From: Anaeromyxobacter dehalogenans 2CP-1
GTDB lineage: Bacteria; Myxococcota; Myxococcia; Myxococcales; Anaeromyxobacteraceae
NCBI RefSeq assembly: GCF_000022145.1
Contig: NC_011891.1
Location: 186,001-250,000 of the forward strand
DNA length: 64,000 nucleotides
Direction of reading: 5' to 3'
The notes under the pieces are model-generated. The model saw nothing but the letters and a program-made list of their open reading frames with translations. It did no database searches and had not been told where the DNA came from. Below, one piece after another: positions 1 to 64,000 of the stretch (position 1 is its first letter; every line of letters begins with the position of its first letter). The position numbers were made by a program, and so were the translations under genes.

Positions 1-587
1 GCTTCTTCAACTGCCACCCGTACATGGCCGCCGCCATCGTGGGCGGCGCCATCCACCATGAGGAGCGGGTGGCGGCGGGCGCCGAGCCGGGGCAGGCGCC
101 GCTCGCCTACAAGGCCACGCTGCAGGGGCCGCTCGCGGCGCTGGGCGACGGCTTCTTCTGGACCGCGCTCCGCCCGTTCTTCGGCGCGCTGGCGGTGGTG
201 GGGGCGCTCCTGCTCGGCGTCCCCGCCCTCGTCGCGGCGCTCCTCGTCTACAACGCCATCCACCTCGCCCTGCGCATCGGGCTGTTCCGCGCCGGCTACC
301 TGCGCGGCGACGCGCTCGTCGGGACCATCGCGCACCTCAACCTGCCGGTGGTGGCCGACCGGCTCCGCGCCGGCGGCGCGGCGCTGTGCGGCGTGGCGGG
401 TGCGGTGTTCCTCATGCGCGGCGCGGCGGTGGGCGGACCGCCGGCCGCGGCGCTCGCGGCGGCGGCCGCGGCCGGCGGCTACGCGGCGCTGGCCCGCGGC
501 GCCCGCCTGCTCCCCACCGCCTACGTCGCCACCCTGGCCGGGGTCGGCGCCGCGCTCCTCCTCGGCCACCTCCACGGGAGCAGCTAG
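1..587 (+). CDS. PTS mannose-family EIID component, partial (5' end outside window)
   Basis: C-terminal part of a mannose/fructose/sorbose-family PTS membrane subunit IID. In-frame translation runs from base 3 and opens with FFNCHPYMA, matching the conserved F-N-x-HPYM motif of EIID proteins, followed by hydrophobic segments typical of the membrane C-terminus. EIID pairs with EIIC to form the sugar channel. The stop is 2 bases before ptsH and ptsI follows, so this is the end of a PTS operon. Whether it transports sugar or only regulates cannot be told because EIIA, EIIB and EIIC lie upstream of the window. Confidence 0.85.
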   Translation, partial: FFNCHPYMAAAIVGGAIHHEERVAAGAEPGQAPLAYKATLQGPLAALGDGFFWTALRPFFGALAVVGALLLGVPALVAALLVYNAIHLALRIGLFRAGYLRGDALVGTIAHLNLPVVADRLRAGGAALCGVAGAVFLMRGAAVGGPPAAALAAAAAAGGYAALARGARLLPTAYVATLAGVGAALLLGHLHGSS

Positions 588-589
588 GG

Positions 590-862
590 ATGCCGCACCA
601 GGAGCGCACGTTCGTCATCGTCAACACGCTCGGCCTCCACGCGCGCGCCGCGGCGCAGCTCGTCCAGACCTCGAACCGCTACCGGTCCGAGATCCACGTC
701 GAGAAGGACGGCATGCAGGTGAACGGGAAGAGCATCATGGGCGTGCTCACGCTCGCCGCGGCCAAGGGCTCGCAGATCACCGTGACCTGCGACGGCGACG
801 ACGCCGACCAGGCCATGACCGCGCTCGCCAAGGTGATCGAGAACGGGTTCGGGGAGACATGA
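590..862 (+). CDS. ptsH: HPr phosphocarrier protein
   Basis: Ninety-residue HPr that takes phosphate from enzyme I on a histidine and passes it to EIIA proteins in the cytoplasm. The active His is H17 in TLGLHARAA. The regulatory serine site is intact at S48 in NGKSIMGVLTLAA, so HPr kinase/phosphorylase control is possible, as in other PTS-Man systems of delta-type proteobacteria. ATG at 590 starts 2 bases after the EIID stop; the stop overlaps the ptsI start as ATGA, indicating translational coupling. Confidence 0.95.
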   Translation: MPHQERTFVIVNTLGLHARAAAQLVQTSNRYRSEIHVEKDGMQVNGKSIMGVLTLAAAKGSQITVTCDGDDADQAMTALAKVIENGFGET

Positions 863-2655
863 GCCGGTCGTCCGCCACCACGCTCGTCGGCATCGGCGCC
901 TCGCCCGGCATCGCCATCGGGCGCTGCTGGACGATCGAGCGGCGGCGGGTGCGGACCCCCAAGCGCCGGCTCACGCCGGAGGAGGTCGAGGCCGAGCTGG
1001 CGCGGCTGCGCACCTCGCTCGAGATCTCCGACGTGCAGCTCGCCGAGGTGCGCGGCAAGGTGGAGGAGTCGCAGGCGCCGGGCAGCGCCGAGCACACCGC
1101 CATCATCGACATGCACCGGATGATGCTGAAGGACGAGATGCTCGTCCTCGAGGCGCAGCGGCAGATCCGGGAGGAGCGGCTCAACGCGGAGTGGGCGGTG
1201 AAGCGCGCCACCCGCAAGATCAAGAACGCGTTCCACGAGCAGGCCGACGACTACTTCAAGGAGCGCCGGGCCGACGTGGACTTCGTGGGCGAGCGGATCA
1301 TCAAGAACCTGCTCGGCCAGGCGCCGGACGTCGAGGACGTGCCGCCCGAGGGCGTGATCGTGGTGGCGCACGACCTCTCCCCCGCAGACACCGCGCTGCT
1401 CCTGCACGAGCACAAGGTGGCCGCCTTCGTCACCGACGCCGGGGCCAAGACCTCGCACACCGCCATCGTGGCGCGCGCGTTGGAGGTGCCGGCGGTGGTG
1501 GGGGTGGGCCGGGTGACCGCCGTCGCCGACCGCGGCGACTGGATCGTGGTGGACGGCGGGCGCGGGCTGGTGGTCATCAACCCGAGCCCGGGCGAGCGGG
1601 CCGGCTACGAGGCCGCCCGCGAGAAGCAGCTCGCCGGCGAGCAGGCGCTGCTCGCCACCCGCGACCTGCCCGCCCGGACGCTCGACGACCTCACCGTCCG
1701 GCTGGCCGGCAACATCGAGTTCGCCGAGGAGGTCCCGAGCCTGATCGCGCACGGCGGCGAGGCGGTGGGGCTCTACCGCACCGAGTTCCTGTTCATGGGC
1801 CGGTCCGACCTGCCCGGCGAGGAGGAGCACTACCAGAACTACCGGCGCATCCTCGAGGCGCTCGCGCCGCGCCCGGTCACGATCCGCACGTTCGACCTGG
1901 GCGGCGACAAGCTCCCGGCCGGCATGCGCGTGACCGCCGAGAACCCCGCGCTCGGCCTGCGCGCCATCCGCTACTGCCTGCGCCAGCCGGAGATGTTCCG
2001 CGCCCAGCTCCGCGCGCTGCTGCGGGCGTCGGTGCACGGCAACCTGCGCGTCATGTTCCCGATGATCTCCGGGGTGGCGGAGCTGCGGGCCGCGAAGCAC
2101 GCGCTGCGCCAGGCGGCCGACGAGCTGCGCGCCGAGGGCGTCGCGTTCCGGCAGGTGCCGGTGGGGATCATGGTGGAGCTGCCCAGCGCCGCCATGATCG
2201 CGGACCGGCTCGCGGCCGAGTGCGACTTCTTCTCCATCGGGACGAACGACCTCATCCAGTACACCATCGGGATCGACCGGCAGGACAAGGACGTGGCCTA
2301 CCTGTACAAGCCGCTCCACCTGGCGGTGCTGCGCCTGCTGAAGCTCGTCTGCGACGCCGGCCGCGCCGCCGGCGTGCCGGTGTCGATGTGCGGGGAGATG
2401 GCGGGCGAGCCGGTGAACGCGCTCGTGCTGCTCGGCCTCGGCGTCGCCGAGCTGTCCATGAACGGCCCGTCCATCCCGCTCGTGAAGCGGGTCGTCCGCG
2501 CCGCCCGCGCCGAGGACGGGCGGGCGCTGGTGGACCGGCTGCTCGCCCTCACCACCGCCGACGACATCGAGCACGAGGTCCAGGCCGAGATGGCCCGCCG
2601 CTTCCCCGGCCTGCTCGACGGGGACGACGACGCCGAGCCGGCCGGCCAGGGCTGA
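859..2655 (+). CDS. ptsI: PTS enzyme I (phosphoenolpyruvate-protein phosphotransferase)
   Basis: Enzyme I, 598 residues, autophosphorylates with PEP and phosphorylates HPr. The N-terminal domain carries the phospho-histidine H200 in [13 protein letters not shown]. The C-terminal PEP-binding TIM barrel shows [24 protein letters not shown] and the catalytic cysteine C511 in SMCGEMAG. Start ATG at 859 overlaps the ptsH stop by four bases. Length matches the family (about 575) with a short acidic tail. General cytosolic PTS component; last gene of the cluster. Confidence 0.96.
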
Positions 2656-2729
2656 GCCGGCGGGGCGGTCGGCGCCCGGCCGCCACGTCCGGCGGGGTCG
2701 CCCTCCGATCGGACGGACGCGGCGGCAGC

Positions 2730-2748
2730 GTGTCCGCCATATTGACAC
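2730..2748. promoter_or_regulatory. Inverted repeat over the metK -35 box, candidate operator
   Basis: GTGTC (2730-2734), nine bases, GACAC (2744-2748): a perfect 5-base inverted repeat overlapping the metK -35 hexamer. A second perfect palindrome TCCGATCGGA lies at 2704-2713. Either could bind the SahR repressor encoded downstream, but I have no verified consensus for this organism. Confidence 0.3.
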
Positions 2749-2771
2749 CACGCGCGCCGGGCGCGTACCTT
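2742..2771 (+). promoter_or_regulatory. metK promoter
   Basis: TTGACA at 2742-2747 and TACCTT at 2766-2771 with an 18-base spacer. A Shine-Dalgarno GGAGGAG at 2801-2807 lies 5 bases before the metK ATG. The -35 box is a perfect sigma-70 consensus, rare in such GC-rich DNA. Confidence 0.65.
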
Positions 2772-2812
2772 GCCCGTCCCGCCCGGGCACCCCCGCCTCC
2801 GGAGGAGAACAC

Positions 2813-3985
2813 ATGCCGCTCCAGGACTTCCTCTTCACCTCCGAGTCGGTCACGGAGGGCCATCCGGACAAGATGGCGGACCAGATCTCCGACGCCGTGC
2901 TCGACGCGGTGCTCCGCCAGGACCCGAAGGGCCGGGTGGCCTGCGAGACGCTGCTCAAGACCGGCTACGTGATGATCGCCGGCGAGATCACCACCAAGGC
3001 GCGCATCGACTACCCGAAGCTCGCCCGCGAGACGGTGCGCCGCATCGGCTACACCAGCGGCGACATGGGCTTCGACGCCAACACCTGCGCGGTGCTGGTG
3101 GCGGTGGACCAGCAGTCGCCGGACATCGGCCAGGGCGTGGACACCGGCGGCGCCGGCGACCAGGGCATGATGTTCGGCTACGCCTGCGACGAGACGCCGG
3201 AGCTGATGCCGGCGCCCATCCAGTACGCGCACGCGGTGACGAAGCAGCTCGCGAAGGCGCGCCGCGCCGGCCTCGACTTCCTCCGCCCCGACGGCAAGAG
3301 CCAGGTGTCGGTCGAGTACCGCGACGGCCGGCCGGTCCGCATCGACACGGTGGTGGTCTCCACCCAGCACGCCGAGTCGGTCTCGAACAAGCGGCTGCAC
3401 GAGGCGGTGCGCGAGCAGGTGATCGCGAAGGCGCTCCCGAAGCGGCTCCTCGATCGCAAGACGCGGATCCTCATCAACCCCACCGGCCGGTTCGTGATCG
3501 GCGGCCCCATGGGCGACACCGGCGTCACCGGGCGGAAGATCATCGTCGACACCTACGGCGGCATGGGCCGCCACGGCGGCGGCGCGTTCAGCGGCAAGGA
3601 CCCGTCGAAGGTGGACCGCTCCGCCGCGTACATGGGGCGCTACATCGCGAAGAACGTGGTCGCGGCCGGCCTGGCCTCGCGCTGCGAGGTGCAGGTGGCG
3701 TACGCCATCGGCGTGGCCGAGCCGGTCTCGGTGATGGTGGACACGTTCGGCACCGCCAAGGTGCCGGAGGGGAAGATCGCCCGCGCCGTCCGCGAGGTGT
3801 TCGGCCTCACCCCGCGCGCCATCATCGAGGGGCTCGACCTGCTGCGGCCGGTGTACGAGAAGACCGCCGCGTACGGCCACTTCGGCCGGACCGAGAAGAC
3901 GTTCACCTGGGAGCGCACCGACAAGAAGGACGCGCTCGCCGACGCCGCCGGCCTCTCGAAGATCCGGGCGGTCGCGTCCGTCTGA
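2813..3985 (+). CDS. metK: S-adenosylmethionine synthetase
   Basis: Methionine adenosyltransferase, 390 residues, makes SAM from ATP and methionine in the cytoplasm. Visible signatures are [11 protein letters not shown] (residues 14-24, with the active-site His17), GAGDQG (113-118) and the glycine-rich [19 protein letters not shown]. Full length for the family. It has its own promoter and strong ribosome site. It is followed by a repeat region and then by sahR and ahcY, so SAM synthesis, SAH sensing and SAH removal are neighbours. Confidence 0.97.
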
Positions 3986-4100
3986 CGGGGCTGCGCCCCG
4001 CCCCCCGGAGCGGAGCTCCGCGGGGCCCACCTTGCTGCGCGCGTCCCGTGACCTCGCGCGCCCGCCTTCGCGGGCTCGCACGAGGTCCCCGCGGGCGCGG
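3985..4100 (+). repeat. Composite hairpin repeat, copy A
   Basis: Starts at the metK stop codon. First module: hairpin cGGGGCtgcGCCCCg, then GGAGCGGAGCTCCGCGGGGCCCACC. Second module from 4048: GTGACCTCGCGCGCCCGC, loop, then GCGGGCTCGCACGAGGTC, an imperfect hairpin. Related copies lie at 25262-25350, 33499-33682 (reverse) and 52056-52196. It may serve as the metK terminator, although there is no T-run. Confidence 0.7.
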
Positions 4101-4202
4101 CTGCGCCGCGCGCGATCCCACGTGGCTGCGCCCCGGCCGCTCGCGGCCCGTCCGGTCCCACCGGGCGGGCCGCCTCGTTTGCGGGGCACCGCGGCCCGGG
4201 AG

Positions 4203-4231
4203 TTGACCACGCCGGCCGGGTGGACTAGCTA
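4203..4231 (+). promoter_or_regulatory. Probable sahR-ahcY promoter
   Basis: TTGACC at 4203-4208 and TAGCTA at 4226-4231 with a 17-base spacer, 21 bases before the sahR ATG. The -10 is a moderate match. The inverted repeat at 4231-4246 begins on its last base. Confidence 0.45.
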
Positions 4232-4246
4232 TCCGTCCATCCGGAT
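4231..4246. promoter_or_regulatory. Inverted repeat at sahR start, candidate SahR operator
   Basis: ATCCG (4231-4235), TCCATC, CGGAT (4242-4246): a perfect inverted repeat at the expected transcription start, 6 bases before the sahR ATG. The location suits autorepression by an ArsR-family dimer. The assignment to SahR is inference. Confidence 0.45.
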
Positions 4247-4252
4247 GCATTG

Positions 4253-5233
4253 ATGCCTCGACCCGCCCCCGCCCGCCCCGCCGCCCCGAGCCGCCGCCCC
4301 GAGGCCCTGCTCGGCTGGATGGAGCTGCTCTCGGACCCGATCCGGCTCCGCGCGCTGCGCGCGCTCGAGCCGCGCGAGCTGTCGGTGCTGGAGCTCCGCG
4401 AGGTGCTGGCGCTCCCGCAGTCGACCGTGTCGCGCCACCTGAAGACGCTCTCCGACGCGGGCTGGCTCTCCGCCCGGCGCGAGGGCACCCAGAGCCTGTA
4501 CGGCTGGGCCGCCGAGCTCGCCCCCGGCGCCCGCAAGCTCTGGCAGCTCGCCCGCGCCGAGAGCGACGGGTGGGCGGTGGTCCGCGCCGACGCGGTGCGG
4601 CTCCGGGCGGTGCGCGCCCGCCGCGACGAGGCGCAGCGCTTCTTCGCCGGCGCGGCCGGCGCCTGGGACGGGCTGCGCGCCCGCGTGTACGGGCGCGGGG
4701 TCGCCGCCGAGGCGCTGCTCGCGCTCGTGCCCCCGGGCTGGACCGTGGCCGACCTGGGCTGCGGCACCGGCGCGGTCGCCGCCGAGCTGGCGCCCCGCGT
4801 GCGGCGGGTGATCGCGGTGGACCGCTCCGCCGCCATGCTCCGCGCGGCACGCCGCCGCACCGCCCGCTTCGACAACGTCGAGCTGCACGAGGCCGACCTC
4901 GCGGCGCTGCCGCTCGAGGACGGCGGCTGCGACGCGGCGCTGCTCGTCCTCGTGCTCGCCTACCTGGACGATCCCGCCCCGGCGCTGGCCGAGGCGGTGC
5001 GGGTGCTGCGCCCGGGCGGGCGCCTCGTGATCCTGGACGCCGCGCGCCACCAGGACGAGGCGCTCCGGCGCCGCATGGGCCAGGCGCACCCCGGCTTCGA
5101 GCCGGACGCGCTCGCCGCGCTCGTCCGCCGGGCCGGCGCGGCCGGCGTCACCGCGCGGGCGCTGCCGCCCGAGCCGGGCGCGCGAGGCCCGGGGCTGGTC
5201 GCCTGCACCGGCGAGCGGCCCGCCCGGCCCTGA
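4253..5233 (+). CDS. sahR: SahR-like regulator: ArsR HTH fused to SAM-methyltransferase-like domain
   Basis: A 326-residue two-domain protein. Residues about 15-85 form an ArsR winged helix ([19 protein letters not shown] is the recognition region). Residues about 120-290 form a class I methyltransferase fold with the SAM-binding motif [15 protein letters not shown] and a [12 protein letters not shown] strand. SahR of Proteobacteria is an ArsR-type repressor whose methylase-like domain binds SAH and which controls ahcY, metK and methionine genes. The position between metK and ahcY supports that role. ATG at 4253 was chosen; TTG at 4250 is in frame just before it. An active methyltransferase cannot be excluded. 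Confidence 0.8.
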
Positions 5234-5285
5234 CCGCGCCTCACCACCGACCTTCGACCCTCGTTCCACGCAAAGGAGAAGCACC

Positions 5286-6761
<1,476 letters not shown>

Positions 6762-6773
6762 GCCGGGCGGACG

Positions 6774-7652
6774 ATGAGCCTCGTCTCCGCGGCGCTGTTC
6801 GGGCTGCTCCAGGCGCTCACCGAGTTCCTCCCGGTGAGCTCCACCGCGCACCTGCTGGTGTTCGGGGAGCTGCTCGGCCACTCGCTCGACGACCGGCGCT
6901 TCCGCGCCTTCGTCACGATCATCCAGGCCGGCACCACGCTGGCGGTGCTGGTCTACTTCCGCGCCGACATCGCGCGGCTGGTGGCGGCGGCGGCGCGGGG
7001 GCTGGCCCGGGGCAGGCCGTTCGGGACGCCGGAGGCGCGGCTGGGCTGGTACATCGTGCTCGGCACGGTGCCGGCCGCGCTGGCGGGGAAGCTGCTCGAG
7101 CACCGCATCGAGGCGCTCGGCAACTGGGTCATCGCGGGCTCGCTGGTGGCGCTCGGCCTGGTGCTGCTCGCGGCCGAGCGCCTGGCCAGCCACCGGCGCC
7201 GCGTGGAGGACGTGGGCGCGGGCGACGCGCTCCTCATCGGCGTCGCCCAGGCGCTGGCGCTCGTGCCGGGCAGCTCGCGCTCCGGCACCACCATCACCGG
7301 CGGCATGCTGCTCGGCTTCACCCGCGAGGCGGCGGCGCGCTTCAGCTTCCTGCTCTCGGTCCCCATCACGCTCGCGGCCGGCGCGTACAAGCTCTGGTCC
7401 ACCGTCCCGGACCTGCGGGGCGAGGCGGCCTGGACCGTCGCGACGGTGGTCGGTACCGTGGTGTCCGCCGTGGCCGGCTACCTCGTCATCGACTGGCTGC
7501 TCGCGTGGCTGCGGACGCGCACCACCTACGTGTTCGTGGTCTGGCGGCTCGCCGCCGGCGCCGCCATCGCGGCGCTCATCCTCTCCGGCGTCCTCCCCGC
7601 CGGCGCCGAGGCGCCCCCGCCGCCTCCGCCGGCCCTGCACGCGGCCCCGTGA
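6774..7652 (+). CDS. uppP: Undecaprenyl-diphosphatase
   Basis: UppP/BacA-type integral membrane phosphatase, 292 residues, about eight membrane segments. It recycles undecaprenyl pyrophosphate to the monophosphate carrier used for peptidoglycan and surface polysaccharides. Both family motifs are present: LTEFLPVSSTAHL near the N-terminus and PGSSRSGTTITGG near residue 165. The tail is proline-rich. It starts 12 bases after ahcY and its TGA overlaps the next gene's GTG, so it reads as part of the same operon. Confidence 0.95.
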   Translation: MSLVSAALFGLLQALTEFLPVSSTAHLLVFGELLGHSLDDRRFRAFVTIIQAGTTLAVLVYFRADIARLVAAAARGLARGRPFGTPEARLGWYIVLGTVPAALAGKLLEHRIEALGNWVIAGSLVALGLVLLAAERLASHRRRVEDVGAGDALLIGVAQALALVPGSSRSGTTITGGMLLGFTREAAARFSFLLSVPITLAAGAYKLWSTVPDLRGEAAWTVATVVGTVVSAVAGYLVIDWLLAWLRTRTTYVFVVWRLAAGAAIAALILSGVLPAGAEAPPPPPPALHAAP

Positions 7653-8239
7653 CGCTCGACGATCTCGCCGCGGCGCTGGTCGCCCGCGAGCCGGGGATCG
7701 CCCCGGTGGACCGGATCGCGCAGGAGCACCTGCCCCGCGGCGGCTTCGCGTCGGCGGCGGTGCTGGTGCCGCTGCACGTGCTCGACGGCGAGGTGCACGT
7801 GCTCATGATCCGCCGGCCGATGAAGATGTCCCGCCACGCGGGGCAGATCGCCTTCCCCGGCGGCAAGATCGACCCGGGGGAGGAGAGCCTCGCCGCCGCG
7901 CTGCGCGAGGCGCACGAGGAGGTGGGGCTCGAGCCGGCGCGCGCCGACGTCATGGGACAGCTCAGCGAGACGCTGGTGCTCGCGTCGGCCTTCCGCTTGA
8001 CGCCGTGGGTGGCTTCCGTGCCATATCCCTACCCGTACGCGGCCGCGCCGCACGAGGTGGACGAGATCCTGCACGTCCCGCTCTCGGCGCTCTCCCGCCC
8101 CGGCGCGCACCGGGTCGAGTGGCGCGAGGTCTACGGCCTGAGGCTCGACGTGCACTTCTTCTCGGTCGGCAAGGACGTGATCTGGGGCGCGACGGGTCGC
8201 GTGCTCGCCGAGCTCCTGTCCATCTGGAGGGCGTCGTGA
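7649..8239 (+). CDS. Nudix hydrolase, CoA pyrophosphatase (NudL) type
   Basis: A 196-residue Nudix protein. The Nudix box is complete (GGKIDPGEE, then REAHEEVGL) and is preceded by the LMIRRP...HAGQIAFPGG segment typical of the CoA diphosphatase (UPF0035) subgroup. It probably cleaves CoA or acyl-CoA to phosphopantetheine and 3',5'-ADP. GTG at 7649 overlaps the uppP stop as GTGA; longer in-frame starts would lie inside uppP and are unlikely. Its own stop overlaps the next GTG. Confidence 0.85.
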   Translation: MTLDDLAAALVAREPGIAPVDRIAQEHLPRGGFASAAVLVPLHVLDGEVHVLMIRRPMKMSRHAGQIAFPGGKIDPGEESLAAALREAHEEVGLEPARADVMGQLSETLVLASAFRLTPWVASVPYPYPYAAAPHEVDEILHVPLSALSRPGAHRVEWREVYGLRLDVHFFSVGKDVIWGATGRVLAELLSIWRAS

Positions 8240-9324
8240 AGATCTACCCGGTGATCATGGCGGGCGGCTCGGGCACGCGGTTCTGGCCGCTGTCGCGCCG
8301 CAACCGCCCGAAGCAGTTCCTGGCGCTCGCCGGCGACGCGCCGCTGCTCGCCGCCACGGTGAGCCGGCTCCCGCCGCTGTCGCGGCCCAGGGACACGTTC
8401 GTGGTGTGCGGGCCGAAGCACGCCGCCGCCGCCCGGCGGATGGTGGCGCAGCTCCCGAAGGAGAACTTCATCGTCGAGCCGTGCGCGCGGAACACCGCGC
8501 CCTGCGTGGGCCTCGCCGCCATCCACGTGGCCGCGAAGGACCCCCGCGGCGTCATCGCCATGCTGCCGGCCGACCACCACATCGGCCGGCCCCCGGCGTT
8601 CCGCGACGCGCTGGCCGCGGCCGCCCAGCTCGCCGAGGCCGGCTCCATCGCCACCATCGGCATCCGCCCCTCGCGCCCCGAGACCGGCTACGGCTACCTG
8701 AAGCTCGGGCCGCGCCTGGCCGCGCGCGCGAAGGGCAAGAAGCGGCTGGTGGCGCACAAGGTCGAGCGCTTCGTGGAGAAGCCGGACGTGGTCACCGCCG
8801 CGCGCTACCTCGCCGACGGCAGCTACCTCTGGAACTCGGGCATCTTCGTGTTCCGCGCCGACGTGATCCTGGACGAGATCCGCCGCGCCATGCCGGTGCT
8901 GGGCGAGCAGCTCGAGGCCATCCGCCGCACGCTCGGCACGCCGAACTACGCGCGCACGCTGAAGCGCGTCTTCCCCGACTGCCCGTCCATCTCCATCGAC
9001 TACGGCGTGATGGAGAAGAGCCAGCGCATCGCGGTGGTGCCGGCCGAGTTCGGCTGGAGCGACGTGGGCAGCTTCGCCGCGCTCTCCGACGTCCGCGTCA
9101 CCGACGACCTCGGCAACGTGGCGGAGGGCGACGCGCTCGTCATCGACGGCCGCAACAACGTGGTGCTGGCCGGGAAGGACCGGCCCATCGCGCTCATCGG
9201 CCTCGACGACGTCATCGTGGTGGACTCGGGCGACGCGCTGCTCGTGTGCCGCCGCGACCGGGCCCAGGACGTGCGCAAGGCGGTCGAGGAGCTGGGCCGC
9301 CGCGGCCGCGAGGAGCTCCTCTAG
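8236..9324 (+). CDS. manC: Mannose-1-phosphate guanylyltransferase
   Basis: Forms GDP-mannose from mannose-1-phosphate and GTP. The 362-residue protein opens with the nucleotidyltransferase signature MAGGSGTRFWPLSRRNRPKQ and has RFVEKPD and the EFGWSDVGSF segment characteristic of this enzyme. There is no C-terminal phosphomannose isomerase domain, so it is the single-function form. GTG at 8236 overlaps the Nudix stop. The phosphomannomutase gene downstream supplies its substrate. Confidence 0.93.
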   Translation: MKIYPVIMAGGSGTRFWPLSRRNRPKQFLALAGDAPLLAATVSRLPPLSRPRDTFVVCGPKHAAAARRMVAQLPKENFIVEPCARNTAPCVGLAAIHVAAKDPRGVIAMLPADHHIGRPPAFRDALAAAAQLAEAGSIATIGIRPSRPETGYGYLKLGPRLAARAKGKKRLVAHKVERFVEKPDVVTAARYLADGSYLWNSGIFVFRADVILDEIRRAMPVLGEQLEAIRRTLGTPNYARTLKRVFPDCPSISIDYGVMEKSQRIAVVPAEFGWSDVGSFAALSDVRVTDDLGNVAEGDALVIDGRNNVVLAGKDRPIALIGLDDVIVVDSGDALLVCRRDRAQDVRKAVEELGRRGREELL

Positions 9325-9338
9325 CGCGCCCCGCCCCC

Positions 9339-9357
9339 CGCGTCCCCGAGGGACGCG
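9339..9357 (+). terminator. Perfect hairpin after manC
   Basis: CGCGTCCC (9339-9346), CGA, GGGACGCG (9350-9357): an 8-base perfect stem 14 bases after the manC stop. There is no T-run, so it may act as a Rho-assisted or weak terminator. A TATACA hexamer at 9378-9383 could be the -10 of the next gene. Confidence 0.45.
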
Positions 9358-9493
9358 CGGCCCCCGGTCCGAGGTGCTATACAGCCGCCCGGCGGCCCGC
9401 CCCGGGGGGAACCGGGCGGCGCCGGCGCTCCCCGGGCACGGAGCCTGCCCGCGGCGCCTCACGTCACGACATTCACGACCGAGGACCGACCCC

Positions 9494-10864
9494 ATGGCCA
9501 AGCTCTCCCCGACCATCTTCCGCGAGTACGACATCCGCGGGCTGGTGGACCAGGATCTCCCCGAGGAGGCGGTCTCGCTCGTCGGCAAGGCGCTCGGCAC
9601 GCGCATCCGGGGCGCGGGCGGGAAGCGTGCCGCGGTGGGGTGGGACGCGCGCCTCTCCGGGCCGAAGTTCGCGAAGGCCATGATCGAGGCGCTCACCTCC
9701 ACCGGCGTGGACGTGGTGAGCCTCGGGGTGGTGCCGACGCCCCTGACCTACTTCGCCGCCCACACGCTCGACGTGGACGGCATCTGCATGATCACCGGCT
9801 CGCACAACCCGCCGGAGTACAACGGCCTCAAGGTCGGGCTCGGCTCGGCCACCTACTACGGCGAGGAGATCCAGGCGCTGCGCCGCGAGGCGGAGGCCGG
9901 GCGCTTCGCCACGGGCCAGGGGACCGTCCGCGCGCACGACATCGTCACGCCCTACCGCGAGCACGTCCGGCAGAACCTCCGGCTCGGGAAGCGCCGGCTG
10001 AAGGTGGTGGTGGACGCCGGCAACGGGACCGGCGGCGTGGTGGCGGTGCCGCTGTTCGAGGCGCTCGGGTTCGAGGTGGTGCCGCTGTTCATCGAGATGG
10101 ACGGCAACTTCCCGAACCACCACCCCGACCCGACCGTGGAGAAGAACCTCGAGCACCTGCGGCGCAAGGTGCTGGAGACCGGGGCGGACGTGGGCATCGC
10201 CTACGACGGCGACGCCGACCGGGTGGGCGCGGTGGACGAGAAGGGCAACGTGCTCTGGGGCGACCAGATCATGATCCTGTTCTCCCGGGCCCTGCTCGCC
10301 GAGGAGCCGGGCGCCGCCATCGTGGGCGAGGTGAAGTGCTCCTTCACGCTCTACGACGACATCGCCGCCCGCGGCGGGCGGGCCATCATGTGGAAGGCCG
10401 GGCACAGCCTCATCAAGGCGAAGATGAAGGAGGAGCACGCGCTCCTCGCCGGCGAGATGAGCGGCCACATCTTCTTCGCCCACCGCTGGTTCGGGTTCGA
10501 CGACGGCATCTACTCGTCGGCGCGGCTGCTCGAGCTGCTCACCCACACCGACCTGCCGATGTCGGCGCTGCTCGCCGACGTGCCGCGGACGTTCTCCACG
10601 CCCGAGCTCCGGGTGGACTGCCCCGAGGAGAAGAAGTTCGAGGTGGTGCGCCGCGCCCAGGAGTTCTTCGCCGCCCGCTACGACGCGGTGACGGTGGACG
10701 GCGTCCGGGTGGTCTTCCCCGACGGGTGGGGCCTGGTGCGCGCCTCCAACACGCAGCCGCTGCTGGTCCTGCGCTTCGAGGCGAAGACCGAGGCGCGGCT
10801 CGCCGAGATCCAGGCGCTGGTGCGCGGCAAGGTCGACGAGCTGCTGCGCGAGCTGGGGGCGTAG
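9494..10864 (+). CDS. manB: Phosphomannomutase/phosphoglucomutase
   Basis: Alpha-D-phosphohexomutase of the AlgC/ManB type, 456 residues; interconverts hexose 6- and 1-phosphates, supplying mannose-1-phosphate to ManC. It shows the active serine loop TGSHNPPEYNG, the magnesium loop YDGDADRVG and the sugar-binding GEMSGHIFF. ATG at 9494 begins the conserved FREYDIRGLV segment; longer in-frame reading upstream is non-conserved. It sits 170 bases after manC and 4 bases before a ROK kinase. Preference for mannose or glucose phosphates cannot be decided. Confidence 0.93.
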   Translation: MAKLSPTIFREYDIRGLVDQDLPEEAVSLVGKALGTRIRGAGGKRAAVGWDARLSGPKFAKAMIEALTSTGVDVVSLGVVPTPLTYFAAHTLDVDGICMITGSHNPPEYNGLKVGLGSATYYGEEIQALRREAEAGRFATGQGTVRAHDIVTPYREHVRQNLRLGKRRLKVVVDAGNGTGGVVAVPLFEALGFEVVPLFIEMDGNFPNHHPDPTVEKNLEHLRRKVLETGADVGIAYDGDADRVGAVDEKGNVLWGDQIMILFSRALLAEEPGAAIVGEVKCSFTLYDDIAARGGRAIMWKAGHSLIKAKMKEEHALLAGEMSGHIFFAHRWFGFDDGIYSSARLLELLTHTDLPMSALLADVPRTFSTPELRVDCPEEKKFEVVRRAQEFFAARYDAVTVDGVRVVFPDGWGLVRASNTQPLLVLRFEAKTEARLAEIQALVRGKVDELLRELGA

Positions 10865-10867
10865 GCC

Positions 10868-11830
10868 GTGAAGGGGCTCGCGCTGGGCGTTGACCTGGGG
10901 GGCACCAACGCGCGCGCCGCGGTGGTGGACCGCGCCACCGGCGAGATCGTGGCCTCGCACAAGGAGCCGCTGCGCGAGCGCGGACCCGAGGCGGTGGTCG
11001 CGACCGTCCTCCACGCGCTCGGGCAGGCGGCCGGCGCCGCCGGGATCGCGCCGGCGTCCGCGGGCCGGGTCGGGGTGGGCGTGGCCGGGCAGGTGCTCGG
11101 CGCCACCGGCGTGGTGATGAACGCGCCCAACCTGGGCTGGCGCGACGTGGCGTTCGGCACGCTGCTGGAGAAGGCGCTCGGCGTGCCGGTGCGGGTCGCG
11201 AACGACCTGTCGGTGGCGGCCTGGGGCGAGAAGCGCTTCGGCGCCGCCCGCGGCATCGAGGACGTGGTGCTGGTGTTCGTCGGCTCCGGCGTGGGCTCCG
11301 GCCTCATCCTCGGTGGCCGGCTGCACGACGGCGCCCAGGGGGTGGCCGGCGAGCTCGGGCACATCAAGGTGCGCCTGCCGCGCCCGGGGTTCACGCCGCG
11401 CCGCTGCGGCTGCGGCCAGCTCGGCTGCCTCGAGGCGTACACCTCGGGGGTGAACGTGGCCGCGCGCGTGCGCGAGGAGATCGCGGCCGGCGCCGCCACC
11501 CGCGTGCTCGAGCTGGTGGAGGGCGACCTCGCCCGCGTCACCGCCAGCGTGGTGGAGGAGGCGCACGCGCTGGGCGACGCCTACGCCGTGGCGCTGTGGG
11601 ACGAGGTCGCGGAGCTGCTCGGCCTCTCCGTGGCGAACCTGGTCACGCTGCTCAACCCCGCCCGGCTCATCCTGGGGGGCGGCGTGCTGCTGGGCGCACC
11701 CCGCCTCGCCGACCTGACGCTCCGCCGCTTCGACGAGGCGGTATCGCGCTCGGCCACGCGGGGGCTCACCGTGGAGCGCGCGTGGCTCGGCGACGACGCC
11801 GGGGTCATCGGCGCCGCCGTGCTCGAGTAG
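10868..11830 (+). CDS. ROK-family sugar kinase (probable glucokinase)
   Basis: A 320-residue ROK protein. It has the ATP-binding GVDLGGTNARAAVVD at the N-terminus, the catalytic Asp region RVANDLSVAAWGE, GELGHIKV and a zinc-binding CGCGQLGCLEAYTSG. No N-terminal HTH, so an enzyme rather than a repressor. GTG start 4 bases after the phosphomutase stop. Glucose is the most likely substrate given this neighbour and the hexose-phosphate theme, but ROK kinases also use other sugars. Confidence 0.88.
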   Translation: MKGLALGVDLGGTNARAAVVDRATGEIVASHKEPLRERGPEAVVATVLHALGQAAGAAGIAPASAGRVGVGVAGQVLGATGVVMNAPNLGWRDVAFGTLLEKALGVPVRVANDLSVAAWGEKRFGAARGIEDVVLVFVGSGVGSGLILGGRLHDGAQGVAGELGHIKVRLPRPGFTPRRCGCGQLGCLEAYTSGVNVAARVREEIAAGAATRVLELVEGDLARVTASVVEEAHALGDAYAVALWDEVAELLGLSVANLVTLLNPARLILGGGVLLGAPRLADLTLRRFDEAVSRSATRGLTVERAWLGDDAGVIGAAVLE

Positions 11831-12122
11831 ATCGAAGGGGTGTCCGCGAAGGCCACGCCTGCCCGGCGCCTCGACGCGTCGGGAGGCGCGCCGCGCGCGC
11901 GCGGAGACGCGGCCGGGCCGCGCCGCGGGCCGCGCGCCACGGCCGCCGCGAAAGCGCTGCGCCCCAACGATTTCCATCGACCTCGTCGCGCGCCTCGCGG
12001 CGCCGCTCCACGATCACGGTGAGTGGATTGACGCAGCGGCGACGCCGTCGGCGGCGCGGGATCCATCCGGGTGCGCGACGCCTCACGGCGGAGATCGCGC
12101 GCGCGAAACGCGTGTCGCTTCC
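11831..12122. other. Intergenic stretch with no gene seen
   Basis: About 290 bases between the sugar kinase stop and the promoter of the small basic peptide gene. Only GC-biased open frames without ribosome sites or recognisable protein character occur here. No tRNA or known RNA motif was recognised. Confidence 0.5.
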
Positions 12123-12152
12123 TTGACGTGCGAGATCGCGCGCTGCTAACCT
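12123..12152 (+). promoter_or_regulatory. Promoter of the small Lys/Ala-rich peptide gene
   Basis: TTGACG at 12123-12128 and TAACCT at 12147-12152 (extended TGcTAACCT) with an 18-base spacer. Predicted start near 12159 gives a leader of about 58 bases. Confidence 0.65.
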
Positions 12153-12163
12153 CCGCACAACTT

Positions 12164-12214
12164 GTCCATTCCTGAGTGTCCATCGACATCGAATGGACGT
12201 TCCGAGGAGGGAAC
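12164..12214 (+). promoter_or_regulatory. Structured 5' leader with alternative stems and a looped-out ribosome site
   Basis: GTCCATTC (12164-12171) can pair with GAATGGAC (12191-12198); a second GTCCAT (12178-12183) can pair with the same ATGGAC (12193-12198), so the two stems exclude each other. A separate hairpin GTTCC (12199-12203)/GGAAC (12210-12214) puts most of the ribosome site, GAGGAG, in its loop. Pairing was read by eye; no folding energy was computed. Confidence 0.45.
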
Positions 12215-12216
12215 AG

Positions 12217-12303
12217 ATGGCTGCGAAGAAGAAGACCGCGAAGAAGACCGCTGCGAAGAAGCCGGCCGCGAAGAAGAAGGTCGCGAAGAAGGGCAAGAAG
12301 TAA
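12217..12303 (+). CDS. 28-residue Lys/Ala-rich histone H1-tail-like peptide
   Basis: A tiny ORF opening MAAKKKTAKKTAAKKPAAKK and made almost only of Lys and Ala with a few Thr, Pro, Val and Gly. The composition resembles histone H1 tails and bacterial H1-like proteins (Hc1, AlgP repeats), which bind nucleic acid by charge. AGGAGG at 12205-12210 lies 6 bases before the ATG, and the gene has its own promoter and a clear terminator, which argues for real, strong expression. Cytoplasmic nucleoid or RNA binding is inferred. No enzyme domain; too short for family assignment. Confidence 0.75.
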   Translation: MAAKKKTAKKTAAKKPAAKKKVAKKGKK

Positions 12304-12330
12304 CGCAGGGCTTCAACCCAGCGTAGCGCC

Positions 12331-12360
12331 GCGGCCGCCTCCGGGCGGCCGCTGCTTTTC
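12331..12360 (+). terminator. Rho-independent terminator of the small peptide gene
   Basis: GCGGCCGCC (12331-12339), TCCG, GGCGGCCGC (12344-12352), then TGCTTTTC. A 9-base perfect GC stem followed by a T-rich tail, 27 bases after the stop. This is the clearest intrinsic terminator in the window. Confidence 0.85.
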
Positions 12361-12379
12361 CGGGCTAGGAAGAGGCGCG

Positions 12380-13924
12380 ATGTCGCTCACCGCACGCGAG
12401 CTCGCCGAGGTGGTCGCCGAGCTCGCCCCGCTCGCCGGGGCGCACGTGGACGCGGTGCGCATGCACGCGGAGCGGGCGCTCACGCTCTCGCTCCGCGGGC
12501 GCGCCGGCGACGCGCTGCTGCTGCTCTCCGCCGAGCCCGACGTCACCCGCCTCCACGCCGTCGGCCGCCGCCCCCCTCAGCCCGACACCCCCTACGCCGC
12601 CCAGGCGGTGCTCCGCCGCGAGCTGGAGGGCGCGCGCCTCGCCGGCCTGGAGACGCTCCCGGGCGACCGGGTGGTGGCGCTCTCCTTCGAGCGCGCCCCG
12701 GCGCGGGGCGGGCCGGTGCGCCTGGTGGCGGAGCTCACCGGCCGCCACGGCAACCTGTTCCTGGTGGACGCGGCCGGGGTCATCCGCGCCGCCGCCGCCC
12801 GCAACCTCTCGCAGCGCCGCGACCTCGCGGTGGGCCGCCCCTACCAGGCGCCCTCGCTGCCGCCCGGCGGCGCCGGCACCGACGCCGGCCAGGGCGCGCT
12901 CCGGTTCCCGCCGGTGCCGGGCGCGCGGTTTCCGCTCTCGGCCGCCATCGAGGCCGCCTACCTCGCGCGCGAGGAGGCGCGGCGCCTGGCCGAGGCGCGT
13001 CGGCGGCTGCGCGAGCCGGTGCGCGCGGCCCTGGCCCGGGCCGGCCGCGCGCTCGTGAAGCTGGCGGACGAGGCGGCGCGGGTGCCGGCCGCCGAGGCGG
13101 ACCGGCGCGCCGCCGACCTGCTCAAGACCCACCTGCGCGCGGTCCGGCGCGGCGCCACCGAGGTGACGGTCACCGAGTGGACCGAGGAGGGCCCGCGCGA
13201 GGTGCGCGTGGCGGTGGATCCCGCGCTCACGCCGCAGGCCAACCTGGAGCGGTACTACCGGCGCTACCGCCGCATCGTGGAGAGCGCCGCGCGGGTGGAG
13301 GCCCGCGCCGCCGAGGTGCGCGCCCGCGAGGCCGCGCTGCGCGCGCTGCTCGCCCGGATCGACGCGGCCGGCGCCGCCGACCTGCCCCGGCTCGAGCGCG
13401 AGGCGCGCCGCCTCGCCGCCGGCCCGCGCCCGGCCGCACCGCCGCGCCGCAAGCACGACGAGCCCGCGCCGCCGTACCGCACGTTCCGCTCGCTCTCCGG
13501 CGCGACGGTCCTCGTCGGGCGCGGCGCGGCGGAGAACGACGCGCTCACGCTGCGGGTGGCCCGCGGCAACGACCTGTGGCTGCACGCGCGCGGCCTGCCC
13601 GGCGCGCACGTGGTGGTCCGGCTGGAGAAGGGGAAGGCGCCGGACGCGGACACGCTGGTGGACGCCGCCCACCTCGCGCTGCACTTCTCCGACGCCCGCG
13701 GGGCGCCGCAGGCCGACGTCGCCTACACCCGCGCCCGCTTCGTGAAGAAGCCGAAGGGCTCGGCGCCGGGCGCGGTCACCTACAGCCAGGAGAAGGTCAT
13801 GCTCCTGCGCACCGAGCCCGGGCGCGTCGAGCGCCTGCTCGCCGAGGAGGAGGGCGAGCAGGGCGAACGGGGCACGCCGGTCTGCCCGCGCCCCGCGCGT
13901 CCGCCCGGCGCGCGGCAGAGGTAG
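12380..13924 (+). CDS. rqcH: NFACT-family ribosome quality control protein (RqcH/FbpA-like)
   Basis: A 514-residue NFACT protein. The N-terminal NFACT-N half contains AELTGRHGNLFLVD, matching the family GRHSN-x-LVD motif; a charged helical middle (residues about 195-370) is the coiled-coil arm; the C-terminal NFACT-R domain has NDLWLHARGLPGAHVVVR and KKPKGSAPGAVTY. RqcH binds stalled 50S subunits and adds alanine tails to nascent chains. ATG at 12380 follows the terminator of the previous gene. A low-complexity tail ends the protein. It was formerly annotated as fibronectin-binding; the ribosomal role is more likely. Confidence 0.85.
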   Translation: MSLTARELAEVVAELAPLAGAHVDAVRMHAERALTLSLRGRAGDALLLLSAEPDVTRLHAVGRRPPQPDTPYAAQAVLRRELEGARLAGLETLPGDRVVALSFERAPARGGPVRLVAELTGRHGNLFLVDAAGVIRAAAARNLSQRRDLAVGRPYQAPSLPPGGAGTDAGQGALRFPPVPGARFPLSAAIEAAYLAREEARRLAEARRRLREPVRAALARAGRALVKLADEAARVPAAEADRRAADLLKTHLRAVRRGATEVTVTEWTEEGPREVRVAVDPALTPQANLERYYRRYRRIVESAARVEARAAEVRAREAALRALLARIDAAGAADLPRLEREARRLAAGPRPAAPPRRKHDEPAPPYRTFRSLSGATVLVGRGAAENDALTLRVARGNDLWLHARGLPGAHVVVRLEKGKAPDADTLVDAAHLALHFSDARGAPQADVAYTRARFVKKPKGSAPGAVTYSQEKVMLLRTEPGRVERLLAEEEGEQGERGTPVCPRPARPPGARQR

Positions 13925-13927
13925 CCC

Positions 13928-13956
13928 TTGATGGACGGGCGCCCCCTCCGTAGGAT
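13928..13956 (+). promoter_or_regulatory. Promoter of the SprT-like gene, probably leaderless
   Basis: TTGATG (13928-13933), 17-base spacer, TAGGAT (13951-13956). The GTG start at 13966 is only 9 bases after the -10, so transcription should begin at or next to the start codon. No Shine-Dalgarno is present. Confidence 0.6.
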
Positions 13957-13965
13957 CGGCGCCGC

Positions 13966-14709
13966 GTGCGCCCCAAGGAGTCGAGCCGTCAGCTGACGCT
14001 GTTCTCCCCGGAGGCCCGCCGCTCCGCCGCGCACCTGCTCGCCGACGCGCTCTCCGGGATCCTCACCGAGCGGGTCCGCCTCACCGTCCACGACAACCGG
14101 TCCACCATGGTCTCGTTCCGCCGGCGGCCGGGCGAGATCCACTACCGCGTCCACCACATGTTCCTGGAGGCGCCGGGCGAGGTCGTGTCCGCGCTGGCCG
14201 CGTTCGCGGTGGCGGGCCGCGGCGCCGCGGGGGCGCGCCGGCGGCAGGCGGGCAGCCGCATCGACGCCTACGTGAAGGAGCACCGGGCCCGGATCGCCGC
14301 CCCGCGCGCCGAGCGGCTCCAGCCGCGCGGACGGGTGCACGACCTCCAGGCGCTGTTCGACCGGCTCAACGCCGAGCACTTCGGCGGGGCGATCGAGGCG
14401 CGCATCGGCTGGGGTCCGGTCCGGCTGGGGCGGCGGCGGCGCACCGTGAAGACCGGCGTCTACGTGCAGGACGCGCGGCTCATCCGGATCCACCCGACCC
14501 TCGACCGGCCCGAGGTGCCCGAGTTCTACGTGGCCGCGGTGGTGTTCCACGAGATGCTCCACCAGGCCGTCCCGGCGGTGGAGGTGAACGGCCGCCGGGT
14601 GGTGCACGGGACCGCGTTCCGCCGGCGCGAGCGCGCCTACCCCGACCACGAGCGCGCCAAGGCGTGGGAGGACCGGAACCTGGCGCTGCTCCTCTCCTCG
14701 CCGGCGTAG
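13966..14709 (+). CDS. SprT-like zinc metalloprotein
   Basis: A 247-residue protein with an SprT-like core. Residues about 125-235 hold HDLQALFDRLNAEHFGG, then the zinc motif HEMLH (H195, E196, H199) and a downstream HGTAFRRRERAYPDH that offers the third ligand. SprT-like domains are metalloproteases; the eukaryotic relative Spartan cleaves DNA-protein crosslinks, while bacterial substrates are mostly unknown. The N-terminal 110 residues are not recognised. Own promoter, probably leaderless GTG start. Confidence 0.8.
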   Translation: MRPKESSRQLTLFSPEARRSAAHLLADALSGILTERVRLTVHDNRSTMVSFRRRPGEIHYRVHHMFLEAPGEVVSALAAFAVAGRGAAGARRRQAGSRIDAYVKEHRARIAAPRAERLQPRGRVHDLQALFDRLNAEHFGGAIEARIGWGPVRLGRRRRTVKTGVYVQDARLIRIHPTLDRPEVPEFYVAAVVFHEMLHQAVPAVEVNGRRVVHGTAFRRRERAYPDHERAKAWEDRNLALLLSSPA

Positions 14710-14825
14710 CCCCGCGCCCCGCGCTGCGGCGCGGTGACCCACCGTGCGAGCCCCATCCGCGCGCCGCGCGCCGCCCGTTTCCGGCCGGCGCCCGCGCACC
14801 GGGTGTGCCATGATCCCGTGCGCCC

Positions 14826-16859
14826 GTGCCCCGACGCCTCGCCCTGCCGCTCGTCGCGCTGCTCGCGCTCTCCGCCGCCGGGTGCATGGCCGCGCGGGCG
14901 AAGCCCGGCGAGGAGCCGGTCCTGTACGGGCTGGAGATCCAGGGCACCCACGCGCTCGACGGGGACGACATCGCCGAGAAGCTCGCCACCCAGCCCTCCG
15001 ACCGCTGGGCCTGGCAGGAGGTGCGGCGGCTCGACGCCGACGCGCTCGCGGTGGACCGCAAGCGCGTCGAGGCCTACTACCGCGAGCGCGGCTTCTACGA
15101 CGCGAAGGTGGTCGACGTGCAGGTGCGGCCCGACGGGCCGGGCCGGGCGAAGGTGGTCATGCGGGTGGAGGAGGGCGAGCCCATCCTCGTCCGGAGCGTC
15201 GAGGTCTCGGGCCTCGACGCCGCCCCCGAGGCGAAGGCCCGCGTCGGCGCGCTGCCGATCCGCCCCGGCGAGCGGTTCACCGAGCGCGACTACGACGGGG
15301 CCCGCGGCGCGCTGCTCCACGCGCTCCGCAACACCGGCTGGGCGGACGGCGCGGTGACGCAGCGCGCCCAGATCCTGCCCGCCGAGCACGCGGCCGAGGT
15401 CCGCTACGAGGTGACGCCGGGCACCCGCTACCGGTTCGGCCCGGTGTTCGTGGCGGGCACCGCCGCGGTGCCGCGCGACCGGGTGCGCGAGCAGGCCGGC
15501 ATCGAGATCCACCCCGGCGACTGGTTCGCGGAGGACCGGCTGGCGAAGGCGCAGGCGCGGGTGTTCGACCTGGGCGTCTTCGGCGCGGTGCGCGTCACCC
15601 GCGGCGCCCCCGACCCGCAGCGCGCGGTGGTGCCGATCGTGGTGGCGGTGCGCGAGGTCCCGTTCCGGACGCTCCGCGCCGGCCCGGGCGTGGGCGTGCA
15701 GGCGAACACCCGCTGGGACGTGAACGGCACGGTGGGCTGGAGCCACCGCAACTTCATGGGGGACCTGCGCAAGCTGCAGCTGGAGCTGCGCGCCGGGTAC
15801 GCCTGGCTGGTGGCGCGGCCGCGGAAGGAGGGGCCCATCGCGCTCGCCACCGCCGAGTTCTCGCAGCCCGGCGCCATCAGCCGCCGCATCGACGCCACCG
15901 CGCGGCTCGAGATCGAGCGCGGCCTGGAGCAGGCGTACGACTTCTGGTCGGAGCGGCTGCGGGTGGGGTTTCCGTTCCGCCTCGCCCGCCGCCTGACGCT
16001 GGTGCCCAGCTGGAACCTGGAGGTCTACCAGCTCCAGAACGCGGTGAGCACGTTCGATCCCACGCAGCCGGCGAAGCAGGGGCCGGAGCTGCAGAACTGC
16101 CAGGGGAGCGTGTGCCTGCTGTCCTACCTGGAGCAGCGGGTGGGCTGGGACGGGCGCAACGACCCGCTCAACCCGCGCCGCGGCGTGTGGGTGATGCTGG
16201 CGGTGCAGGAGGGCTTCAACGTCGGCGGCTACGGGTACCGCTACCTGCGGTTCCTGCCCGAGGCGCGCGGCTTCGTGCCGCTGGGCCAGAAGCTGGTGCT
16301 GGCCGCCCGCGCCCGGGTGGGCGCGCTCGTCCCGGTGAACCAGGCCGGCGAGCCGCCCATCGTGGCCCGCTTCACCGCCGGCGGCCCGCAGTCGATGCGC
16401 GGCTACTACACCGGGCGGCTCGCCCCCATGGTGCTGCGCGACGGCGACTGGGTGCCGGTGGGCGGCAACGGGCTCGCCGACGGCTCGCTGGAGCTGCGCC
16501 TCGACCTGACGCGGAGCTGGGGCGCGGCGCTCTTCGTCGACGGCGGCAACGTCTCGCGCCCCTCCGGCGTCCCCACCGCCTACCGCGACGTGCTCGACCC
16601 GACCCAGGTCCAGTGGGCGGGCGGCCTGGGCCTGCGCTACCGGACGCCGTTCGGCCCGGTGCGCTTCGACGTGGGCGTGCAGCTCCCCACCAACCTCGCC
16701 GCCGGCGTGCCCTTCCACCAGCGCTTCCCGACGGTGCCGAGCGTCGAGAACGCCGGCGCACCCATCTACGACAAGGCCGGCAACCTGGTGGGCACCGTGC
16801 CGGCCACGCACCGCGAGCCCTGGATCGCGTTCCACCTCTCCATCGGCGAGGCGTTCTAG
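14826..16859 (+). CDS. tamA: Omp85-family outer membrane assembly protein (TamA/BamA-like)
   Basis: A 677-residue protein with a signal peptide, about three POTRA repeats (residues about 35-275, each with the tyrosine/glycine pattern ending in beta strands) and a C-terminal 16-strand barrel domain (surface antigen/Omp85), including GGPQSMRGYYTGRLAP, the (V/I)RG(Y/F) lid motif, and a terminal aromatic (GEAF). It immediately precedes a TamB homologue with overlapping stop and start, so the TamA role (inserting outer membrane proteins or moving lipids with TamB) is favoured over BamA. The signal peptide ends LSAAGC, like a lipobox. Confidence 0.85.
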   Translation: MPRRLALPLVALLALSAAGCMAARAKPGEEPVLYGLEIQGTHALDGDDIAEKLATQPSDRWAWQEVRRLDADALAVDRKRVEAYYRERGFYDAKVVDVQVRPDGPGRAKVVMRVEEGEPILVRSVEVSGLDAAPEAKARVGALPIRPGERFTERDYDGARGALLHALRNTGWADGAVTQRAQILPAEHAAEVRYEVTPGTRYRFGPVFVAGTAAVPRDRVREQAGIEIHPGDWFAEDRLAKAQARVFDLGVFGAVRVTRGAPDPQRAVVPIVVAVREVPFRTLRAGPGVGVQANTRWDVNGTVGWSHRNFMGDLRKLQLELRAGYAWLVARPRKEGPIALATAEFSQPGAISRRIDATARLEIERGLEQAYDFWSERLRVGFPFRLARRLTLVPSWNLEVYQLQNAVSTFDPTQPAKQGPELQNCQGSVCLLSYLEQRVGWDGRNDPLNPRRGVWVMLAVQEGFNVGGYGYRYLRFLPEARGFVPLGQKLVLAARARVGALVPVNQAGEPPIVARFTAGGPQSMRGYYTGRLAPMVLRDGDWVPVGGNGLADGSLELRLDLTRSWGAALFVDGGNVSRPSGVPTAYRDVLDPTQVQWAGGLGLRYRTPFGPVRFDVGVQLPTNLAAGVPFHQRFPTVPSVENAGAPIYDKAGNLVGTVPATHREPWIAFHLSIGEAF

Positions 16860-19800
16860 TGGGCCGCGGGGCCTCCATCGGCGCCGCCCTGGGGGCCGTC
16901 GCCGGCGCGGTGGGCTGGCTCCTGCTCGGGCTCGCCGCGCTCGCCGGCGTGGCGCTCTCCGGCGCCGTCCTGGTTGCGTCCTGGGGGGTGGGCCGCCCGG
17001 TGGTCGCGAACGCGCTGGTGCGCGTCGCCGACGACGCGCTGGCCGGGAGCTTCCAGCTGGAGCGGATCACCGTCCTCCCGCGGGGCGGCATCGAGCTGCA
17101 CGGCCTGCGGGTGTTCGATCCGGAGGGCCGGCTGGTGCTCGAGGTCGGGCGCGCGGCGGTGTTCGCCGACCTCACCCGGCTCCGCAACCGCGTCATCGGC
17201 GTCACCGCCGAGCTGGACCGGCCCTCGGTGCTCGTCGAGGAGGGCGAGGGCGGGCTGTCCATCGCGCGGGCCTTCGCCCCCAGCCACCCCTCGCCGCCGC
17301 GCCCGCCCGGCGCCCCCGCGCCGCGTGACGACGGGTCCGGCTGGACGCTGCGCGTGGAGCGGCTCACGCTGCGCGGCGGCGACCTGTGGTGGGTGGACGG
17401 CGACGGGGCCACGCGGCTCGAGGCGCAGGCGCTCGACCTCGACGCGCGCGGCGTGATCGGGCCGCGGCGGGCCCGGGTCCAGCTCCGGCTGCGGGGCGCG
17501 GCCGACCTGCCGGTGCCGGGCGCGCTCGCGCTCGACGTGCGCCTGGCGCGCGACGGCGACCTCCTGCGGGTCTCGGTGCTCCGCGCCCGCCACGGGGACA
17601 CGGTGCTGGAGGCGATCGGGGAGGGCGACCTCGCCCGGCGCAGCGGGCGGCTGGCGATCACGCGGCTCGGGGTCGACTCGGAGAAGCTCCGCGCGCTCGC
17701 GCCGGGAGTGGCGCTGGGCGGCGACCTCGCCGCGGCGGGCTACGCCGAGTCGGATGGGGACGTCGCCACCGCCGCGCTGCACGTGGCGCCGCGGGCCGGG
17801 GAGTCGCGGGGCGGCGGCGACGCGGCGGTGGCGGTGCGGCTCGACGGGTCCCGCTCGCTCGGCGCCGAGGTGGCGCTCGACGCGCTCGACCCCTCGCGGA
17901 TCTGGTCGGGCCTGCCGCGCGGCGCGGTCACGCTGCGGGCGCGCGGCGGGCTGTCCGGCACGACCCTCGACGACCTGCGCGGCCGCGCCCAGGTGTCGCT
18001 CGCGCGCTCGACCTTGCGCGGCGGGGAGCTCGGCCCGGGCGAGCTGACGGCCCGCGCCGACCGCGGCAGCTGGGAGGTGGAGCGGCTCACGCTCCAGGCG
18101 CCGGGGGTGGCGGTGCTCGGGTCGGGCCGCTGGCGCGAGGGGGCGGGGGTCTCCGGTCGCATCTCCGCCGACGCCGGCGACCTGGCCCGCCTCGCCGCGA
18201 ACCTGGAGCGGCTGCTGGGCCAGGCGCTGCCGCCGCTCGCCGGGCGGGCGCGGGTCGAGGCGACGCTCTCCGGCACCTCGCGCGCCCCGGTGCTGGACGG
18301 CACGGTGGAGGGGCCGCACCTGGCGGTGGGGAGCTTCGCGCTCCACGGGGCGAAGGGGAGCGGGCACGTGGCCGGGCCGTTTCGGGCCGTCACCGGCCGG
18401 CTGCACCTCACCGCCGACCGGGTGCGCAGCGGCGGGGCCGAGCTGGCGCGCGCGCTGCTGCTCGACGCGGAGCTCGCGGCGGCGGACGCGCGCCTGGACG
18501 CCTCGGCGGACGTCCCGGCGCTGGGGCGGGAGCCGGTGGCGGTGCAGGCGCGCGCGCTCCGCACCGAGCGCGGCGACGAGGTGATCCTCCGCGAGCTCGC
18601 CATCGCGTACCCGGGCACCCGTTACGCGCTCACCGCGCCGGCGCGGCTGTCCCTCACCGGCCCGCGGGTGGACCGGCTCGAGCTCGCCTCCGGCGCCCAG
18701 CGCATCCGGCTGGAGGGCGGGATCGGGGCGCGCGGCGCGCTCGACGCCCGGGCCGAGGTCGAGGCGCTGCGCCTCGAGGGGCTGCCGGTGGGGGTGCTCC
18801 CGAGCGGCGCCGGGCTGGCGGGCGAGCTGAGCGCGCAGGCGTCGGCCTCCGGCACCACGCGGCGGCCGGTGGCGCAGGCGCACCTCACGCTCGCCGGGGC
18901 TCGGTTCCGCGGGCTCGACGGGCTGCGCGCCGTCGCCGACGCGGCCTGGGACGGCGGCGCCCGGCGCGCCCGGCTGGAGCTGTCGGCGGCGCGCGCGGCG
19001 GGCGGCACCGCCGACGTGCGCCTCGACCTGCCGCTGCCGCTGAAGGGCCGGCCGGGCGAGCCGGTGTCGGCCCGGGTCCGCGGGGAGGCGCTGCCGCTCG
19101 GCCCCATCCTGCAGGCGGGCGGCGCGGCGCTGCCCGCGAGCGGCGAGGTGTCGCTCGAGGTCGCGCTGGAGGGGGCGATCGGCGCGCCCTCGCTCCGGGC
19201 CGAGGCCTCGCTCACCGGCGGCGCGTGGGACGACCTGTCGGCCATCGGCCTCGGCCTCACGGCGGAGGCGCCGGGCGAGCGGCTTACGGCCAGGCTCGAG
19301 GCGACGCTGGAGGGGCGCCCGGCGGTCTCGGTGCGCGGCGAGGTGCCGCTCGACCTGTCCGACCTCCTTACCCCGCCCGCCGCCGCGCTCCGCGCGCTCC
19401 GCGCCGGCCACGCCGCCGTGGACGCGCGGGTGCCGGGGCTGGACCTCGCGGCGCTGGCGGGGCGGCTGGGCCTGCCGGACGATCTCGCCGGCCGGCTGAG
19501 CGGCGACGCGCGGCTGGAGGGGACGCTGTCGGCCCCGCGCGGGCGGGCCGCGTTCCAGGTGGACGGTGGGGCCGCGAGCGGGGTGAGCGGGCTGGAGGTG
19601 GCGCTCGAGGCGGAGGCCGGCGCGCACCGGGTGGGCGCCACCGTCCGCCTCGCCATGGGCGGCGTGGAGGTGCTGCGCGGCGAGGGGTCGCTCGCGGCGG
19701 CGCCGGAGCGGCTGCTGGCGCGCGGGGGGCTGCGCAGCGCGCCGCTCTCGGTGGTGCTGGTGGTGCCGCACGCGTCGCTCGCCCGCACCTCCACGAGCAC

Positions 19801-21382
19801 GCTCCTCGTCGAGGGGACGGTGGACGCGCGGCTCACCGCGGACGGGACGCTCGCGCTCCCCCGGCTCTCGCTCGAGGCGCAGGGGCGCGGGCTGCAGATC
19901 GAGGGCCGGCCGCTCGGCGACGTGACCTCCCAGGCGCGCTGGGCGGACGGGCGCGGCAGCGCCCGGGTGACGCTCGCGGCGAGGGCCGGCGGCACGCTCG
20001 AGGCGACCGCGGCCGTGGACGCGCCGCTCGGCCTCGACACCCGCGCCGCGGACCTGCGCCGCGCACCGGCGGAGCTCGCGCTGCGGGCCCGCGACCTCGA
20101 CCTCGGGTTCCTGCCGGCGGTGCTGTCCGGCTGGGTGCGGACCGCCTCCGGGAAGCTGCAGGCGGACGTGACCGCGCGGGGCCCGCTCGCGCGCCCGTCG
20201 CCGCGCGGGACGGTGCGGCTCGCCGACGGGCGGCTGGCGGTCTCGGAGTACGGCGACTGGACGCAGATCCAGGTGGACGCGTCCGTCACCGACGATGCGG
20301 TCGAGATCCGCCGGGTGGCGGCGCGCCGCGCGCACGGGTCGTTCGAGGCGCACGGCGCGCTGCGCGGGATGGGAGGGCCGGACGCGCGCCTGGAGGGCCG
20401 GATCGTCAGCCGCGAGCTGCCCATCATGCGCGCCGGCATGGAGCTCGCGACGCTCGACCTGCAGGTGGACGCGACCGGCGGCTACCAGCCAGGGGCGCTG
20501 CAGGTGAAGCTCACCGTGCCGCGCGGGACCATCCGGCTGCCGAAGCGCGCCCCCCGTGCGCTGCAGCCGCTGGAGCGCCGCCGCGACATCGTGGTCGGGC
20601 GCCAGCCGGAGCCGAAGCGCGCGCCGCTGCCGGTGCCGCGCGGTCCGGGGGATCGGCCGTTCACGCTCACCGCCCAGCTGGTCGCGCCGGGGCGGCTCAT
20701 GGTGGTGAGCGACAACCCGCGCATCCGCGTCGAGCTGAAGGCGAACGTCACGTACGAGCTCTCCGGCGCGAACGACTTCGCCACCGGCACCATCGAGGTG
20801 GTCCGCGGCGAGGTGGAGCCCATCGGCGGCCGCAACTTCCAGATCGAGCGGGGCAAGGTGACGTTCACCGGCGGCCCGCCCAGGGCGGCGCTGCTCGACG
20901 TCGAGGCGACGTACGACAACCCGGTCGCCAAGGTGACGGTGGCGGTGGCCGGCCCGGTCTCCGATCCGGAGATCCGCCTGTCCTCGCAGCCGCCCATGGA
21001 CGACGGGCAGATCGCGCTGCTCATCGCCACCGGCCGCACCGAGCTGAAGCCCGGCTCGGGCGGGGTGGGGACGCTCACCGGCGAGGAGGCGGGCCGGGCC
21101 GCCCTGGGCGCGGTCGCGACCCAGGCGTTCAAGAACCTCGTCGCCGACAAGCTCCCGCTCGACACGGTGGCGGTGGACGCGGGCGCGCTGCGCGCCGGCA
21201 AGTACGTCACCGACAAGATCTACGTCGGCTACACCCGCCGCTTCGACGTGCAGCTCGAGCAGGGCCAGAACGTGAACGAGGTGCGGGTGGAGTACCAGAT
21301 CACCCGCCGCTGGACGTTCGAGTCGCGCTACGGCGACGCGCAGTCCGGCGGCGCCAGCCTCATCTGGTCGAGGGACTACTGA
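16859..21382 (+). CDS. tamB: TamB-like AsmA-family translocation/assembly module protein
   Basis: A giant 1507-residue protein with one N-terminal membrane anchor (residues about 8-42) and a long beta-rich periplasmic body ending in the conserved TamB (DUF490) domain: IEVVRGEVEPIGGRNFQIE, KVTFTGGPPRA, then the barrel-like YVGYTRRFDVQLEQGQ and SLIWSRDY terminus. TamB spans the periplasm and works with TamA or as a lipid conduit. GTG at 16859 uses the last base of the tamA stop, so translation is coupled. The 3' end overlaps the convergent gene by 23 bases. Confidence 0.9.
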   Translation: MGRGASIGAALGAVAGAVGWLLLGLAALAGVALSGAVLVASWGVGRPVVANALVRVADDALAGSFQLERITVLPRGGIELHGLRVFDPEGRLVLEVGRAAVFADLTRLRNRVIGVTAELDRPSVLVEEGEGGLSIARAFAPSHPSPPRPPGAPAPRDDGSGWTLRVERLTLRGGDLWWVDGDGATRLEAQALDLDARGVIGPRRARVQLRLRGAADLPVPGALALDVRLARDGDLLRVSVLRARHGDTVLEAIGEGDLARRSGRLAITRLGVDSEKLRALAPGVALGGDLAAAGYAESDGDVATAALHVAPRAGESRGGGDAAVAVRLDGSRSLGAEVALDALDPSRIWSGLPRGAVTLRARGGLSGTTLDDLRGRAQVSLARSTLRGGELGPGELTARADRGSWEVERLTLQAPGVAVLGSGRWREGAGVSGRISADAGDLARLAANLERLLGQALPPLAGRARVEATLSGTSRAPVLDGTVEGPHLAVGSFALHGAKGSGHVAGPFRAVTGRLHLTADRVRSGGAELARALLLDAELAAADARLDASADVPALGREPVAVQARALRTERGDEVILRELAIAYPGTRYALTAPARLSLTGPRVDRLELASGAQRIRLEGGIGARGALDARAEVEALRLEGLPVGVLPSGAGLAGELSAQASASGTTRRPVAQAHLTLAGARFRGLDGLRAVADAAWDGGARRARLELSAARAAGGTADVRLDLPLPLKGRPGEPVSARVRGEALPLGPILQAGGAALPASGEVSLEVALEGAIGAPSLRAEASLTGGAWDDLSAIGLGLTAEAPGERLTARLEATLEGRPAVSVRGEVPLDLSDLLTPPAAALRALRAGHAAVDARVPGLDLAALAGRLGLPDDLAGRLSGDARLEGTLSAPRGRAAFQVDGGAASGVSGLEVALEAEAGAHRVGATVRLAMGGVEVLRGEGSLAAAPERLLARGGLRSAPLSVVLVVPHASLARTSTSTLLVEGTVDARLTADGTLALPRLSLEAQGRGLQIEGRPLGDVTSQARWADGRGSARVTLAARAGGTLEATAAVDAPLGLDTRAADLRRAPAELALRARDLDLGFLPAVLSGWVRTASGKLQADVTARGPLARPSPRGTVRLADGRLAVSEYGDWTQIQVDASVTDDAVEIRRVAARRAHGSFEAHGALRGMGGPDARLEGRIVSRELPIMRAGMELATLDLQVDATGGYQPGALQVKLTVPRGTIRLPKRAPRALQPLERRRDIVVGRQPEPKRAPLPVPRGPGDRPFTLTAQLVAPGRLMVVSDNPRIRVELKANVTYELSGANDFATGTIEVVRGEVEPIGGRNFQIERGKVTFTGGPPRAALLDVEATYDNPVAKVTVAVAGPVSDPEIRLSSQPPMDDGQIALLIATGRTELKPGSGGVGTLTGEEAGRAALGAVATQAFKNLVADKLPLDTVAVDAGALRAGKYVTDKIYVGYTRRFDVQLEQGQNVNEVRVEYQITRRWTFESRYGDAQSGGASLIWSRDY

Positions 21383-22550
21383 CCGCCTCGGCGTGCGCCT
21401 CCGCCGGCGCGGCCCGCGCGCAGCGCCACAGCTCGCGTGCGATCCAGGCGGCGAGCAGGAGCCAGAGCAGCGAGCGCACCACGCCGTCCGGGTGGAACAC
21501 GTGGTCCCGGAACCAGGGCTCCCAGCGCCGCGCCCGGACCTCGAACGCGATGTGGAAGTCGGCCACCGAGGCCGCGCAGAGCACGAGGAACAAGCCGGCG
21601 GGGGCGGCGGCGAGCGCGCCGGCCAGGAACCCGTACAGCGCGTACTGCGGGCTCCAGACCTTGTTCGTGGCGATCCAGGCGGTGAGCGCGAGCGCGACGC
21701 CGAGCCGCACCGCCCGCCCGGCGTCGCCCCCCGACCGCGCGGCGCGCCAGGCCGCGGCGCAGGCGAGCGCCACCGCGAGGAGCATCGGCCCGGTGGAGAG
21801 GACCTCGAGCAGCGGCCCGCGCCCCACCCCCAGCGCGTCCCAGATCGAGTTCTCGGCGCCGCGCCCGGCGTTGAAGCGGAAGAACCAGCTCCAGCCCGCC
21901 GGCGCGGCGAGCGCGAAGGGCAGGTTCACCGCGAGGAGCGCGGCGGCGAGGCCGGCCCCGAAGCGGAGCAGCGGCGCGCGCGCCCCGTCGCCGGCGAGCG
22001 CGAGGAGCGCCGGCGGGGCGAGCACGCCCGGGAACAGCTTCGCCGAGGTGCCGAGGGCGGTGAGCGCCCCGCCCGCGCCGGGCCGGTCGCGCGCGAGCGC
22101 GAGCAGCGCCCCGCAGAGGAGCGCGATCGGCAGGAGATCCCAGTTCAGCCCGGCGTAGTACACGAGCGCCGGCGTCGCCCCGAGCCAGAACGGGCGCGCC
22201 CCGGGCAGCCGCTCCAGCGCGAGCAGCGCCGCGAACAGGCACAGCGCCAGCACGGCGTAGCTCACGGTGAAGTGCCCGAGCGCGCCGCCCGGGGCGAAGC
22301 TGGGGAGCCAGAGCGCGATCCCCAGCAGCACCGGGTACTCGATCCGATCCTCGAGGTACGGCAGCGGCCGGCCGCCGCCCAGGTAGCGGTCGCCGTGCAG
22401 GGCGATGACGTCGGAGTAGCAGTGGTGCTGGAACGACCAGAAGCGGTAGCCCGCGCCGGCGTGCGAGGTCCCGCGCGCGACGTTCAGGTAGCCGATCGCC
22501 AGCCACGCAGCGGCGAGGCCGAAGGTGAGGAGCCGGGCCCGGGAGGTCAC
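21360..22550 (-). CDS. Polytopic membrane protein, GT87/DUF2029-like
   Basis: A 396-residue protein with about ten hydrophobic segments. The FQHHCYSDVIALHG and YPVLLGIALWLPS segments near the N-terminus, an acidic first loop, and NKVWSPQYALYGF near residue 305 resemble the lipid-linked-sugar-dependent GT-C mannosyltransferases of family 87 (DUF2029). Function would be sugar transfer from a polyprenyl donor at the outer face of the inner membrane. GTG start has TAACGT 9 bases upstream and no Shine-Dalgarno. Substrate is unknown. Confidence 0.6.
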   Translation of the reverse strand: MTSRARLLTFGLAAAWLAIGYLNVARGTSHAGAGYRFWSFQHHCYSDVIALHGDRYLGGGRPLPYLEDRIEYPVLLGIALWLPSFAPGGALGHFTVSYAVLALCLFAALLALERLPGARPFWLGATPALVYYAGLNWDLLPIALLCGALLALARDRPGAGGALTALGTSAKLFPGVLAPPALLALAGDGARAPLLRFGAGLAAALLAVNLPFALAAPAGWSWFFRFNAGRGAENSIWDALGVGRGPLLEVLSTGPMLLAVALACAAAWRAARSGGDAGRAVRLGVALALTAWIATNKVWSPQYALYGFLAGALAAAPAGLFLVLCAASVADFHIAFEVRARRWEPWFRDHVFHPDGVVRSLLWLLLAAWIARELWRCARAAPAEAHAEAVSSPSTR

Positions 22551-22652
22551 GCGGGCGCGACGTTAGCACGCGGCGGGCGGGCGCCGGCGGGGAAGGCGGC
22601 CGGGCGGGCGCGGGCGCGGCCCAGGGCCGAACATGACACGCAGGAGGTCGCG

Positions 22653-22805
22653 ATGCTCTGGCTGCTGGCGTCGGTGCTGCTGCTCGTCTGGATCGTCTCG
22701 CTCGCGTTCAAGGTGACGGTGGGCGCCATCCACCTGCTCCTCGTCGCGGCGCTGGTGCTCTACGTGCTGGGCTTCGTCCGGGGCCGCCACCGGACGGTCA
22801 CCTGA
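22653..22805 (+). CDS. Small membrane protein, lmo0937 family
   Basis: Fifty residues: MLWLLASVLLLVWIVSLAFK, a short linker, then a second hydrophobic segment and a basic tail GRHR. This matches the lmo0937-type two-helix membrane proteins, whose function is not known. AGGAGG at 22642-22647 lies 5 bases before the ATG, supporting translation. Confidence 0.8.
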   Translation: MLWLLASVLLLVWIVSLAFKVTVGAIHLLLVAALVLYVLGFVRGRHRTVT

Positions 22806-22876
22806 CGGGCGGCCGCGGGTCGGGGTGCCGCGCGGGCGGCGCGCCGCCCGCGCGCCTCGGGTAACATCGCGCGCCG

Positions 22877-23539
22877 GTGACCCCGCTCCAGCGCCTCGCC
22901 GACGCGCTCGCCGCGCTCGTCTCGACCACCGGGCCGTACGCGCCGGGGATCCTGTTCCTCGCCACCCTGGTCGAGTACGTGTTCCCGCCATTCCCCGGCG
23001 ACCTGCTGGTGGTCCTCGGCGCCTGGTACGCGGTGGAGGGCGCCATCTCCTGGCCGGTCACGTTCGTCTCGGTCACCGCCGGCGGCCTGGCGGGCGCGTG
23101 GCTGGACCACCGGGTCGGTGCGGCGCTCGGGCGGCGGCTGGACGCGCGCGCCGCCCGCCACGGCGCGCTCTCGGTGCAGGCCCGGCGGCTGGCGCGGTTC
23201 GAGGCGAGCTATAGGCGCTGGGGCGGGTGGCTGCTCGTCGCGAACCGCTTCCTGCCCGGCGTCCGGGCGTTCATCTTCATCGGCGCGGGCGCGTCCCGGA
23301 TCCCGCTCCGCCGCGTGCTCCTCCTCGGCGGCCTGTCCGCCGCGCTCTGGAACGCCGTGCTGCTCGCGGCCGGCGCGTTCCTGGCGCACAACCAGGAGGA
23401 GCTCATCCAGCTCGTGCAGCGGTACACGAACGCGGCGTGGGCCGCGCTCGCCGCCTGCGCGCTGCTCTGGGTCCTCGGGCTCGCCTGGCGCCGGGCCGCC
23501 CGGCGCCGCGCCGCGGCGGACGGCGAGGAGGAGGCGTGA
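22877..23539 (+). CDS. DedA-family membrane protein
   Basis: A 220-residue SNARE-associated/DedA (VTT) protein. Visible family traits are VEYVFPPFPGD near residue 35, RRLARFEASYRRWGGWLLVANRFLPGVR with the conserved acidic and arginine residues, and the FIFIGAGASRI segment. DedA proteins move polyprenyl phosphates or phosphatidylethanolamine across the inner membrane. GTG start has TAACAT 9 bases before it and no ribosome site. Its TGA overlaps the GTG of the next gene. Confidence 0.88.
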   Translation: MTPLQRLADALAALVSTTGPYAPGILFLATLVEYVFPPFPGDLLVVLGAWYAVEGAISWPVTFVSVTAGGLAGAWLDHRVGAALGRRLDARAARHGALSVQARRLARFEASYRRWGGWLLVANRFLPGVRAFIFIGAGASRIPLRRVLLLGGLSAALWNAVLLAAGAFLAHNQEELIQLVQRYTNAAWAALAACALLWVLGLAWRRAARRRAAADGEEEA

Positions 23540-24519
23540 TCGCGCTCGCGGCGGCGGCGCTGCTCGCGGCGCTCCCGGAGGGGCAGGCGCGCTACCGCGT
23601 CGAGCTCTCCGGCGAGCCGGTGGGCGCGGCGGAGCTGCGGGTCGCCTGCGCCGGGGCGCGGTGCGTCCTGAGCTTCGGCACGTGGCTGCGAGCGCCGGAG
23701 GAGGCCGGCGGCGCGGTGCGGGTGCGCCGGATCGAGGCGGAGGTGGATCGCGAGGGGCGGCTTTCGGGTGCGGTGCGCCGGACCGAGGACGGCGCGCCGC
23801 GGGCGGCGAGCGCGCCGCCGGGGCGGGTGCCGGCGTCGGCGGCGGAGCTGGCGCTCCTCGCGGCGTCGGCGCGCGCGGCCCGGGGCACCGCGGCGTGCCT
23901 CGCCGCCTTCGACGAGGAGGGCGGGCGCGCCGGCCTCGCCTGCGCCGGGCCGGCGCTGGCGGACGGGGCGGTGGTGCTCGACGTGCTGGGCGAGCGGGAG
24001 GAGGTGCGCCCGGGCCCCGACGGCTTCCCCGACGAGGTGCGGCTCCCGGAGCAGGGCGCGCGCTTCGTCCGCGATCCCGCGGCCGCGCCGCCGGCCCGGG
24101 CGCCGCGGCTGCCGGTCCGCGTGGCCGGCCCGGCCGATCCGGGCCGCGCCCGCGCGTTCTGCGGGCGCGCGGTCGACGCGCCGGCGCCGGCCCCGCCGCC
24201 CGCCGCGGCCCCGCCCGCGCGGCCGGGGCCGGGCGACTGCCGCGCGCAGGCGGCCGCCTGGATCGCGGCGGCGCGGCGCGCCGGGCTCGAGGCGCGCCAG
24301 GCGGTGGGCGTGGCGCACGACGGGGCCGGCTTCACCTGGCACGCCTGGGCGGAGGTGCGCGGCCCGTCGGGCTGGATCGCGATCGACCCGGCCTTCGGCG
24401 AGGCGCCCGCGCGGGGGCCGCGCTTCACGGTGGCGCGGTTCACGATGGGTGACGAGGCCGCGCGCGCCGCCGCGGGCCGCGAGATCCTCGCCTGCTGGGG
24501 ACGGGGGCGGGTGAGGTAG
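23536..24519 (+). CDS. Secreted transglutaminase-like cysteine protein
   Basis: A 327-residue protein with a short hydrophobic N-terminus and a C-terminal transglutaminase-like core holding the triad C235 (GDCRAQA), H269 (FTWHAWAEV) and D284 (IAIDPAFGE). Such domains in bacteria are usually peptidases or amidases. The N-terminal 150 residues look like a beta-rich domain with no recognised family; a proline/alanine linker (about 208-230) separates the two. The start GTG overlaps the DedA stop. Confidence 0.75.
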   Translation: MIALAAAALLAALPEGQARYRVELSGEPVGAAELRVACAGARCVLSFGTWLRAPEEAGGAVRVRRIEAEVDREGRLSGAVRRTEDGAPRAASAPPGRVPASAAELALLAASARAARGTAACLAAFDEEGGRAGLACAGPALADGAVVLDVLGEREEVRPGPDGFPDEVRLPEQGARFVRDPAAAPPARAPRLPVRVAGPADPGRARAFCGRAVDAPAPAPPPAAAPPARPGPGDCRAQAAAWIAAARRAGLEARQAVGVAHDGAGFTWHAWAEVRGPSGWIAIDPAFGEAPARGPRFTVARFTMGDEAARAAAGREILACWGRGRVR

Positions 24520-24586
24520 GCGCCGCGCCCACTCGCCGTGGAACGCCGCCGTTCCGGACCGGGCGGACGCAGCGTAGGATTCGCCG

Positions 24587-25258
24587 GTGCGCAGCCGCAC
24601 CGCCCATCGCCCCGCCCGCAAGGCCCCGCCCACCATCGACCGCACCGCGACGCTCGCGCTCGCCGACCGGGCCCGCGCGCGCGGCCGCCGCCGCAAGGCG
24701 GTGGCGCTGTACCAGCGCGTGCTCGCGCAGCACCCGGACGACCTCGCGGTCCACGGCAAGGTGGCGCCGCTGCTCGCCGCGCGCGGCGATCGCGACGGGG
24801 CGCTGCGCAGCTTCCGCGCCGCCATCGACGGGCACCGCCGCGCCGGGTTCGTGGACCGCGCGCTGGCGGTGCTGGCGCAGGCCACCGAGGCGTTCCCGCG
24901 CGACGACGCCCTGTGGGACGAGATGGCGAACCTGGAGCTGTCGCGCGGGCGGCGCGCCGACGCGGTGGCGGCGCTGGTGCGCGGCGGCCGCACGCTGCTC
25001 GCGGCGCGCGCGCTCGGCCCGGCGGAGCGGCTGCTGCACGCGGCGGGACGGCTCGAGCCCTGGCACGGCGAGGCCACGCTGCTCCTCGCGCGCGCCTGGG
25101 CGCGCTCCGGCCGCCGCCGCGACGCGGTCCGGCTGCTGGAGGGCCTGGCGGAGCGGACCGGCGGGCGCACCCGCGCCGCGGCCCGCGCGCTCGCGCTGCG
25201 GCTCTCGCCGACGCCGTCGCGGCTCTGGCGCTGGCTGCGGCGCGGCGCCGCCGCCTGA
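24587..25258 (+). CDS. TPR-repeat protein
   Basis: A 223-residue basic helical protein. Tetratricopeptide-like repeats are seen at about 32-65 (RRRKAVALYQRVLAQHPDD), 66-100 (GDRDGALRSFRAAIDGH), 101-135 and 165-205. TPRs bind other proteins; no enzyme domain is present. The C-terminus is tryptophan- and arginine-rich. GTG start with TAGGAT at 24575-24580 and no ribosome site. No partner is evident. Confidence 0.7.
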   Translation: MRSRTAHRPARKAPPTIDRTATLALADRARARGRRRKAVALYQRVLAQHPDDLAVHGKVAPLLAARGDRDGALRSFRAAIDGHRRAGFVDRALAVLAQATEAFPRDDALWDEMANLELSRGRRADAVAALVRGGRTLLAARALGPAERLLHAAGRLEPWHGEATLLLARAWARSGRRRDAVRLLEGLAERTGGRTRAAARALALRLSPTPSRLWRWLRRGAAA

Positions 25259-25261
25259 GGG

Positions 25262-25350
25262 GCGGCGGACCCGTCCGCCGGCTGCGCGGGACCGTGATCT
25301 CGCGCCGCCGCGTTCGCGGGCTCGCGCGAGGTCCCCGCGGGCGACGGCGG
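25262..25350. repeat. Composite hairpin repeat, copy B
   Basis: Lies between convergent stops. First a hairpin CGGCGGAC/GTCCGCCG (25263-25280), then from 25294 GTGATCTCGCGC ... GCGGGCTCGCGCGAGGTC followed by CCCGCGGGCG, which closely matches the second module of copy A. Probably a bidirectional terminator region. Confidence 0.65.
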
Positions 25351-25353
25351 CGG

Positions 25354-26502
25354 TCAGCCCGCGCGCCGCGCCAGGAAGCGCGCCAGCGCGCTCGCCTTCG
25401 GCACCAGCGAGCCGAGGTCCACCTCCTCGCCGGGCGTGTGGAACGCCTTGCCGCGGGGGCCGAGCGCATCGATGGTGGGGATGCCGAGCGCGCCGGTGGT
25501 GCAGGCGTCGGAGCCGCCCCCGGCGAGCGGGGCCTCGCCCTGGCCCAGGCCGCACTCGCGCTGGCAGTCGCCGTACTCCTTCGCGAGCGCCGACGAGGCC
25601 GGGGTGCGCTCCAGCGGATCGCGCCAGGCGCCCGCGGTCACCTCGAGCTCCGTCCCGGGGATGGCGGCCTCCCGCGCGGCCGCCTCCACCGCCTCGCGCA
25701 GCGCCTGCCCGTCCGCCACCGTCTCGAAGCGCAGGTCCACCTCGCACGAGGCCGAGGCCGGCACGGTGTTCTTGGTGGTGCCGCCGGCGATGGTCCCCAC
25801 GTTCACGGTCAGCCCGCGCGCGTAGTCGGTGAGCGCCTGGGCGCGATCGACGAACCGCGCCAGCGACCAGATCGCGCTCCGGCCCTTCTCGTGCTCGTTC
25901 CCGGAGTGCGCCGCGACCCCGCGCGCCTCGACCCGCACCGACGCCACGCCCTTGCGGCGGGTGACCACCAGGTCGCCCGGGCGCCCGGACTCGAAGCCGA
26001 GCGCGCAGGCGGCGCCCGCCGCGTGGGCGCGGATCACCGCCTGCGACTCGGGGGAGCCCACCTCCTCCTCGGAGACGAGCACGCCCCGCACCGCGACCCG
26101 CTCCAGCAGCCCGGCGCGCTTCGCCGCGGCCAGCCCGAACAGCATCGCCACGATGCCGCCCTTCATGTCGAAGGCGCCCGGCCCCCGCGCCCGGTCGCCG
26201 TCGCGGCGGAAGCCCTCGAACGTGCCCGGCGGGAACACCGTGTCGGTGTGGCCGAGGAGGAACACCGGCGCGCCCGCGGCGCGGCCGGTGAACAGGACGT
26301 GCGGTCCGTAGTGGTGCGAGGGGCGCAGCTCCACGTCCATGGCGAGCGTGCGGAGCTGCCCCGCCACCACGTTCGCGACCGCCTCGACCCCGGCGCGGTT
26401 CTGCGTGAAGGAGTTCTGCGCCACCAGGCGCTCCAGCAGCGCCTCCATGGCGCCGCGCTGTCCCTGCAGCCAGGTGAGCGCGTCCTCGATGCGAGCGGCC
26501 AT
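25354..26502 (-). CDS. M20-family zinc peptidase (carboxypeptidase G2-like)
   Basis: A 382-residue M20 metallopeptidase of the glutamate carboxypeptidase type. Metal and catalytic residues are visible: LLGHTDTVFPPG, GPGAFDMKGG, the catalytic pair SEEEVGSPES, GFESGR, and a late His in AFHTPGEEVDLGS. The dimerisation domain begins near KGVASVRVEARGVAAHSG. ATG at 26502 begins the conserved part; an upstream extension is low-complexity. It is divergent from argC, so removal of an acyl group in arginine synthesis (an ArgE-type role) is possible but unproven. Confidence 0.85.
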   Translation of the reverse strand: MAARIEDALTWLQGQRGAMEALLERLVAQNSFTQNRAGVEAVANVVAGQLRTLAMDVELRPSHHYGPHVLFTGRAAGAPVFLLGHTDTVFPPGTFEGFRRDGDRARGPGAFDMKGGIVAMLFGLAAAKRAGLLERVAVRGVLVSEEEVGSPESQAVIRAHAAGAACALGFESGRPGDLVVTRRKGVASVRVEARGVAAHSGNEHEKGRSAIWSLARFVDRAQALTDYARGLTVNVGTIAGGTTKNTVPASASCEVDLRFETVADGQALREAVEAAAREAAIPGTELEVTAGAWRDPLERTPASSALAKEYGDCQRECGLGQGEAPLAGGGSDACTTGALGIPTIDALGPRGKAFHTPGEEVDLGSLVPKASALARFLARRAG

Positions 26503-26603
26503 CCGTGTCGTCCCCGGCCCGGCGACGCCCGCCAGCGGCGGGCGCGCGGGGCAAAGCCCGCGCGGGCGGCGCGTCGGCGCTGGCCGGGCGAGGGCGCTCC
26601 CGG

Positions 26604-26609
26604 TATAAG
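26604..26609 (+). promoter_or_regulatory. -10 hexamer of argC, probable leaderless start
   Basis: TATAAG ends 8 bases before the argC ATG and no Shine-Dalgarno is present. TGGCCG at 26581-26586 is a weak -35 at a 17-base spacing. Confidence 0.45.
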
Positions 26610-26617
26610 GGCGGCGC

Positions 26618-27678
<1,061 letters not shown>

Positions 27679-27682
<4 letters not shown>

Positions 27683-28497
27683 AGACCATCGTCCTCAAGC
27701 TCGGCGGCGAGATCGTCCACTCCCCGGAGCTCGACCTGGTCGCGCGCGACCTGCGCACGCTCGTCGACGGCTGGAACCGGGTCGCCATCGTCCACGGCGG
27801 CGGCCCGCAGGCGACCGCGCTGCAGAAGCGGCTCGGCCTCGAGACGCGCATGGTGGCGGGCCGGCGGTTCACCGACGAGGCCACCCTCGAGGTGATGAAG
27901 TACGTGGTGGCCGGGCGGCTCAACGTCGATCTGTGCGGCCGGCTGCTCGCGAACGGCGTCATGCCGGTGGGGCTGCACGGCGCGAGCGGCCACGCCATCC
28001 AGGCCACCCGCCGGCCGCCGCGGGTGATGCAGGGCGCCGGGCCGGAGCCGGTGGACCTCGGCCTGGTGGGCGACGTGGTCGGGTTCAACCTGCCGCTCCT
28101 CGGCGACCTGTTCGAGCGGCGCTACGTGCCGGTGCTGGCGTGCCTGGGCTGCGACGACGCCGGCCAGGCGCTCAACATCAACGGCGACACGGTGGCGAGC
28201 CAGCTCGCCGGCGCGCTCCGCGCCGACGCGCTCGTGCTCGTCACCTCCACCCCGGGCGTGCTCCGCGACGTGAAGGATCCCTCGAGCCGCATCCCGCGCA
28301 TCACCCGCGCCGAGTTCGAGCGGCTGGTGGCGGACGGCACCATCTCCGGCGGCATGATCCCGAAGCTGGAGGAGTCGTTCGAGGTGCTGCGCGGCGGCGC
28401 GAGGTCGGTCGTGATCCTGGGGAAGCTCGCGCCCGGCGATCTCGAGGCGGCGCTGCTCGAGCCCGGGTCGGCGGGCACGGTGCTCGTGGCGGACTAG
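27679..28497 (+). CDS. argB: Acetylglutamate kinase
   Basis: Phosphorylates N-acetylglutamate with ATP, second step of arginine synthesis. The 272-residue amino-acid-kinase fold shows VLKLGGEIV, IVHGGGPQ, LNINGDTVAS and SGGMIPKLEESF. It lacks the N-terminal helix of arginine-inhibited hexameric enzymes, so arginine feedback is less likely (inference). Start is coupled to argC. Gene order C-B reverses the usual enzymatic order. Confidence 0.94.
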
Positions 28498-28519
28498 CGC
28501 GGGGCCCCGCCTCCCTCGC

Positions 28520-29053
28520 CTAGCGCGCCGGCACCTTCTCCAGCACCACCGTGACCGGCTGGAGCCGGCCGCCCACGTACACACCCTCCTCGGCGAGCGT
28601 CACCTTCAGCACCTCGGGGTTCGGCGCCCGGTCCGGGCCGAGGACGTCCACCGGGCCGAAGTCGGCGCGGAACCGGATCACCTCGCCGGGCGAGAGCGTG
28701 GCCACGAAGCCGCGCGAGGCGCCGCCCGCGGCGCAGCGCGGGGTCGCCTCCAGCAGGCAGGCGCGCACCAGCGGCAGCTCCTCGCCGCTCGCCGAGCGCA
28801 GGCGCACCCGCCCCAGGTCCACCCGCACCGGCGCGTCGCCGAGCGCCGCCACGCTGCGCTCCAGCGACAGGTCCGCCTCACCGAGCGAGGCCGACACGAG
28901 CCGGTACTCGGCGCCGCCGCCGATGGGCTCGGCGTGGAGCGGCGGGGCGCCGTCGCCGAACGTGCCCTCCTCGCGGTAGCGCCACAGCGCCTCGCGCGAG
29001 GCGCAGGCGGACGCGAGCGACAGGGCCAGGGCGGCGAGGGCGAGCCGGCGCAT
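28520..29053 (-). CDS. Putative lipoprotein, unknown function
   Basis: A 177-residue protein with a lipoprotein signal: MRRLALAALALSLASACASR, cleavage before the cysteine at residue 17. The mature part is beta-rich with two further cysteines (CLLEATPRC) that could form a disulfide. Family not recognised. It is the last gene of a minus-strand set and lies 82 bases after the sulfatase stop. Outer-membrane or periplasmic anchoring is inferred. Confidence 0.7.
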   Translation of the reverse strand: MRRLALAALALSLASACASREALWRYREEGTFGDGAPPLHAEPIGGGAEYRLVSASLGEADLSLERSVAALGDAPVRVDLGRVRLRSASGEELPLVRACLLEATPRCAAGGASRGFVATLSPGEVIRFRADFGPVDVLGPDRAPNPEVLKVTLAEEGVYVGGRLQPVTVVLEKVPAR

Positions 29054-29135
29054 GCCCGGAGCAGAGCATGGGCCCGGAGCGTCCGTCGAGGCGGCGGCCG
29101 GCGACGCGTGTGCGCGCGGGTGTGCGCGCGACCGT

Positions 29136-31001
29136 TCAGGGCGCCGGCGCGGCGGCGGCGCGGGGGGCGGGCTCGGCCTCGCCCCGGAGCGCGCGCAGGA
29201 TCCGGCCGGCCTGCCGGGCCATCCGGGCCGGCCCGTCGGGGAGCGGCCGGTCGTCGGGGTCGGTGATCTGCGCGCCACCCATGCCGGCGTACATCGTGAC
29301 CTTCAGGTCCTTGCCGATGGCGGCGTAGCGCGGCTCCCAGCCCACCGTCGAGACCACGAAGCGATCCTCGGGCGCCTCGAACATGGAGAGGCCGTCGGCG
29401 TACAGCGAGGCCGGGTGGCGCTCGCCGAGCAGCGAGAACAGCGTCGGCACCACGTCCACGTGGCTGGTGACCGCGTCGCGCACGCCGGCCGGCACGCCCG
29501 GCCCGAGCCACACCGCGGGCACGTGGATCTGCTCGTCGGTCACCGCCGAGCCGTGGCCGAGGTGCCCCTTCTGCCGGAACTCCTCGCCGTGGTCGCCGGT
29601 GAAGACGACGAGCGGCTCGCGCCCGCGGGTCCGCGTGAAGTCGTCGAGGAACGCGTCCAGCGCGCGGTCGAGCGCGTGCGCCGCGTTGCGGGCGCGGTGC
29701 TCGATCTCCACGCCCGGCGCGCGGGTGGCCTTCAGGCCGCCGGCGCCGTCCCAGGCCGGCGCGAACACCTGGTCCTCGGGATCGTGGAAGTAGTTGAAGT
29801 GGGTGCCGAAGAAGAAGAGGAACAGGAACACCGGGCGCGCCGGGTCGGCCCGCGCCGTGAAGGCGCGGGCGCTCTTCAGCATCTGGGCGTCGCGGGTGGA
29901 CGGGTCGTTGCCGTCGCACCAGGTCTCGAGATCGGACACCCCGCCGAACACGGTCTTCTGCAGGTCCATCCAGTCCACGCAGGAGGCCGCGCTCACCTTC
30001 ACCTGGTAGCCGTTCTCGGTCAGCGCCGGGAACAGCGTCGGCTGGCGCCCGGCGCCGACCACCGCCTCGAGCTTCTGCGCCTGCAGCCCGTACACGAGCG
30101 AGAAGAGCGTGTAGTTGGTGGAGCTGGCGGCGGCGTAGTGCCGGGTGAACCGCGCGCCGTGCTCGGCGCGCGCCCAGAGCCGCGGCATGGTGCGCGCGTC
30201 GAGGTGCTCGGCCGGCAGGCTCTCCGCCACCACGAACAGGACGTCGGGCCGGTGCTCGAAGCGGAGCTCGGCGGGGTCCACGCCGGCCGGCAGGCGCTTC
30301 GAGGCGTTCGCGCCCTCGAACGGATCGTTGGTGCGGTCGCCGAACACCGAGCGCGCCAGGCCCTGCATGCGGATGGGCACCTGGAGCGGCAGGGTGGTCG
30401 AGGCGGCGAACACCGACGACCCGGCGAAGTAGGTGAGCCCGCCGCCGTAGACCCGCTCCGCCGCCGAGAGCAGCAGGAGCGCGAGCGCCCAGGGCCAGGC
30501 GCGGCGCGCCGGGGCCGCGAACCGGCGCACGAACCAGGCGCCGGCGAGGACGTCCACCGCCACCAGCGCGAGCGCGCCCCCGAGGAACAGGAGCACGTCG
30601 GAGAGCGGCACGCCGGTCTCGCGGAGCGCGTTCGGCTGCAGCATGACCCGCAGGAAGAAGCCGTTCAGGTGGAAGCCGACCGACTGCAGCACCTTCGCGT
30701 CCACCGCCAGCCCGCCGGTGAGCAGCCCGGCCGCGGCCCCCACCGCGAAGCGGTAGGCGCGCGGGGCGAGCGAGAACGGCAGCGCCAGCGCGAACGCCAC
30801 CAGCGCGAGCAGCAGCGCCTGCGGGACGAAGGTGGGCCAGAGCCAGGCGCGGTACGGCGCGGGCGTGGCCTGGACGGCCTGCCCGATGGACGTCGCGTAG
30901 AGCGCGAGGAAGACGGGGACGTGGAGGAGCGCCCAGAGGAACGCCGGGAACCTGAGGCCGGACGGGCCCCCCCGCGGCGCGCCAGCGGGGTGCAGGAGCA
31001 T
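29136..31001 (-). CDS. Sulfatase-domain membrane protein (LTA synthase-like)
   Basis: A 621-residue inner membrane protein with about five N-terminal helices (residues 20-185) and a periplasmic alkaline-phosphatase-superfamily domain. The domain opens DVLFVVAESLPAEHLD, carries the likely nucleophile region AASSTNYTLFSLVYG, and has the metal motif VVFTGDHGEEFRQKGHLGHG. Relatives transfer phosphoglycerol or phosphoethanolamine to envelope glycans or lipid A; true sulfatase activity is unlikely. The tail is Ala/Pro-rich. TAGGTT lies 9 bases before the ATG with no ribosome site. Confidence 0.82.
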   Translation of the reverse strand: MLLHPAGAPRGGPSGLRFPAFLWALLHVPVFLALYATSIGQAVQATPAPYRAWLWPTFVPQALLLALVAFALALPFSLAPRAYRFAVGAAAGLLTGGLAVDAKVLQSVGFHLNGFFLRVMLQPNALRETGVPLSDVLLFLGGALALVAVDVLAGAWFVRRFAAPARRAWPWALALLLLSAAERVYGGGLTYFAGSSVFAASTTLPLQVPIRMQGLARSVFGDRTNDPFEGANASKRLPAGVDPAELRFEHRPDVLFVVAESLPAEHLDARTMPRLWARAEHGARFTRHYAAASSTNYTLFSLVYGLQAQKLEAVVGAGRQPTLFPALTENGYQVKVSAASCVDWMDLQKTVFGGVSDLETWCDGNDPSTRDAQMLKSARAFTARADPARPVFLFLFFFGTHFNYFHDPEDQVFAPAWDGAGGLKATRAPGVEIEHRARNAAHALDRALDAFLDDFTRTRGREPLVVFTGDHGEEFRQKGHLGHGSAVTDEQIHVPAVWLGPGVPAGVRDAVTSHVDVVPTLFSLLGERHPASLYADGLSMFEAPEDRFVVSTVGWEPRYAAIGKDLKVTMYAGMGGAQITDPDDRPLPDGPARMARQAGRILRALRGEAEPAPRAAAAPAP

Positions 31002-31013
31002 CGGGCGCGGAAC

Positions 31014-32168
31014 CTAGCACCGGCGGCTGCGCCACGCCAGCCAGCGCAGCGCCCGCGCCGGCGCCCGGGCCAGCGCGCCCCCCGCCGCCCGGGGGAGGCG
31101 GCGCAGCGGCGGCGCCGCGCCGGCGGGCAGCCGCAGCGTGAACTCGGCGCCGTGGCCGGGCCGGCTCTCCACCGTGACCGTGCCGCCGAGCGCGAGCGCC
31201 TCGCGACGCGCGATCCACAGGCCGAGCCCGAGGCCGCCGTAGTGGCGGGCCGACACCGCGCGCGCGTAGCGGTCGAAGATGGCGGCGCGCCGCTCCGGCG
31301 GGATGCCGATGCCGTGGTCGCGCACCGAGAGCCGGGCCTGGGCCCCCTCGGCGCGGACCGTCACCTCGATCGGGCGCCCCTGGCCGTACTTGGCGGCGTT
31401 CGCGAGCAGGCTGGCGAGCGCGCGATCGACCCGCGTGCGATCCCAGCGCCCGCTCACCGGGCCCTCGGCGCGCACCGTGACGTCGCAGCGGGCGCGATCG
31501 AACAGCTCGCGGCGCGCGTCCACCGCGTCGTTCGCGAGCGATCCGAGCTCCACCTCCTCGAGCGCGAGCGGCTCCGCGGCGGCGCGCGCGTCCACGAGCA
31601 GCCGCGAGACCAGCTCGGCGAGCCGTCGCGCGGCGCGGTCGGCGCGCGCGAGGTGGCCCTGCACGGGCTCGTCGCCGCGGCGAGTGGCCTCGCGCCCGGC
31701 GGCGCCCAGCTCCAGGAACAGCGCGGTGAGCGGCGTCTTCAGCTCGTGGGCGGCGAGGCCGAGGAACTCGTCGCGGGCGCGCAGCGCCGCCTCGGCCTGG
31801 GCGCGCCCGTCGCGGTCGGCCCGCGAGGCGCGGATCGCGCGGACCAGCGTCACCGAGGCGAGCGCGCCGCCCAGCACCGCCGCCGCGAGCGAGGCCCCGA
31901 ACAGCACGCCGTCGTGGTCGCCGCCCGGCAGGAGCGCCTCGCCCCCGCCCAGGCCGAACGCGGCGAGCAGCGCCGTCTCGGCCGCGAGCAGGGCGCACAG
32001 GCCGAACATGGCGAGCGCCGGCCACGCCTCCGGGCGCACCGCCGCCGCCACGGCGCGCGGGGTGGTGATCTGTCTTCCGGGGACGGCCTCGCCGTCCTCG
32101 CCGTTCCCCCGCCCCGGCTCGACCGTCTCCGGCCGCACCGGGCCCCGGCTCGCTGCGCTGCTGATCAT
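31014..32168 (-). CDS. Orphan sensor histidine kinase
   Basis: A 384-residue kinase. Two membrane segments (about 48-72 and 87-110) enclose a very short periplasmic loop, followed directly by a HisKA domain with H141 in LAAHELKTPLTAL and a HATPase_c domain with LLANAAKYG, VRDHGIGIPPE, and GGLGLGLWIARREA. No HAMP, PAS or receiver domain, so it probably senses within the membrane. No response regulator gene is in the window. ATG 32168 was chosen because AGGTGA precedes it and upstream residues are low-complexity. Confidence 0.83.
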   Translation of the reverse strand: MISSAASRGPVRPETVEPGRGNGEDGEAVPGRQITTPRAVAAAVRPEAWPALAMFGLCALLAAETALLAAFGLGGGEALLPGGDHDGVLFGASLAAAVLGGALASVTLVRAIRASRADRDGRAQAEAALRARDEFLGLAAHELKTPLTALFLELGAAGREATRRGDEPVQGHLARADRAARRLAELVSRLLVDARAAAEPLALEEVELGSLANDAVDARRELFDRARCDVTVRAEGPVSGRWDRTRVDRALASLLANAAKYGQGRPIEVTVRAEGAQARLSVRDHGIGIPPERRAAIFDRYARAVSARHYGGLGLGLWIARREALALGGTVTVESRPGHGAEFTLRLPAGAAPPLRRLPRAAGGALARAPARALRWLAWRSRRC

Positions 32169-32352
32169 CGGGGTCACCTCGAGCCCGCGCGGTCGCACGG
32201 CTCGACAAGAGCGGGCGGCAGGATACTCCCTGGAGCCGGGAGCGGAATTGCCCCCGCGGGTCGGCGCCCGCACGAGGAAGCCGCGGCGCGGACGCGCGCT
32301 CGCCCGCTCGGGCGCGAGAGCGGGGCGCGCGTCGGCGCTCGTGGATCGGCCG

Positions 32353-32781
32353 TCAGCGAGCGGGCGGGGCGAGCCGCATCGCGAGCAGCGGGCGACCGCA
32401 GCCGGGGCAGGTGGGATCGCCCGGCTCGTCGGAGAACAGCTCGCAGGCGGGGCAGTGGTGGCGCACGGCCGAGCCACCGGTGCCGGGGGCGTCGTGCGGG
32501 TACATCGCCGCGAAGCCGCGCGCCAGCGCGGAGAAGTAGGCGTACCTCGCCTCGGGCGTGAGGTCGTCGGGCAGCGGCGCGCGGCGGAAGGTGCGCCCCG
32601 CGACCACCCAGGGCGCGCCGTCGCCGCGCGCGGCGGCGAGCGCCTCGGGGGTGCGCCGGGGCCAGGGGAGGTCGGTGAACCAGCGCGCGCGGAACGCCAT
32701 CCACCCGGCGGGCGCGCGGACCTCGGCCAGCTCGGCCTGGAACGCCTCGAGGCGGGACATGAAGGCGGGCTCGAACGGCAT
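32353..32781 (-). CDS. Small zinc-ribbon protein, unknown function
   Basis: A 142-residue protein ending in a four-cysteine zinc ribbon: HHCPACELFSDE, then PTCPGCGRPLL. The first 100 residues contain several tryptophans and the segment RWFTDLPWPRRTPEAL; no family was recognised. Alternative start at the internal Met (residue 8). It is divergent from the methyltransferase gene. The zinc ribbon suggests binding to nucleic acid or protein. Confidence 0.6.
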   Translation of the reverse strand: MPFEPAFMSRLEAFQAELAEVRAPAGWMAFRARWFTDLPWPRRTPEALAAARGDGAPWVVAGRTFRRAPLPDDLTPEARYAYFSALARGFAAMYPHDAPGTGGSAVRHHCPACELFSDEPGDPTCPGCGRPLLAMRLAPPAR

Positions 32782-32858
32782 GCGGGGCGATCTTGCGCCC
32801 GGGGCGGGCGCGGGACAAGAAGGGGTGCGCGCCGCCCGCGGCGGCGCCGGAGGATGCC

Positions 32859-33452
32859 ATGGCCGACTCGCAGCGCCGCGTGTTCGACGATCGCTACCGG
32901 GAGGGCACGCCGCCCTGGGACATCGGGCGTCCGCAGGCCGAGCTGGTGGCGCTCGCGGAGGCCGGCGAGATCGTCGGCGACGTGCTCGACGTGGGCTGCG
33001 GCACCGGCGAGAACGCGCTCCACCTCGCCGCGCTCGGCAAGCGCGTCCTAGGCGTGGACGGCTCGCCCACCGCCATCGCGCGCGCCCTCGAGAAGGCGGC
33101 CGCGCGCGGGCTGCAGGTGCCGTTCCTGGTGGCGGACGCGCTCGACCTGAAGGCGCTCCACCGGCGCTTCGAGACCGCGGTGGACTGCGGCCTGTTCCAC
33201 GTGTTCGATCGCGCCGACCGGCGGACCTACGCGCAGTCGCTCACCGAGGTGCTCTCGCCCGGCTCGACGCTGCACCTGCTCTGCTTCTCCGACGAGGAGC
33301 CGCCGGGCCCCGGCCCGCGCCGGATCTCGGAGTCCGACGTCCGCGACGCGTTCCGGTCGATCTTCGCGCTGACCCGGCTCCGCGAGGCGCGCTTCGAGCG
33401 GCTCGGCGCCGACCCGGCGCGCGCCTGGCTCGCCACGCTGGTACGGATCTAG
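32859..33452 (+). CDS. Class I SAM-dependent methyltransferase
   Basis: A 197-residue methyltransferase of the thiopurine/TehB-like group. It begins with FDDRYREGTPPWDIGRPQ, typical of that group, then the SAM motif VLDVGCGTGENALHLA and ADALDLKAL, ending in a strand pair. GGAGGA upstream of ATG 32859 supports the start. Small thiol or oxyanion substrates are common for relatives; the true substrate is unknown. Followed by a strong hairpin. Confidence 0.85.
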   Translation: MADSQRRVFDDRYREGTPPWDIGRPQAELVALAEAGEIVGDVLDVGCGTGENALHLAALGKRVLGVDGSPTAIARALEKAAARGLQVPFLVADALDLKALHRRFETAVDCGLFHVFDRADRRTYAQSLTEVLSPGSTLHLLCFSDEEPPGPGPRRISESDVRDAFRSIFALTRLREARFERLGADPARAWLATLVRI

Positions 33453-33494
33453 GAACGGAGCGGCCGCGCCCCCTCGCAGGAGCGCGGCCGTTCA
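33453..33494 (+). terminator. Hairpin after the methyltransferase gene
   Basis: GAACGgagCGGCCGCGC, loop, GCGCGGCCGTTC: a 9-base GC stem extended by imperfect pairing to the ends, directly after the stop codon. No T-run. Confidence 0.55.
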
Positions 33495-33498
33495 CCGG

Positions 33499-33682
33499 AA
33501 GTCGCTACCGGGGAGGGGCCCCAGCCGCAGGCTGGGGAGGGGTGGAACCCCTCCCCGCGGGGACCGCTCGCGCGCCCGCGCATGCGGGCGCGAGCGGTCA
33601 CGGGCCCCGCGGAGCAGGGGTGGGGCCCCGACGCCCTTCGGCAAGCTCAGGGCGGCGGGGCGGGGACGCAGTCCCCGTCAGA
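33499..33682 (-). repeat. Composite hairpin repeat, copy C (reverse orientation)
   Basis: Read on the minus strand it starts right at the stop of the porin gene: GGGGACTGCGTCCCC hairpin, a GGGGCCCCACCCCTGCTCCG segment shared with copy D, then GTGACCGCTCGC ... GCGAGCGGTC, a 16-base-pair stem at 33562-33599 with a 2-base bulge. A further perfect stem CCCCAGCC/GGCTGGGG lies at 33519-33537. Confidence 0.7.
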
Positions 33683-34480
33683 TCAGAACACCGTCCACTG
33701 CACCATCGCCTGCGGCGCCGAGGTGGTCTCCTCGAACGAGCCCAGGCTGTAGTAGTGCAGCCACCACTCGACGCCGACGTACAGCTTGCCGGCCTTGCCG
33801 CCGAACGGCGCGAGCGCGTCCACGAGCAGCTGCGGCTGCGACCAGATCTCCACGCCGTTGTCCGACCCGGTGTAGAAGCCGCCCTCGTCCTTGAGGCCGT
33901 TCACGTCGATGAAGCCGGTGAACAGGAACGGCACCTTGCCGACCGCGAACGGCACCGTCCAGAACGGCGACACCTGCCAGCCGTGCCGGTTGAAGTTGTC
34001 GTAGCGGTAGTACGTGTTCAGGCCGAGCACCCAGCCGGCCGGCACGGCGAAGTCGAGGCCGAGGCCGCCCATGTACGCGTAGAAGCCGGCGCCCTGGTTC
34101 ACCTCGCCCGCGAAGCCCCAGTTCCGGATGACGCCGAACAGCGGCTCCTTCTGGCCGAGGAGCTGGTTCACGAACAGGCGCGGGTGCCACTCGACGTAGG
34201 CGTCGGTCCACTGCGAGTCGTCGGCCTCGAAGCGGCCGCGCGACAGGTCGAAGAACGCGAAGTTGTCGCCGTACTCCCACGTCGAGAAGTGGTTCAGCGT
34301 CAGCGTGGTCTTGGTGCCGTCCTTCAGCTTGCCGGCGAACGAGGTGTCGATCGCCTTGTCGAAGTTCCAGCCCTGGAGGAGCTGGACGTTGGTGGTGGAG
34401 AAGCCGCCCGCGCGCGCCGCCGGAGCCGCGGCGACGAGGGCGAGCAGGAACGAGGCACGGAGGAGGCTGCGAAGGGTCAT
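33683..34480 (-). CDS. Tsx/OmpK-like outer membrane channel
   Basis: A 265-residue protein with a clear signal peptide (MTLRSLLRASFLLALVAAAP, cleaved near ARAGG) and a beta-barrel pattern of alternating hydrophobic residues ending in an aromatic (QWTVF). The FSTWEYGDNFAFFDLSRG stretch matches the nucleoside-specific channel family Tsx/OmpK. It would admit nucleosides or similar small solutes across the outer membrane. TAGAAG lies 7 bases before the ATG with no ribosome site. Confidence 0.78.
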   Translation of the reverse strand: MTLRSLLRASFLLALVAAAPAARAGGFSTTNVQLLQGWNFDKAIDTSFAGKLKDGTKTTLTLNHFSTWEYGDNFAFFDLSRGRFEADDSQWTDAYVEWHPRLFVNQLLGQKEPLFGVIRNWGFAGEVNQGAGFYAYMGGLGLDFAVPAGWVLGLNTYYRYDNFNRHGWQVSPFWTVPFAVGKVPFLFTGFIDVNGLKDEGGFYTGSDNGVEIWSQPQLLVDALAPFGGKAGKLYVGVEWWLHYYSLGSFEETTSAPQAMVQWTVF

Positions 34481-34525
34481 GCCGCGCCTTCTAGCCCACT
34501 CAAAGGGCAGACCGGAAGGGGCTTC

Positions 34526-35572
34526 TCAGCGCGCCCCGCCGTCGAACGGGACGACGTGCACCCGCTCGCCCGGCCGCCCATCCAGAACCTCGCGTGCGCG
34601 CTGGGGAATCCAGACGTTCGTCCCATCCAGCCGCGCGCCGGTGCGCACCGCCCGAAAGCGGGTCCGACCCTCGCCGCGGGTCACCGCGATCAGGCAGTCC
34701 TCGCCGCCGTGCAGCTCGCCGTCGAGCGGCTCGGGCGCGAGGCGGGCGCGGCGGTAGGCGCGCACGAGCGTGATGTCCGCGAGCGTCGCCTCGTAGTGCG
34801 GGCCGCCGTCGAACGGGTCGATGCGGTCGACGTAGCGGAAGCCGATCTTCTCGAGCATCCGCCGGACCGGCTCGGTGTCGGGACCGACCTTCCCGAGCAG
34901 GCGGCGGACCGCCGGCGGGAACAGCGTCGCGTACACGTCGGAGGGCGGGAAGAGCTGCTGGATGAACTCCTTGTTCTCGCGGCTCTTCTTGTCGGCCTCC
35001 TGGTAGTCGAGGTCGGTGAAGCGCTTGCCGAACGCCTCCCAGAACAGGCTGCGGCCGTCCTTCGTGAGCGGCGGCATGAGCTCGGCGAGGACGCGCTCGC
35101 GGAAGCGGTCGCGGAACATGGCCATGTAGAGGAAGCGCACGAACGCGAGCTGCTTGCCGGCGCGCGCTTCCCCGCCGCGCAGGCCCGGGTGCACCACCAG
35201 GCCGCCGATCTCGGTGGGGCCGTCGAAGTGGTAGCCGATGGAGAGGACCTGGTGCTTGAAGTGCCGGTCGATGGTGGACGAGTAGTGCTCGCGCTCGGAG
35301 ACGTCGAAGAACGTGCAGGGCGACTCGCGCGTGCCGTGCTGCGCGATGATCATCGAGGTGCCGACGATCCGCCTCGTGCGCGGCTCCTCCGCCACGAACA
35401 CGTAGGCCCGCTCCAGCGGATCGCGGATCTTCCCGGCGAAGCTCCGCACCGAGCGATCGACGATCCCCGAGAGCGCGCGCTCGTCGTAGGGGAGGTTGAC
35501 CGTGTTCAGCACCTTCGCCAGGGCGGCGAGCCCCGCGAGGTCCGTCTTCTGGGCGTCCCTGAGGAGCAGCAT
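34526..35572 (-). CDS. Arginine N-succinyltransferase (AstA)-like acyltransferase
   Basis: A 348-residue member of the AstA family (GNAT-related fold). It begins [19 protein letters not shown] and has [29 protein letters not shown] and [17 protein letters not shown], all typical. AstA succinylates arginine for ammonia-producing degradation. None of astB, astC, astD or astE is present, so another acceptor or role is possible. GTG at 35614 would add 14 residues; the ATG at 35572 was preferred because the conserved sequence begins there. Confidence 0.8.
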
Positions 35573-35727
35573 GCGGACCGGATCCGTGGCTGGAGGCGGG
35601 CCCGGGTCTAGCACGGGGCCAGGGGCCTGTCACGGAGCGCAACGGGCCCCGGGGAGGCGCCCGCCGCCCGCCGCAGCGCGGCGCTCCGGCGTTGAAAGCC
35701 GGGCCGGCGCGTGCCATGGAAGGACGC

Positions 35728-36177
35728 GTGCGGGCGGTGATCCAGCGGGTCTCGAGGGCCGAGGTGCGGGTGGGCGGCGCGGCCACCGGCGCGATCGGGC
35801 GCGGGCTGCTCGTCCTGCTGGGCGTGGCGCGCGACGACGGCGCCCCGGACGCGCGGCTGCTCGCCGACAAGATCGCGGCCCTGCGGATCTTCGAGGACGC
35901 GGCCGGCAAGATGAACCTGGCCGTCGCCGAGGTGGGCGGCGCGGTGCTGGTCGTGTCGCAGTTCACGCTGCTCGGCGACGCGCGCCGGGGGAACCGGCCC
36001 GGCTTCAGCGACGCGGCGCCGCCCGAGGCGGCGAACGCGCTCTACGAGTCGGTGTGCGGGATGCTCCGCGAGAAGGGGCTGCGCGTCGAGACCGGGGTGT
36101 TCCGCGCCGAGATGGAGGTCGAGCTGGTGAACGACGGTCCGGTCACCATCCTGCTCGACTCGCGGCGGCTGTTCTAG
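35728..36177 (+). CDS. dtd: D-aminoacyl-tRNA deacylase
   Basis: A 149-residue Dtd that hydrolyses D-amino acids from tRNA. The family start [12 protein letters not shown], the [17 protein letters not shown] loop and the Gly-cis-Pro type motif [11 protein letters not shown] are all present. GTG at 35728 places the protein at the standard family length; ATG at 35716 is an alternative adding four residues. Divergent from the AstA-like gene and followed 12 bases later by the HIT gene. Confidence 0.93.
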
Positions 36178-36189
36178 AGAGGGCGACCG

Positions 36190-36534
36190 ATGAGCGACTG
36201 CCTGTTCTGCAGGATCGTGCGGGGCGAGATCCCCGCCAAGCTGGTGCACCAGGACGCCGACACGGTGGCGTTCGTGGACATCAACCCGCAGGCGCCCACG
36301 CACCTGCTCGTCATCCCGCGCAAGCACATCCCCACCGCGAACGACCTCGCCCCCGAGGACGAGGCGCTCATGGGGAAGCTGTACCGGGTGGCGGCGGCGC
36401 TCGCGAAGGAGCGCGGGATCGACGGCTCCGGCTGGCGCGCGGTCGTGAACACGCACGGCGACGCCGGCCAGACCGTGTTCCACGTGCACCTGCACCTGCT
36501 GGGCGGCCGCCGCATGGGCTGGCCGCCCGGGTAG
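36190..36534 (+). CDS. HIT-family (HINT) nucleotide-binding protein
   Basis: A 114-residue histidine-triad protein: CLFCRIVRGEIPAKLV with the CxxC, and the catalytic triad HVHLHLLGGRRMGWPPG at the C-terminus. HINT proteins hydrolyse purine nucleoside phosphoramidates such as AMP-lysine. Full length. Probably co-transcribed with dtd. Convergent with the next gene, 16 bases apart. Confidence 0.92.
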   Translation: MSDCLFCRIVRGEIPAKLVHQDADTVAFVDINPQAPTHLLVIPRKHIPTANDLAPEDEALMGKLYRVAAALAKERGIDGSGWRAVVNTHGDAGQTVFHVHLHLLGGRRMGWPPG

Positions 36535-36550
36535 GCGCGTTCACGTTGCG

Positions 36551-37369
36551 TCAAGGCGCCGGCGCCGCGCCCTGGCGCGCCAGCCGGTTCGCCGCGGCCG
36601 CGGAGCGCGCGGCGTTCGCGAGCAGGAGCCGCGCCTGGTACAGGTCGCCGCGCGCGAGCGCCTCCCGCGCCGCGGCCAGGCTGCGCGCGCCGGCCTCCGC
36701 CTGTGCCGCCTCCTCCGCCGAGCCGCGCCGGCCGGCCTCGGCCCGCGCCGCCTCGAGCGCGGCCGCGTCCCCGGCCAGCGCCGCGTCCACCCCGCTCGCG
36801 TCTCCCGCCGCGAGCGCGCGCAGCGCGCCGTCCATGCGCTGCAGCGCCCCGCCGGTCGCCTGCGCGCGCTCCGCCGGGGAGCGGGCGGCGGCGTCGGCCT
36901 CGGCGGCACGCCGGGCCCGCGCCTCGGCCAGCTCCTGCTCCACCGCGGCGGTGTGCGCGTCCGCCTCGGCGCCGGACGCGCGCAGCGCCTCGACCTCGGC
37001 CCGCAGCGCCTCCACCTGTGTCCGGAGCTGGTCCAGCTCGGCCTGCGCCGCGGCGGCGGCGCGCTCGGCCTGGGCCGCGTCGGCGGCGGGCTCGGCCTGG
37101 GCCGCCGCGGCGGCGGGGTCCGGCTGGGCCGCCGCGTCGTCGCGGGCCGGCGCGTCGAGCCGGCGCTGCGCGTCGCGGCTCCCGCCAGCGCCCGGCTCCT
37201 CGGTCGCCTCGCGCGGCCGCGGGCCCGCCGCCGGCGGCGCCGTCCCCTGCGCCGCGGACGCAGCCGGCGGAGCGGGCGAGGCGGCCTGCCCCGCGTCGCC
37301 ACCCCGCTCCGGCGCCGCCTGCCCGAGCGCGAGGCCGAGCCCGAGCGCGATGGCCGGGAGCGCCGTCAT
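36551..37369 (-). CDS. Secreted Ala-rich coiled-coil protein, unknown function
   Basis: A 272-residue protein with a signal peptide (hydrophobic residues 3-19), a Pro/Ala-rich stretch to about residue 90 and a long alanine-rich coiled coil (about 90-165: AELDQLRTQVEALRAEVEAL). The C-terminal part repeats helical LAAGDASGVDAALAGD-like segments. No domain was recognised. A TGGAGG ribosome site precedes the ATG. Probably periplasmic and structural. Confidence 0.65.
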   Translation of the reverse strand: MTALPAIALGLGLALGQAAPERGGDAGQAASPAPPAASAAQGTAPPAAGPRPREATEEPGAGGSRDAQRRLDAPARDDAAAQPDPAAAAAQAEPAADAAQAERAAAAAQAELDQLRTQVEALRAEVEALRASGAEADAHTAAVEQELAEARARRAAEADAAARSPAERAQATGGALQRMDGALRALAAGDASGVDAALAGDAAALEAARAEAGRRGSAEEAAQAEAGARSLAAAREALARGDLYQARLLLANAARSAAAANRLARQGAAPAP

Positions 37370-37475
37370 GCCTCCAGGATCGTGACGGCGGGCGGGGGCG
37401 ACAACCGCATCCCCGCTTCCGCGGGGCGGCCCGCTCTGGCACGCTCGCCTCGTTCGTCCCGCCGAGGAGCCCTCG

Positions 37476-38369
37476 ATGCCCGTCGTCCGCCCCCGCCGCA
37501 GCGCCCTGTACCTGCCCGGCTCCAACGCGCGCGCCCTCGAGAAGGCGCGCACGCTCCCCGCCGACGCGCTCCTCCTCGACCTGGAGGACGCGGTGGCGCC
37601 CGCCGCCAAGGACGCCGCCCGCGCGCAGGTGGTGGCCGCGCTGGCGCAGGGCGGCTTCGGCCGGCGCGAGCGCGTGGTGCGCGTGAACGGGCTCGGGACG
37701 CCGTGGGGCGCGGCCGATCTGGCGGCGCTGGCCCGCGCCGGCGCCGACGCGATCTGCCTGCCGAAGGTGGAGCGCGCCGCCGAGGTGCACGCCGCGGTGC
37801 AGGCGCTCGCGGCCGGCCACGCGCCGGCCGGCCTCGCGCTCTGGTGCATGGTCGAGACCCCGCGCGGCGTGCTGGCGGCCGACGAGATCGCCGGCGCGTC
37901 GCCGAGGGTGGCGTGCCTGGTGGCCGGCACGAGCGACCTCGTGAAGGACCTGGGCGCGCGCCACACCGCCGGCCGCGCCGAGGTCCTCACCAGCCTGTCG
38001 CTCGTCCTGCTCGCCGCGCGCGCCCACGGGCTCGCCGCGCTCGACGGCGTGTTCCTCGACCTCGAGGACGCGGCGGGGCTGGAGGCCGCCTGCCGGCAGG
38101 GGCGGGACCTCGGCTTCGACGGCAAGACGCTCATCCACCCGAAGCAGCTCGAGGCGGCGAACCGCGCCTTCGCGCCGGACGACGCCGAGCTGGAGCGGGC
38201 GCGGCGGGTGATCGCGGCGCACGCCGAGGCCGAGGCGGCCGGGCTGGGCGTCACGGTGGTGGACGGGCGCCTGGTGGAGGCGCTGCACGTCGCGGCGGCG
38301 CGCCGGACGGTGGCGCTCGCCGAGGCCGTCGCGGCCGGGCATGGCGGGCCGGACCCGCACGGCGGGTGA
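37476..38369 (+). CDS. HpcH/HpaI aldolase, CitE-like (malyl/citryl-CoA lyase type)
   Basis: A 297-residue TIM-barrel lyase. RRSALYLPGSNARALEKA, LLLDLEDAVAP, ICLPKVE, MVETPRGVLAA, LVAGTSDLVKDLG and GFDGKTLIHPKQ match the CitE family and give the magnesium ligands and CoA-binding loop. No citrate lyase alpha or gamma subunits are near, so a stand-alone citramalyl-CoA or malyl-CoA/beta-methylmalyl-CoA lyase is more likely. GAGGAG precedes the ATG. Confidence 0.85.
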   Translation: MPVVRPRRSALYLPGSNARALEKARTLPADALLLDLEDAVAPAAKDAARAQVVAALAQGGFGRRERVVRVNGLGTPWGAADLAALARAGADAICLPKVERAAEVHAAVQALAAGHAPAGLALWCMVETPRGVLAADEIAGASPRVACLVAGTSDLVKDLGARHTAGRAEVLTSLSLVLLAARAHGLAALDGVFLDLEDAAGLEAACRQGRDLGFDGKTLIHPKQLEAANRAFAPDDAELERARRVIAAHAEAEAAGLGVTVVDGRLVEALHVAAARRTVALAEAVAAGHGGPDPHGG

Positions 38370-38401
38370 TCCAAGAGCGCGTGGATCCGGCGGAAAGCGG
38401 G

Positions 38402-38430
38402 TGGACACCCGCGCGCCCGTTTCCTACACT
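38402..38430 (+). promoter_or_regulatory. Promoter of the aromatic pathway operon
   Basis: TGGACA (38402-38407), 17-base spacer, TACACT (38425-38430). The aroH ATG at 38442 is 11 bases after the -10, so the leader is a few bases at most and has no ribosome site. No attenuator or T-box is possible in so short a leader. Confidence 0.6.
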
Positions 38431-38441
38431 GTTCGACTCCC

Positions 38442-38795
38442 ATGCGTGGCATTCGAGGCGCGACCCAGTGCTCGGCCAACACGGTCGAGGCGATCGAGGA
38501 TGCGGTGAAGGAGCTGTGCCGCGAGATCACCTCGCGCAACCAGCTCGAGCCGCAGCAGATCGTATGGGCGATCTTCACCGTCACCCATGACCTCGACGCC
38601 GACTTCCCGGCGCGCGCCGCGCGCGTGCAGGGCTGGAACGCCGTCCCGATGATCTGCTCGCAGGAGATCCCGGTCCCCGGCTCGATGCCGCGGATCGTCC
38701 GGGTGCTGCTGCACGTGGACTCCGACGGTCCGCGCAACCACGTGTACCTGCGCGGCGCGCAGGCGCTCCGGCCCGACCTCCACGTGCGGCCGTGA
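38442..38795 (+). CDS. aroH: Chorismate mutase, AroH class
   Basis: Converts chorismate to prephenate. A 117-residue AroH-type (trimeric) mutase: MRGIRGATQCSANT with the active-site Arg, then RVQGWNAVPMICSQEIPV, and a C-terminal RVLLHVDSD. This fold is unrelated to the helical AroQ-type mutases and is less common in Proteobacteria. First gene of the aro operon, probably leaderless. Confidence 0.93.
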   Translation: MRGIRGATQCSANTVEAIEDAVKELCREITSRNQLEPQQIVWAIFTVTHDLDADFPARAARVQGWNAVPMICSQEIPVPGSMPRIVRVLLHVDSDGPRNHVYLRGAQALRPDLHVRP

Positions 38796-38823
38796 CCGGC
38801 GCGGCCGGGGAGCGGAGGCGAGC

Positions 38824-39690
38824 GTGAACGTCCCGACGAACAGGCCGCTCCCCGCGCTCCCGGGCCACCTGGGCGTGGTGGGGCTGGGCCTCATGGGCGC
38901 CTCGCTCGCCCGCGCCGCCCGCCGGGTGGACCGGGGCGTGCGCATCACCGCGGTGGAGCCGCGCGCCGAGGTCCGCGCCCGGGCGCTCGCCGACGGCGTG
39001 GCCGACCAGGTGTCCGCGGAGCCCGACGCCGCGCTCGCCGGCTGCGGGGTGGTGGTGCTGTGCACGCCGGTCGCGACCATCGAGGCGCTGCTCGCGCCGG
39101 TCTCGGCCCTGCTCGCCGACGGGGCGGTGCTCACCGACGTGGGCGGCGCGAAGGAGCGGGTGGTGACGCTGGCGCGCGAGCGGGTCCGCCCCGGCGTCGC
39201 CTTCGTGGGTGCGCACCCCATGTTCGGCGGCCACGGCGGCTACGACGGCGCCACCGCGGAGAAGTGGTCGGCGGGCGGCACGGTGGCGATCTGCACCGAC
39301 GGCGATCCGGGCGCGGTGGACCGGGTGGCGGCGCTGCACCTCGCGCTCGGCGCGAAGGTCGAGCGCTGCACCGCCGCCGAGCACGACGCGGCGGTGGCGA
39401 TGGTCTCGCACCTGCCCTACCTCGTCGCCTCGGCGCTCTCGGTGGCGGTGCGCGAGGCCGGCCCGCTCGCCATGCACCTCGCCGGCCCCGGCCTCAAGGA
39501 CGCGACGCGCCTGGCCGAGTTCCCGTTCGACATCCAGGGCGAGGTGGCCCGGCGCAACGCCCACCTGCCGGAGGCGGCGCGCCGGCTGGAGCGGCACCTC
39601 GCCCGCCTCCTCGCCGCCATCGCCGAGTCGCCGGAGTCGGCGCGCTCGGCCCTCGAGGCGGCCCGCGCCGCACGGGAGGAGCTGTTTTGA
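38824..39690 (+). CDS. tyrA: Prephenate dehydrogenase
   Basis: Oxidative decarboxylation of prephenate to 4-hydroxyphenylpyruvate for tyrosine. The 288 residues have the NAD loop [23 protein letters not shown], the [15 protein letters not shown] loop, and the catalytic-region [13 protein letters not shown]. No ACT domain, so tyrosine feedback through ACT is absent. GTG start with GGAGG upstream, 28 bases after aroH. Stop overlaps the aroA start. Confidence 0.93.
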
Positions 39691-41009
39691 GCGCTGCCCC
39701 GACCTCCGGACCCCTGACCTGCCGGCGCGCCGGCCCGCTGCGCGGCGCCATCGAGGTGCCCGGCGACAAGTCCATCTCGCACCGGAGCCTGCTCTTCGGC
39801 GCGCTGTCCACCGGCGAGACCCGCGTCGCGGGGCTGCTCGACGCCGAGGACGTCCACTCCACCCGCAGGGCGGTGGAGGCGCTCGGCGCCACGGTGCGCA
39901 CGGAGGGCGCCGAGGTGGTGGTGACGCCGCCCGCGACGCTGCGCGAGCCGGGGGACGTCATCGACTGCGGCAACTCCGGCACGAGCCTGCGCCTGCTCAC
40001 CGGCGTGCTCTCCGGCGTGCCCGGCCTGTCGGTGCTCACCGGCGACGCCTCGCTGCGGCGCCGCCCGGTGCGGCGGGTGATCGACCCGCTCCGGGTGATG
40101 GGCGCGAACCTGTCCGCCCGCGACGGCGATCGCCTGCCGCCGGTGGTCGTCCGCGGGGGCGCGCTGCGCGGGGCGCGGCACCTGCTCCCGGTGGCGAGCG
40201 CGCAGGTGAAGAGCGCGCTGCTGCTCGCCGGCCTGTTCGCCGAGGGCGAGACCACGGTGGTCGAGCCGGAGAAGAGCCGCGATCACACCGAGCGCATGCT
40301 GCGCGGGATGGGCGTGCCGGTGAAGGTCTCGGGCCTGGAGGTGTCGGTCTCGGCAGCGCGGCCCGCCGGCGGGCGCGTGGACGTGCCGGGTGACATCTCC
40401 TCGGCGGCGTTCTTCCTCTGCGGCGCGGCGGCGCTCCCCGGCTCCGAGGTGACGGTCCGCAACCTGGGCGTGAACGAGACGCGCACCGGGCTGCTCGACG
40501 TGCTCCGGGCCATGGGCGCCGACGTGCGGCTCGCGAACCTCCGCGAGGTGGCGGGCGAGCCGCGCGCCGACGTGACCGTGCGCGCCGATCGCCTGGAGGG
40601 CACCGAGATCCGCGGCGCGACCATCCCCCGGCTCATCGACGAGCTGCCGGTGGTGATGGTGATGGCCACGCAGGCGCGCGGCCGGACCGTGATCCGCGAC
40701 GCGAAGGAGCTCCGGGTGAAGGAGTCCGACCGGCTCGCCGCCATGGGCGAGACGCTCTCGCGCGCCGGCGCCCGCATCGAGCTGTTCGAGGACGGCTGCG
40801 CCATCGACGGGCCCACGCCGCTGCGCGGCGTCGAGGTCCGCACCCGGCTGGATCACCGCATCGCCATGTCCATGGCGGTCGCGCAGCTGTTCTGCGGCGG
40901 GGAGCCGGTGGTGCTCGACGACGTGGCCTGCGTCGCGACCAGCTTCCCGAGCTTCTTCCGGCTGCTCGACCAGGTGTCCGGCCAGGCGTCCGGCGGAGGC
41001 GCGCCGTGA
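39687..41009 (+). CDS. aroA: 3-phosphoshikimate 1-carboxyvinyltransferase (EPSP synthase)
   Basis: Forms EPSP from shikimate 3-phosphate and PEP; 440 residues. It shows [43 protein letters not shown], and [13 protein letters not shown]. The start is a TTG at 39687 that overlaps the tyrA TGA (TTGA); GGAGGA lies 6 bases before it, which makes this rare start credible. Residues around GNSGTS resemble class I enzymes. Confidence 0.94.
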
Positions 41010-41842
41010 TCACCGGGCGGACCGCGCTCTACGGCGTCGTCGGCCACCCGGTGGCGCACAGCCGCTCGCCGGAGATGCAGAACGCGGCGTTCGCGAGGCT
41101 GGGCGTGGACGCGGTCTACGTGGCGCTGCCGGTCGCGCCGGAGCGGATCGACGAGGCGCTGCGCGGCGCGCACGCGCTCGGCTTCCAGGGCCTGAACGTC
41201 ACCGTGCCGCACAAGCCGCGGGCGGCGTCGCTCTGCCACGCGCTCGACCCGGTGGCGACCGCGGTGGGCGCCGCGAACACGCTGCGCCGGACCCGCGACG
41301 GCTGGGACGGCTTCAACACCGACGCGCCCGCGTGCCGCACGCTGCTCGAGGCGGCCGGGGTCGTGCGCGGGTCGCGGGCGCTGCTCGTCGGCGCGGGCGG
41401 CGCGGCGCGCGCGGCGGCCTGGGCGCTCGTCCAGCTCGGGACGGAGGTCCGGGTGGCGGCGCGCCGCGAGGAGGCCGCCGCCGAGCTGTGCCGCGACCTC
41501 GCCGCCGCGGTGCCCGGCGCCGACCTGGCCGCCGCCGACTTCGAGGACCTGGAGGCCGAGGCGGACGCCGCCGCCGTGGTGGTGAACGGCACGTCGGTGG
41601 GGCTGCCCGGGCACGAGGGCCGCCTGCCGCCGCTCCGGTTCCGCGCCGCCCAGGTGGTGCTCGACTTCGTGTACGGGGACACCGAGCTCGCCCGCGCCGC
41701 GCGCGCGGCCGGCGCCCGGCTGGTCAGCGGCGAGCAGGTGCTGGTGCGCCAGGGCGCGCTCGCGTTCACGATCTGGACCGGCCAGCCCGCCCCCGAGGCG
41801 GACATGGCCCGCGCGCTCGAGGCGCGCGAGGGAGCACGATGA
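41006..41842 (+). CDS. aroE: Shikimate dehydrogenase
   Basis: NADPH-dependent reduction of 3-dehydroshikimate; 278 residues. Substrate-binding motifs [17 protein letters not shown] and [10 protein letters not shown] (catalytic Lys) are present, with FNTDAPACR and the nucleotide loop [18 protein letters not shown] start overlaps the aroA stop as GTGA. Stop overlaps aroC. Confidence 0.94.
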
Positions 41843-42984
41843 CACTTCGGTACCTGACCGCCGGCGAGTCGCACGGCCCGGCGCTGGTCGCCATCGCCGA
41901 GGGCTTCCCGGCGGGGCTGGCGGTGGACTTCGAGGCGGTGGACCGGGACCTGCGCCGCCGGCAGAAGGGCTACGGCCGCGGCGGCCGCATGAAGATCGAG
42001 ACCGACGCGGCGCAGTTCCTGGCCGGGCTGCGCGGCGGGCTCACCACCGGCGCGCCCATCGCGCTCGCGGTCTGGAACAAGGACCACGAGAACTGGAAGG
42101 ACCTCGTCTCCCCGTACGCCCGCGGCGGCAAGAAGTTCACCCAGGTCCGCCCCGGCCATGCCGATCTCGCCGGCGCGCTCAAGTACGGGCTCGACGACGC
42201 GCGCGACGTGCTGGAGCGGGCCAGCGCCCGGTCCACCGCGGTCACGGTGGCGCTCGGCGCGCTCGCGAAGGCGCTGCTCTCGACCCTGGGCGTGGAGGTG
42301 TGCTCGCGGGTGGTGGCCATCGGCCCGCGCGAGATCCGGCCGGACGCGCCGCCCACCCCGGCGCAGCGCGACGCCATCGAGGCCTCCGACCTGCACGTGG
42401 ACGACGAGGCGCTCGCCGCCGAGTGGCGCGCGCTCATCGACGCGGAGAAGGCGCGCGGCGGCTCCATCGGCGGCGCCTTCGACGTGTACGCCACCGGGCT
42501 CCCCATCGGCGTCGGCAGCCACGTGCACCCGGACCGCCGCCTCGACGCGCGCCTGGCTGGCGCGCTCTGCGGCGTGCAGGCCATCCGCGCCGTGGAGATC
42601 GGCGACGGCACGCAGGTGGGCCGCCCCGGCTACGAGTTCCACGACGCCATCCACCACGACCCGGCCCGCGGCTTCTGGCGAGACACGAACCGCGCCGGCG
42701 GGCTGGAGGGCGGCATGACCGACGGCATGCCGCTCCGCGTGCGCGCCTACATGAAGCCCATCCCCACCATGCTCCACCCGCTCGCCACCGTGGACCTCGC
42801 CACCCGCGCGGCCACCCAGGCCCGCTACGAGCGGAGCGACGTGTGCGCGGTGCCGGCCGCCGCGGTGGTGGGCGAGGCGGTGGTGGCCTGGGAGCTCGCG
42901 AACGCGCTCCTGGAGAAGTTCGGCGGCGACGCCGTCGAGGACGTGCGCCGGGCGGTGGAGGCGTATGCCGCTCGGATCCGCTGA
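41839..42984 (+). CDS. aroC: Chorismate synthase
   Basis: Makes chorismate from EPSP using reduced flavin; 381 residues. Signatures [44 protein letters not shown] and [14 protein letters not shown] are intact. No fused flavin reductase domain. ATG overlaps the aroE stop; its own 3' end overlaps aroK by 20 bases. Confidence 0.96.
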
Positions 42985-43453
42985 GACGCTGGCGCTCACC
43001 GGGATGATGGGCTCGGGGAAGTCCACCGTGGCCCCGCTGCTGGCGCGCTGGCTGGGCCGGCGGCTGGTGCGGCTCGACGACGAGATCGTGCGCGCGGCGG
43101 GCAAGCCCATCGCCCGGGTGTTCGCCGAGGACGGCGAGGGGCGCTTCCGCGCGCTGGAGCGCGCCGCGGTGGCCGCGCTGCCGCCGGGCGCGGTGGCGGA
43201 CCTGGGCGGCGGCGCGTTCTGCGACCCGCACGGCGCCGCGCGCCTGCTCGCCACCGCGCGGGTGGTGTTCCTCGACGTCTCGGCGCAGGAGGCCGCCCGC
43301 CGCATCGGCGAGGATCCGGCCCGCCCGCTCGCGGCGCGCTGGGAGGCGCTCCGCGCGCGCCGGCTGCCGCTCTACCGGCGCGCCCACCTCACCGTCCACG
43401 TGGACGGGATGACGCCCGAGGCGGTGGCCCGGCGCGTCCTGGAGTCGCTATGA
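42965..43453 (+). CDS. aroK: Shikimate kinase
   Basis: ATP-dependent phosphorylation of shikimate; 162 residues. Walker [10 protein letters not shown] at 13-21, shikimate-binding RFRALER, DLGGGAF, and the lid arginine in [15 protein letters not shown]. Starts inside the last codons of aroC. Stop overlaps aroB as ATGA. Confidence 0.92.
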
Positions 43454-44604
43454 GCCGGACCCGCAAGCCCGCCGCGGCCGAGGAGGCCGGCGCCGCGGTC
43501 ACCGAGATCATCCCGGCGCGGCAGGGCGACCACGCCTACGAGGTGCGCGTCGGTGCCGGCGCGGCGGCGGCGCTGCCCGCGCTCGCCGACGAGCACGACG
43601 CGGTGGCGCTCGTCTCCTGCCGCCGGGTGCTCTCGATCCCCTTCGGAAAGGACGTGCTCGCCCGCCTGCGGCGGGAGGCGCCGCTCGCGCTCGTGCACGC
43701 GCTCCCCGACGGCGAGGCAGGCAAGACGCTCGCCGAGCTGGAGCGGGCCGCGGCGAAGCTGCTCCGCGCCGGCGCCACGCGGCGGACGCTGGTGGTGGCG
43801 CTGGGCGGCGGCGCGGTGAGCGACGCGGCCGGCTTCCTCGCCGCGACGTACATGCGCGGCGTGCCCTGGGTGGCGGTGCCCACCACGCTGCTCGCCATGG
43901 TGGACGCCGCCATCGGCGGCAAGACCGCGGTGAACCTGCCGGCCGCGAAGAACGCGGTGGGCGCGTTCCACCCGCCCGACGCGGTGCTGGCGGATCCCGC
44001 CGCGCTCCGCACCCTGCCGCGGCGCGAGCTCGCGAGCGGCCTCGGCGAGGTGCTGAAGTACGGGGCGCTCCAGCCGGCGCTGCTCGACGCGTTCGCGGCG
44101 CTCGGCGCCGCCGCGCCGGACCCGGCGGTGATCGCCACCTGCGCCCGCATGAAGGTGGACGTGGTGGCGGAGGATCCCACCGAGCACGGCCCCCGCAAGC
44201 TCCTCAACCTGGGCCACACCTTCGGCCACGGGGTGGAGGCGGCCGGGCGGTTCTCGCGGTACACGCACGGCGAGGCGGTCGCGGTGGGGCTCGCGTTCGC
44301 GTTCCGGCTGGCGGCGCGGATGGGCCGGGTGGACGGCGCGGCGGTGGAGCGGGTGGAGGCGGCGGTCGCCGGGGCCGGGCTGCCGGTCCGGGTCCCGCCG
44401 GCGATCGCGCGTGCCGCCGCGCGCCTGATGGCGTACGACAAGAAGCGGGCGGCGGGCGGGCTGCGCTGGGTGCTGCCGGCGGCCGTTGAGGACGGCTGGC
44501 GGGTGGAGTGGGACGTCGAGGCGGAGCCCGCGGCGGTCGAGGCGGCGGTGGCGGAGATCTCGGAGGCGCGGGCGGGCGGCCGCGCCGGGCGGAGGACGCG
44601 ATGA
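43450..44604 (+). CDS. aroB: 3-dehydroquinate synthase
   Basis: Cyclises DAHP to 3-dehydroquinate with NAD and a divalent metal; 384 residues. DGEAGKTL, ALGGGAVSDAAGFLAATYMRG, GKTAVNLPAAKN, and the metal-binding NLGHTFGHGVEA are present. About 20 extra residues at the N-terminus and an Ala/Arg-rich tail. The first committed enzyme, DAHP synthase, is not in this operon. Confidence 0.94.
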   Translation: MSRTRKPAAAEEAGAAVTEIIPARQGDHAYEVRVGAGAAAALPALADEHDAVALVSCRRVLSIPFGKDVLARLRREAPLALVHALPDGEAGKTLAELERAAAKLLRAGATRRTLVVALGGGAVSDAAGFLAATYMRGVPWVAVPTTLLAMVDAAIGGKTAVNLPAAKNAVGAFHPPDAVLADPAALRTLPRRELASGLGEVLKYGALQPALLDAFAALGAAAPDPAVIATCARMKVDVVAEDPTEHGPRKLLNLGHTFGHGVEAAGRFSRYTHGEAVAVGLAFAFRLAARMGRVDGAAVERVEAAVAGAGLPVRVPPAIARAAARLMAYDKKRAAGGLRWVLPAAVEDGWRVEWDVEAEPAAVEAAVAEISEARAGGRAGRRTR

Positions 44605-45071
44605 TCCTGGTCGTCAACGGTCCGAACCTGAACCTGCTGGGCGAGCGCGAGCCGGACGTGTACGGGCGCAGCACGCTCGGCGACGTGGAGCTGCTCGTCC
44701 GCGACGCCTGCGCGGCCTGGGACGTCGAGGTGAAGGCGTTCCAGTCGAACCACGAGGGCGCGATCATCGACTTCCTGCAGGAGCACCGGAAGCAGGCGCG
44801 CGGGATCATCCTGAACGCCGGGGCCCTCACGCACACGAGCTACGCGCTGCACGACTGCCTGAAGGCGATGCCCGCGCCGGCGGTGGAGGTGCACATCTCC
44901 AACATCCACCAGCGCGAGGCGTTCCGCCACGTGAGCGTCCTCGCCCCGGCCTGCCGCGGGCAGATCGTGGGCCTGGGGATCCGCGGCTACCTGCTCGCGG
45001 CGGAGTGGCTCTGCGCCGAGATCGGCGCGCAGCCGCGCGTCGCGGCGGACCGCAAGAAGCCGAGCCCGTAG
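44601..45071 (+). CDS. aroQ: Type II 3-dehydroquinate dehydratase
   Basis: Dehydrates 3-dehydroquinate; 156 residues, dodecameric type II family. NGPNLNLLGEREPDVYG with the catalytic Tyr, FQSNHEGAIIDFLQE, LNAGALTHTSYALHD and EVHISNIHQREAFRHVS are all typical. Start overlaps the aroB stop. It completes DHQ to chorismate in one operon. Confidence 0.95.
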   Translation: MILVVNGPNLNLLGEREPDVYGRSTLGDVELLVRDACAAWDVEVKAFQSNHEGAIIDFLQEHRKQARGIILNAGALTHTSYALHDCLKAMPAPAVEVHISNIHQREAFRHVSVLAPACRGQIVGLGIRGYLLAAEWLCAEIGAQPRVAADRKKPSP

Positions 45072-45080
45072 CCGGCGCCG

Positions 45081-46085
45081 GTGCCCAGGGTCGCCGTCCT
45101 CCTCCCCGCGCGCGACGCCGCCCGCACCGTGCGCGCGGCGGCCGTGTCGATCCTGCGCCAGACCGAGCGCGACCTCTCGCTCGTCTGCGTGGACGACGGC
45201 TCGCGCGACGGCACCGCCGAGGTGCTGGAGCGGCTCGCGGCGCGCGACCGGCGGGTGCGCCTGCTGCGCGGGCCGGGCGAGGGGATCGCCGGGGCGCTGC
45301 AGCGGGGCCTCGCCGCCTGCGACGCCGAGGTGGTGGCGCGGATGGACGCGGACGACGTGGCCCACCCGCGCCGGCTCGCGCTCCAGCTCGACGCGCTCCG
45401 CGCCGATCCGTCGCTCGCGGCGCTCGGCGGACGGGTCCGGCTGTTCCCGCGCGCGGCGGTGCGCCCGGGCATGGCGCGCTACGCGGCGTGGCTGAACGGG
45501 CTCGTCACGCCCGCGCTGGTGGAGCGCGACCTGCTGGTGGAGGCGCCGCTCGTCCACCCCGCGGCCGCGATCCGGCGCGACGCGCTGGAGCGCGCCGGCG
45601 GCTGGCGCGACGGCCCGTTCCCGGAGGATTACGACCTGTGGCTGCGCCTCTCGGCCGCCGGCGGGCGGCTCGGCAACCTCTCCGCCCCGGTGCTCGCCTG
45701 GCGCGAGTCGGCCGGGCGGCTCACCCGCACCGACCCCCGCTACGCGCTCGCCCGCCACGTGGCGCTGAAGTGCGCACACCTCGCCCGCCACGTCCTCGTC
45801 GGCGCGCGGGAGGTGGCGCTGTGGGGGGCCGGCGAGACCGGCCGTGCCTTCTCCGACGCGCTCCGCGCCGAGGGGATCGCCACCGCCGCGTTCGTCGAGG
45901 TCGATCGCAGGAAGATCGGCCGCACCGTGCGCGGGGCACGGGTCGTCTCGTACGAGGAGGTGGGCCGGCTTCGCGGGCTGCCGCTGCTCGTGGCGGTGGG
46001 CGCGCCCGGCGCGCGCGACCTCATCCGCGCCGAGCTGGCCCGCGCCGGCTTCGAGGAGCTGGCCGACTTCCGCTGCGTCGCCTGA
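45081..46085 (+). CDS. Family 2 glycosyltransferase with C-terminal Rossmann-like domain
   Basis: A 334-residue protein. Residues 1-220 are a GT-A glycosyltransferase: VAVLLPARDAARTV, VDDGSRDGT, the metal motif ARMDADDVAHPRRL, and PEDYDLWLRLSAAGG. Residues about 235-334 form a small nucleotide-binding-like domain with VALWGAGETGRAFSDAL, resembling the N-terminal domain of PglD-type sugar acyltransferases. GTG start 9 bases after aroQ suggests co-transcription. Donor and acceptor unknown. Confidence 0.8.
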   Translation: MPRVAVLLPARDAARTVRAAAVSILRQTERDLSLVCVDDGSRDGTAEVLERLAARDRRVRLLRGPGEGIAGALQRGLAACDAEVVARMDADDVAHPRRLALQLDALRADPSLAALGGRVRLFPRAAVRPGMARYAAWLNGLVTPALVERDLLVEAPLVHPAAAIRRDALERAGGWRDGPFPEDYDLWLRLSAAGGRLGNLSAPVLAWRESAGRLTRTDPRYALARHVALKCAHLARHVLVGAREVALWGAGETGRAFSDALRAEGIATAAFVEVDRRKIGRTVRGARVVSYEEVGRLRGLPLLVAVGAPGARDLIRAELARAGFEELADFRCVA

Positions 46086-46088
46086 GCG

Positions 46089-46568
46089 CTACCCGCCGTC
46101 CTTCTTGAGCTGCTCGGTGAGGTAGTTCTGCACGCCGATCTGGTCGATGGCGGTGAGCTGCGTCTCGAGCCAGTTCGCGTGCTCCTCCTCGCCCTCCAGG
46201 ATGTCCTCGAGGAGGTCGGCGGAGCCGTTGTCGCCGGCGTTCCGGCAGGTCTCGATGCCGCGGTTGAGCGCGCCGATGGCGTGCTTCTCGAGGTCGAGGT
46301 CCGCCGCCAGGATCTCGGGCACGTTCTCGCCGATGTTGACCTTCGACAGCTTCTGAACGTTCGGCATGCCCTCGAGGTAGAGGATGCGCTCGATCAGGTG
46401 GTCGGCGTCCTTCATCTCGTCGATCGACTCGGCCCGGAACTTCGCGTACAGCCGGTCGTAGCCCCAGTTCTCGCAGATGCGGGCGTGCAGGAAGTACTGG
46501 TTGATGGCGGTGAGCTCGTTCATGAGGACCTCGCTCAGCACGTCGAGGACCTTGGCGTCGCCCTTCAT
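46089..46568 (-). CDS. bfr: Bacterioferritin
   Basis: A 159-residue haem ferritin that oxidises and stores iron in a 24-mer. By alignment with E. coli Bfr, ferroxidase residues E18, E51, E94, E127 and H130 and the haem ligand M52 are present, but position 54 is Asp (DEMKDADH), where E. coli has His. GGAGGAG precedes the ATG, which lies 14 residues into the longer open frame. It lies on the same strand downstream of bfd, about 200 bases away. Confidence 0.93.
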   Translation of the reverse strand: MKGDAKVLDVLSEVLMNELTAINQYFLHARICENWGYDRLYAKFRAESIDEMKDADHLIERILYLEGMPNVQKLSKVNIGENVPEILAADLDLEKHAIGALNRGIETCRNAGDNGSADLLEDILEGEEEHANWLETQLTAIDQIGVQNYLTEQLKKDGG

Positions 46569-46767
46569 CGCTCCTCCGTTCGTGTCCGGGTCCGGCGCCG
46601 GCCGGCGCACCGAAGCCTAGCGGCGGGGAGCGCGCGTGGCTCGGGCGAGCCCCAACTGAGCGTCACCGAGGCGTCCTCCGGCCGCTCCGCCACGAGCGCC
46701 ATGGCCGGATTCCGGCCCGTCTCCGCGCCGGCCAGCGCGCCCGCGAGCGGCGGCGGCGGCGCGACGA

Positions 46768-46980
46768 TCAGGCGGCGTCGCGCCGCGCGGCCGGCTGGGC
46801 GCGGGCGCAGGGGGGTGCGGCGGCGGCGCCGCCCGCGTGCACCTTGGCGAGGGCGGCCACGCAGCAGCGGCAGGCGGTGCCCGCGCCGGTCTCGGCGATC
46901 ACCTGGCGGAGCGAGGCGCCCTCGGCCGCGCGCCGCCGGACCAGCGTGTCGGAGACGTTGAAGCACAGGCAGACGATCAT
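46768..46980 (-). CDS. bfd: Bacterioferritin-associated ferredoxin (Bfd)-like [2Fe-2S] protein
   Basis: A 70-residue protein whose cysteines C4, C6, C37 and C40 match the Bfd C-x-C ... C-x-x-C pattern (MIVCLCFNVSD and GTACRCCVAAL). Bfd reduces the bacterioferritin core so that iron can be released. The C-terminal tail is Ala/Arg-rich. The ATG overlaps the stop of the upstream Fur-like gene as ATGA, and bfr follows on the same strand, so the context is iron mobilisation. Confidence 0.85.
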   Translation of the reverse strand: MIVCLCFNVSDTLVRRRAAEGASLRQVIAETGAGTACRCCVAALAKVHAGGAAAAPPCARAQPAARRDAA

Positions 46981-47216
46981 GCCCGGCCCCACCCGCGCGG
47001 CAGCGGGCCGGCCGCGCCGGCGCGACAGGCGGCGCAGCAGCCGAACAGGCGCAGGCGCGGCGCGCGCACCTCGAAGCCGTTCCGGGACGCGGCGGAGGCG
47101 GCGAGCGCGCGCAGATCGGGGTCGATGGCCACCACCGCGCCGCAGCGCGTGCAGACGAGCGCGCACGACGGCTCGGGGGTGGCGGAGGAGGGGGCGGGAT
47201 CGCGGGGAGGGTGCAC
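46977..47216 (-). CDS. Fur C-terminal-domain-only protein (no DNA-binding domain)
   Basis: Seventy-nine residues from GTG 47216. The sequence CALVCTRCGAVVAIDPDL, followed by NGFEVRAPRLRLFGCCAACR, matches the dimerisation and structural-zinc domain of Fur-family regulators, with both CxxC pairs. The winged-helix domain is absent, and no matching frame exists upstream. The His-rich regulatory metal site before the first CxxC is also missing. ATG at 47258 is in frame but lies beyond the Fur box at 47238-47256, so the GTG after a CGGAG site was preferred. It is coupled to bfd. Confidence 0.65.
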   Translation of the reverse strand: MHPPRDPAPSSATPEPSCALVCTRCGAVVAIDPDLRALAASAASRNGFEVRAPRLRLFGCCAACRAGAAGPLPRGWGRA

Positions 47217-47237
47217 CGGGGCTCCGGAGATGATGTT

Positions 47238-47256
47238 GAGAATGACTCTCACTATC
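47238..47256 (-). promoter_or_regulatory. Fur box upstream of the Fur-CTD/bfd genes
   Basis: Minus strand reads GATAGTGAGAGTCATTCTC, identical to the classical 19-base Fur box at 15 of 19 positions by eye. It stands out as an AT-rich island in very GC-rich DNA. It lies 22 bases before the preferred GTG start. Confidence 0.75.
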
Positions 47257-47351
47257 ATGGGCGCGGCCCGCCGTCATGACGCCCATCAAGCGGGGGCCGG
47301 AATCGTGCCGGCCGGGCGGGGAGGCGCCCGGCCCGGCGCGCCGGCGGCGCG

Positions 47352-47381
47352 TTGCGGGCCGGGGGCCGGACGGTCTAGGGT
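47352..47381 (+). promoter_or_regulatory. Promoter of the DUF4303-like gene, probably leaderless
   Basis: TTGCGG (47352-47357), 18-base spacer, TAGGGT (47376-47381); the GTG start is 9 bases further on. No ribosome site. Confidence 0.5.
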
Positions 47382-47390
47382 CCCGGAAAC

Positions 47391-48443
47391 GTGCCGGATT
47401 CCTTCGACCTGGGCGCCTTCCGCCGCGATCTCACCCGCCGGACGGCCGACGCGGTGCACGCGCTGCGCTCCCGCATCGGGTCCGAGACCCTGTACGGCTT
47501 CGCGCTGTTCACGAGCGGGGAGCGGGACTTCGCCTGGGTGCGCGCCTCGGCCAACACCGAGGACGCGCTCACCCGGCGCGCCGCCGCCGCCGCCGCGCTG
47601 GACCCGCGCTTCCGGGGCGAGGCCGGGCGGCGCCTGCTGCGCTGGTCGGCCCCGGACTGGGAGTACCACGACTTCGCGCCGGAGGTCCGCGGGCTGGCGG
47701 TGCCGCCGCCGGAGGGCCGGCGGTCGACGCTGGACCCGGCGCTCTACGACGCGTTCGTGGGCGCGCTGAAGGCGGTGGACCGGGCCGGGCTGTTCGGCCG
47801 CGGCGCGGATCGCGCCTTCCTCACCGTGAACATCCTCTGCGACCACGCCTCGCCGGCGTTCTTCCGGCGCGGGCTCCGCGTGCTCAACCCGGTGCCCACG
47901 GCGGAGCGCCACCTGCACGAGACCGCCGCCGCGCCGTTCGTCCGCTGCGTGAACCGCGCCCCGCGCCGCGAGCGGATGCGCATCTGGCTGGCGCTGTACG
48001 AGGACCTCTACATGGAGTGGCGCACCCCCATCGCCGAGGAGGCGCGGGCGCGGGGGCTGAGCCCGTGGGAGGTCGAGGAGGAGCTGGCGCGCTTCGGGCC
48101 GAAGGTGGTGCCGGCGCTCATCGACCTCCTCGCGCACTACGGCTTCGCGGCGCCCATCGACCACAACCGCGGCTTCGAGACGCGCGAGGTGTGGCTGGCC
48201 GGCTCGGCGCTGTTCCTGGTGCGCCGCATCGGGATGGTGGCGGAGGCGGAGATCGCGCGCCTGCAGCGGCTGGTGGGCGACTTCGCCGAGCGCGACCGCC
48301 GCCTGCGGGTCGCGTCCACCCTCGCCGAGAACACCGCCCGCGTGCTCCACGAGCTCCGCCCGCGCCGCTTCCCGCCGTCCGAGATGGACCCGCTCACCTT
48401 CAAGCTGACGAACCCCGAGCCGTTCCTGCTGCGGCGGCCTTGA
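47391..48443 (+). CDS. DUF4303-like protein, unknown function
   Basis: A 350-residue soluble protein. The N-terminal part (LYGFALFTSGERDF, ASANTEDAL, LRWSAPDWEYHDFA) resembles DUF4303, a family known from polymorphic toxin immunity contexts and otherwise uncharacterised. The C-terminal 170 residues are helical with conserved-looking WLALYEDLYMEW and no recognised family. No toxin gene is adjacent. Cytoplasmic; function not assigned. Confidence 0.55.
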   Translation: MPDSFDLGAFRRDLTRRTADAVHALRSRIGSETLYGFALFTSGERDFAWVRASANTEDALTRRAAAAAALDPRFRGEAGRRLLRWSAPDWEYHDFAPEVRGLAVPPPEGRRSTLDPALYDAFVGALKAVDRAGLFGRGADRAFLTVNILCDHASPAFFRRGLRVLNPVPTAERHLHETAAAPFVRCVNRAPRRERMRIWLALYEDLYMEWRTPIAEEARARGLSPWEVEEELARFGPKVVPALIDLLAHYGFAAPIDHNRGFETREVWLAGSALFLVRRIGMVAEAEIARLQRLVGDFAERDRRLRVASTLAENTARVLHELRPRRFPPSEMDPLTFKLTNPEPFLLRRP

Positions 48444-48477
48444 CCTGCCCGCGCCGTGGCATAGTGCGCCTCCGCGC

Positions 48478-49293
48478 ATGACCGACCGAAGCCGCCGAGC
48501 CCGCCCCGCCGCCCCACGCCCGCCGCCGCACGACCGCCACGTCCTGTACGAGCGCGCCGTCCAGCACGCCGACAGCGAGCTCGACCTGGTGGACCGGGCG
48601 GTGCGCCGCGGCGGGGGGACGCCGCGGCGGCTGCGCGAGGACTTCAGCGGCACCGCGCTGCTCTCCGCGGCCTGGGTCCGGCGCGGCCGGGATCGCAGCG
48701 CGGTGGCGGTGGACCTCGACGCCGCGGTGCACGCCTGGGCGCGCGCCCACCGGGTGCCCGGCCTGGGCGCGGCCGCGGCGCGGCTGCGGCTGGTGGAGGC
48801 CGACGTGCGCGAGGGGCCGCCGGGGCCGTTCGACGCGGTGATCGCGTTCAACTTCAGCTACGGCGTGCTCCAGACGCGCGAGGCGCTCGGCGCCTACCTG
48901 ACGGCGGCGGCCGGCGCGCTGGCGCCCCGCGGCGCGCTGCTCCTCGACGCGTACGGCGGCTGGGACGCCGAGAAGGAGCTGGTGGAGCGGCGGCGCATCG
49001 GCGGCGGCGTGAGCTACGTGTGGGAGCAGGAGTCGTTCGATCCCATCACCCGCCGGGTCCGCTGCGCCATCCACTTCGAGCTGCCCGGCGGCCGGCGCCT
49101 GCGCCGCGCGTTCACCTACGACTGGCGGCTCTGGACCGTCCCGGAGCTCACCGAGCTGATGCGCGAGGCGGGGCTCGAGCCGGAGGTGCTGTGGGACGTG
49201 GCGCCGCGGGGCGCGACCCGCTACGTGCCGCGCCGCTCCGCCTCGAACCAGGGCGGGTGGATCGCGTACGTGGTGGGGCGGCGGCGGCCCTAG
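48478..49293 (+). CDS. Class I SAM-dependent methyltransferase
   Basis: A 271-residue protein. The SAM fold is visible in LREDFSGTALLSAAWVRRG, VDLDAAVHAWA, EADVREGPPGPFDAVIAFNFSYG, and a long C-terminal half with FELPGGRRLRRAFTYDWRLWTVPEL. TTGACC at 48440-48445 and TAGTGC at 48462-48467 may form its promoter, ending 10 bases before the ATG. Substrate unknown; a biosynthetic or tRNA role cannot be told apart. Confidence 0.75.
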   Translation: MTDRSRRARPAAPRPPPHDRHVLYERAVQHADSELDLVDRAVRRGGGTPRRLREDFSGTALLSAAWVRRGRDRSAVAVDLDAAVHAWARAHRVPGLGAAAARLRLVEADVREGPPGPFDAVIAFNFSYGVLQTREALGAYLTAAAGALAPRGALLLDAYGGWDAEKELVERRRIGGGVSYVWEQESFDPITRRVRCAIHFELPGGRRLRRAFTYDWRLWTVPELTELMREAGLEPEVLWDVAPRGATRYVPRRSASNQGGWIAYVVGRRRP

Positions 49294-50195
49294 CGCTCCG
49301 GCGGGCCGACGAGCGCAGCCTCGACCGCGCGGAAGTCCTCGGGCGGCTCGGCCTCGAACACCATCCGCGCGCCGGTGGCCGGATGCGGCAGCTCGAGCCG
49401 CGTCGCGTGCAGCATCACCCGCGGCGCCGCCACCTCCCCGACCCGGCGCGGCCCGCCGTAGCGCGCGTCGCCGAGCAGCGGCGCGCCGAGCGCGGCGAGG
49501 TGCACGCGGATCTGGTGGGTGCGGCCGGTCTCCGGGCGCGCCTCCACCAGCGCGCCGCCCGGCGCTTCACGCAGGGTGCGATAGCGGGTGGCGGCCGGGT
49601 CGCCGGCCGGATCGACGCGGCGCAGGCCCGGGCGCGCCGGGTCCTTGCCGAGCGCGAGCGCGACGCGGCCCTCCGCCGGCGAGGGCGCGCGGGCGCAGAG
49701 CGCGAGGTAGGTCTTCTCCGGCGTGCCGGTGCGGAACGCCTCGGCGAGCGCCGCGGCGGCGTCGCGCGTGCGCGCGAACACCGTCACGCCGGAGGTCTCC
49801 CGGTCGAGCCGGTGCACCAGCGTCACCGGCGCGCCGAGCAGCGCCGAGACCAGCTCGGGCAAGGCGCCGCGATCGGTCGTCAGCGTCGGCTGCGCCGGGA
49901 CGCCGGCGGGCTTGTCCACCGCGCACAGGTCCGCGTCGGCGTAGAGCAGCCGCTCCCGGCCCAGCGCGGCCAGCGCCGGCGCGGCGCGGCCGCCCTCCTC
50001 GAGGTTCACCACCACCTGCTGGCCGGGGGTGAGCGTGCGGCCCGCCACCTTGCAGCGGCGCCCGTCCACGAACACGCCGCCCGCCTCGATGGCGCGCCGG
50101 GCCAGGCCGCGCGAGATCCCGCCGCGCGCGGCGATGAACCGGTCGATCCGCTCGTACCGATCGGCGTCCGGCACGAGCAGGGTCAGGCGGCGCAC
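49290..50195 (-). CDS. RluA-family pseudouridine synthase
   Basis: A 301-residue RNA-modifying enzyme. An N-terminal S4 domain (YERIDRFIAARGGISRGLARRAI) precedes the catalytic domain with the active Asp in LVHRLDRETSGVTVFAR and the closing GRTHQIRVHLAALG. Acts on rRNA or tRNA uridines; position specificity is not readable. GTG at 50195 was chosen because the preceding frame runs through the FmdB gene. It follows FmdB by 17 bases. Confidence 0.9.
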   Translation of the reverse strand: MRRLTLLVPDADRYERIDRFIAARGGISRGLARRAIEAGGVFVDGRRCKVAGRTLTPGQQVVVNLEEGGRAAPALAALGRERLLYADADLCAVDKPAGVPAQPTLTTDRGALPELVSALLGAPVTLVHRLDRETSGVTVFARTRDAAAALAEAFRTGTPEKTYLALCARAPSPAEGRVALALGKDPARPGLRRVDPAGDPAATRYRTLREAPGGALVEARPETGRTHQIRVHLAALGAPLLGDARYGGPRRVGEVAAPRVMLHATRLELPHPATGARMVFEAEPPEDFRAVEAALVGPPER

Positions 50196-50212
50196 GGCGG
50201 GTGGGGGCGCGG

Positions 50213-50488
50213 CTAGGCGGCCGACTTGTTGGCCGGGCAGCTCGCGCAGGCCTCGGACTTCGGCTCGGCCTTCTTCTCCGGCTTCCGGTCCGGGGTGATG
50301 GCGGCGGCGCTCTTCCCGCCGTAGTCGGTGATGTAGAAGCCAGAGCCCTTGAACGCGAACGCGCTCGCCGACATCAGCTTCCGCACCTTCGAGCCGCACA
50401 CCTCGTGCACCTGCAGCGCCGGATCCGACATCTTCTGCAGGGCGTCGAACCTCCCGCACTTGGGGCACTCGTACTCGTAGATGGGCAT
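50213..50488 (-). CDS. FmdB-family zinc-ribbon protein
   Basis: Ninety-one residues starting MPIYEYECPKCGRFDALQKM, the standard FmdB start, with the second cysteine pair reduced to a single C in VHEVCGSKVRKL. A GSGFYITDYGGKS segment is also typical. A Lys-rich linker leads to a CASCPANK tail, which adds a CxxC. FmdB proteins are small putative regulators found across Bacteria; their role is unclear. A strong promoter lies upstream. Confidence 0.85.
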   Translation of the reverse strand: MPIYEYECPKCGRFDALQKMSDPALQVHEVCGSKVRKLMSASAFAFKGSGFYITDYGGKSAAAITPDRKPEKKAEPKSEACASCPANKSAA

Positions 50489-50509
50489 CGCGAAGAATCT
50501 CCAGCCCGG

Positions 50510-50537
50510 AACGTAAAGTCCGGGGTCCTTCTGTCAA
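50510..50537 (-). promoter_or_regulatory. Promoter of the FmdB gene
   Basis: TTGACA (50537-50532), 16-base spacer, TACGTT (50515-50510). GGAG lies about 10 bases before the ATG, so this transcript has a short leader with a weak ribosome site. Confidence 0.6.
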
Positions 50538-50665
50538 GCGATCGGCCGTCCAGCGGGACGGCGCGGGGCGCGCGCGGCGGGCCGGTGGCGATCCGCGCGC
50601 CGTGCTAAGTACCCGGGCGCCGGACCGATCCGCGACGGCGGCCGCGGCGGAGGTGCCTTTCTACC

Positions 50666-52045
50666 ATGGACGCGCAGGAGAGGGATCGGCTGGCGGGCGA
50701 GCTGGATGCGCTGACCACGGCGCTCGAGGAGGCGCGCGGGCGCCACGCCGCCGGCCTGGACCCCGAGCCGTCGCTCGCGCCGCTGTTCGCGGCGCACTCG
50801 GAGGCGGCGCACCGGCGGACGGTGGACGCGCTCCGGGAGGCCGGCGAGGAGGCGCTCGCCGCGCGGGTGGCGGCGCTCCGCGCCGGGCGGGCCGCCGCGG
50901 CGGGCGAGGAGGCCTGGCGCGCGGCGGAGGCCGCGGCGCGCGGGCGGGGGCCGGACGGCGAGGCGCCGCTCGCGACCCTGGAGCTGGCGGCGCTGCGCGA
51001 GCGGGACCGCGAGCGCCGGCTGGCGCTGGCGCGGGCCGCCGCGGCGGCGCTCGAGCCGGCGGCGGCGCACCGCGAGGCGGCCTGCGAGGCGGCGGCGCGG
51101 GCGCGCGCCGAGGTGGGCCACGCGCCCGACTGGCGGGTGGTGGTGGAGGGCGACCAGCTCCTCGCCGCCTCCGACGACGCCTGGCGCGACGTGCTCGCGT
51201 ACCGGGCCCGCGCCGAGCTCGCGCTCGCGCCGCTCCCCGCCGGCGACCTCACCCGCGCCGACCTCCTGCACCTCGCCGCGCTGGCGCGCTGGGACGGCTT
51301 GTTCCGCGCCGGGATGCTCCCGGTCGCGCTGAAGCTCACGCTCGAGCCGCTCGGCCTCGACGGCCGGGCGCGGGTGGACGCGGCGGAGCGCCCGGCGCAG
51401 TGGCCCGGCGTGCACGTGCACGGCGCGCGCATGTCCTTCCGCCCCCGCGGCGGCGCCGGCGACTGGCAGGATCTCGCCGAAGGGGTGGGGCGCGCGCTCG
51501 GGGCAGCGGCGGCGCCGCCGCACCGGCGCGATCCGGCGCTCGGCGCGGCGCTGGGGTGGCTGCTCGGCTCGCTGCTGCTCGAGCCGCGCTGGCTCGCCGA
51601 CCGCGCCGGCGTGGAGCGGCGGCAGGCGGCGGACGTGGTGCGGGACCTCGCGCTGCGGCGCCTGCTCGCGCTCCGCGCGCGCGCAGGGGCGCTGCGCGTC
51701 GCGACCGAGGTGGAGCGCGGGCTCTCCGGCGCGCGCTGGCGCGAGGCGTACGTCGAGGCGATGGAGGGGGCGACCGGCGCCCGCTGGGAGGGCGTGCGCG
51801 CCGCGCGCGACGCGGACGCCGCGGCGCACGCGGCCGCGCTGCGCGGGGCGGACGCCGGCGAGCGGCTCCGGCGCGACCTGCGCGAGCGGCTCGACGAGGA
51901 CTGGTGGCGCAATCCGCGCGCGGCCCCGCTGCTCGCGGGCCTGCTCGCGGCGGGGGCGCTGCCCCCGGAGCCCGGAGACGCGACGCCCGCGCCGGGGGAC
52001 GCGGCGCGGGCGCTGGTGGTGCGGCTGGAAGGAAAGGCGCCCTAG
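50666..52045 (+). CDS. Large helical protein, unknown function
   Basis: A 459-residue, Ala/Arg/Glu-rich, almost entirely helical protein. There is no signal peptide and no membrane segment. Segments with aromatic residues (WRVVVEGDQLL, LARWDGLFRAGML, QWPGVHVHGARMSF, RLDEDWWRNPRAAPLL) suggest a folded core rather than a spurious frame. The overall helical make-up recalls M3-type peptidases, but no HExxH is present. GGAGG lies 12 bases before the ATG. Family not recognised. Confidence 0.6.
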   Translation: MDAQERDRLAGELDALTTALEEARGRHAAGLDPEPSLAPLFAAHSEAAHRRTVDALREAGEEALAARVAALRAGRAAAAGEEAWRAAEAAARGRGPDGEAPLATLELAALRERDRERRLALARAAAAALEPAAAHREAACEAAARARAEVGHAPDWRVVVEGDQLLAASDDAWRDVLAYRARAELALAPLPAGDLTRADLLHLAALARWDGLFRAGMLPVALKLTLEPLGLDGRARVDAAERPAQWPGVHVHGARMSFRPRGGAGDWQDLAEGVGRALGAAAAPPHRRDPALGAALGWLLGSLLLEPRWLADRAGVERRQAADVVRDLALRRLLALRARAGALRVATEVERGLSGARWREAYVEAMEGATGARWEGVRAARDADAAAHAAALRGADAGERLRRDLRERLDEDWWRNPRAAPLLAGLLAAGALPPEPGDATPAPGDAARALVVRLEGKAP

Positions 52046-52055
52046 AGGAAGGTCT

Positions 52056-52196
52056 CACGGGGCTGCGCCCCGCCCCACGGAGCGGAGCTCCGCGGGGCCC
52101 CACCCTGCTCGCCGGGCCCCGTGCGCCGCGCGGGCGGCCTCGCTGCGCGCGCGACGGCGCCCCGGCCGGCTCGCTGCGCTCGCGAGGTTCGGCGTC
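52056..52196 (+). repeat. Composite hairpin repeat, copy D
   Basis: Begins 11 bases after the preceding stop: ACGGGGCTGCGCCCCGCCCC, GGAGCGGAGCTCCGCGGGGC and CCCACC are nearly identical to copy A (one or two differences over about 47 bases). The second module (52130-52190) is more diverged but ends GCTCGCGAGGTTC. It sits between convergent genes. Confidence 0.7.
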
Positions 52197-52540
52197 TACA
52201 GGCCTTTCTTTCGGAGCGCGCGGATGATCTTCTCCTTGGCGCGGGACGGGGCGGCGGCGGCCGGCGCCCGGACCGGCGCAGTCGCCGGCGCGGTGGCCTG
52301 CTCGCGCTCCCGCCACTTCATGTACGCCTCGATCTCGTAGGAGAGGACCTCGATCTCGAGGTCGCTCAGCCCCTCGGCGCTGCGCTCGAGGGGCGCCGCG
52401 CGGGGCGGGGCCGCACCGAGGCGCATCCGCACGACGCGCTCCTCCTCCGGCGTCAGCTCGCGCGCCGGGCCGCGCCGAAGCGCCGCCTGGGCAGAGCCCT
52501 CCGTCACGACCGCCGTGGTGCCCTTCTTCTTCGTCTCCAT
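52196..52540 (-). CDS. Small basic-ended protein, unknown function
   Basis: A 114-residue protein: a basic start METKKKGTTAVV, a central acidic helical block SDLEIEVLSYEIEAYMKW, an Ala/Pro linker, and a basic helical C-terminus KEKIIRALRKKGL. No family recognised. The promoter TGGACA (52575-52570), 16 bases, TACGAT (52553-52548) ends 7 bases before ATG 52540, supporting this leaderless start over the in-frame ATG at 52549, which overlaps the -10. Confidence 0.6.
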   Translation of the reverse strand: METKKKGTTAVVTEGSAQAALRRGPARELTPEEERVVRMRLGAAPPRAAPLERSAEGLSDLEIEVLSYEIEAYMKWREREQATAPATAPVRAPAAAAPSRAKEKIIRALRKKGL

Positions 52541-52547
52541 GCGGGCC

Positions 52548-52575
52548 ATCGTAGGCGCCGCCCAGGGCGTGTCCA
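52548..52575 (-). promoter_or_regulatory. Promoter of the small basic-ended protein gene
   Basis: TGGACA at 52575-52570, 16-base spacer, TACGAT at 52553-52548; ATG 52540 is 7 bases downstream. Leaderless layout. Confidence 0.55.
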
Positions 52576-52680
52576 TTTTTCGAAGGACGCCAGCCTCCCC
52601 TCCGCCCGTCCAGCCAAGCCCTCGCGATTCCGGCCGATTTCGCCGCTGACCCCCTACGTTCCGGACGGGTTGCCCGCGGC

Positions 52681-52736
52681 CCGCCTCCGGACCCAGAGTC
52701 GTTGCGGGCGCGCCGCCTCGGGACCCAGAGTAGTTG
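52681..52736 (+). repeat. Tandem direct repeat upstream of the CoA-binding protein gene
   Basis: CCGCCTCCGGACCCAGAGTC-GTTG (52681-52704) and CCGCCTCGGGACCCAGAGTA-GTTG (52713-52736): 22 of 24 bases identical, period 32, about three helical turns. They lie about 60 bases before the start codon and could be paired regulator sites. Confidence 0.55.
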
Positions 52737-52793
52737 AAGCGGGCGGGGAGCCGTGGGGCCGGCGGACGCTGGTCACCCCCAAAGGAGGCTGCG

Positions 52794-53246
52794 ATGGCGG
52801 ATTGGCGGGAGAACCTGGTCGAGCGCGACGAGGACATCCGGAGGCTGCTCGCGCCGGTGCGGCGCGTGGCGGTGCTCGGCATCAAGACCGAGGCCCAGTC
52901 CGATCAGGCCGCCTTCTACGTGCCGCGCTACCTGAAGGACGCGGGCGTCGAGGTGGTGCCGGTCCCGGTGTACTACCCGGAGGTGAAGACCATCCTCGGC
53001 GCGCCGGTCTACCGGACCATCGCCGCCATCCCCGGCACGGTGGACCTGGTGAACGTCTTCCGGCGCCCGGCCGACGTGCCGGCGCACGTCGACGACCTCG
53101 TCGCGAAGAAGCCGGCGGTGGTCTGGCTCCAGCTCGGGATCCGCAACGACCTCGCCGCGGAGGCGCTCGCGAGGGCCGGGATCCGCGTGGTCCAGGATCG
53201 TTGCCTGATGGTGGAGTGGCGCAGGCTCGGGCCGGCCGAGGATTGA
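52794..53246 (+). CDS. CoA-binding (Rossmann) protein
   Basis: A 150-residue CoA_binding-domain protein like the YccU group: VRRVAVLGIKTEAQSDQAAFYVPRYLKDAGVEVVPV (nucleotide loop), VDLVNVFRRPADVPAHVDDL, VVWLQLGIRNDLAAEALARAG and a closing QDRCLMVEWRRL. Members bind CoA; the biological role is not established. AAAGGAGG lies 5 bases before ATG 52794. A tandem direct repeat lies upstream. Confidence 0.85.
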   Translation: MADWRENLVERDEDIRRLLAPVRRVAVLGIKTEAQSDQAAFYVPRYLKDAGVEVVPVPVYYPEVKTILGAPVYRTIAAIPGTVDLVNVFRRPADVPAHVDDLVAKKPAVVWLQLGIRNDLAAEALARAGIRVVQDRCLMVEWRRLGPAED

Positions 53247-53270
53247 GCACGGACCGGCCCGGCCCCGGGA

Positions 53271-53441
53271 CTACGGCGCGAGCGGGATCGAGATCTCCTC
53301 CAGCACCGTCACCGCGCGCGGCGCGCTCGCCGCCCGGACGACGTCCGCCGGCGGGTTCGACATCCGCAGCGTGAACGCGGCGAGCAGCGCGACCGCCAGC
53401 ACCAGCACGCCGTAGCCCTCGACCGACTCCAGCTTCGCCAT
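53271..53441 (-). CDS. Small single-span membrane protein
   Basis: Fifty-six residues: a short polar start MAKLESVEGY, one hydrophobic segment GVLVLAVALLAAFTL, then an exported or cytosolic tail rich in Ala and Val ending VLEEISIPLAP. No family recognised. TACAAT at 53474-53469 could be its -10; no clear ribosome site. It lies between the CoA-binding gene and ctaA. Confidence 0.55.
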   Translation of the reverse strand: MAKLESVEGYGVLVLAVALLAAFTLRMSNPPADVVRAASAPRAVTVLEEISIPLAP

Positions 53442-53617
53442 GGCGACCCCCGATCGACCTCGACATCGATTGTACGGCCGGGTCGCAAGTTCATTTCAGG
53501 CCGCTCCGTCGCAGGCCCAGCCAAGGCGGGGGACGCTGTGCGTGAACGGAGGCCGGCCGCCGGCGAGGTGCTCCCTGGAGGCGGACAGGAGCGCGCAGGC
53601 GCGGACCGGCAGGTGGC

Positions 53618-54574
53618 CTACCCGAGCGCCGGCGCGTCGCCCGGTCGCGCGCCGGCAGGGCTGGCCGCGCCCGCCGGCGGAGAGAGCGCGGTGGCGGCGA
53701 GCACCACCAGCGCGACCCACAGCAGGTCGGCGACGAGCAGGTGGACGAGCTGCATCCACACCGGCGCGAGCAGCGCCACGTTCAGCACGCCCGCGAAGAG
53801 CTGCAGGCCGGCGAGCAGCAGCACCGCGAACGACGCCGCGCGCGTGTCCGCGTCCGGCCGGGCGCGCAGCGCGGACCGCGCCGCCCAGCCGAGCGCCAGC
53901 GTGGAGAAGACCGCCACGAACGGGTGGAGCACGCGGAGCCGGAGCAGCACGTGCGCCTCCTCCGACAGCTCCTGCCGGAGCCCCTCCGCGAACGAGGTCG
54001 CGGGGAACAGCGTGTCGCCGAGCGCGGCGATGGCGCCGCTCGCGCCGGTCAGGACGAGCGCCCCGGCGGCGAGGCCCAGCGCGCCGGTGAGGCCGGCGTG
54101 CCCGCGCAGCGCGAGCCCGCGCGCGCGTCCGGCGAGCGCCGCGGTGAGCGCGATGGCACCGACCAGCAGGAACGTGTTGGTGAGGTGGACCGCGACCACC
54201 CACCCGCGCGCGGCCGAGTCGTCCTTCGCCACCCAGCCGAACAGCACCAGCCCGGCGCCCACCAGCGCCTCCACCAGCACGAGCCCGAGCGATGCCCAGG
54301 CCCAGCGGCGCGCCGGATGGCCGGGCGGGAACGTGCGCCGCGCCGCCACCACCAGCGCGACCACCAGGAGCAGCGCCACGCCGCTCGTGGCACGGTGGGT
54401 GAACTCGATGACCGTCTCGAGCGCCGGCGAGCGCGGCACCACCTCGCCGTTGCACATGGGCCAGTGCTTGCCGCAACCGGCGCCGGACCCGGTGGCGCGC
54501 ACGAACGCGCCCCACACCACCACCGCGAGGTTGTAGGCGAGCACCGACCAGGCGAAGCGGGCGAAGGCCTTCAT
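53618..54574 (-). CDS. ctaA: Haem A synthase (CtaA/COX15)
   Basis: Converts haem O to haem A for aa3-type oxidases. The 318 residues have about eight membrane helices and the paired haem histidines in each half: VIEFTHRATSG and VAVHLTNTF, then RLRVLHPFVAV and MQLVHLLVADLLW. A periplasmic cysteine pair occurs in GSGAGCGKHWPMCNGEV. ATG at 54574 is preferred over an upstream in-frame start. Cytochrome oxidase genes are not in the window. Confidence 0.9.
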   Translation of the reverse strand: MKAFARFAWSVLAYNLAVVVWGAFVRATGSGAGCGKHWPMCNGEVVPRSPALETVIEFTHRATSGVALLLVVALVVAARRTFPPGHPARRWAWASLGLVLVEALVGAGLVLFGWVAKDDSAARGWVVAVHLTNTFLLVGAIALTAALAGRARGLALRGHAGLTGALGLAAGALVLTGASGAIAALGDTLFPATSFAEGLRQELSEEAHVLLRLRVLHPFVAVFSTLALGWAARSALRARPDADTRAASFAVLLLAGLQLFAGVLNVALLAPVWMQLVHLLVADLLWVALVVLAATALSPPAGAASPAGARPGDAPALG

Positions 54575-54631
54575 GCCGCACGGAAGACCACGCCCGTCGC
54601 CCGAACGCAACGGCTCCGCCGGGGACCGTCG

Positions 54632-55321
54632 CTACCCGGTGCCGCCCCGCCCCTGGCTCCGCGCCTCCCACCGCCGCTGCAGCGCCCGCCAGCCGTCCTC
54701 GGCGGCCACCGCGGCGCGCCCCGTCTCCCCGGCGCGCGCCTGCGCCTCCCGCTCGGCGGCGACCGCCTTCGCGAGGTGCGCGTCGAAGCGCCGCGCGTCG
54801 TACTTGCCGGCGGCCGGGATGCCCGCCCTCGCGAGCGCCTGCAGCTTCGCCTGCTCCAGGCGCGCCTGCGCGGCGTCGGCGTGCGCCTCGGCGGCGTCGA
54901 CATCCGCCTGGCGGGCCTCGGCCAGCCTCTTCGCGAACACGAGGTGCGCGTCGGCCGCCTGGCGGCGCAGCCCGGCGGTGTCGGCGAGCGCCTGGGCGCG
55001 CGCCTTCCAGGCGGTGTCGCCGGCCGAGTTCGCGCCCTTCGCCTCGGTGGCGGCGCGCTGCAGGTCGGCCTCGGCGGCGGTGCGATCCGCCTCCGCGTAG
55101 CCCTGCTCGCGCTTCGCCTCCTGCAGGCGCAGCTTGGCGCGGGCCACCGCGTCGTGCGCGGCGGCCGCGTCGGCGCGGGCCGGCCCCACCGGCCCGAGCT
55201 GGTCGGGCCCGAGCCGGCCGAAGTCGGCGTCGGACACCGGCGTGAAGTCCTGCCGCGTCTGGACGGTCCGGCAGCTCGCCAGGACCGCCAGCGCCATCCC
55301 CGCTGCAAAGGCGGCGCGCAT
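54632..55321 (-). CDS. Coiled-coil lipoprotein, unknown function
   Basis: A 229-residue lipoprotein: signal MRAAFAAGMALAVLASCRT with cleavage before C17. The rest is a long Ala-rich helix (residues about 50-220) like periplasmic coiled-coil proteins, for example LKRLAEAR-type heptads in LVFAKRLAEARQADVDAAE. No enzyme domain. A neighbouring lipoprotein lies upstream on the same strand; the two may be co-expressed. Confidence 0.7.
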   Translation of the reverse strand: MRAAFAAGMALAVLASCRTVQTRQDFTPVSDADFGRLGPDQLGPVGPARADAAAAHDAVARAKLRLQEAKREQGYAEADRTAAEADLQRAATEAKGANSAGDTAWKARAQALADTAGLRRQAADAHLVFAKRLAEARQADVDAAEAHADAAQARLEQAKLQALARAGIPAAGKYDARRFDAHLAKAVAAEREAQARAGETGRAAVAAEDGWRALQRRWEARSQGRGGTG

Positions 55322-55378
55322 GGCAACTCCCCCGGCGGGAAATCTGCGGCCGCGCGTGGGGCGCGGCACGCGCCGACG

Positions 55379-56356
55379 CTACTCGCCCTCGTCGGCGGGC
55401 TCGCCGGGCCGCGCCGGCTCCTCGCCGCGCTTCTTCAGGCCGGCGGCCTCGAGCGCGGTGGACGGGCCGGCCGGCTTGCGCTCGTCGGGCAGCGCGCCGG
55501 CGGGCGCGGTCACCGCCCCGACCGCCGCGCCGAGCGCCTTCACCTCCGCGAGCAGCTCGATCCGCGCCTTCACGCCGGGTGCGTTCGGCACCTCGAAGGC
55601 GCCGGAGAGCCGAACGCGCAGCGGCACCCCGGTCTCGGCGTCGGCGAGCAGCTCACCGTCCGCGGCGACCGGCACGCGACCCTGCAGGAACCCGAGGCGG
55701 CGGGCGGTGTCGGGGTCGGGCGCGGGCGTCCCCGGCGGCGGCGGCGGCGTGGCGGGCGGCTTGGCGCCGGGCGCCGGGGGCGCGAGCGAGAGGCGGTAGC
55801 GGCGGGCGGCGCGGCCGAGCAGGCGCGCCTCGCCGGCGGGCTCGAGCCGGAGCGCCGGGCCGACCAGCGCGGCCACGGTGCCGGCCAGGCGGAAGCTGTC
55901 GTCGCGGAAGCGGCGGGCGTCGCGGCCGCGGTCGGTGGGGCGCTCCCGGAACGGCGCGGGCAGCGCGCGGGCGTAGGTCGTCCCGCCCGTCCAGATCACC
56001 TGCTTTCCGCCGGACGAGCCGGGGCCGAGGCCGGGGTCGATCTCGGCGCGCACCTCGAACTCGCCGGTGGCGGACTGGCGGAGCTGGTGGTGCTCGGTCA
56101 CGTGCACCTGCCGCGCCTCGTCGCCGGGCGCGGCGACGGTCCACTCGGCCGCCGCGGTCCAGTCGAACGCGCCCAGCCGGCGCGCCGCCTCGTCGGCGTC
56201 GAGCGCCAGCGCGGCCTCGGGGTGCTCCGGGTCGAACGCGGCGGGGGCGGGCTCGTGCGGCCGGTCCTCGCGCCCGAGCACGCGCGCGCGCGCCTCCGGG
56301 TCGCTGCGGGAGCAGGCGAGGGCGACGAGGCACAGGGCGAGCGGGGCGCGGCGCAT
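55379..56356 (-). CDS. Putative lipoprotein, unknown function
   Basis: A 325-residue protein with signal MRRAPLALCLVALACSR, lipidated at C15. The mature protein is beta-rich with aromatic pairs (FDWTAAAEWTVAAPG, KQVIWTGGTTYARAL), a Pro-rich linker at about 200-220, and a charged tail. It resembles a LolA/outer-membrane-lipoprotein-type beta sheet only loosely. It follows hflX on the same strand with a short gap. Confidence 0.65.
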   Translation of the reverse strand: MRRAPLALCLVALACSRSDPEARARVLGREDRPHEPAPAAFDPEHPEAALALDADEAARRLGAFDWTAAAEWTVAAPGDEARQVHVTEHHQLRQSATGEFEVRAEIDPGLGPGSSGGKQVIWTGGTTYARALPAPFRERPTDRGRDARRFRDDSFRLAGTVAALVGPALRLEPAGEARLLGRAARRYRLSLAPPAPGAKPPATPPPPPGTPAPDPDTARRLGFLQGRVPVAADGELLADAETGVPLRVRLSGAFEVPNAPGVKARIELLAEVKALGAAVGAVTAPAGALPDERKPAGPSTALEAAGLKKRGEEPARPGEPADEGE

Positions 56357-56399
56357 GGCGGGGCATCCTCTCACGAGATCCGGCGGCCCGGGGGGCGCC

Positions 56400-58223
56400 T
56401 CACGAGACGCGGCGCAGCGAGGACGGGAGCAGCCGCGGCGGGCCCGGCTCGCCGGGGCCCGGCACGGAGGCGGCGGCGGGCGCGGGCGGCTCCGGGGCGA
56501 GCGGCTCGGGCGCGGCCACGTCCGCGAGGTGCTCGGCGGCGCCCGCACCCTCCTCGCCGGCGGGGGCCGCGATCACGTCGCCGAGCGCCACCCGGCCGTC
56601 GGTCCAGAGCAGCTGCTCGCAGCGCGAGAGCAGCCCGGCCAGGCCTGCCCGGGTGACCGCGGACACCGCCGCCGCGTCGCGCCGCTGCGCGAGGGCGGCC
56701 CGCGTCTCCGGCGGGAGGCGATCGACCTTGTTGAGCACGAGGAGGCGGCGCTTCCCGTCGAGGCCGAGGCCGCGCAGGATCTCCTCCACCGCCGCGATCT
56801 GCTCGTCCTGCCGCGGGTCCGACGCGTCCACCACGTGCAGCAGCAGGTCGGCGTCGCCGAGCTCCTCCAGCGTGGCCCGGAACGCGTTCACGAGGTCGGG
56901 CGGCAGGTCGCGGATGAAGCCCACCGTGTCGGTGATGATCACCTCGCGGTCGCGCGGGAAGCGCAGCCGGCGGCTGGTGGGGTCGAGCGTCGCGAACAGC
57001 TTGTCCTCGGCGAGCACCGCCGAGTCGGTGAGCGCGTTGAGCAGGGTGGACTTGCCGGCGTTGGTGTAGCCGACGATGGAGAGCACCGGCAGGCCGCGGG
57101 CGTTCCGCTGCTTGCGGCGCAGGTGGCGGTCGGCGCCGAGCGCCTCGATGCGCCGCTCCAGCGCGGTGATCCGGTCGCGCACCCGGCGGCGGTCGATCTC
57201 GAGCTTCGTCTCGCCGGGCCCGCGCCCGCCGATGCCGCCGGCGAGGCGCGAGAGCGAGTCGTCGCGTCCCACCAGCCGCGGGTACAGGTACTTCAGCTGC
57301 GCCAGCTCGACCTGCAGCTTGCCGTCGGCCGACTGGGCCCGCTGCGCGAAGATGTCGAGGATGAGCTGGGTGCGGTCGAGGATCTTGAGGCTGGTGGCCT
57401 CGGCGATGTGGCGCGCCTGCGACGGCGACAGCTCGGCGTCGAACACGATCACCGTGGCCATGCGCTGCATGGAGCGCAGGACGATGTCCTCGAGCTTCCC
57501 CTTGCCGATGAGGTAGCGCGGGTCCGGGTCGCGGCGGAGCTGCAGCGTCGCCTCCAGCACCTCCACGCCGGCGGTGCGGGCCAGCTCCTTCAGCTCCTCG
57601 AGCGAGGCCTCCGCCTCGGCGCGCCCGCGCCCCTTGCCGCCGAACCCCACCAGGATGGCGCGCTCCCGGCCGCCGGTGCGCCGCGCCGCGCGCGCCCGGG
57701 CGAACTCGTCCTCGAGCGCGAGCGCGCCGGAGAGCGCGTCGTAGGCGAGGTCGTGGACGGTGGGCGCCTCCTCGTCCTTCCACATGGCGCCCTGCGGGTT
57801 CTCCGGCAGCAGGTGGGCGTAGTGCACCCGCCCCGGCAGGCCGTCCTCGCGCACCTCGATGGCCGCCACGAGGTCGAGCCGGAGCAGCGCCAGGTCGGTG
57901 TGGTCGTCGCGGGTGAGCGGCTCGCCGTTCAGGTGCGTGTGCACGAGCCGCAGGCCGCGCAGTCGGCTCTCGCCGGCGCGACCGCGGCCGACGTCCGGGA
58001 GGTCGAGCTTGCGGGCGTCGCCGACCACCACCGCCTGCACGTCGCCCTTGCGGTCGAGGAGCACGCCGACCTGCCGGTTGGTCTCGCGGGAGACCTCGGC
58101 GAGGTGGCGCGCCAGCTCGGGCGTCACGATCGACTGCGCGTCGACGCGGCGGCGGTAGGTGCGGCGGAGGGCGTGGAGCTGCGAGGGCTTGAGGCCGAGG
58201 GTGTTGCCGTGGACTTCTTGCAT
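56400..58223 (-). CDS. hflX: Ribosome-associated GTPase HflX, long form
   Basis: A 607-residue HflX. Residues about 1-170 are an N-terminal extension ([20 protein letters not shown] ... [17 protein letters not shown]) seen in long HflX proteins; then the HflX domain with [19 protein letters not shown], and the G domain with GYTNAGKST (G1), DTVGF (G3) and NKVD (G4). A Pro/Ala-rich tail of about 60 residues follows. HflX splits stalled ribosomes, fitting with rqcH in the window. TAGACT lies 11 bases before the ATG. Confidence 0.92.
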
Positions 58224-58344
58224 TCGTTGCGGGGAGTCTATCGCGGCGCCGCCGCCGGATCGACGCGATCTGCGGCGGGCGAGGGGCCGACCGCGCGGGG
58301 TCGGCCGGCGGGGGCGGGAGCGCCGCCGCCAGGTGCCCGGCCGG

Positions 58345-58620
58345 CTACGCGGCGACCGCGTCCAGGCCGAGGTAGCGCAGCAGCCGGAGCTGGTGCTGGC
58401 CGAGGCCGCGGAACGAGACGCGGATCCCGCGGGCGGAGAGCGCCTGCGCCAGCACCGCCAGGCCGAAGTCGTGCAGCTCGCGCACGTGGGTGAGGTCGAT
58501 CCGGACGAGCGAACCCGCCGGGGCGATGGCGAGCTGGGCCGCGAGCCGCCGGGCCGTCGGCACGTCGAGCACCCCGTCCATGCGGATGGCGTTCGCATCG
58601 AGCGCGATGGCCGGTTCCAT
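58345..58620 (-). CDS. STAS-domain protein
   Basis: A 91-residue single STAS domain: MEPAIALDANAIRMDGVLDV, LVRIDLTHVRELHDFGLAVLAQAL, ending LRLLRYLGLDAVAA. The position of the phosphorylatable serine of anti-anti-sigma factors is Asp-Phe (HDFG), so phosphorylation control as in SpoIIAA is unlikely; an MlaB-like structural role is possible. No anti-sigma kinase is adjacent. Confidence 0.8.
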   Translation of the reverse strand: MEPAIALDANAIRMDGVLDVPTARRLAAQLAIAPAGSLVRIDLTHVRELHDFGLAVLAQALSARGIRVSFRGLGQHQLRLLRYLGLDAVAA

Positions 58621-58670
58621 GGCTGTGTCCCCCGGGCGGCGCACGGACGGCGCCACCGTCGCTGCCCCAG

Positions 58671-58700
58671 GATTATCCGCGCCCGCCCGCACGATCCGCA
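58671..58700 (-). promoter_or_regulatory. Promoter of the STAS gene
   Basis: TTGCGG (58700-58695), 18-base spacer, GATAAT (58676-58671). About 50 bases of leader precede the ATG. Confidence 0.5.
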
Positions 58701-58925
58701 AACTCGCGGTGACGGCATGATGACGCACCGGAGGCGAGGCCGCGGCGGGCGCGGACGGGATCTCACGCGATCGGTGCAGGGGCGCGCCGCCCACAGCGGA
58801 GCCTTCCCCGGCGCCGGACCGGGCGCGCCCCATCCCCTGCGAGGAGGATGCGGGGCCGGCCGGGGCGGGGCCATGCTCACCGGGCCCTCACCGTGGTCCG
58901 GGATCTGCAAAGCCTGGAGACCGCC

Positions 58926-59216
58926 ATGAACCGGTTCGTCGTCCGCCGTCGCGCCGACGGCGTCGTGCACCTCCGGCGCCGCTCCTTCCGCCACCTCCTC
59001 GTCGATCGCATCGCCTGGACGATGGCCCTCCTGTTCGTCGCCACCGCCGCCGGGATGACCGCGCTCGTGGCGGCGCTGGTGGAGTTCCCGCTCGTCGTGA
59101 TCCTGCTCGCGCCCGTGGTCGGGCTGGGGATCTGGGCCGGCCGCCTGGCCCGCGGCGACGGGCTGCAGCCCGCGCCCGCGCCGGTCGACCCGCGCCCGCC
59201 GCGCCGCGTCGCCTGA
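58926..59216 (+). CDS. Small two-helix membrane protein
   Basis: Ninety-six residues: a basic N-terminal 33 residues (RRRADGVVHLRRRSFRHL), then two membrane helices (about 34-56 and 59-78) and a Pro-rich tail. No family recognised. A GGAG site lies 6 bases before the ATG. The composition suggests positive-inside anchoring with both ends cytoplasmic. Confidence 0.6.
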   Translation: MNRFVVRRRADGVVHLRRRSFRHLLVDRIAWTMALLFVATAAGMTALVAALVEFPLVVILLAPVVGLGIWAGRLARGDGLQPAPAPVDPRPPRRVA

Positions 59217-59249
59217 TCCGGCCGCGGCAGCCCGGCGCCGGAAATCCGA

Positions 59250-59265
59250 CACCGGCGGGCCGGTG
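59250..59265. terminator. Hairpin after the small membrane protein gene
   Basis: CACCGGC, GG, GCCGGTG: a perfect 7-base stem about 34 bases after the stop. No T-run. Confidence 0.35.
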
Positions 59266-59370
59266 CCGTGACGCGGATGTCCCGCCGGCGCGCCTCCCCC
59301 GCGCGCGATCCCTGCGCGCGGAGCGGGCAGGCGCGCGCCGATTGCGCGGCCCGCGCCGGCGGCGCACGCC

Positions 59371-59400
59371 TCGACGGGAGGTCTCCGGCGTGGTCATATC
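59371..59400 (+). promoter_or_regulatory. Possible promoter of the MFS gene
   Basis: TCGACG (59371-59376), 18 bases, CATATC (59395-59400), ending 9 bases before the ATG. Modest matches; listed because it fits the leaderless layout seen elsewhere. Confidence 0.35.
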
Positions 59401-59409
59401 GCCGCACCG

Positions 59410-60657
59410 ATGGACTCCCCCGCACAGAGCGCCCGCGCGGGCGCCGGCACCGTATTGAACGCGGCCGTGGTCGTCGCCGCCCTCGGCTACTTCGTCGACA
59501 TCTACGACCTCATCCTCTTCAACATCGTCCGGATCCCCAGCCTCACCGCGATCGGCGTCTCCGGCGACGCGCTGGTGTCGGAGGGGCTGTCCGTCCTGAA
59601 CTGGCAGATGGTGGGGATGCTGCTCGGCGGCATCGTCTTCGGGATCGTGGGCGACAAGCTGGGCCGGCTCCACATCCTGTTCGGCTCCATCACGCTCTAC
59701 TCGATCGCCACCATCGCGAACGGGTTCGTGCACGATCTCGCCACCTACAAGGCGCTCCGCTTCGTGGCCGGGCTGGGCCTCGCCGGCGAGCTCGGGGCGG
59801 GGGTGACGCTGGTGGCGGAGATCCTGCCGGCCCGGCTGCGCGGCTACGGCACCATGCTCGTCGCCTCGGTGGGCGTGTCGGGCGCCATCGTCGGGAACGT
59901 GGTGGCGAAGACGCTCGACTGGCGCGTGGCCTACTGGGTGGGCGGCGGGCTCGGGCTCCTGCTGCTCGTGCTCCGCATCAAGGTGAGCGAGTCGGGGATG
60001 TTCCAGGCGCTGCGCCACACCGCCGTGAGGCGGGGCGACTTCCTGGCGGTGTTCCGCGGGGCCGAGCGCTTCCGCCGCTACCTCTCCTCGATCCTGATCG
60101 GCGTGCCGATCTGGTGCTCGAACGCGATCCTGGTCGCGCTCGCGCCCGAGTTCGGGCGAACGCTGGGCGTGACCGGCCCGGTGACCGCGGGCGACGCGGT
60201 GATGTTCTTCTACGGCGGCCTGGTGCTGGGCGACCTGTCGAGCGGGTTCCTCTCGCAGGTGTGGCGGAGCCGGCGCAAGGTGGTGCTCCTGTTCGTGGCG
60301 CTGCTCGCCGCCGCCAACGTCTTCTACTTCGTGGCCGGCCGCGGCGCGTCGCCGGCGCTGTTCCTCGGCGCCTGCGGCCTGCTCGGCATCGCGGGCGGCT
60401 ACTGGGCCATCTTCGTCACCGTGGCCGCCGAGCAGTTCGGCACCAACCTGCGGGCGACCGTGGCGACCACCGTGCCCAACTTCGTGCGCGGCCTGGTCCC
60501 GGTGTGCACGCTCTCCTTCCAGTGGGCCCGCCCGCACCTCGGGCTGGTGGGCGCGGCGGCGGCGGTGAGCGCGCTCTGGTTCGGCCTCGCGCTCGTGTCC
60601 GCGTTCGGCCTGCGCGAGACGTTCGGCGTCGAGCTCGACTACGTCGAGGCGGACTAG
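59410..60657 (+). CDS. MFS transporter
   Basis: A 415-residue, 12-helix major facilitator protein. The A-loop motif GDKLGRLHILFGS (residues about 83-95), an acidic first helix ALGYFVDIYDLILFN and GELGAGVTLVAEILPARLRG in helix 4-5 match the metabolite:proton symporter groups (sugar/organic acid). Substrate cannot be told. No regulator adjacent. Stop is 2 bases before the exonuclease ATG. Confidence 0.85.
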   Translation: MDSPAQSARAGAGTVLNAAVVVAALGYFVDIYDLILFNIVRIPSLTAIGVSGDALVSEGLSVLNWQMVGMLLGGIVFGIVGDKLGRLHILFGSITLYSIATIANGFVHDLATYKALRFVAGLGLAGELGAGVTLVAEILPARLRGYGTMLVASVGVSGAIVGNVVAKTLDWRVAYWVGGGLGLLLLVLRIKVSESGMFQALRHTAVRRGDFLAVFRGAERFRRYLSSILIGVPIWCSNAILVALAPEFGRTLGVTGPVTAGDAVMFFYGGLVLGDLSSGFLSQVWRSRRKVVLLFVALLAAANVFYFVAGRGASPALFLGACGLLGIAGGYWAIFVTVAAEQFGTNLRATVATTVPNFVRGLVPVCTLSFQWARPHLGLVGAAAAVSALWFGLALVSAFGLRETFGVELDYVEAD

Positions 60658-60659
60658 GC

Positions 60660-61178
60660 ATGTCGGCGTACGTGGTGGACGTGGAGGCGGACGGGCCCAT
60701 CCCGGGCAAGTACTCCATGGTCTCGTTCGGCGCGGTGCGGGTGGAGCCGGGGCTGTCGCGCACCTTCCGCGGCGAGGTCCGGCCCATCTCCGACCTGTGG
60801 CTCCCCGAGGCGCTCGCGATCTCGGCCGTCACCCGCGAGCAGCACCTGCGCTTCGGCGAGCCGGGCGAGGTGATGGCCGCGTTCGAGCGCTGGATCCAGG
60901 AGACCACGAAGGGGAAGCCGGTGCTGTTCTCGGACAACCTCTCCTTCGACTGGCAGTGGATGAACTGGTACTTCCACACGTACCTGGGCCGGAACCCGTT
61001 CGGCTGGAGCGGCCGGCGCATCGGCGACCTCTACTGCGGGATGGTGAAGGACGGTCACGCTCAGTGGAAGCACCTCCGCCCCACCGCGCACGACCACGAC
61101 CCGGTGAACGACGCGAAGGCGAACGCCGGCGTGCTGCTCCAGCTCGTGCACATGGGCCTGAAGCTGAACCTCAAGTGA
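60660..61178 (+). CDS. DEDDh 3'-5' exonuclease-like protein
   Basis: A 172-residue RNase H-fold exonuclease: VVDVEADG gives the first D-x-E pair (D7, E9), FSDNLSFDWQWMNWYFHTY the second Asp, and HDHDPVNDAKANA the H-x(4)-D pair. Related to DnaQ/RNase T. No polymerase or helicase domain. Target (DNA or RNA) unknown. Close spacing with the transporter genes on both sides looks incidental. Confidence 0.8.
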   Translation: MSAYVVDVEADGPIPGKYSMVSFGAVRVEPGLSRTFRGEVRPISDLWLPEALAISAVTREQHLRFGEPGEVMAAFERWIQETTKGKPVLFSDNLSFDWQWMNWYFHTYLGRNPFGWSGRRIGDLYCGMVKDGHAQWKHLRPTAHDHDPVNDAKANAGVLLQLVHMGLKLNLK

Positions 61179-61185
61179 GCGCCCG

Positions 61186-61794
61186 GTGACGCCGTTCGCC
61201 CAGGGCGCCCTGCTCGGACTCTCCGCCGCCGCCCAGCCCGGGCCGTACCAGGCCTACCTGCTCGCGCAGTCGCTCCGGAACGGCGCGGTCCGCACGCTGC
61301 CGGTGGTGCTCGTGCCGCTCACCTCGGATCCGCCGGTCATCGCGGCGGTGCTGGTGGCGCTCGCGCAGGTGCCGGCGGGCCTGCTCCGGGCGCTGCAGCT
61401 CGCCGGCGGCGCGGTGGTGCTGTGGCTGGCCTTCTCGGCGCTGCGCGGGCTCTGCGCCCCGCTCGCCGCGCCCGAGGCGAGGGCGCCGCCGCGCGGCTTC
61501 TGGCGGGCGGTGCTGCTCAACTTCACGAACCCGAACGCCTGGATCTTCTGGAGCGCGGTGGGCGGCCCGGTGCTCGCGGCCGCCTGGCGGGACGGCCCGG
61601 CGGACGCGGGCGGGTTCCTGGCCGGCTTCTACGCGTTCCTCGTCGGCGGCAACGCCGCGCTGGTGGCCACGGCGGGCGGCCTGGGCCGGCTCGGCCCGCG
61701 CACCCAGCGCGCGCTCACCGCGATCTCCGGGCTGGCGCTGCTCGCGTTCGGCCTGTGGCAGCTCGCGAAGGGGCTGTCCGGCCCGCGCGCGTAA
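61186..61794 (+). CDS. LysE/RhtB-family exporter
   Basis: A 202-residue, about six-helix exporter: LLGLSAAAQPGPYQAYLLAQSLRNG matches the conserved N-terminal G-x(5)-PGP motif, and NFTNPNAWIFW matches the conserved NPK/NPN loop. Family members export amino acids or related metabolites. GTG start 7 bases after the exonuclease stop. Confidence 0.82.
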   Translation: MTPFAQGALLGLSAAAQPGPYQAYLLAQSLRNGAVRTLPVVLVPLTSDPPVIAAVLVALAQVPAGLLRALQLAGGAVVLWLAFSALRGLCAPLAAPEARAPPRGFWRAVLLNFTNPNAWIFWSAVGGPVLAAAWRDGPADAGGFLAGFYAFLVGGNAALVATAGGLGRLGPRTQRALTAISGLALLAFGLWQLAKGLSGPRA

Positions 61795-61800
61795 TCGCCG

Positions 61801-62670
61801 CTACTTGCCCGCGCCCTGCGCCGGCGGCGCGGGCGGCGGCGGGATCGCCTTCAGCCGCTCCTTCACCTTCGCCAGCTCCGCGCCGCTCCGCCCGCCCAAG
61901 CCGGTCAGGTGGTGCTCCGCGATGTAGCGATCGACCTTCTCGATCCGGTCCGGCGTGGCCGGGTGGGTCGAGAGGTAGGTGGTCCAGCCCGGCTGCTTGC
62001 CCTCGCCCTTCTCCAGCTTCTGGAAGAACGTGGCGATGCCGTGCGGATCGTAGCCGGCCGCGGCCGCGTAGCGGGCCCCGTACTCGTCGGCCTCGCTCTC
62101 GTCGGCGCGCCCGTACGCGAGCAGCGTGCCCTTGCCGGCCAGCCCCGCCGCGAGCTGCGCCGCGCCGTTCGGGTTCTTCCCGAGCGCGATGCCCATGACC
62201 GTCTCGAGCCCCATGGCGTTCACCATCTGGCGGGCCGAGTGGCGCGCCACCACGTGCCCCGCCTCGTGCCCGAGCACGCCGGCGACCTCGGCGGTGTCGT
62301 CGGCGGCGAGCAGCAGGCCGGAGTACACGTACAGGAAGCCGCCCGGGGTCGCGAACGCGTTCACCGTCTTCGGGTCGTTGATGACCTTCACCGACCAGTC
62401 CACGTCCGGCCGTTCCTTCTTGGCGCTCGCCAGGATCTTGCCGGTGACGCCCTGGACGTAGGCGTTCACGGCCGGGTCCTCGAGGTACTGGACGTGCTCC
62501 TTCGTCTCGAGCTGCTCCTTCACCTGCAGTCCGAGCTGCTTCTCCTGCTCGGTCGGAATGAGCACCGAGGCGATGGAGGTCTCGGTGGCGATGCGCTGCT
62601 TGCCGGTGCAGCCGGCGAGCGCCAGGATCGAGAGGAGCGCGAGGAGCGGGGTGCGAGACGGTCGGTGCAT
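61801..62670 (-). CDS. M48-family metalloprotease lipoprotein
   Basis: A 289-residue periplasmic lipoprotein protease. Lipobox LALAGC21; zinc motif HEAGH (H135, E136, H139) and third ligand in ESEADEYGARYA. STHPATPDRIEKV near residue 235 is typical of the BepA/LoiP/YfgC-type group, which maintains outer membrane assembly. GGAGGG precedes the ATG. It may act in the same envelope quality control as TamA/TamB, but it is distant on the map. Confidence 0.9.
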   Translation of the reverse strand: MHRPSRTPLLALLSILALAGCTGKQRIATETSIASVLIPTEQEKQLGLQVKEQLETKEHVQYLEDPAVNAYVQGVTGKILASAKKERPDVDWSVKVINDPKTVNAFATPGGFLYVYSGLLLAADDTAEVAGVLGHEAGHVVARHSARQMVNAMGLETVMGIALGKNPNGAAQLAAGLAGKGTLLAYGRADESEADEYGARYAAAAGYDPHGIATFFQKLEKGEGKQPGWTTYLSTHPATPDRIEKVDRYIAEHHLTGLGGRSGAELAKVKERLKAIPPPPAPPAQGAGK

Positions 62671-62862
62671 GCCGGTTCCCTCCGCCGCGCTTCTAGCGCC
62701 GGCCCGGGGCGGGGTCATCGTCCGCACGGGGGTGCGGCGCGAAGCCTGATCGGCCCGGGGCGCGGCGCGGCCGGGCCGCGTCCCGCGGTCCCCGGATTTG
62801 AAGCCCGCCGCTCCCTCGCGGTACAAGCGGACGGTCGATCCTTCACGCAGGGGGGCGTCACC

Positions 62863-63642
62863 ATGTCGCGCACGCGGGTCGCGGTCCTCTCGACCGCCTT
62901 CGCGGTGGTGGCCGCGGGGGTGTTCGGGCTCGGGTTCCTGCGCGGCGCCGCCGAGGCGTCCGCCGCGCCCGCGCCGCCGCCGCTCTCCAGCGAGTACCCG
63001 GGCGGCGCGCCCATCGACGCGGCGCGCATCCAGACCGGCCGGCTCACCTTCGAGCGGATGCCGGCCGAGGTCTCGGGCGCGCTCGAGCTCCACTCCGCGG
63101 AGATCGTGAAGCAGGCCGAGGTGCTCGCCACCAAGCAGGCCCGCATCACCGGCACCTGCGCGCCCGGCTCCGCCATCCGCGTGGTCGGCCAGGACGGCAC
63201 GGTGGTGTGCCAGCGCTTCCCCCGCGGCGTCGTCTCGGTGTCCTCGCTCGCCGGCCTCCCGCGCGTCTCCACCACCGCCACCACCCAGCTCAGCGTGCCT
63301 GGCGGCGTGGGGCGCTACCAGTCCGCGGGGGAGGACGACTTCCTGGTGGTCCCGGTGGACCTGCCCGACGGCGCGGTGGTGACGGGCTTCTCGTTCGTGT
63401 TCTGGGACAGCGACGCCAGGATCGACGGCGCCGCGTACCTGTACCGCTCCGACGACACCGCCATGGCTGCGCTCGTGACGAAGGAGGCCGCCGACGAGGT
63501 GCGGGTGGTGTCCACCCAGGACGTCGCCGCGCAGAAGGTGGACAACGCCGCCTTCGCGTACTTCGTCTACATGCAGCTCTCGGCCGCGGCCGGGCCGCGG
63601 CTCGTGCCCATCGCCGCGTCGGTGGCCTACAAGCTGCCGTGA
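62863..63642 (+). CDS. Exported protein, unknown function
   Basis: A 259-residue protein with a signal peptide or anchor (VAVLSTAFAVVAAGVFGLGF, residues 6-25). The mature region has two cysteines (ITGTCAPGSAIRVVGQDGTVVCQR), likely a disulfide, and a beta-rich C-terminal half (VTGFSFVFWDSDARIDGAAYLYR) that looks like a jelly-roll or stalk-tip domain. No family recognised. GGGGG upstream of the ATG. Confidence 0.65.
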   Translation: MSRTRVAVLSTAFAVVAAGVFGLGFLRGAAEASAAPAPPPLSSEYPGGAPIDAARIQTGRLTFERMPAEVSGALELHSAEIVKQAEVLATKQARITGTCAPGSAIRVVGQDGTVVCQRFPRGVVSVSSLAGLPRVSTTATTQLSVPGGVGRYQSAGEDDFLVVPVDLPDGAVVTGFSFVFWDSDARIDGAAYLYRSDDTAMAALVTKEAADEVRVVSTQDVAAQKVDNAAFAYFVYMQLSAAAGPRLVPIAASVAYKLP

Positions 63643-63719
63643 GGCGGCGCGCCGGATCGCGCCGCCGCGCGATCCCCGCCGCGATCGACGCGCGGTTTGC
63701 GTCTACAATGCCGCTCCCC

Positions 63720-64000
63720 ATGTCCCGAAGCGCCCTCCGCCGCGTGAAGCGGCTCGTGGTCAAGGTCGGCACCGGCACGCTCACCGACCGCGCCGGCCGG
63801 TTCGATCGCGACAACTGCGCGCGGCTCGCCTCCGAGCTCGCCGAGGTGGCGCGCGGCCGGAAGGTGGTGCTCGTCTCCTCCGGCGCGGTGGCGCTCGGCG
63901 CCGAGCGGCTCGGCCTCGCGCGCAGCCGGGGCAAGCCCTGGGACATCCCCACCAAGCAGGCCTGCGCGGCCGCCGGCCAGCCCCACCTCATGGCCGCCTG
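63720..64000 (+). CDS. proB: Glutamate 5-kinase, partial (3' end outside window)
   Basis: First 93 residues of ProB, the first enzyme of proline synthesis. VKRLVVKVGTGTLTD is the ATP-binding start and KVVLVSSGAVALGAERLGL the substrate loop, followed by KQACAAAGQPHLM. TACAAT at 63704-63709 lies 10 bases before the ATG and no ribosome site is present. Whether a PUA domain follows cannot be seen. Confidence 0.93.
   Translation, partial: MSRSALRRVKRLVVKVGTGTLTDRAGRFDRDNCARLASELAEVARGRKVVLVSSGAVALGAERLGLARSRGKPWDIPTKQACAAAGQPHLMAA

Follow-up and report, generated by a model that had tools for sequence, protein, structure and literature searches.

The Fur family has been called monolithic, with a low diversity of domain architecture (PMC5882156). 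A small gene of Anaeromyxobacter dehalogenans 2CP-1 raises the question of what one half of such a protein may do when it is encoded apart from the other. The gene lies in the 64,000-nucleotide stretch of DNA analysed here (the window), upstream of bfd and overlapping it, and its product, called short Fur below, resembles the C-terminal part of Fur alone. It could be a remnant, a modulator of Fur, a protein acting by itself or a partner of Bfd. The features that bear on the choice are listed in window coordinates, in the order in which they are read on the minus strand:

47276..47289 (-), FNR/CRP-like dyad TTGATGGGCGTCAT, with a start-to-start distance of 38 bp to the Fur dyad downstream
47237..47251 (.), Fur-type dyad TGAGAATGACTCTCA (minus strand TGAGAGTCATTCTCA), followed after 20 bp by the GTG
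46977..47216 (-), short Fur coding sequence, GTG start, ~79 aa; start conserved in 6 genomes
46977..46980 (-), stop/start overlap ATGA of short Fur and bfd, 4 bp; ATGA or GTGA in 6/6 genomes
46768..46980 (-), bfd, bacterioferritin-associated ferredoxin, 70 aa, CxC...CxxC; PF04324
46089..46568 (-), bfr, bacterioferritin, downstream after a gap of ~200 bp; TIGR00754, E 1.6e-60

A stand-alone Fur C-terminal domain protein

The initial annotation described an open reading frame with two CxxC pairs, lacking both the winged helix and the His-rich iron site of Fur. Both pairs, together with PRLRLFGCCAACR, are found within ORF 46977-47258(-), and both of the other elements are indeed absent. The ORF is a real gene; its start, however, is the GTG at 47216, which is common to all six genomes that carry it, and not the ATG at 47258, which is rejected because it falls within the Fur box and is not shared by the second of the two clades described below (clade B). 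From the common GTG the product is ~79 aa long here and 73-74 aa in clade B. In the window it consists of a Pro-rich N-terminal tail followed by LVCTRCG...LFGCCAACR.

Family models recognise the protein in part, the ORF aligning with the last third of Fur models only. Matches to Pfam FUR (PF01475) begin at about position 80 of 121; for the ORF just positions 82-120 are aligned (E 0.28), and its 11.8 bits, like the 13.7 bits of the listed clade B short Fur, lie below the gathering score of 23.1. The match to NCBIfam Fur (E 5.6e-5) is also below its cut-off. A profile built from the six short Fur sequences finds at least 13 Fur, Zur or PerR chains among PDB sequences (best E 9.5e-7). In addition, four cysteines and two glycines show no variation among the six short Furs and 17 full-length domains of the Fur type.

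An AF2 model of short Fur reaches a pLDDT of ~90 over residues 20-60, from an alignment that included Fur-type C-terminal domains and hence leans towards Fur. The top-ranking PDB matches of this model are without exception C-terminal domains of Fur-family proteins (7dh8, with an rmsd of 1.8 over 50 columns), and a second structural aligner returns the Fur family in every row. When the structure is predicted from the six short proteins alone, the pLDDT is 66; the Foldseek matches listed are again all of the Fur family, and the second aligner gives Fur mixed with protein L/G folds. According to these models, short Fur is predicted to have the C-terminal dimerisation fold of the Fur family. Profile search, predicted fold and the four invariant cysteines uphold the original proposal of a Fur C-terminal domain standing alone upstream of bfd, and show this conserved small gene to encode a stand-alone Fur C-terminal (Cys4, dimerisation) domain protein.

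What such a protein could bind is suggested by E. coli Fur, in which sites 1 and 2 are made up of His-87, Asp-89, Glu-108 and His-125 and of His-33, Glu-81, His-88 and His-90, respectively, and the cysteine site (site 3) holds Zn or a [2Fe-2S] cluster (PMC12538065). Binding at site 3 is reported to be necessary and sufficient for dimerisation of E. coli Fur, independent of sites 1 and 2 (PMC12538065). Short Fur has lost nearly all His/Asp/Glu ligands and kept the cysteine site. All six short Furs lack the HHDH motif, the helix Glu and the whole segment that holds His-33 and Glu-81 (E. coli Fur numbering); those of clade B retain one His, in AHSL or SHSL. Taken together, the retained cysteines, the lost HHDH and Glu ligands and the role of site 3 in E. 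coli point to a dimerisation or cluster module without a DNA-binding domain.

A stand-alone protein of the low-iron response, binding Zn or Fe-S or acting in redox, for which bfd is just a convenient operon mate, would also keep a Cys4 site. Additional cysteines in the window's clade (SCALVC, GCCAACR) and the iron-type control of expression indicated by the promoter dyads are in line with such a protein, but the strict overlap with bfd in two chromosomal settings would be left unexplained, and we regard this account as rather unlikely.

The operon and its promoter

The ATGA overlap of short Fur with bfd is present as first annotated, at 46977-46980(-), and the two genes are probably coupled in translation through these 4 bp. 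Bfd itself is a clear match to PF04324 (E 3.4e-9; 37.4 bits, gathering score 26) with MIVCLC...CRCC. Among the genomes with short Fur, bfr adjoins bfd in clade A only.

The Fur box placed just upstream by the initial annotation has been confirmed: read directly, GATAGTGAGAGTCATTCTC is identical to the E. coli Fur box at 15/19 positions. The core dyad TGAGANTNANTCTCA, with at most one mismatch, has two sites in the 5,029,329-bp genome (control, 0), and the second is in front of porin-feoA-feoB, so that within the genome the dyad is shared only with feoAB. Across the genus, TGAGANTNNNTCTCA is found at 0-3 places per genome, and every genome with short Fur (n=6) has one such site at the short Fur locus. 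All six short-Fur promoters also carry an FNR/CRP-like dyad (TTGATnnnnRTCA or 1 mismatch) 38-39 bp from the Fur dyad. Two further genomes, G004 and G006, have bfd without short Fur; there is no FNR/CRP-like dyad in the bfd promoter of G006, and none was seen in that of G004. The feo promoters of two clade A genomes, G000 and G002, have one ~50 bp from the Fur dyad (in L122, before it).

With a putative Fur box in its promoter the operon looks iron-controlled, and the pairing of FNR-like with Fur dyads suggests joint control of iron mobilisation by oxygen and iron. The regulators that read these dyads would, we infer, be Fur and a protein of the FNR type. Scans for sigma-70 and terminator consensus sequences and a search of Rfam gave no match, and the literature searched, in partial coverage, yielded no data on iron-dependent expression of the operon.

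Several observations concern the surroundings of these sites. The divergent neighbour (window 47391-48443) encodes a DUF4303 protein (E 1.8e-30) and, in clade A only, shares with the operon the intergenic region that contains the Fur box. An imperfect Fur-type dyad, TGATAATGGTTCTCA, is located close to where the full-length fur of the same genome starts (L139, position 7070), where autoregulation of fur through this dyad is possible. Genome G005 has two more TGAGA-N5-TCTCA sites (L155; L157 at 1501), one preceding a small gene that resembles those of CxxCH multihaem cytochromes and the other near a gene without known function.

Distribution, divergence and the choice of partner

The short Fur-bfd pair is intact in 6/8 near-complete Anaeromyxobacter genomes, that is, five besides the one analysed here, and forms two clades in two chromosomal settings. 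Each of the six carries the same unit of FNR-like dyad, Fur dyad, short Fur and bfd with the 4-bp overlap. In clade A (G000, which is the window's own genome, G001 and G002) the short Furs are 94% identical and bfr lies downstream of bfd. In clade B (G003, which corresponds to A. terrae SG22, G005, which corresponds to A. soli SG29, and G007) they are about 40-49% identical to those of clade A, and the unit is found at another chromosomal location with a helicase gene in place of bfr. The remaining two genomes have the arrangement Fur box-bfd-bfr with short Fur absent.

In the searches beyond these eight genomes no short form was recognised. Among 195 Myxococcota genomes the six short Furs score 114-130 bits, the next matches (at most 58 bits) are full-length Furs, and no other short form was found; in other Myxococcota, 20 bfd loci, stand-alone or candidate, likewise have no short Fur upstream. 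A weak match in G008 (L060) was rejected as due to chance. Outside the genus, two peptide motifs scanned against 84,980 species revealed no recognisable short form: at all but three loci the frame could be read, and the matches there are full-length Furs; since just two peptide patterns were used, diverged short forms could be missed. PADLOC gave no match. Clade B genomes also have a second bfd (L136, about 8978-9277; L137 in G007; L054 in G005), ~6 kb from full-length fur and preceded by porin-like, FMN-binding-like and membrane protein genes.

A non-functional remnant of fur, or a translated leader kept solely for coupling into bfd, would fit the patchy occurrence in the genus (missing from G004 and G006), the fast evolution in clade B and the score under the Pfam FUR gathering threshold. 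This explanation is very improbable. The gene is intact with all four cysteines in six genomes and both clades, and the same promoter layout recurs at different chromosomal places. Full-length Fur was not found at the locus in relatives, and a tblastn search with both Fur-type DNA-binding domains of the same genome identified no significant remnant of such a domain near the gene, including upstream. Between the window and two close relatives short Fur has a dN of 0.03 and a dS of 0.23-0.27, a dN/dS of about 0.11-0.13 that codon bias makes rough. Within clade B short Fur has ratios, equally rough, of 0.42-0.85 and bfd of 0.55-1.0, which indicate weaker constraint there, concentrated in the motifs. 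An intact unit in six of eight genomes, two clades and two settings makes a decaying remnant unlikely. The two short Fur clades fall together, with modest support (85/74), in a C-terminal domain tree, and the bfd tree leaves the branching order without resolution. Because promoter layout and overlap are shared by both clades, we argue for a single origin of the pair as a unit.

The rates of change bear on what short Fur may act with. Between clades it is about 40-49% identical and Bfd 37-44%, whereas in the C-terminal domain of full-length Fur G000 and G003 differ from each other at ~5 of 47 positions. Short Fur and Bfd thus drift alike while full-length Fur is nearly constant, which favours Bfd as the partner and argues against pairing with Fur, since the partner of a nearly constant Fur should not diverge so far. 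The link to Bfd is to this extent an inference from rates, and co-divergence can also mean shared relaxed constraint. It is further supported by the 4-bp overlap in all six genomes, the two chromosomal settings and the common FNR-like/Fur promoter layout. Counting against it are the high dN/dS values of clade B, where bfr is not adjacent, and the occurrence of bfd without short Fur in G004 and G006, from which it appears that Bfd works without short Fur.

Mixed dimers with full-length Fur, as first suggested, would make short Fur an antagonist: made at low iron, it would pair with Fur (or Zur/PerR) in one-headed dimers and so sharpen derepression. Short Fur retains the fold and also the Cys4 site by which dimerisation of Fur is driven (PMC12538065), expression lies behind a Fur-type dyad in common with feoAB, and there is precedent in small Fur-binding proteins that relieve repression, e.g., Fpa/YlaN (PMC11559061). 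Set against this, short Fur is only 43% identical (20 of 46) to the Fur domain of its own genome, diverges fast between clades where Fur is near-constant, and is always with bfd, never with fur or feo. We consider antagonism possible but unlikely.

We favour instead a partner dedicated to Bfd, which would dimerise and carry Zn or [2Fe-2S] at its Cys4 site. The best explanation, which we hold tentatively and with somewhat less than even confidence, is an iron-controlled operon in which short Fur serves as a Cys4, dimerising, stoichiometric Bfd accessory. Fur with iron would repress the operon, and low iron (and probably low oxygen) would switch it on. Short Fur would then bind Zn or [2Fe-2S] at its four cysteines and dimerise through the Cys4 module, and would neither bind DNA nor sense Fe(II). 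As an accessory of Bfd it may be a docking or adaptor subunit, or a holder or donor of [2Fe-2S], assisting as Bfd reduces bacterioferritin and stored iron is released. The more specific proposition, that a Fur half without its DNA-binding and Fe(II)-sensing parts has been recruited as a Cys4 [2Fe-2S]/Zn partner of Bfd, with the redox-sensitive cluster site of Fur acting directly in the release of stored iron and not in gene control, we think doubtful. More generally, the sequence comparisons suggest that half of Fur has been given a new, non-DNA-binding role. If short Fur works with Bfd, iron sensing chemistry would be joined to iron release from ferritin; if it pairs with Fur, a Fur antagonist would have been made from Fur itself.

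Relation to known systems

In the literature searched, which was covered in part, we came across neither a Fur reduced to one domain nor a pairing of such a protein with bfd. The locus resembles known bfd and bfd-bfr operons, such as those of G004 and G006, in having a Bfd with CxC...CxxC beside bacterioferritin behind a Fur box, and differs in that the short Fur gene is inserted between Fur box and bfd and overlaps bfd. Fpa (YlaN) of Firmicutes would be a parallel as a small Fur-modulating protein, if the antagonist reading is right (PMC11559061); Fpa, however, binds Fe(II) and has not been described as a Fur fragment, whereas short Fur is, by its sequence, just that.

The [2Fe-2S]- or Zn-bound form of E. 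coli Fur has the same cysteine site 3, and there binding and dimerisation have been shown (PMC12538065); here the site is on a protein without a DNA-binding domain, and cluster binding is putative. A conserved cysteine/dimerisation module that is encoded separately offers an isolated object, provided by nature, on which to test the claim made about [2Fe-2S] binding and dimerisation (PMC12538065). With the Fur family as a whole (Fur, Zur, PerR; PF01475), short Fur shares the C-terminal fold, the CxxC...CxxC arrangement, its spacing and the FG/YG before the second pair, but it has no winged helix, has lost HHDH and the helix Glu, is ~79 aa long and scores under the cut-offs of both Pfam and NCBIfam. 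It is best classed as a homologue of the Fur C-terminal domain and not as a Fur regulator.
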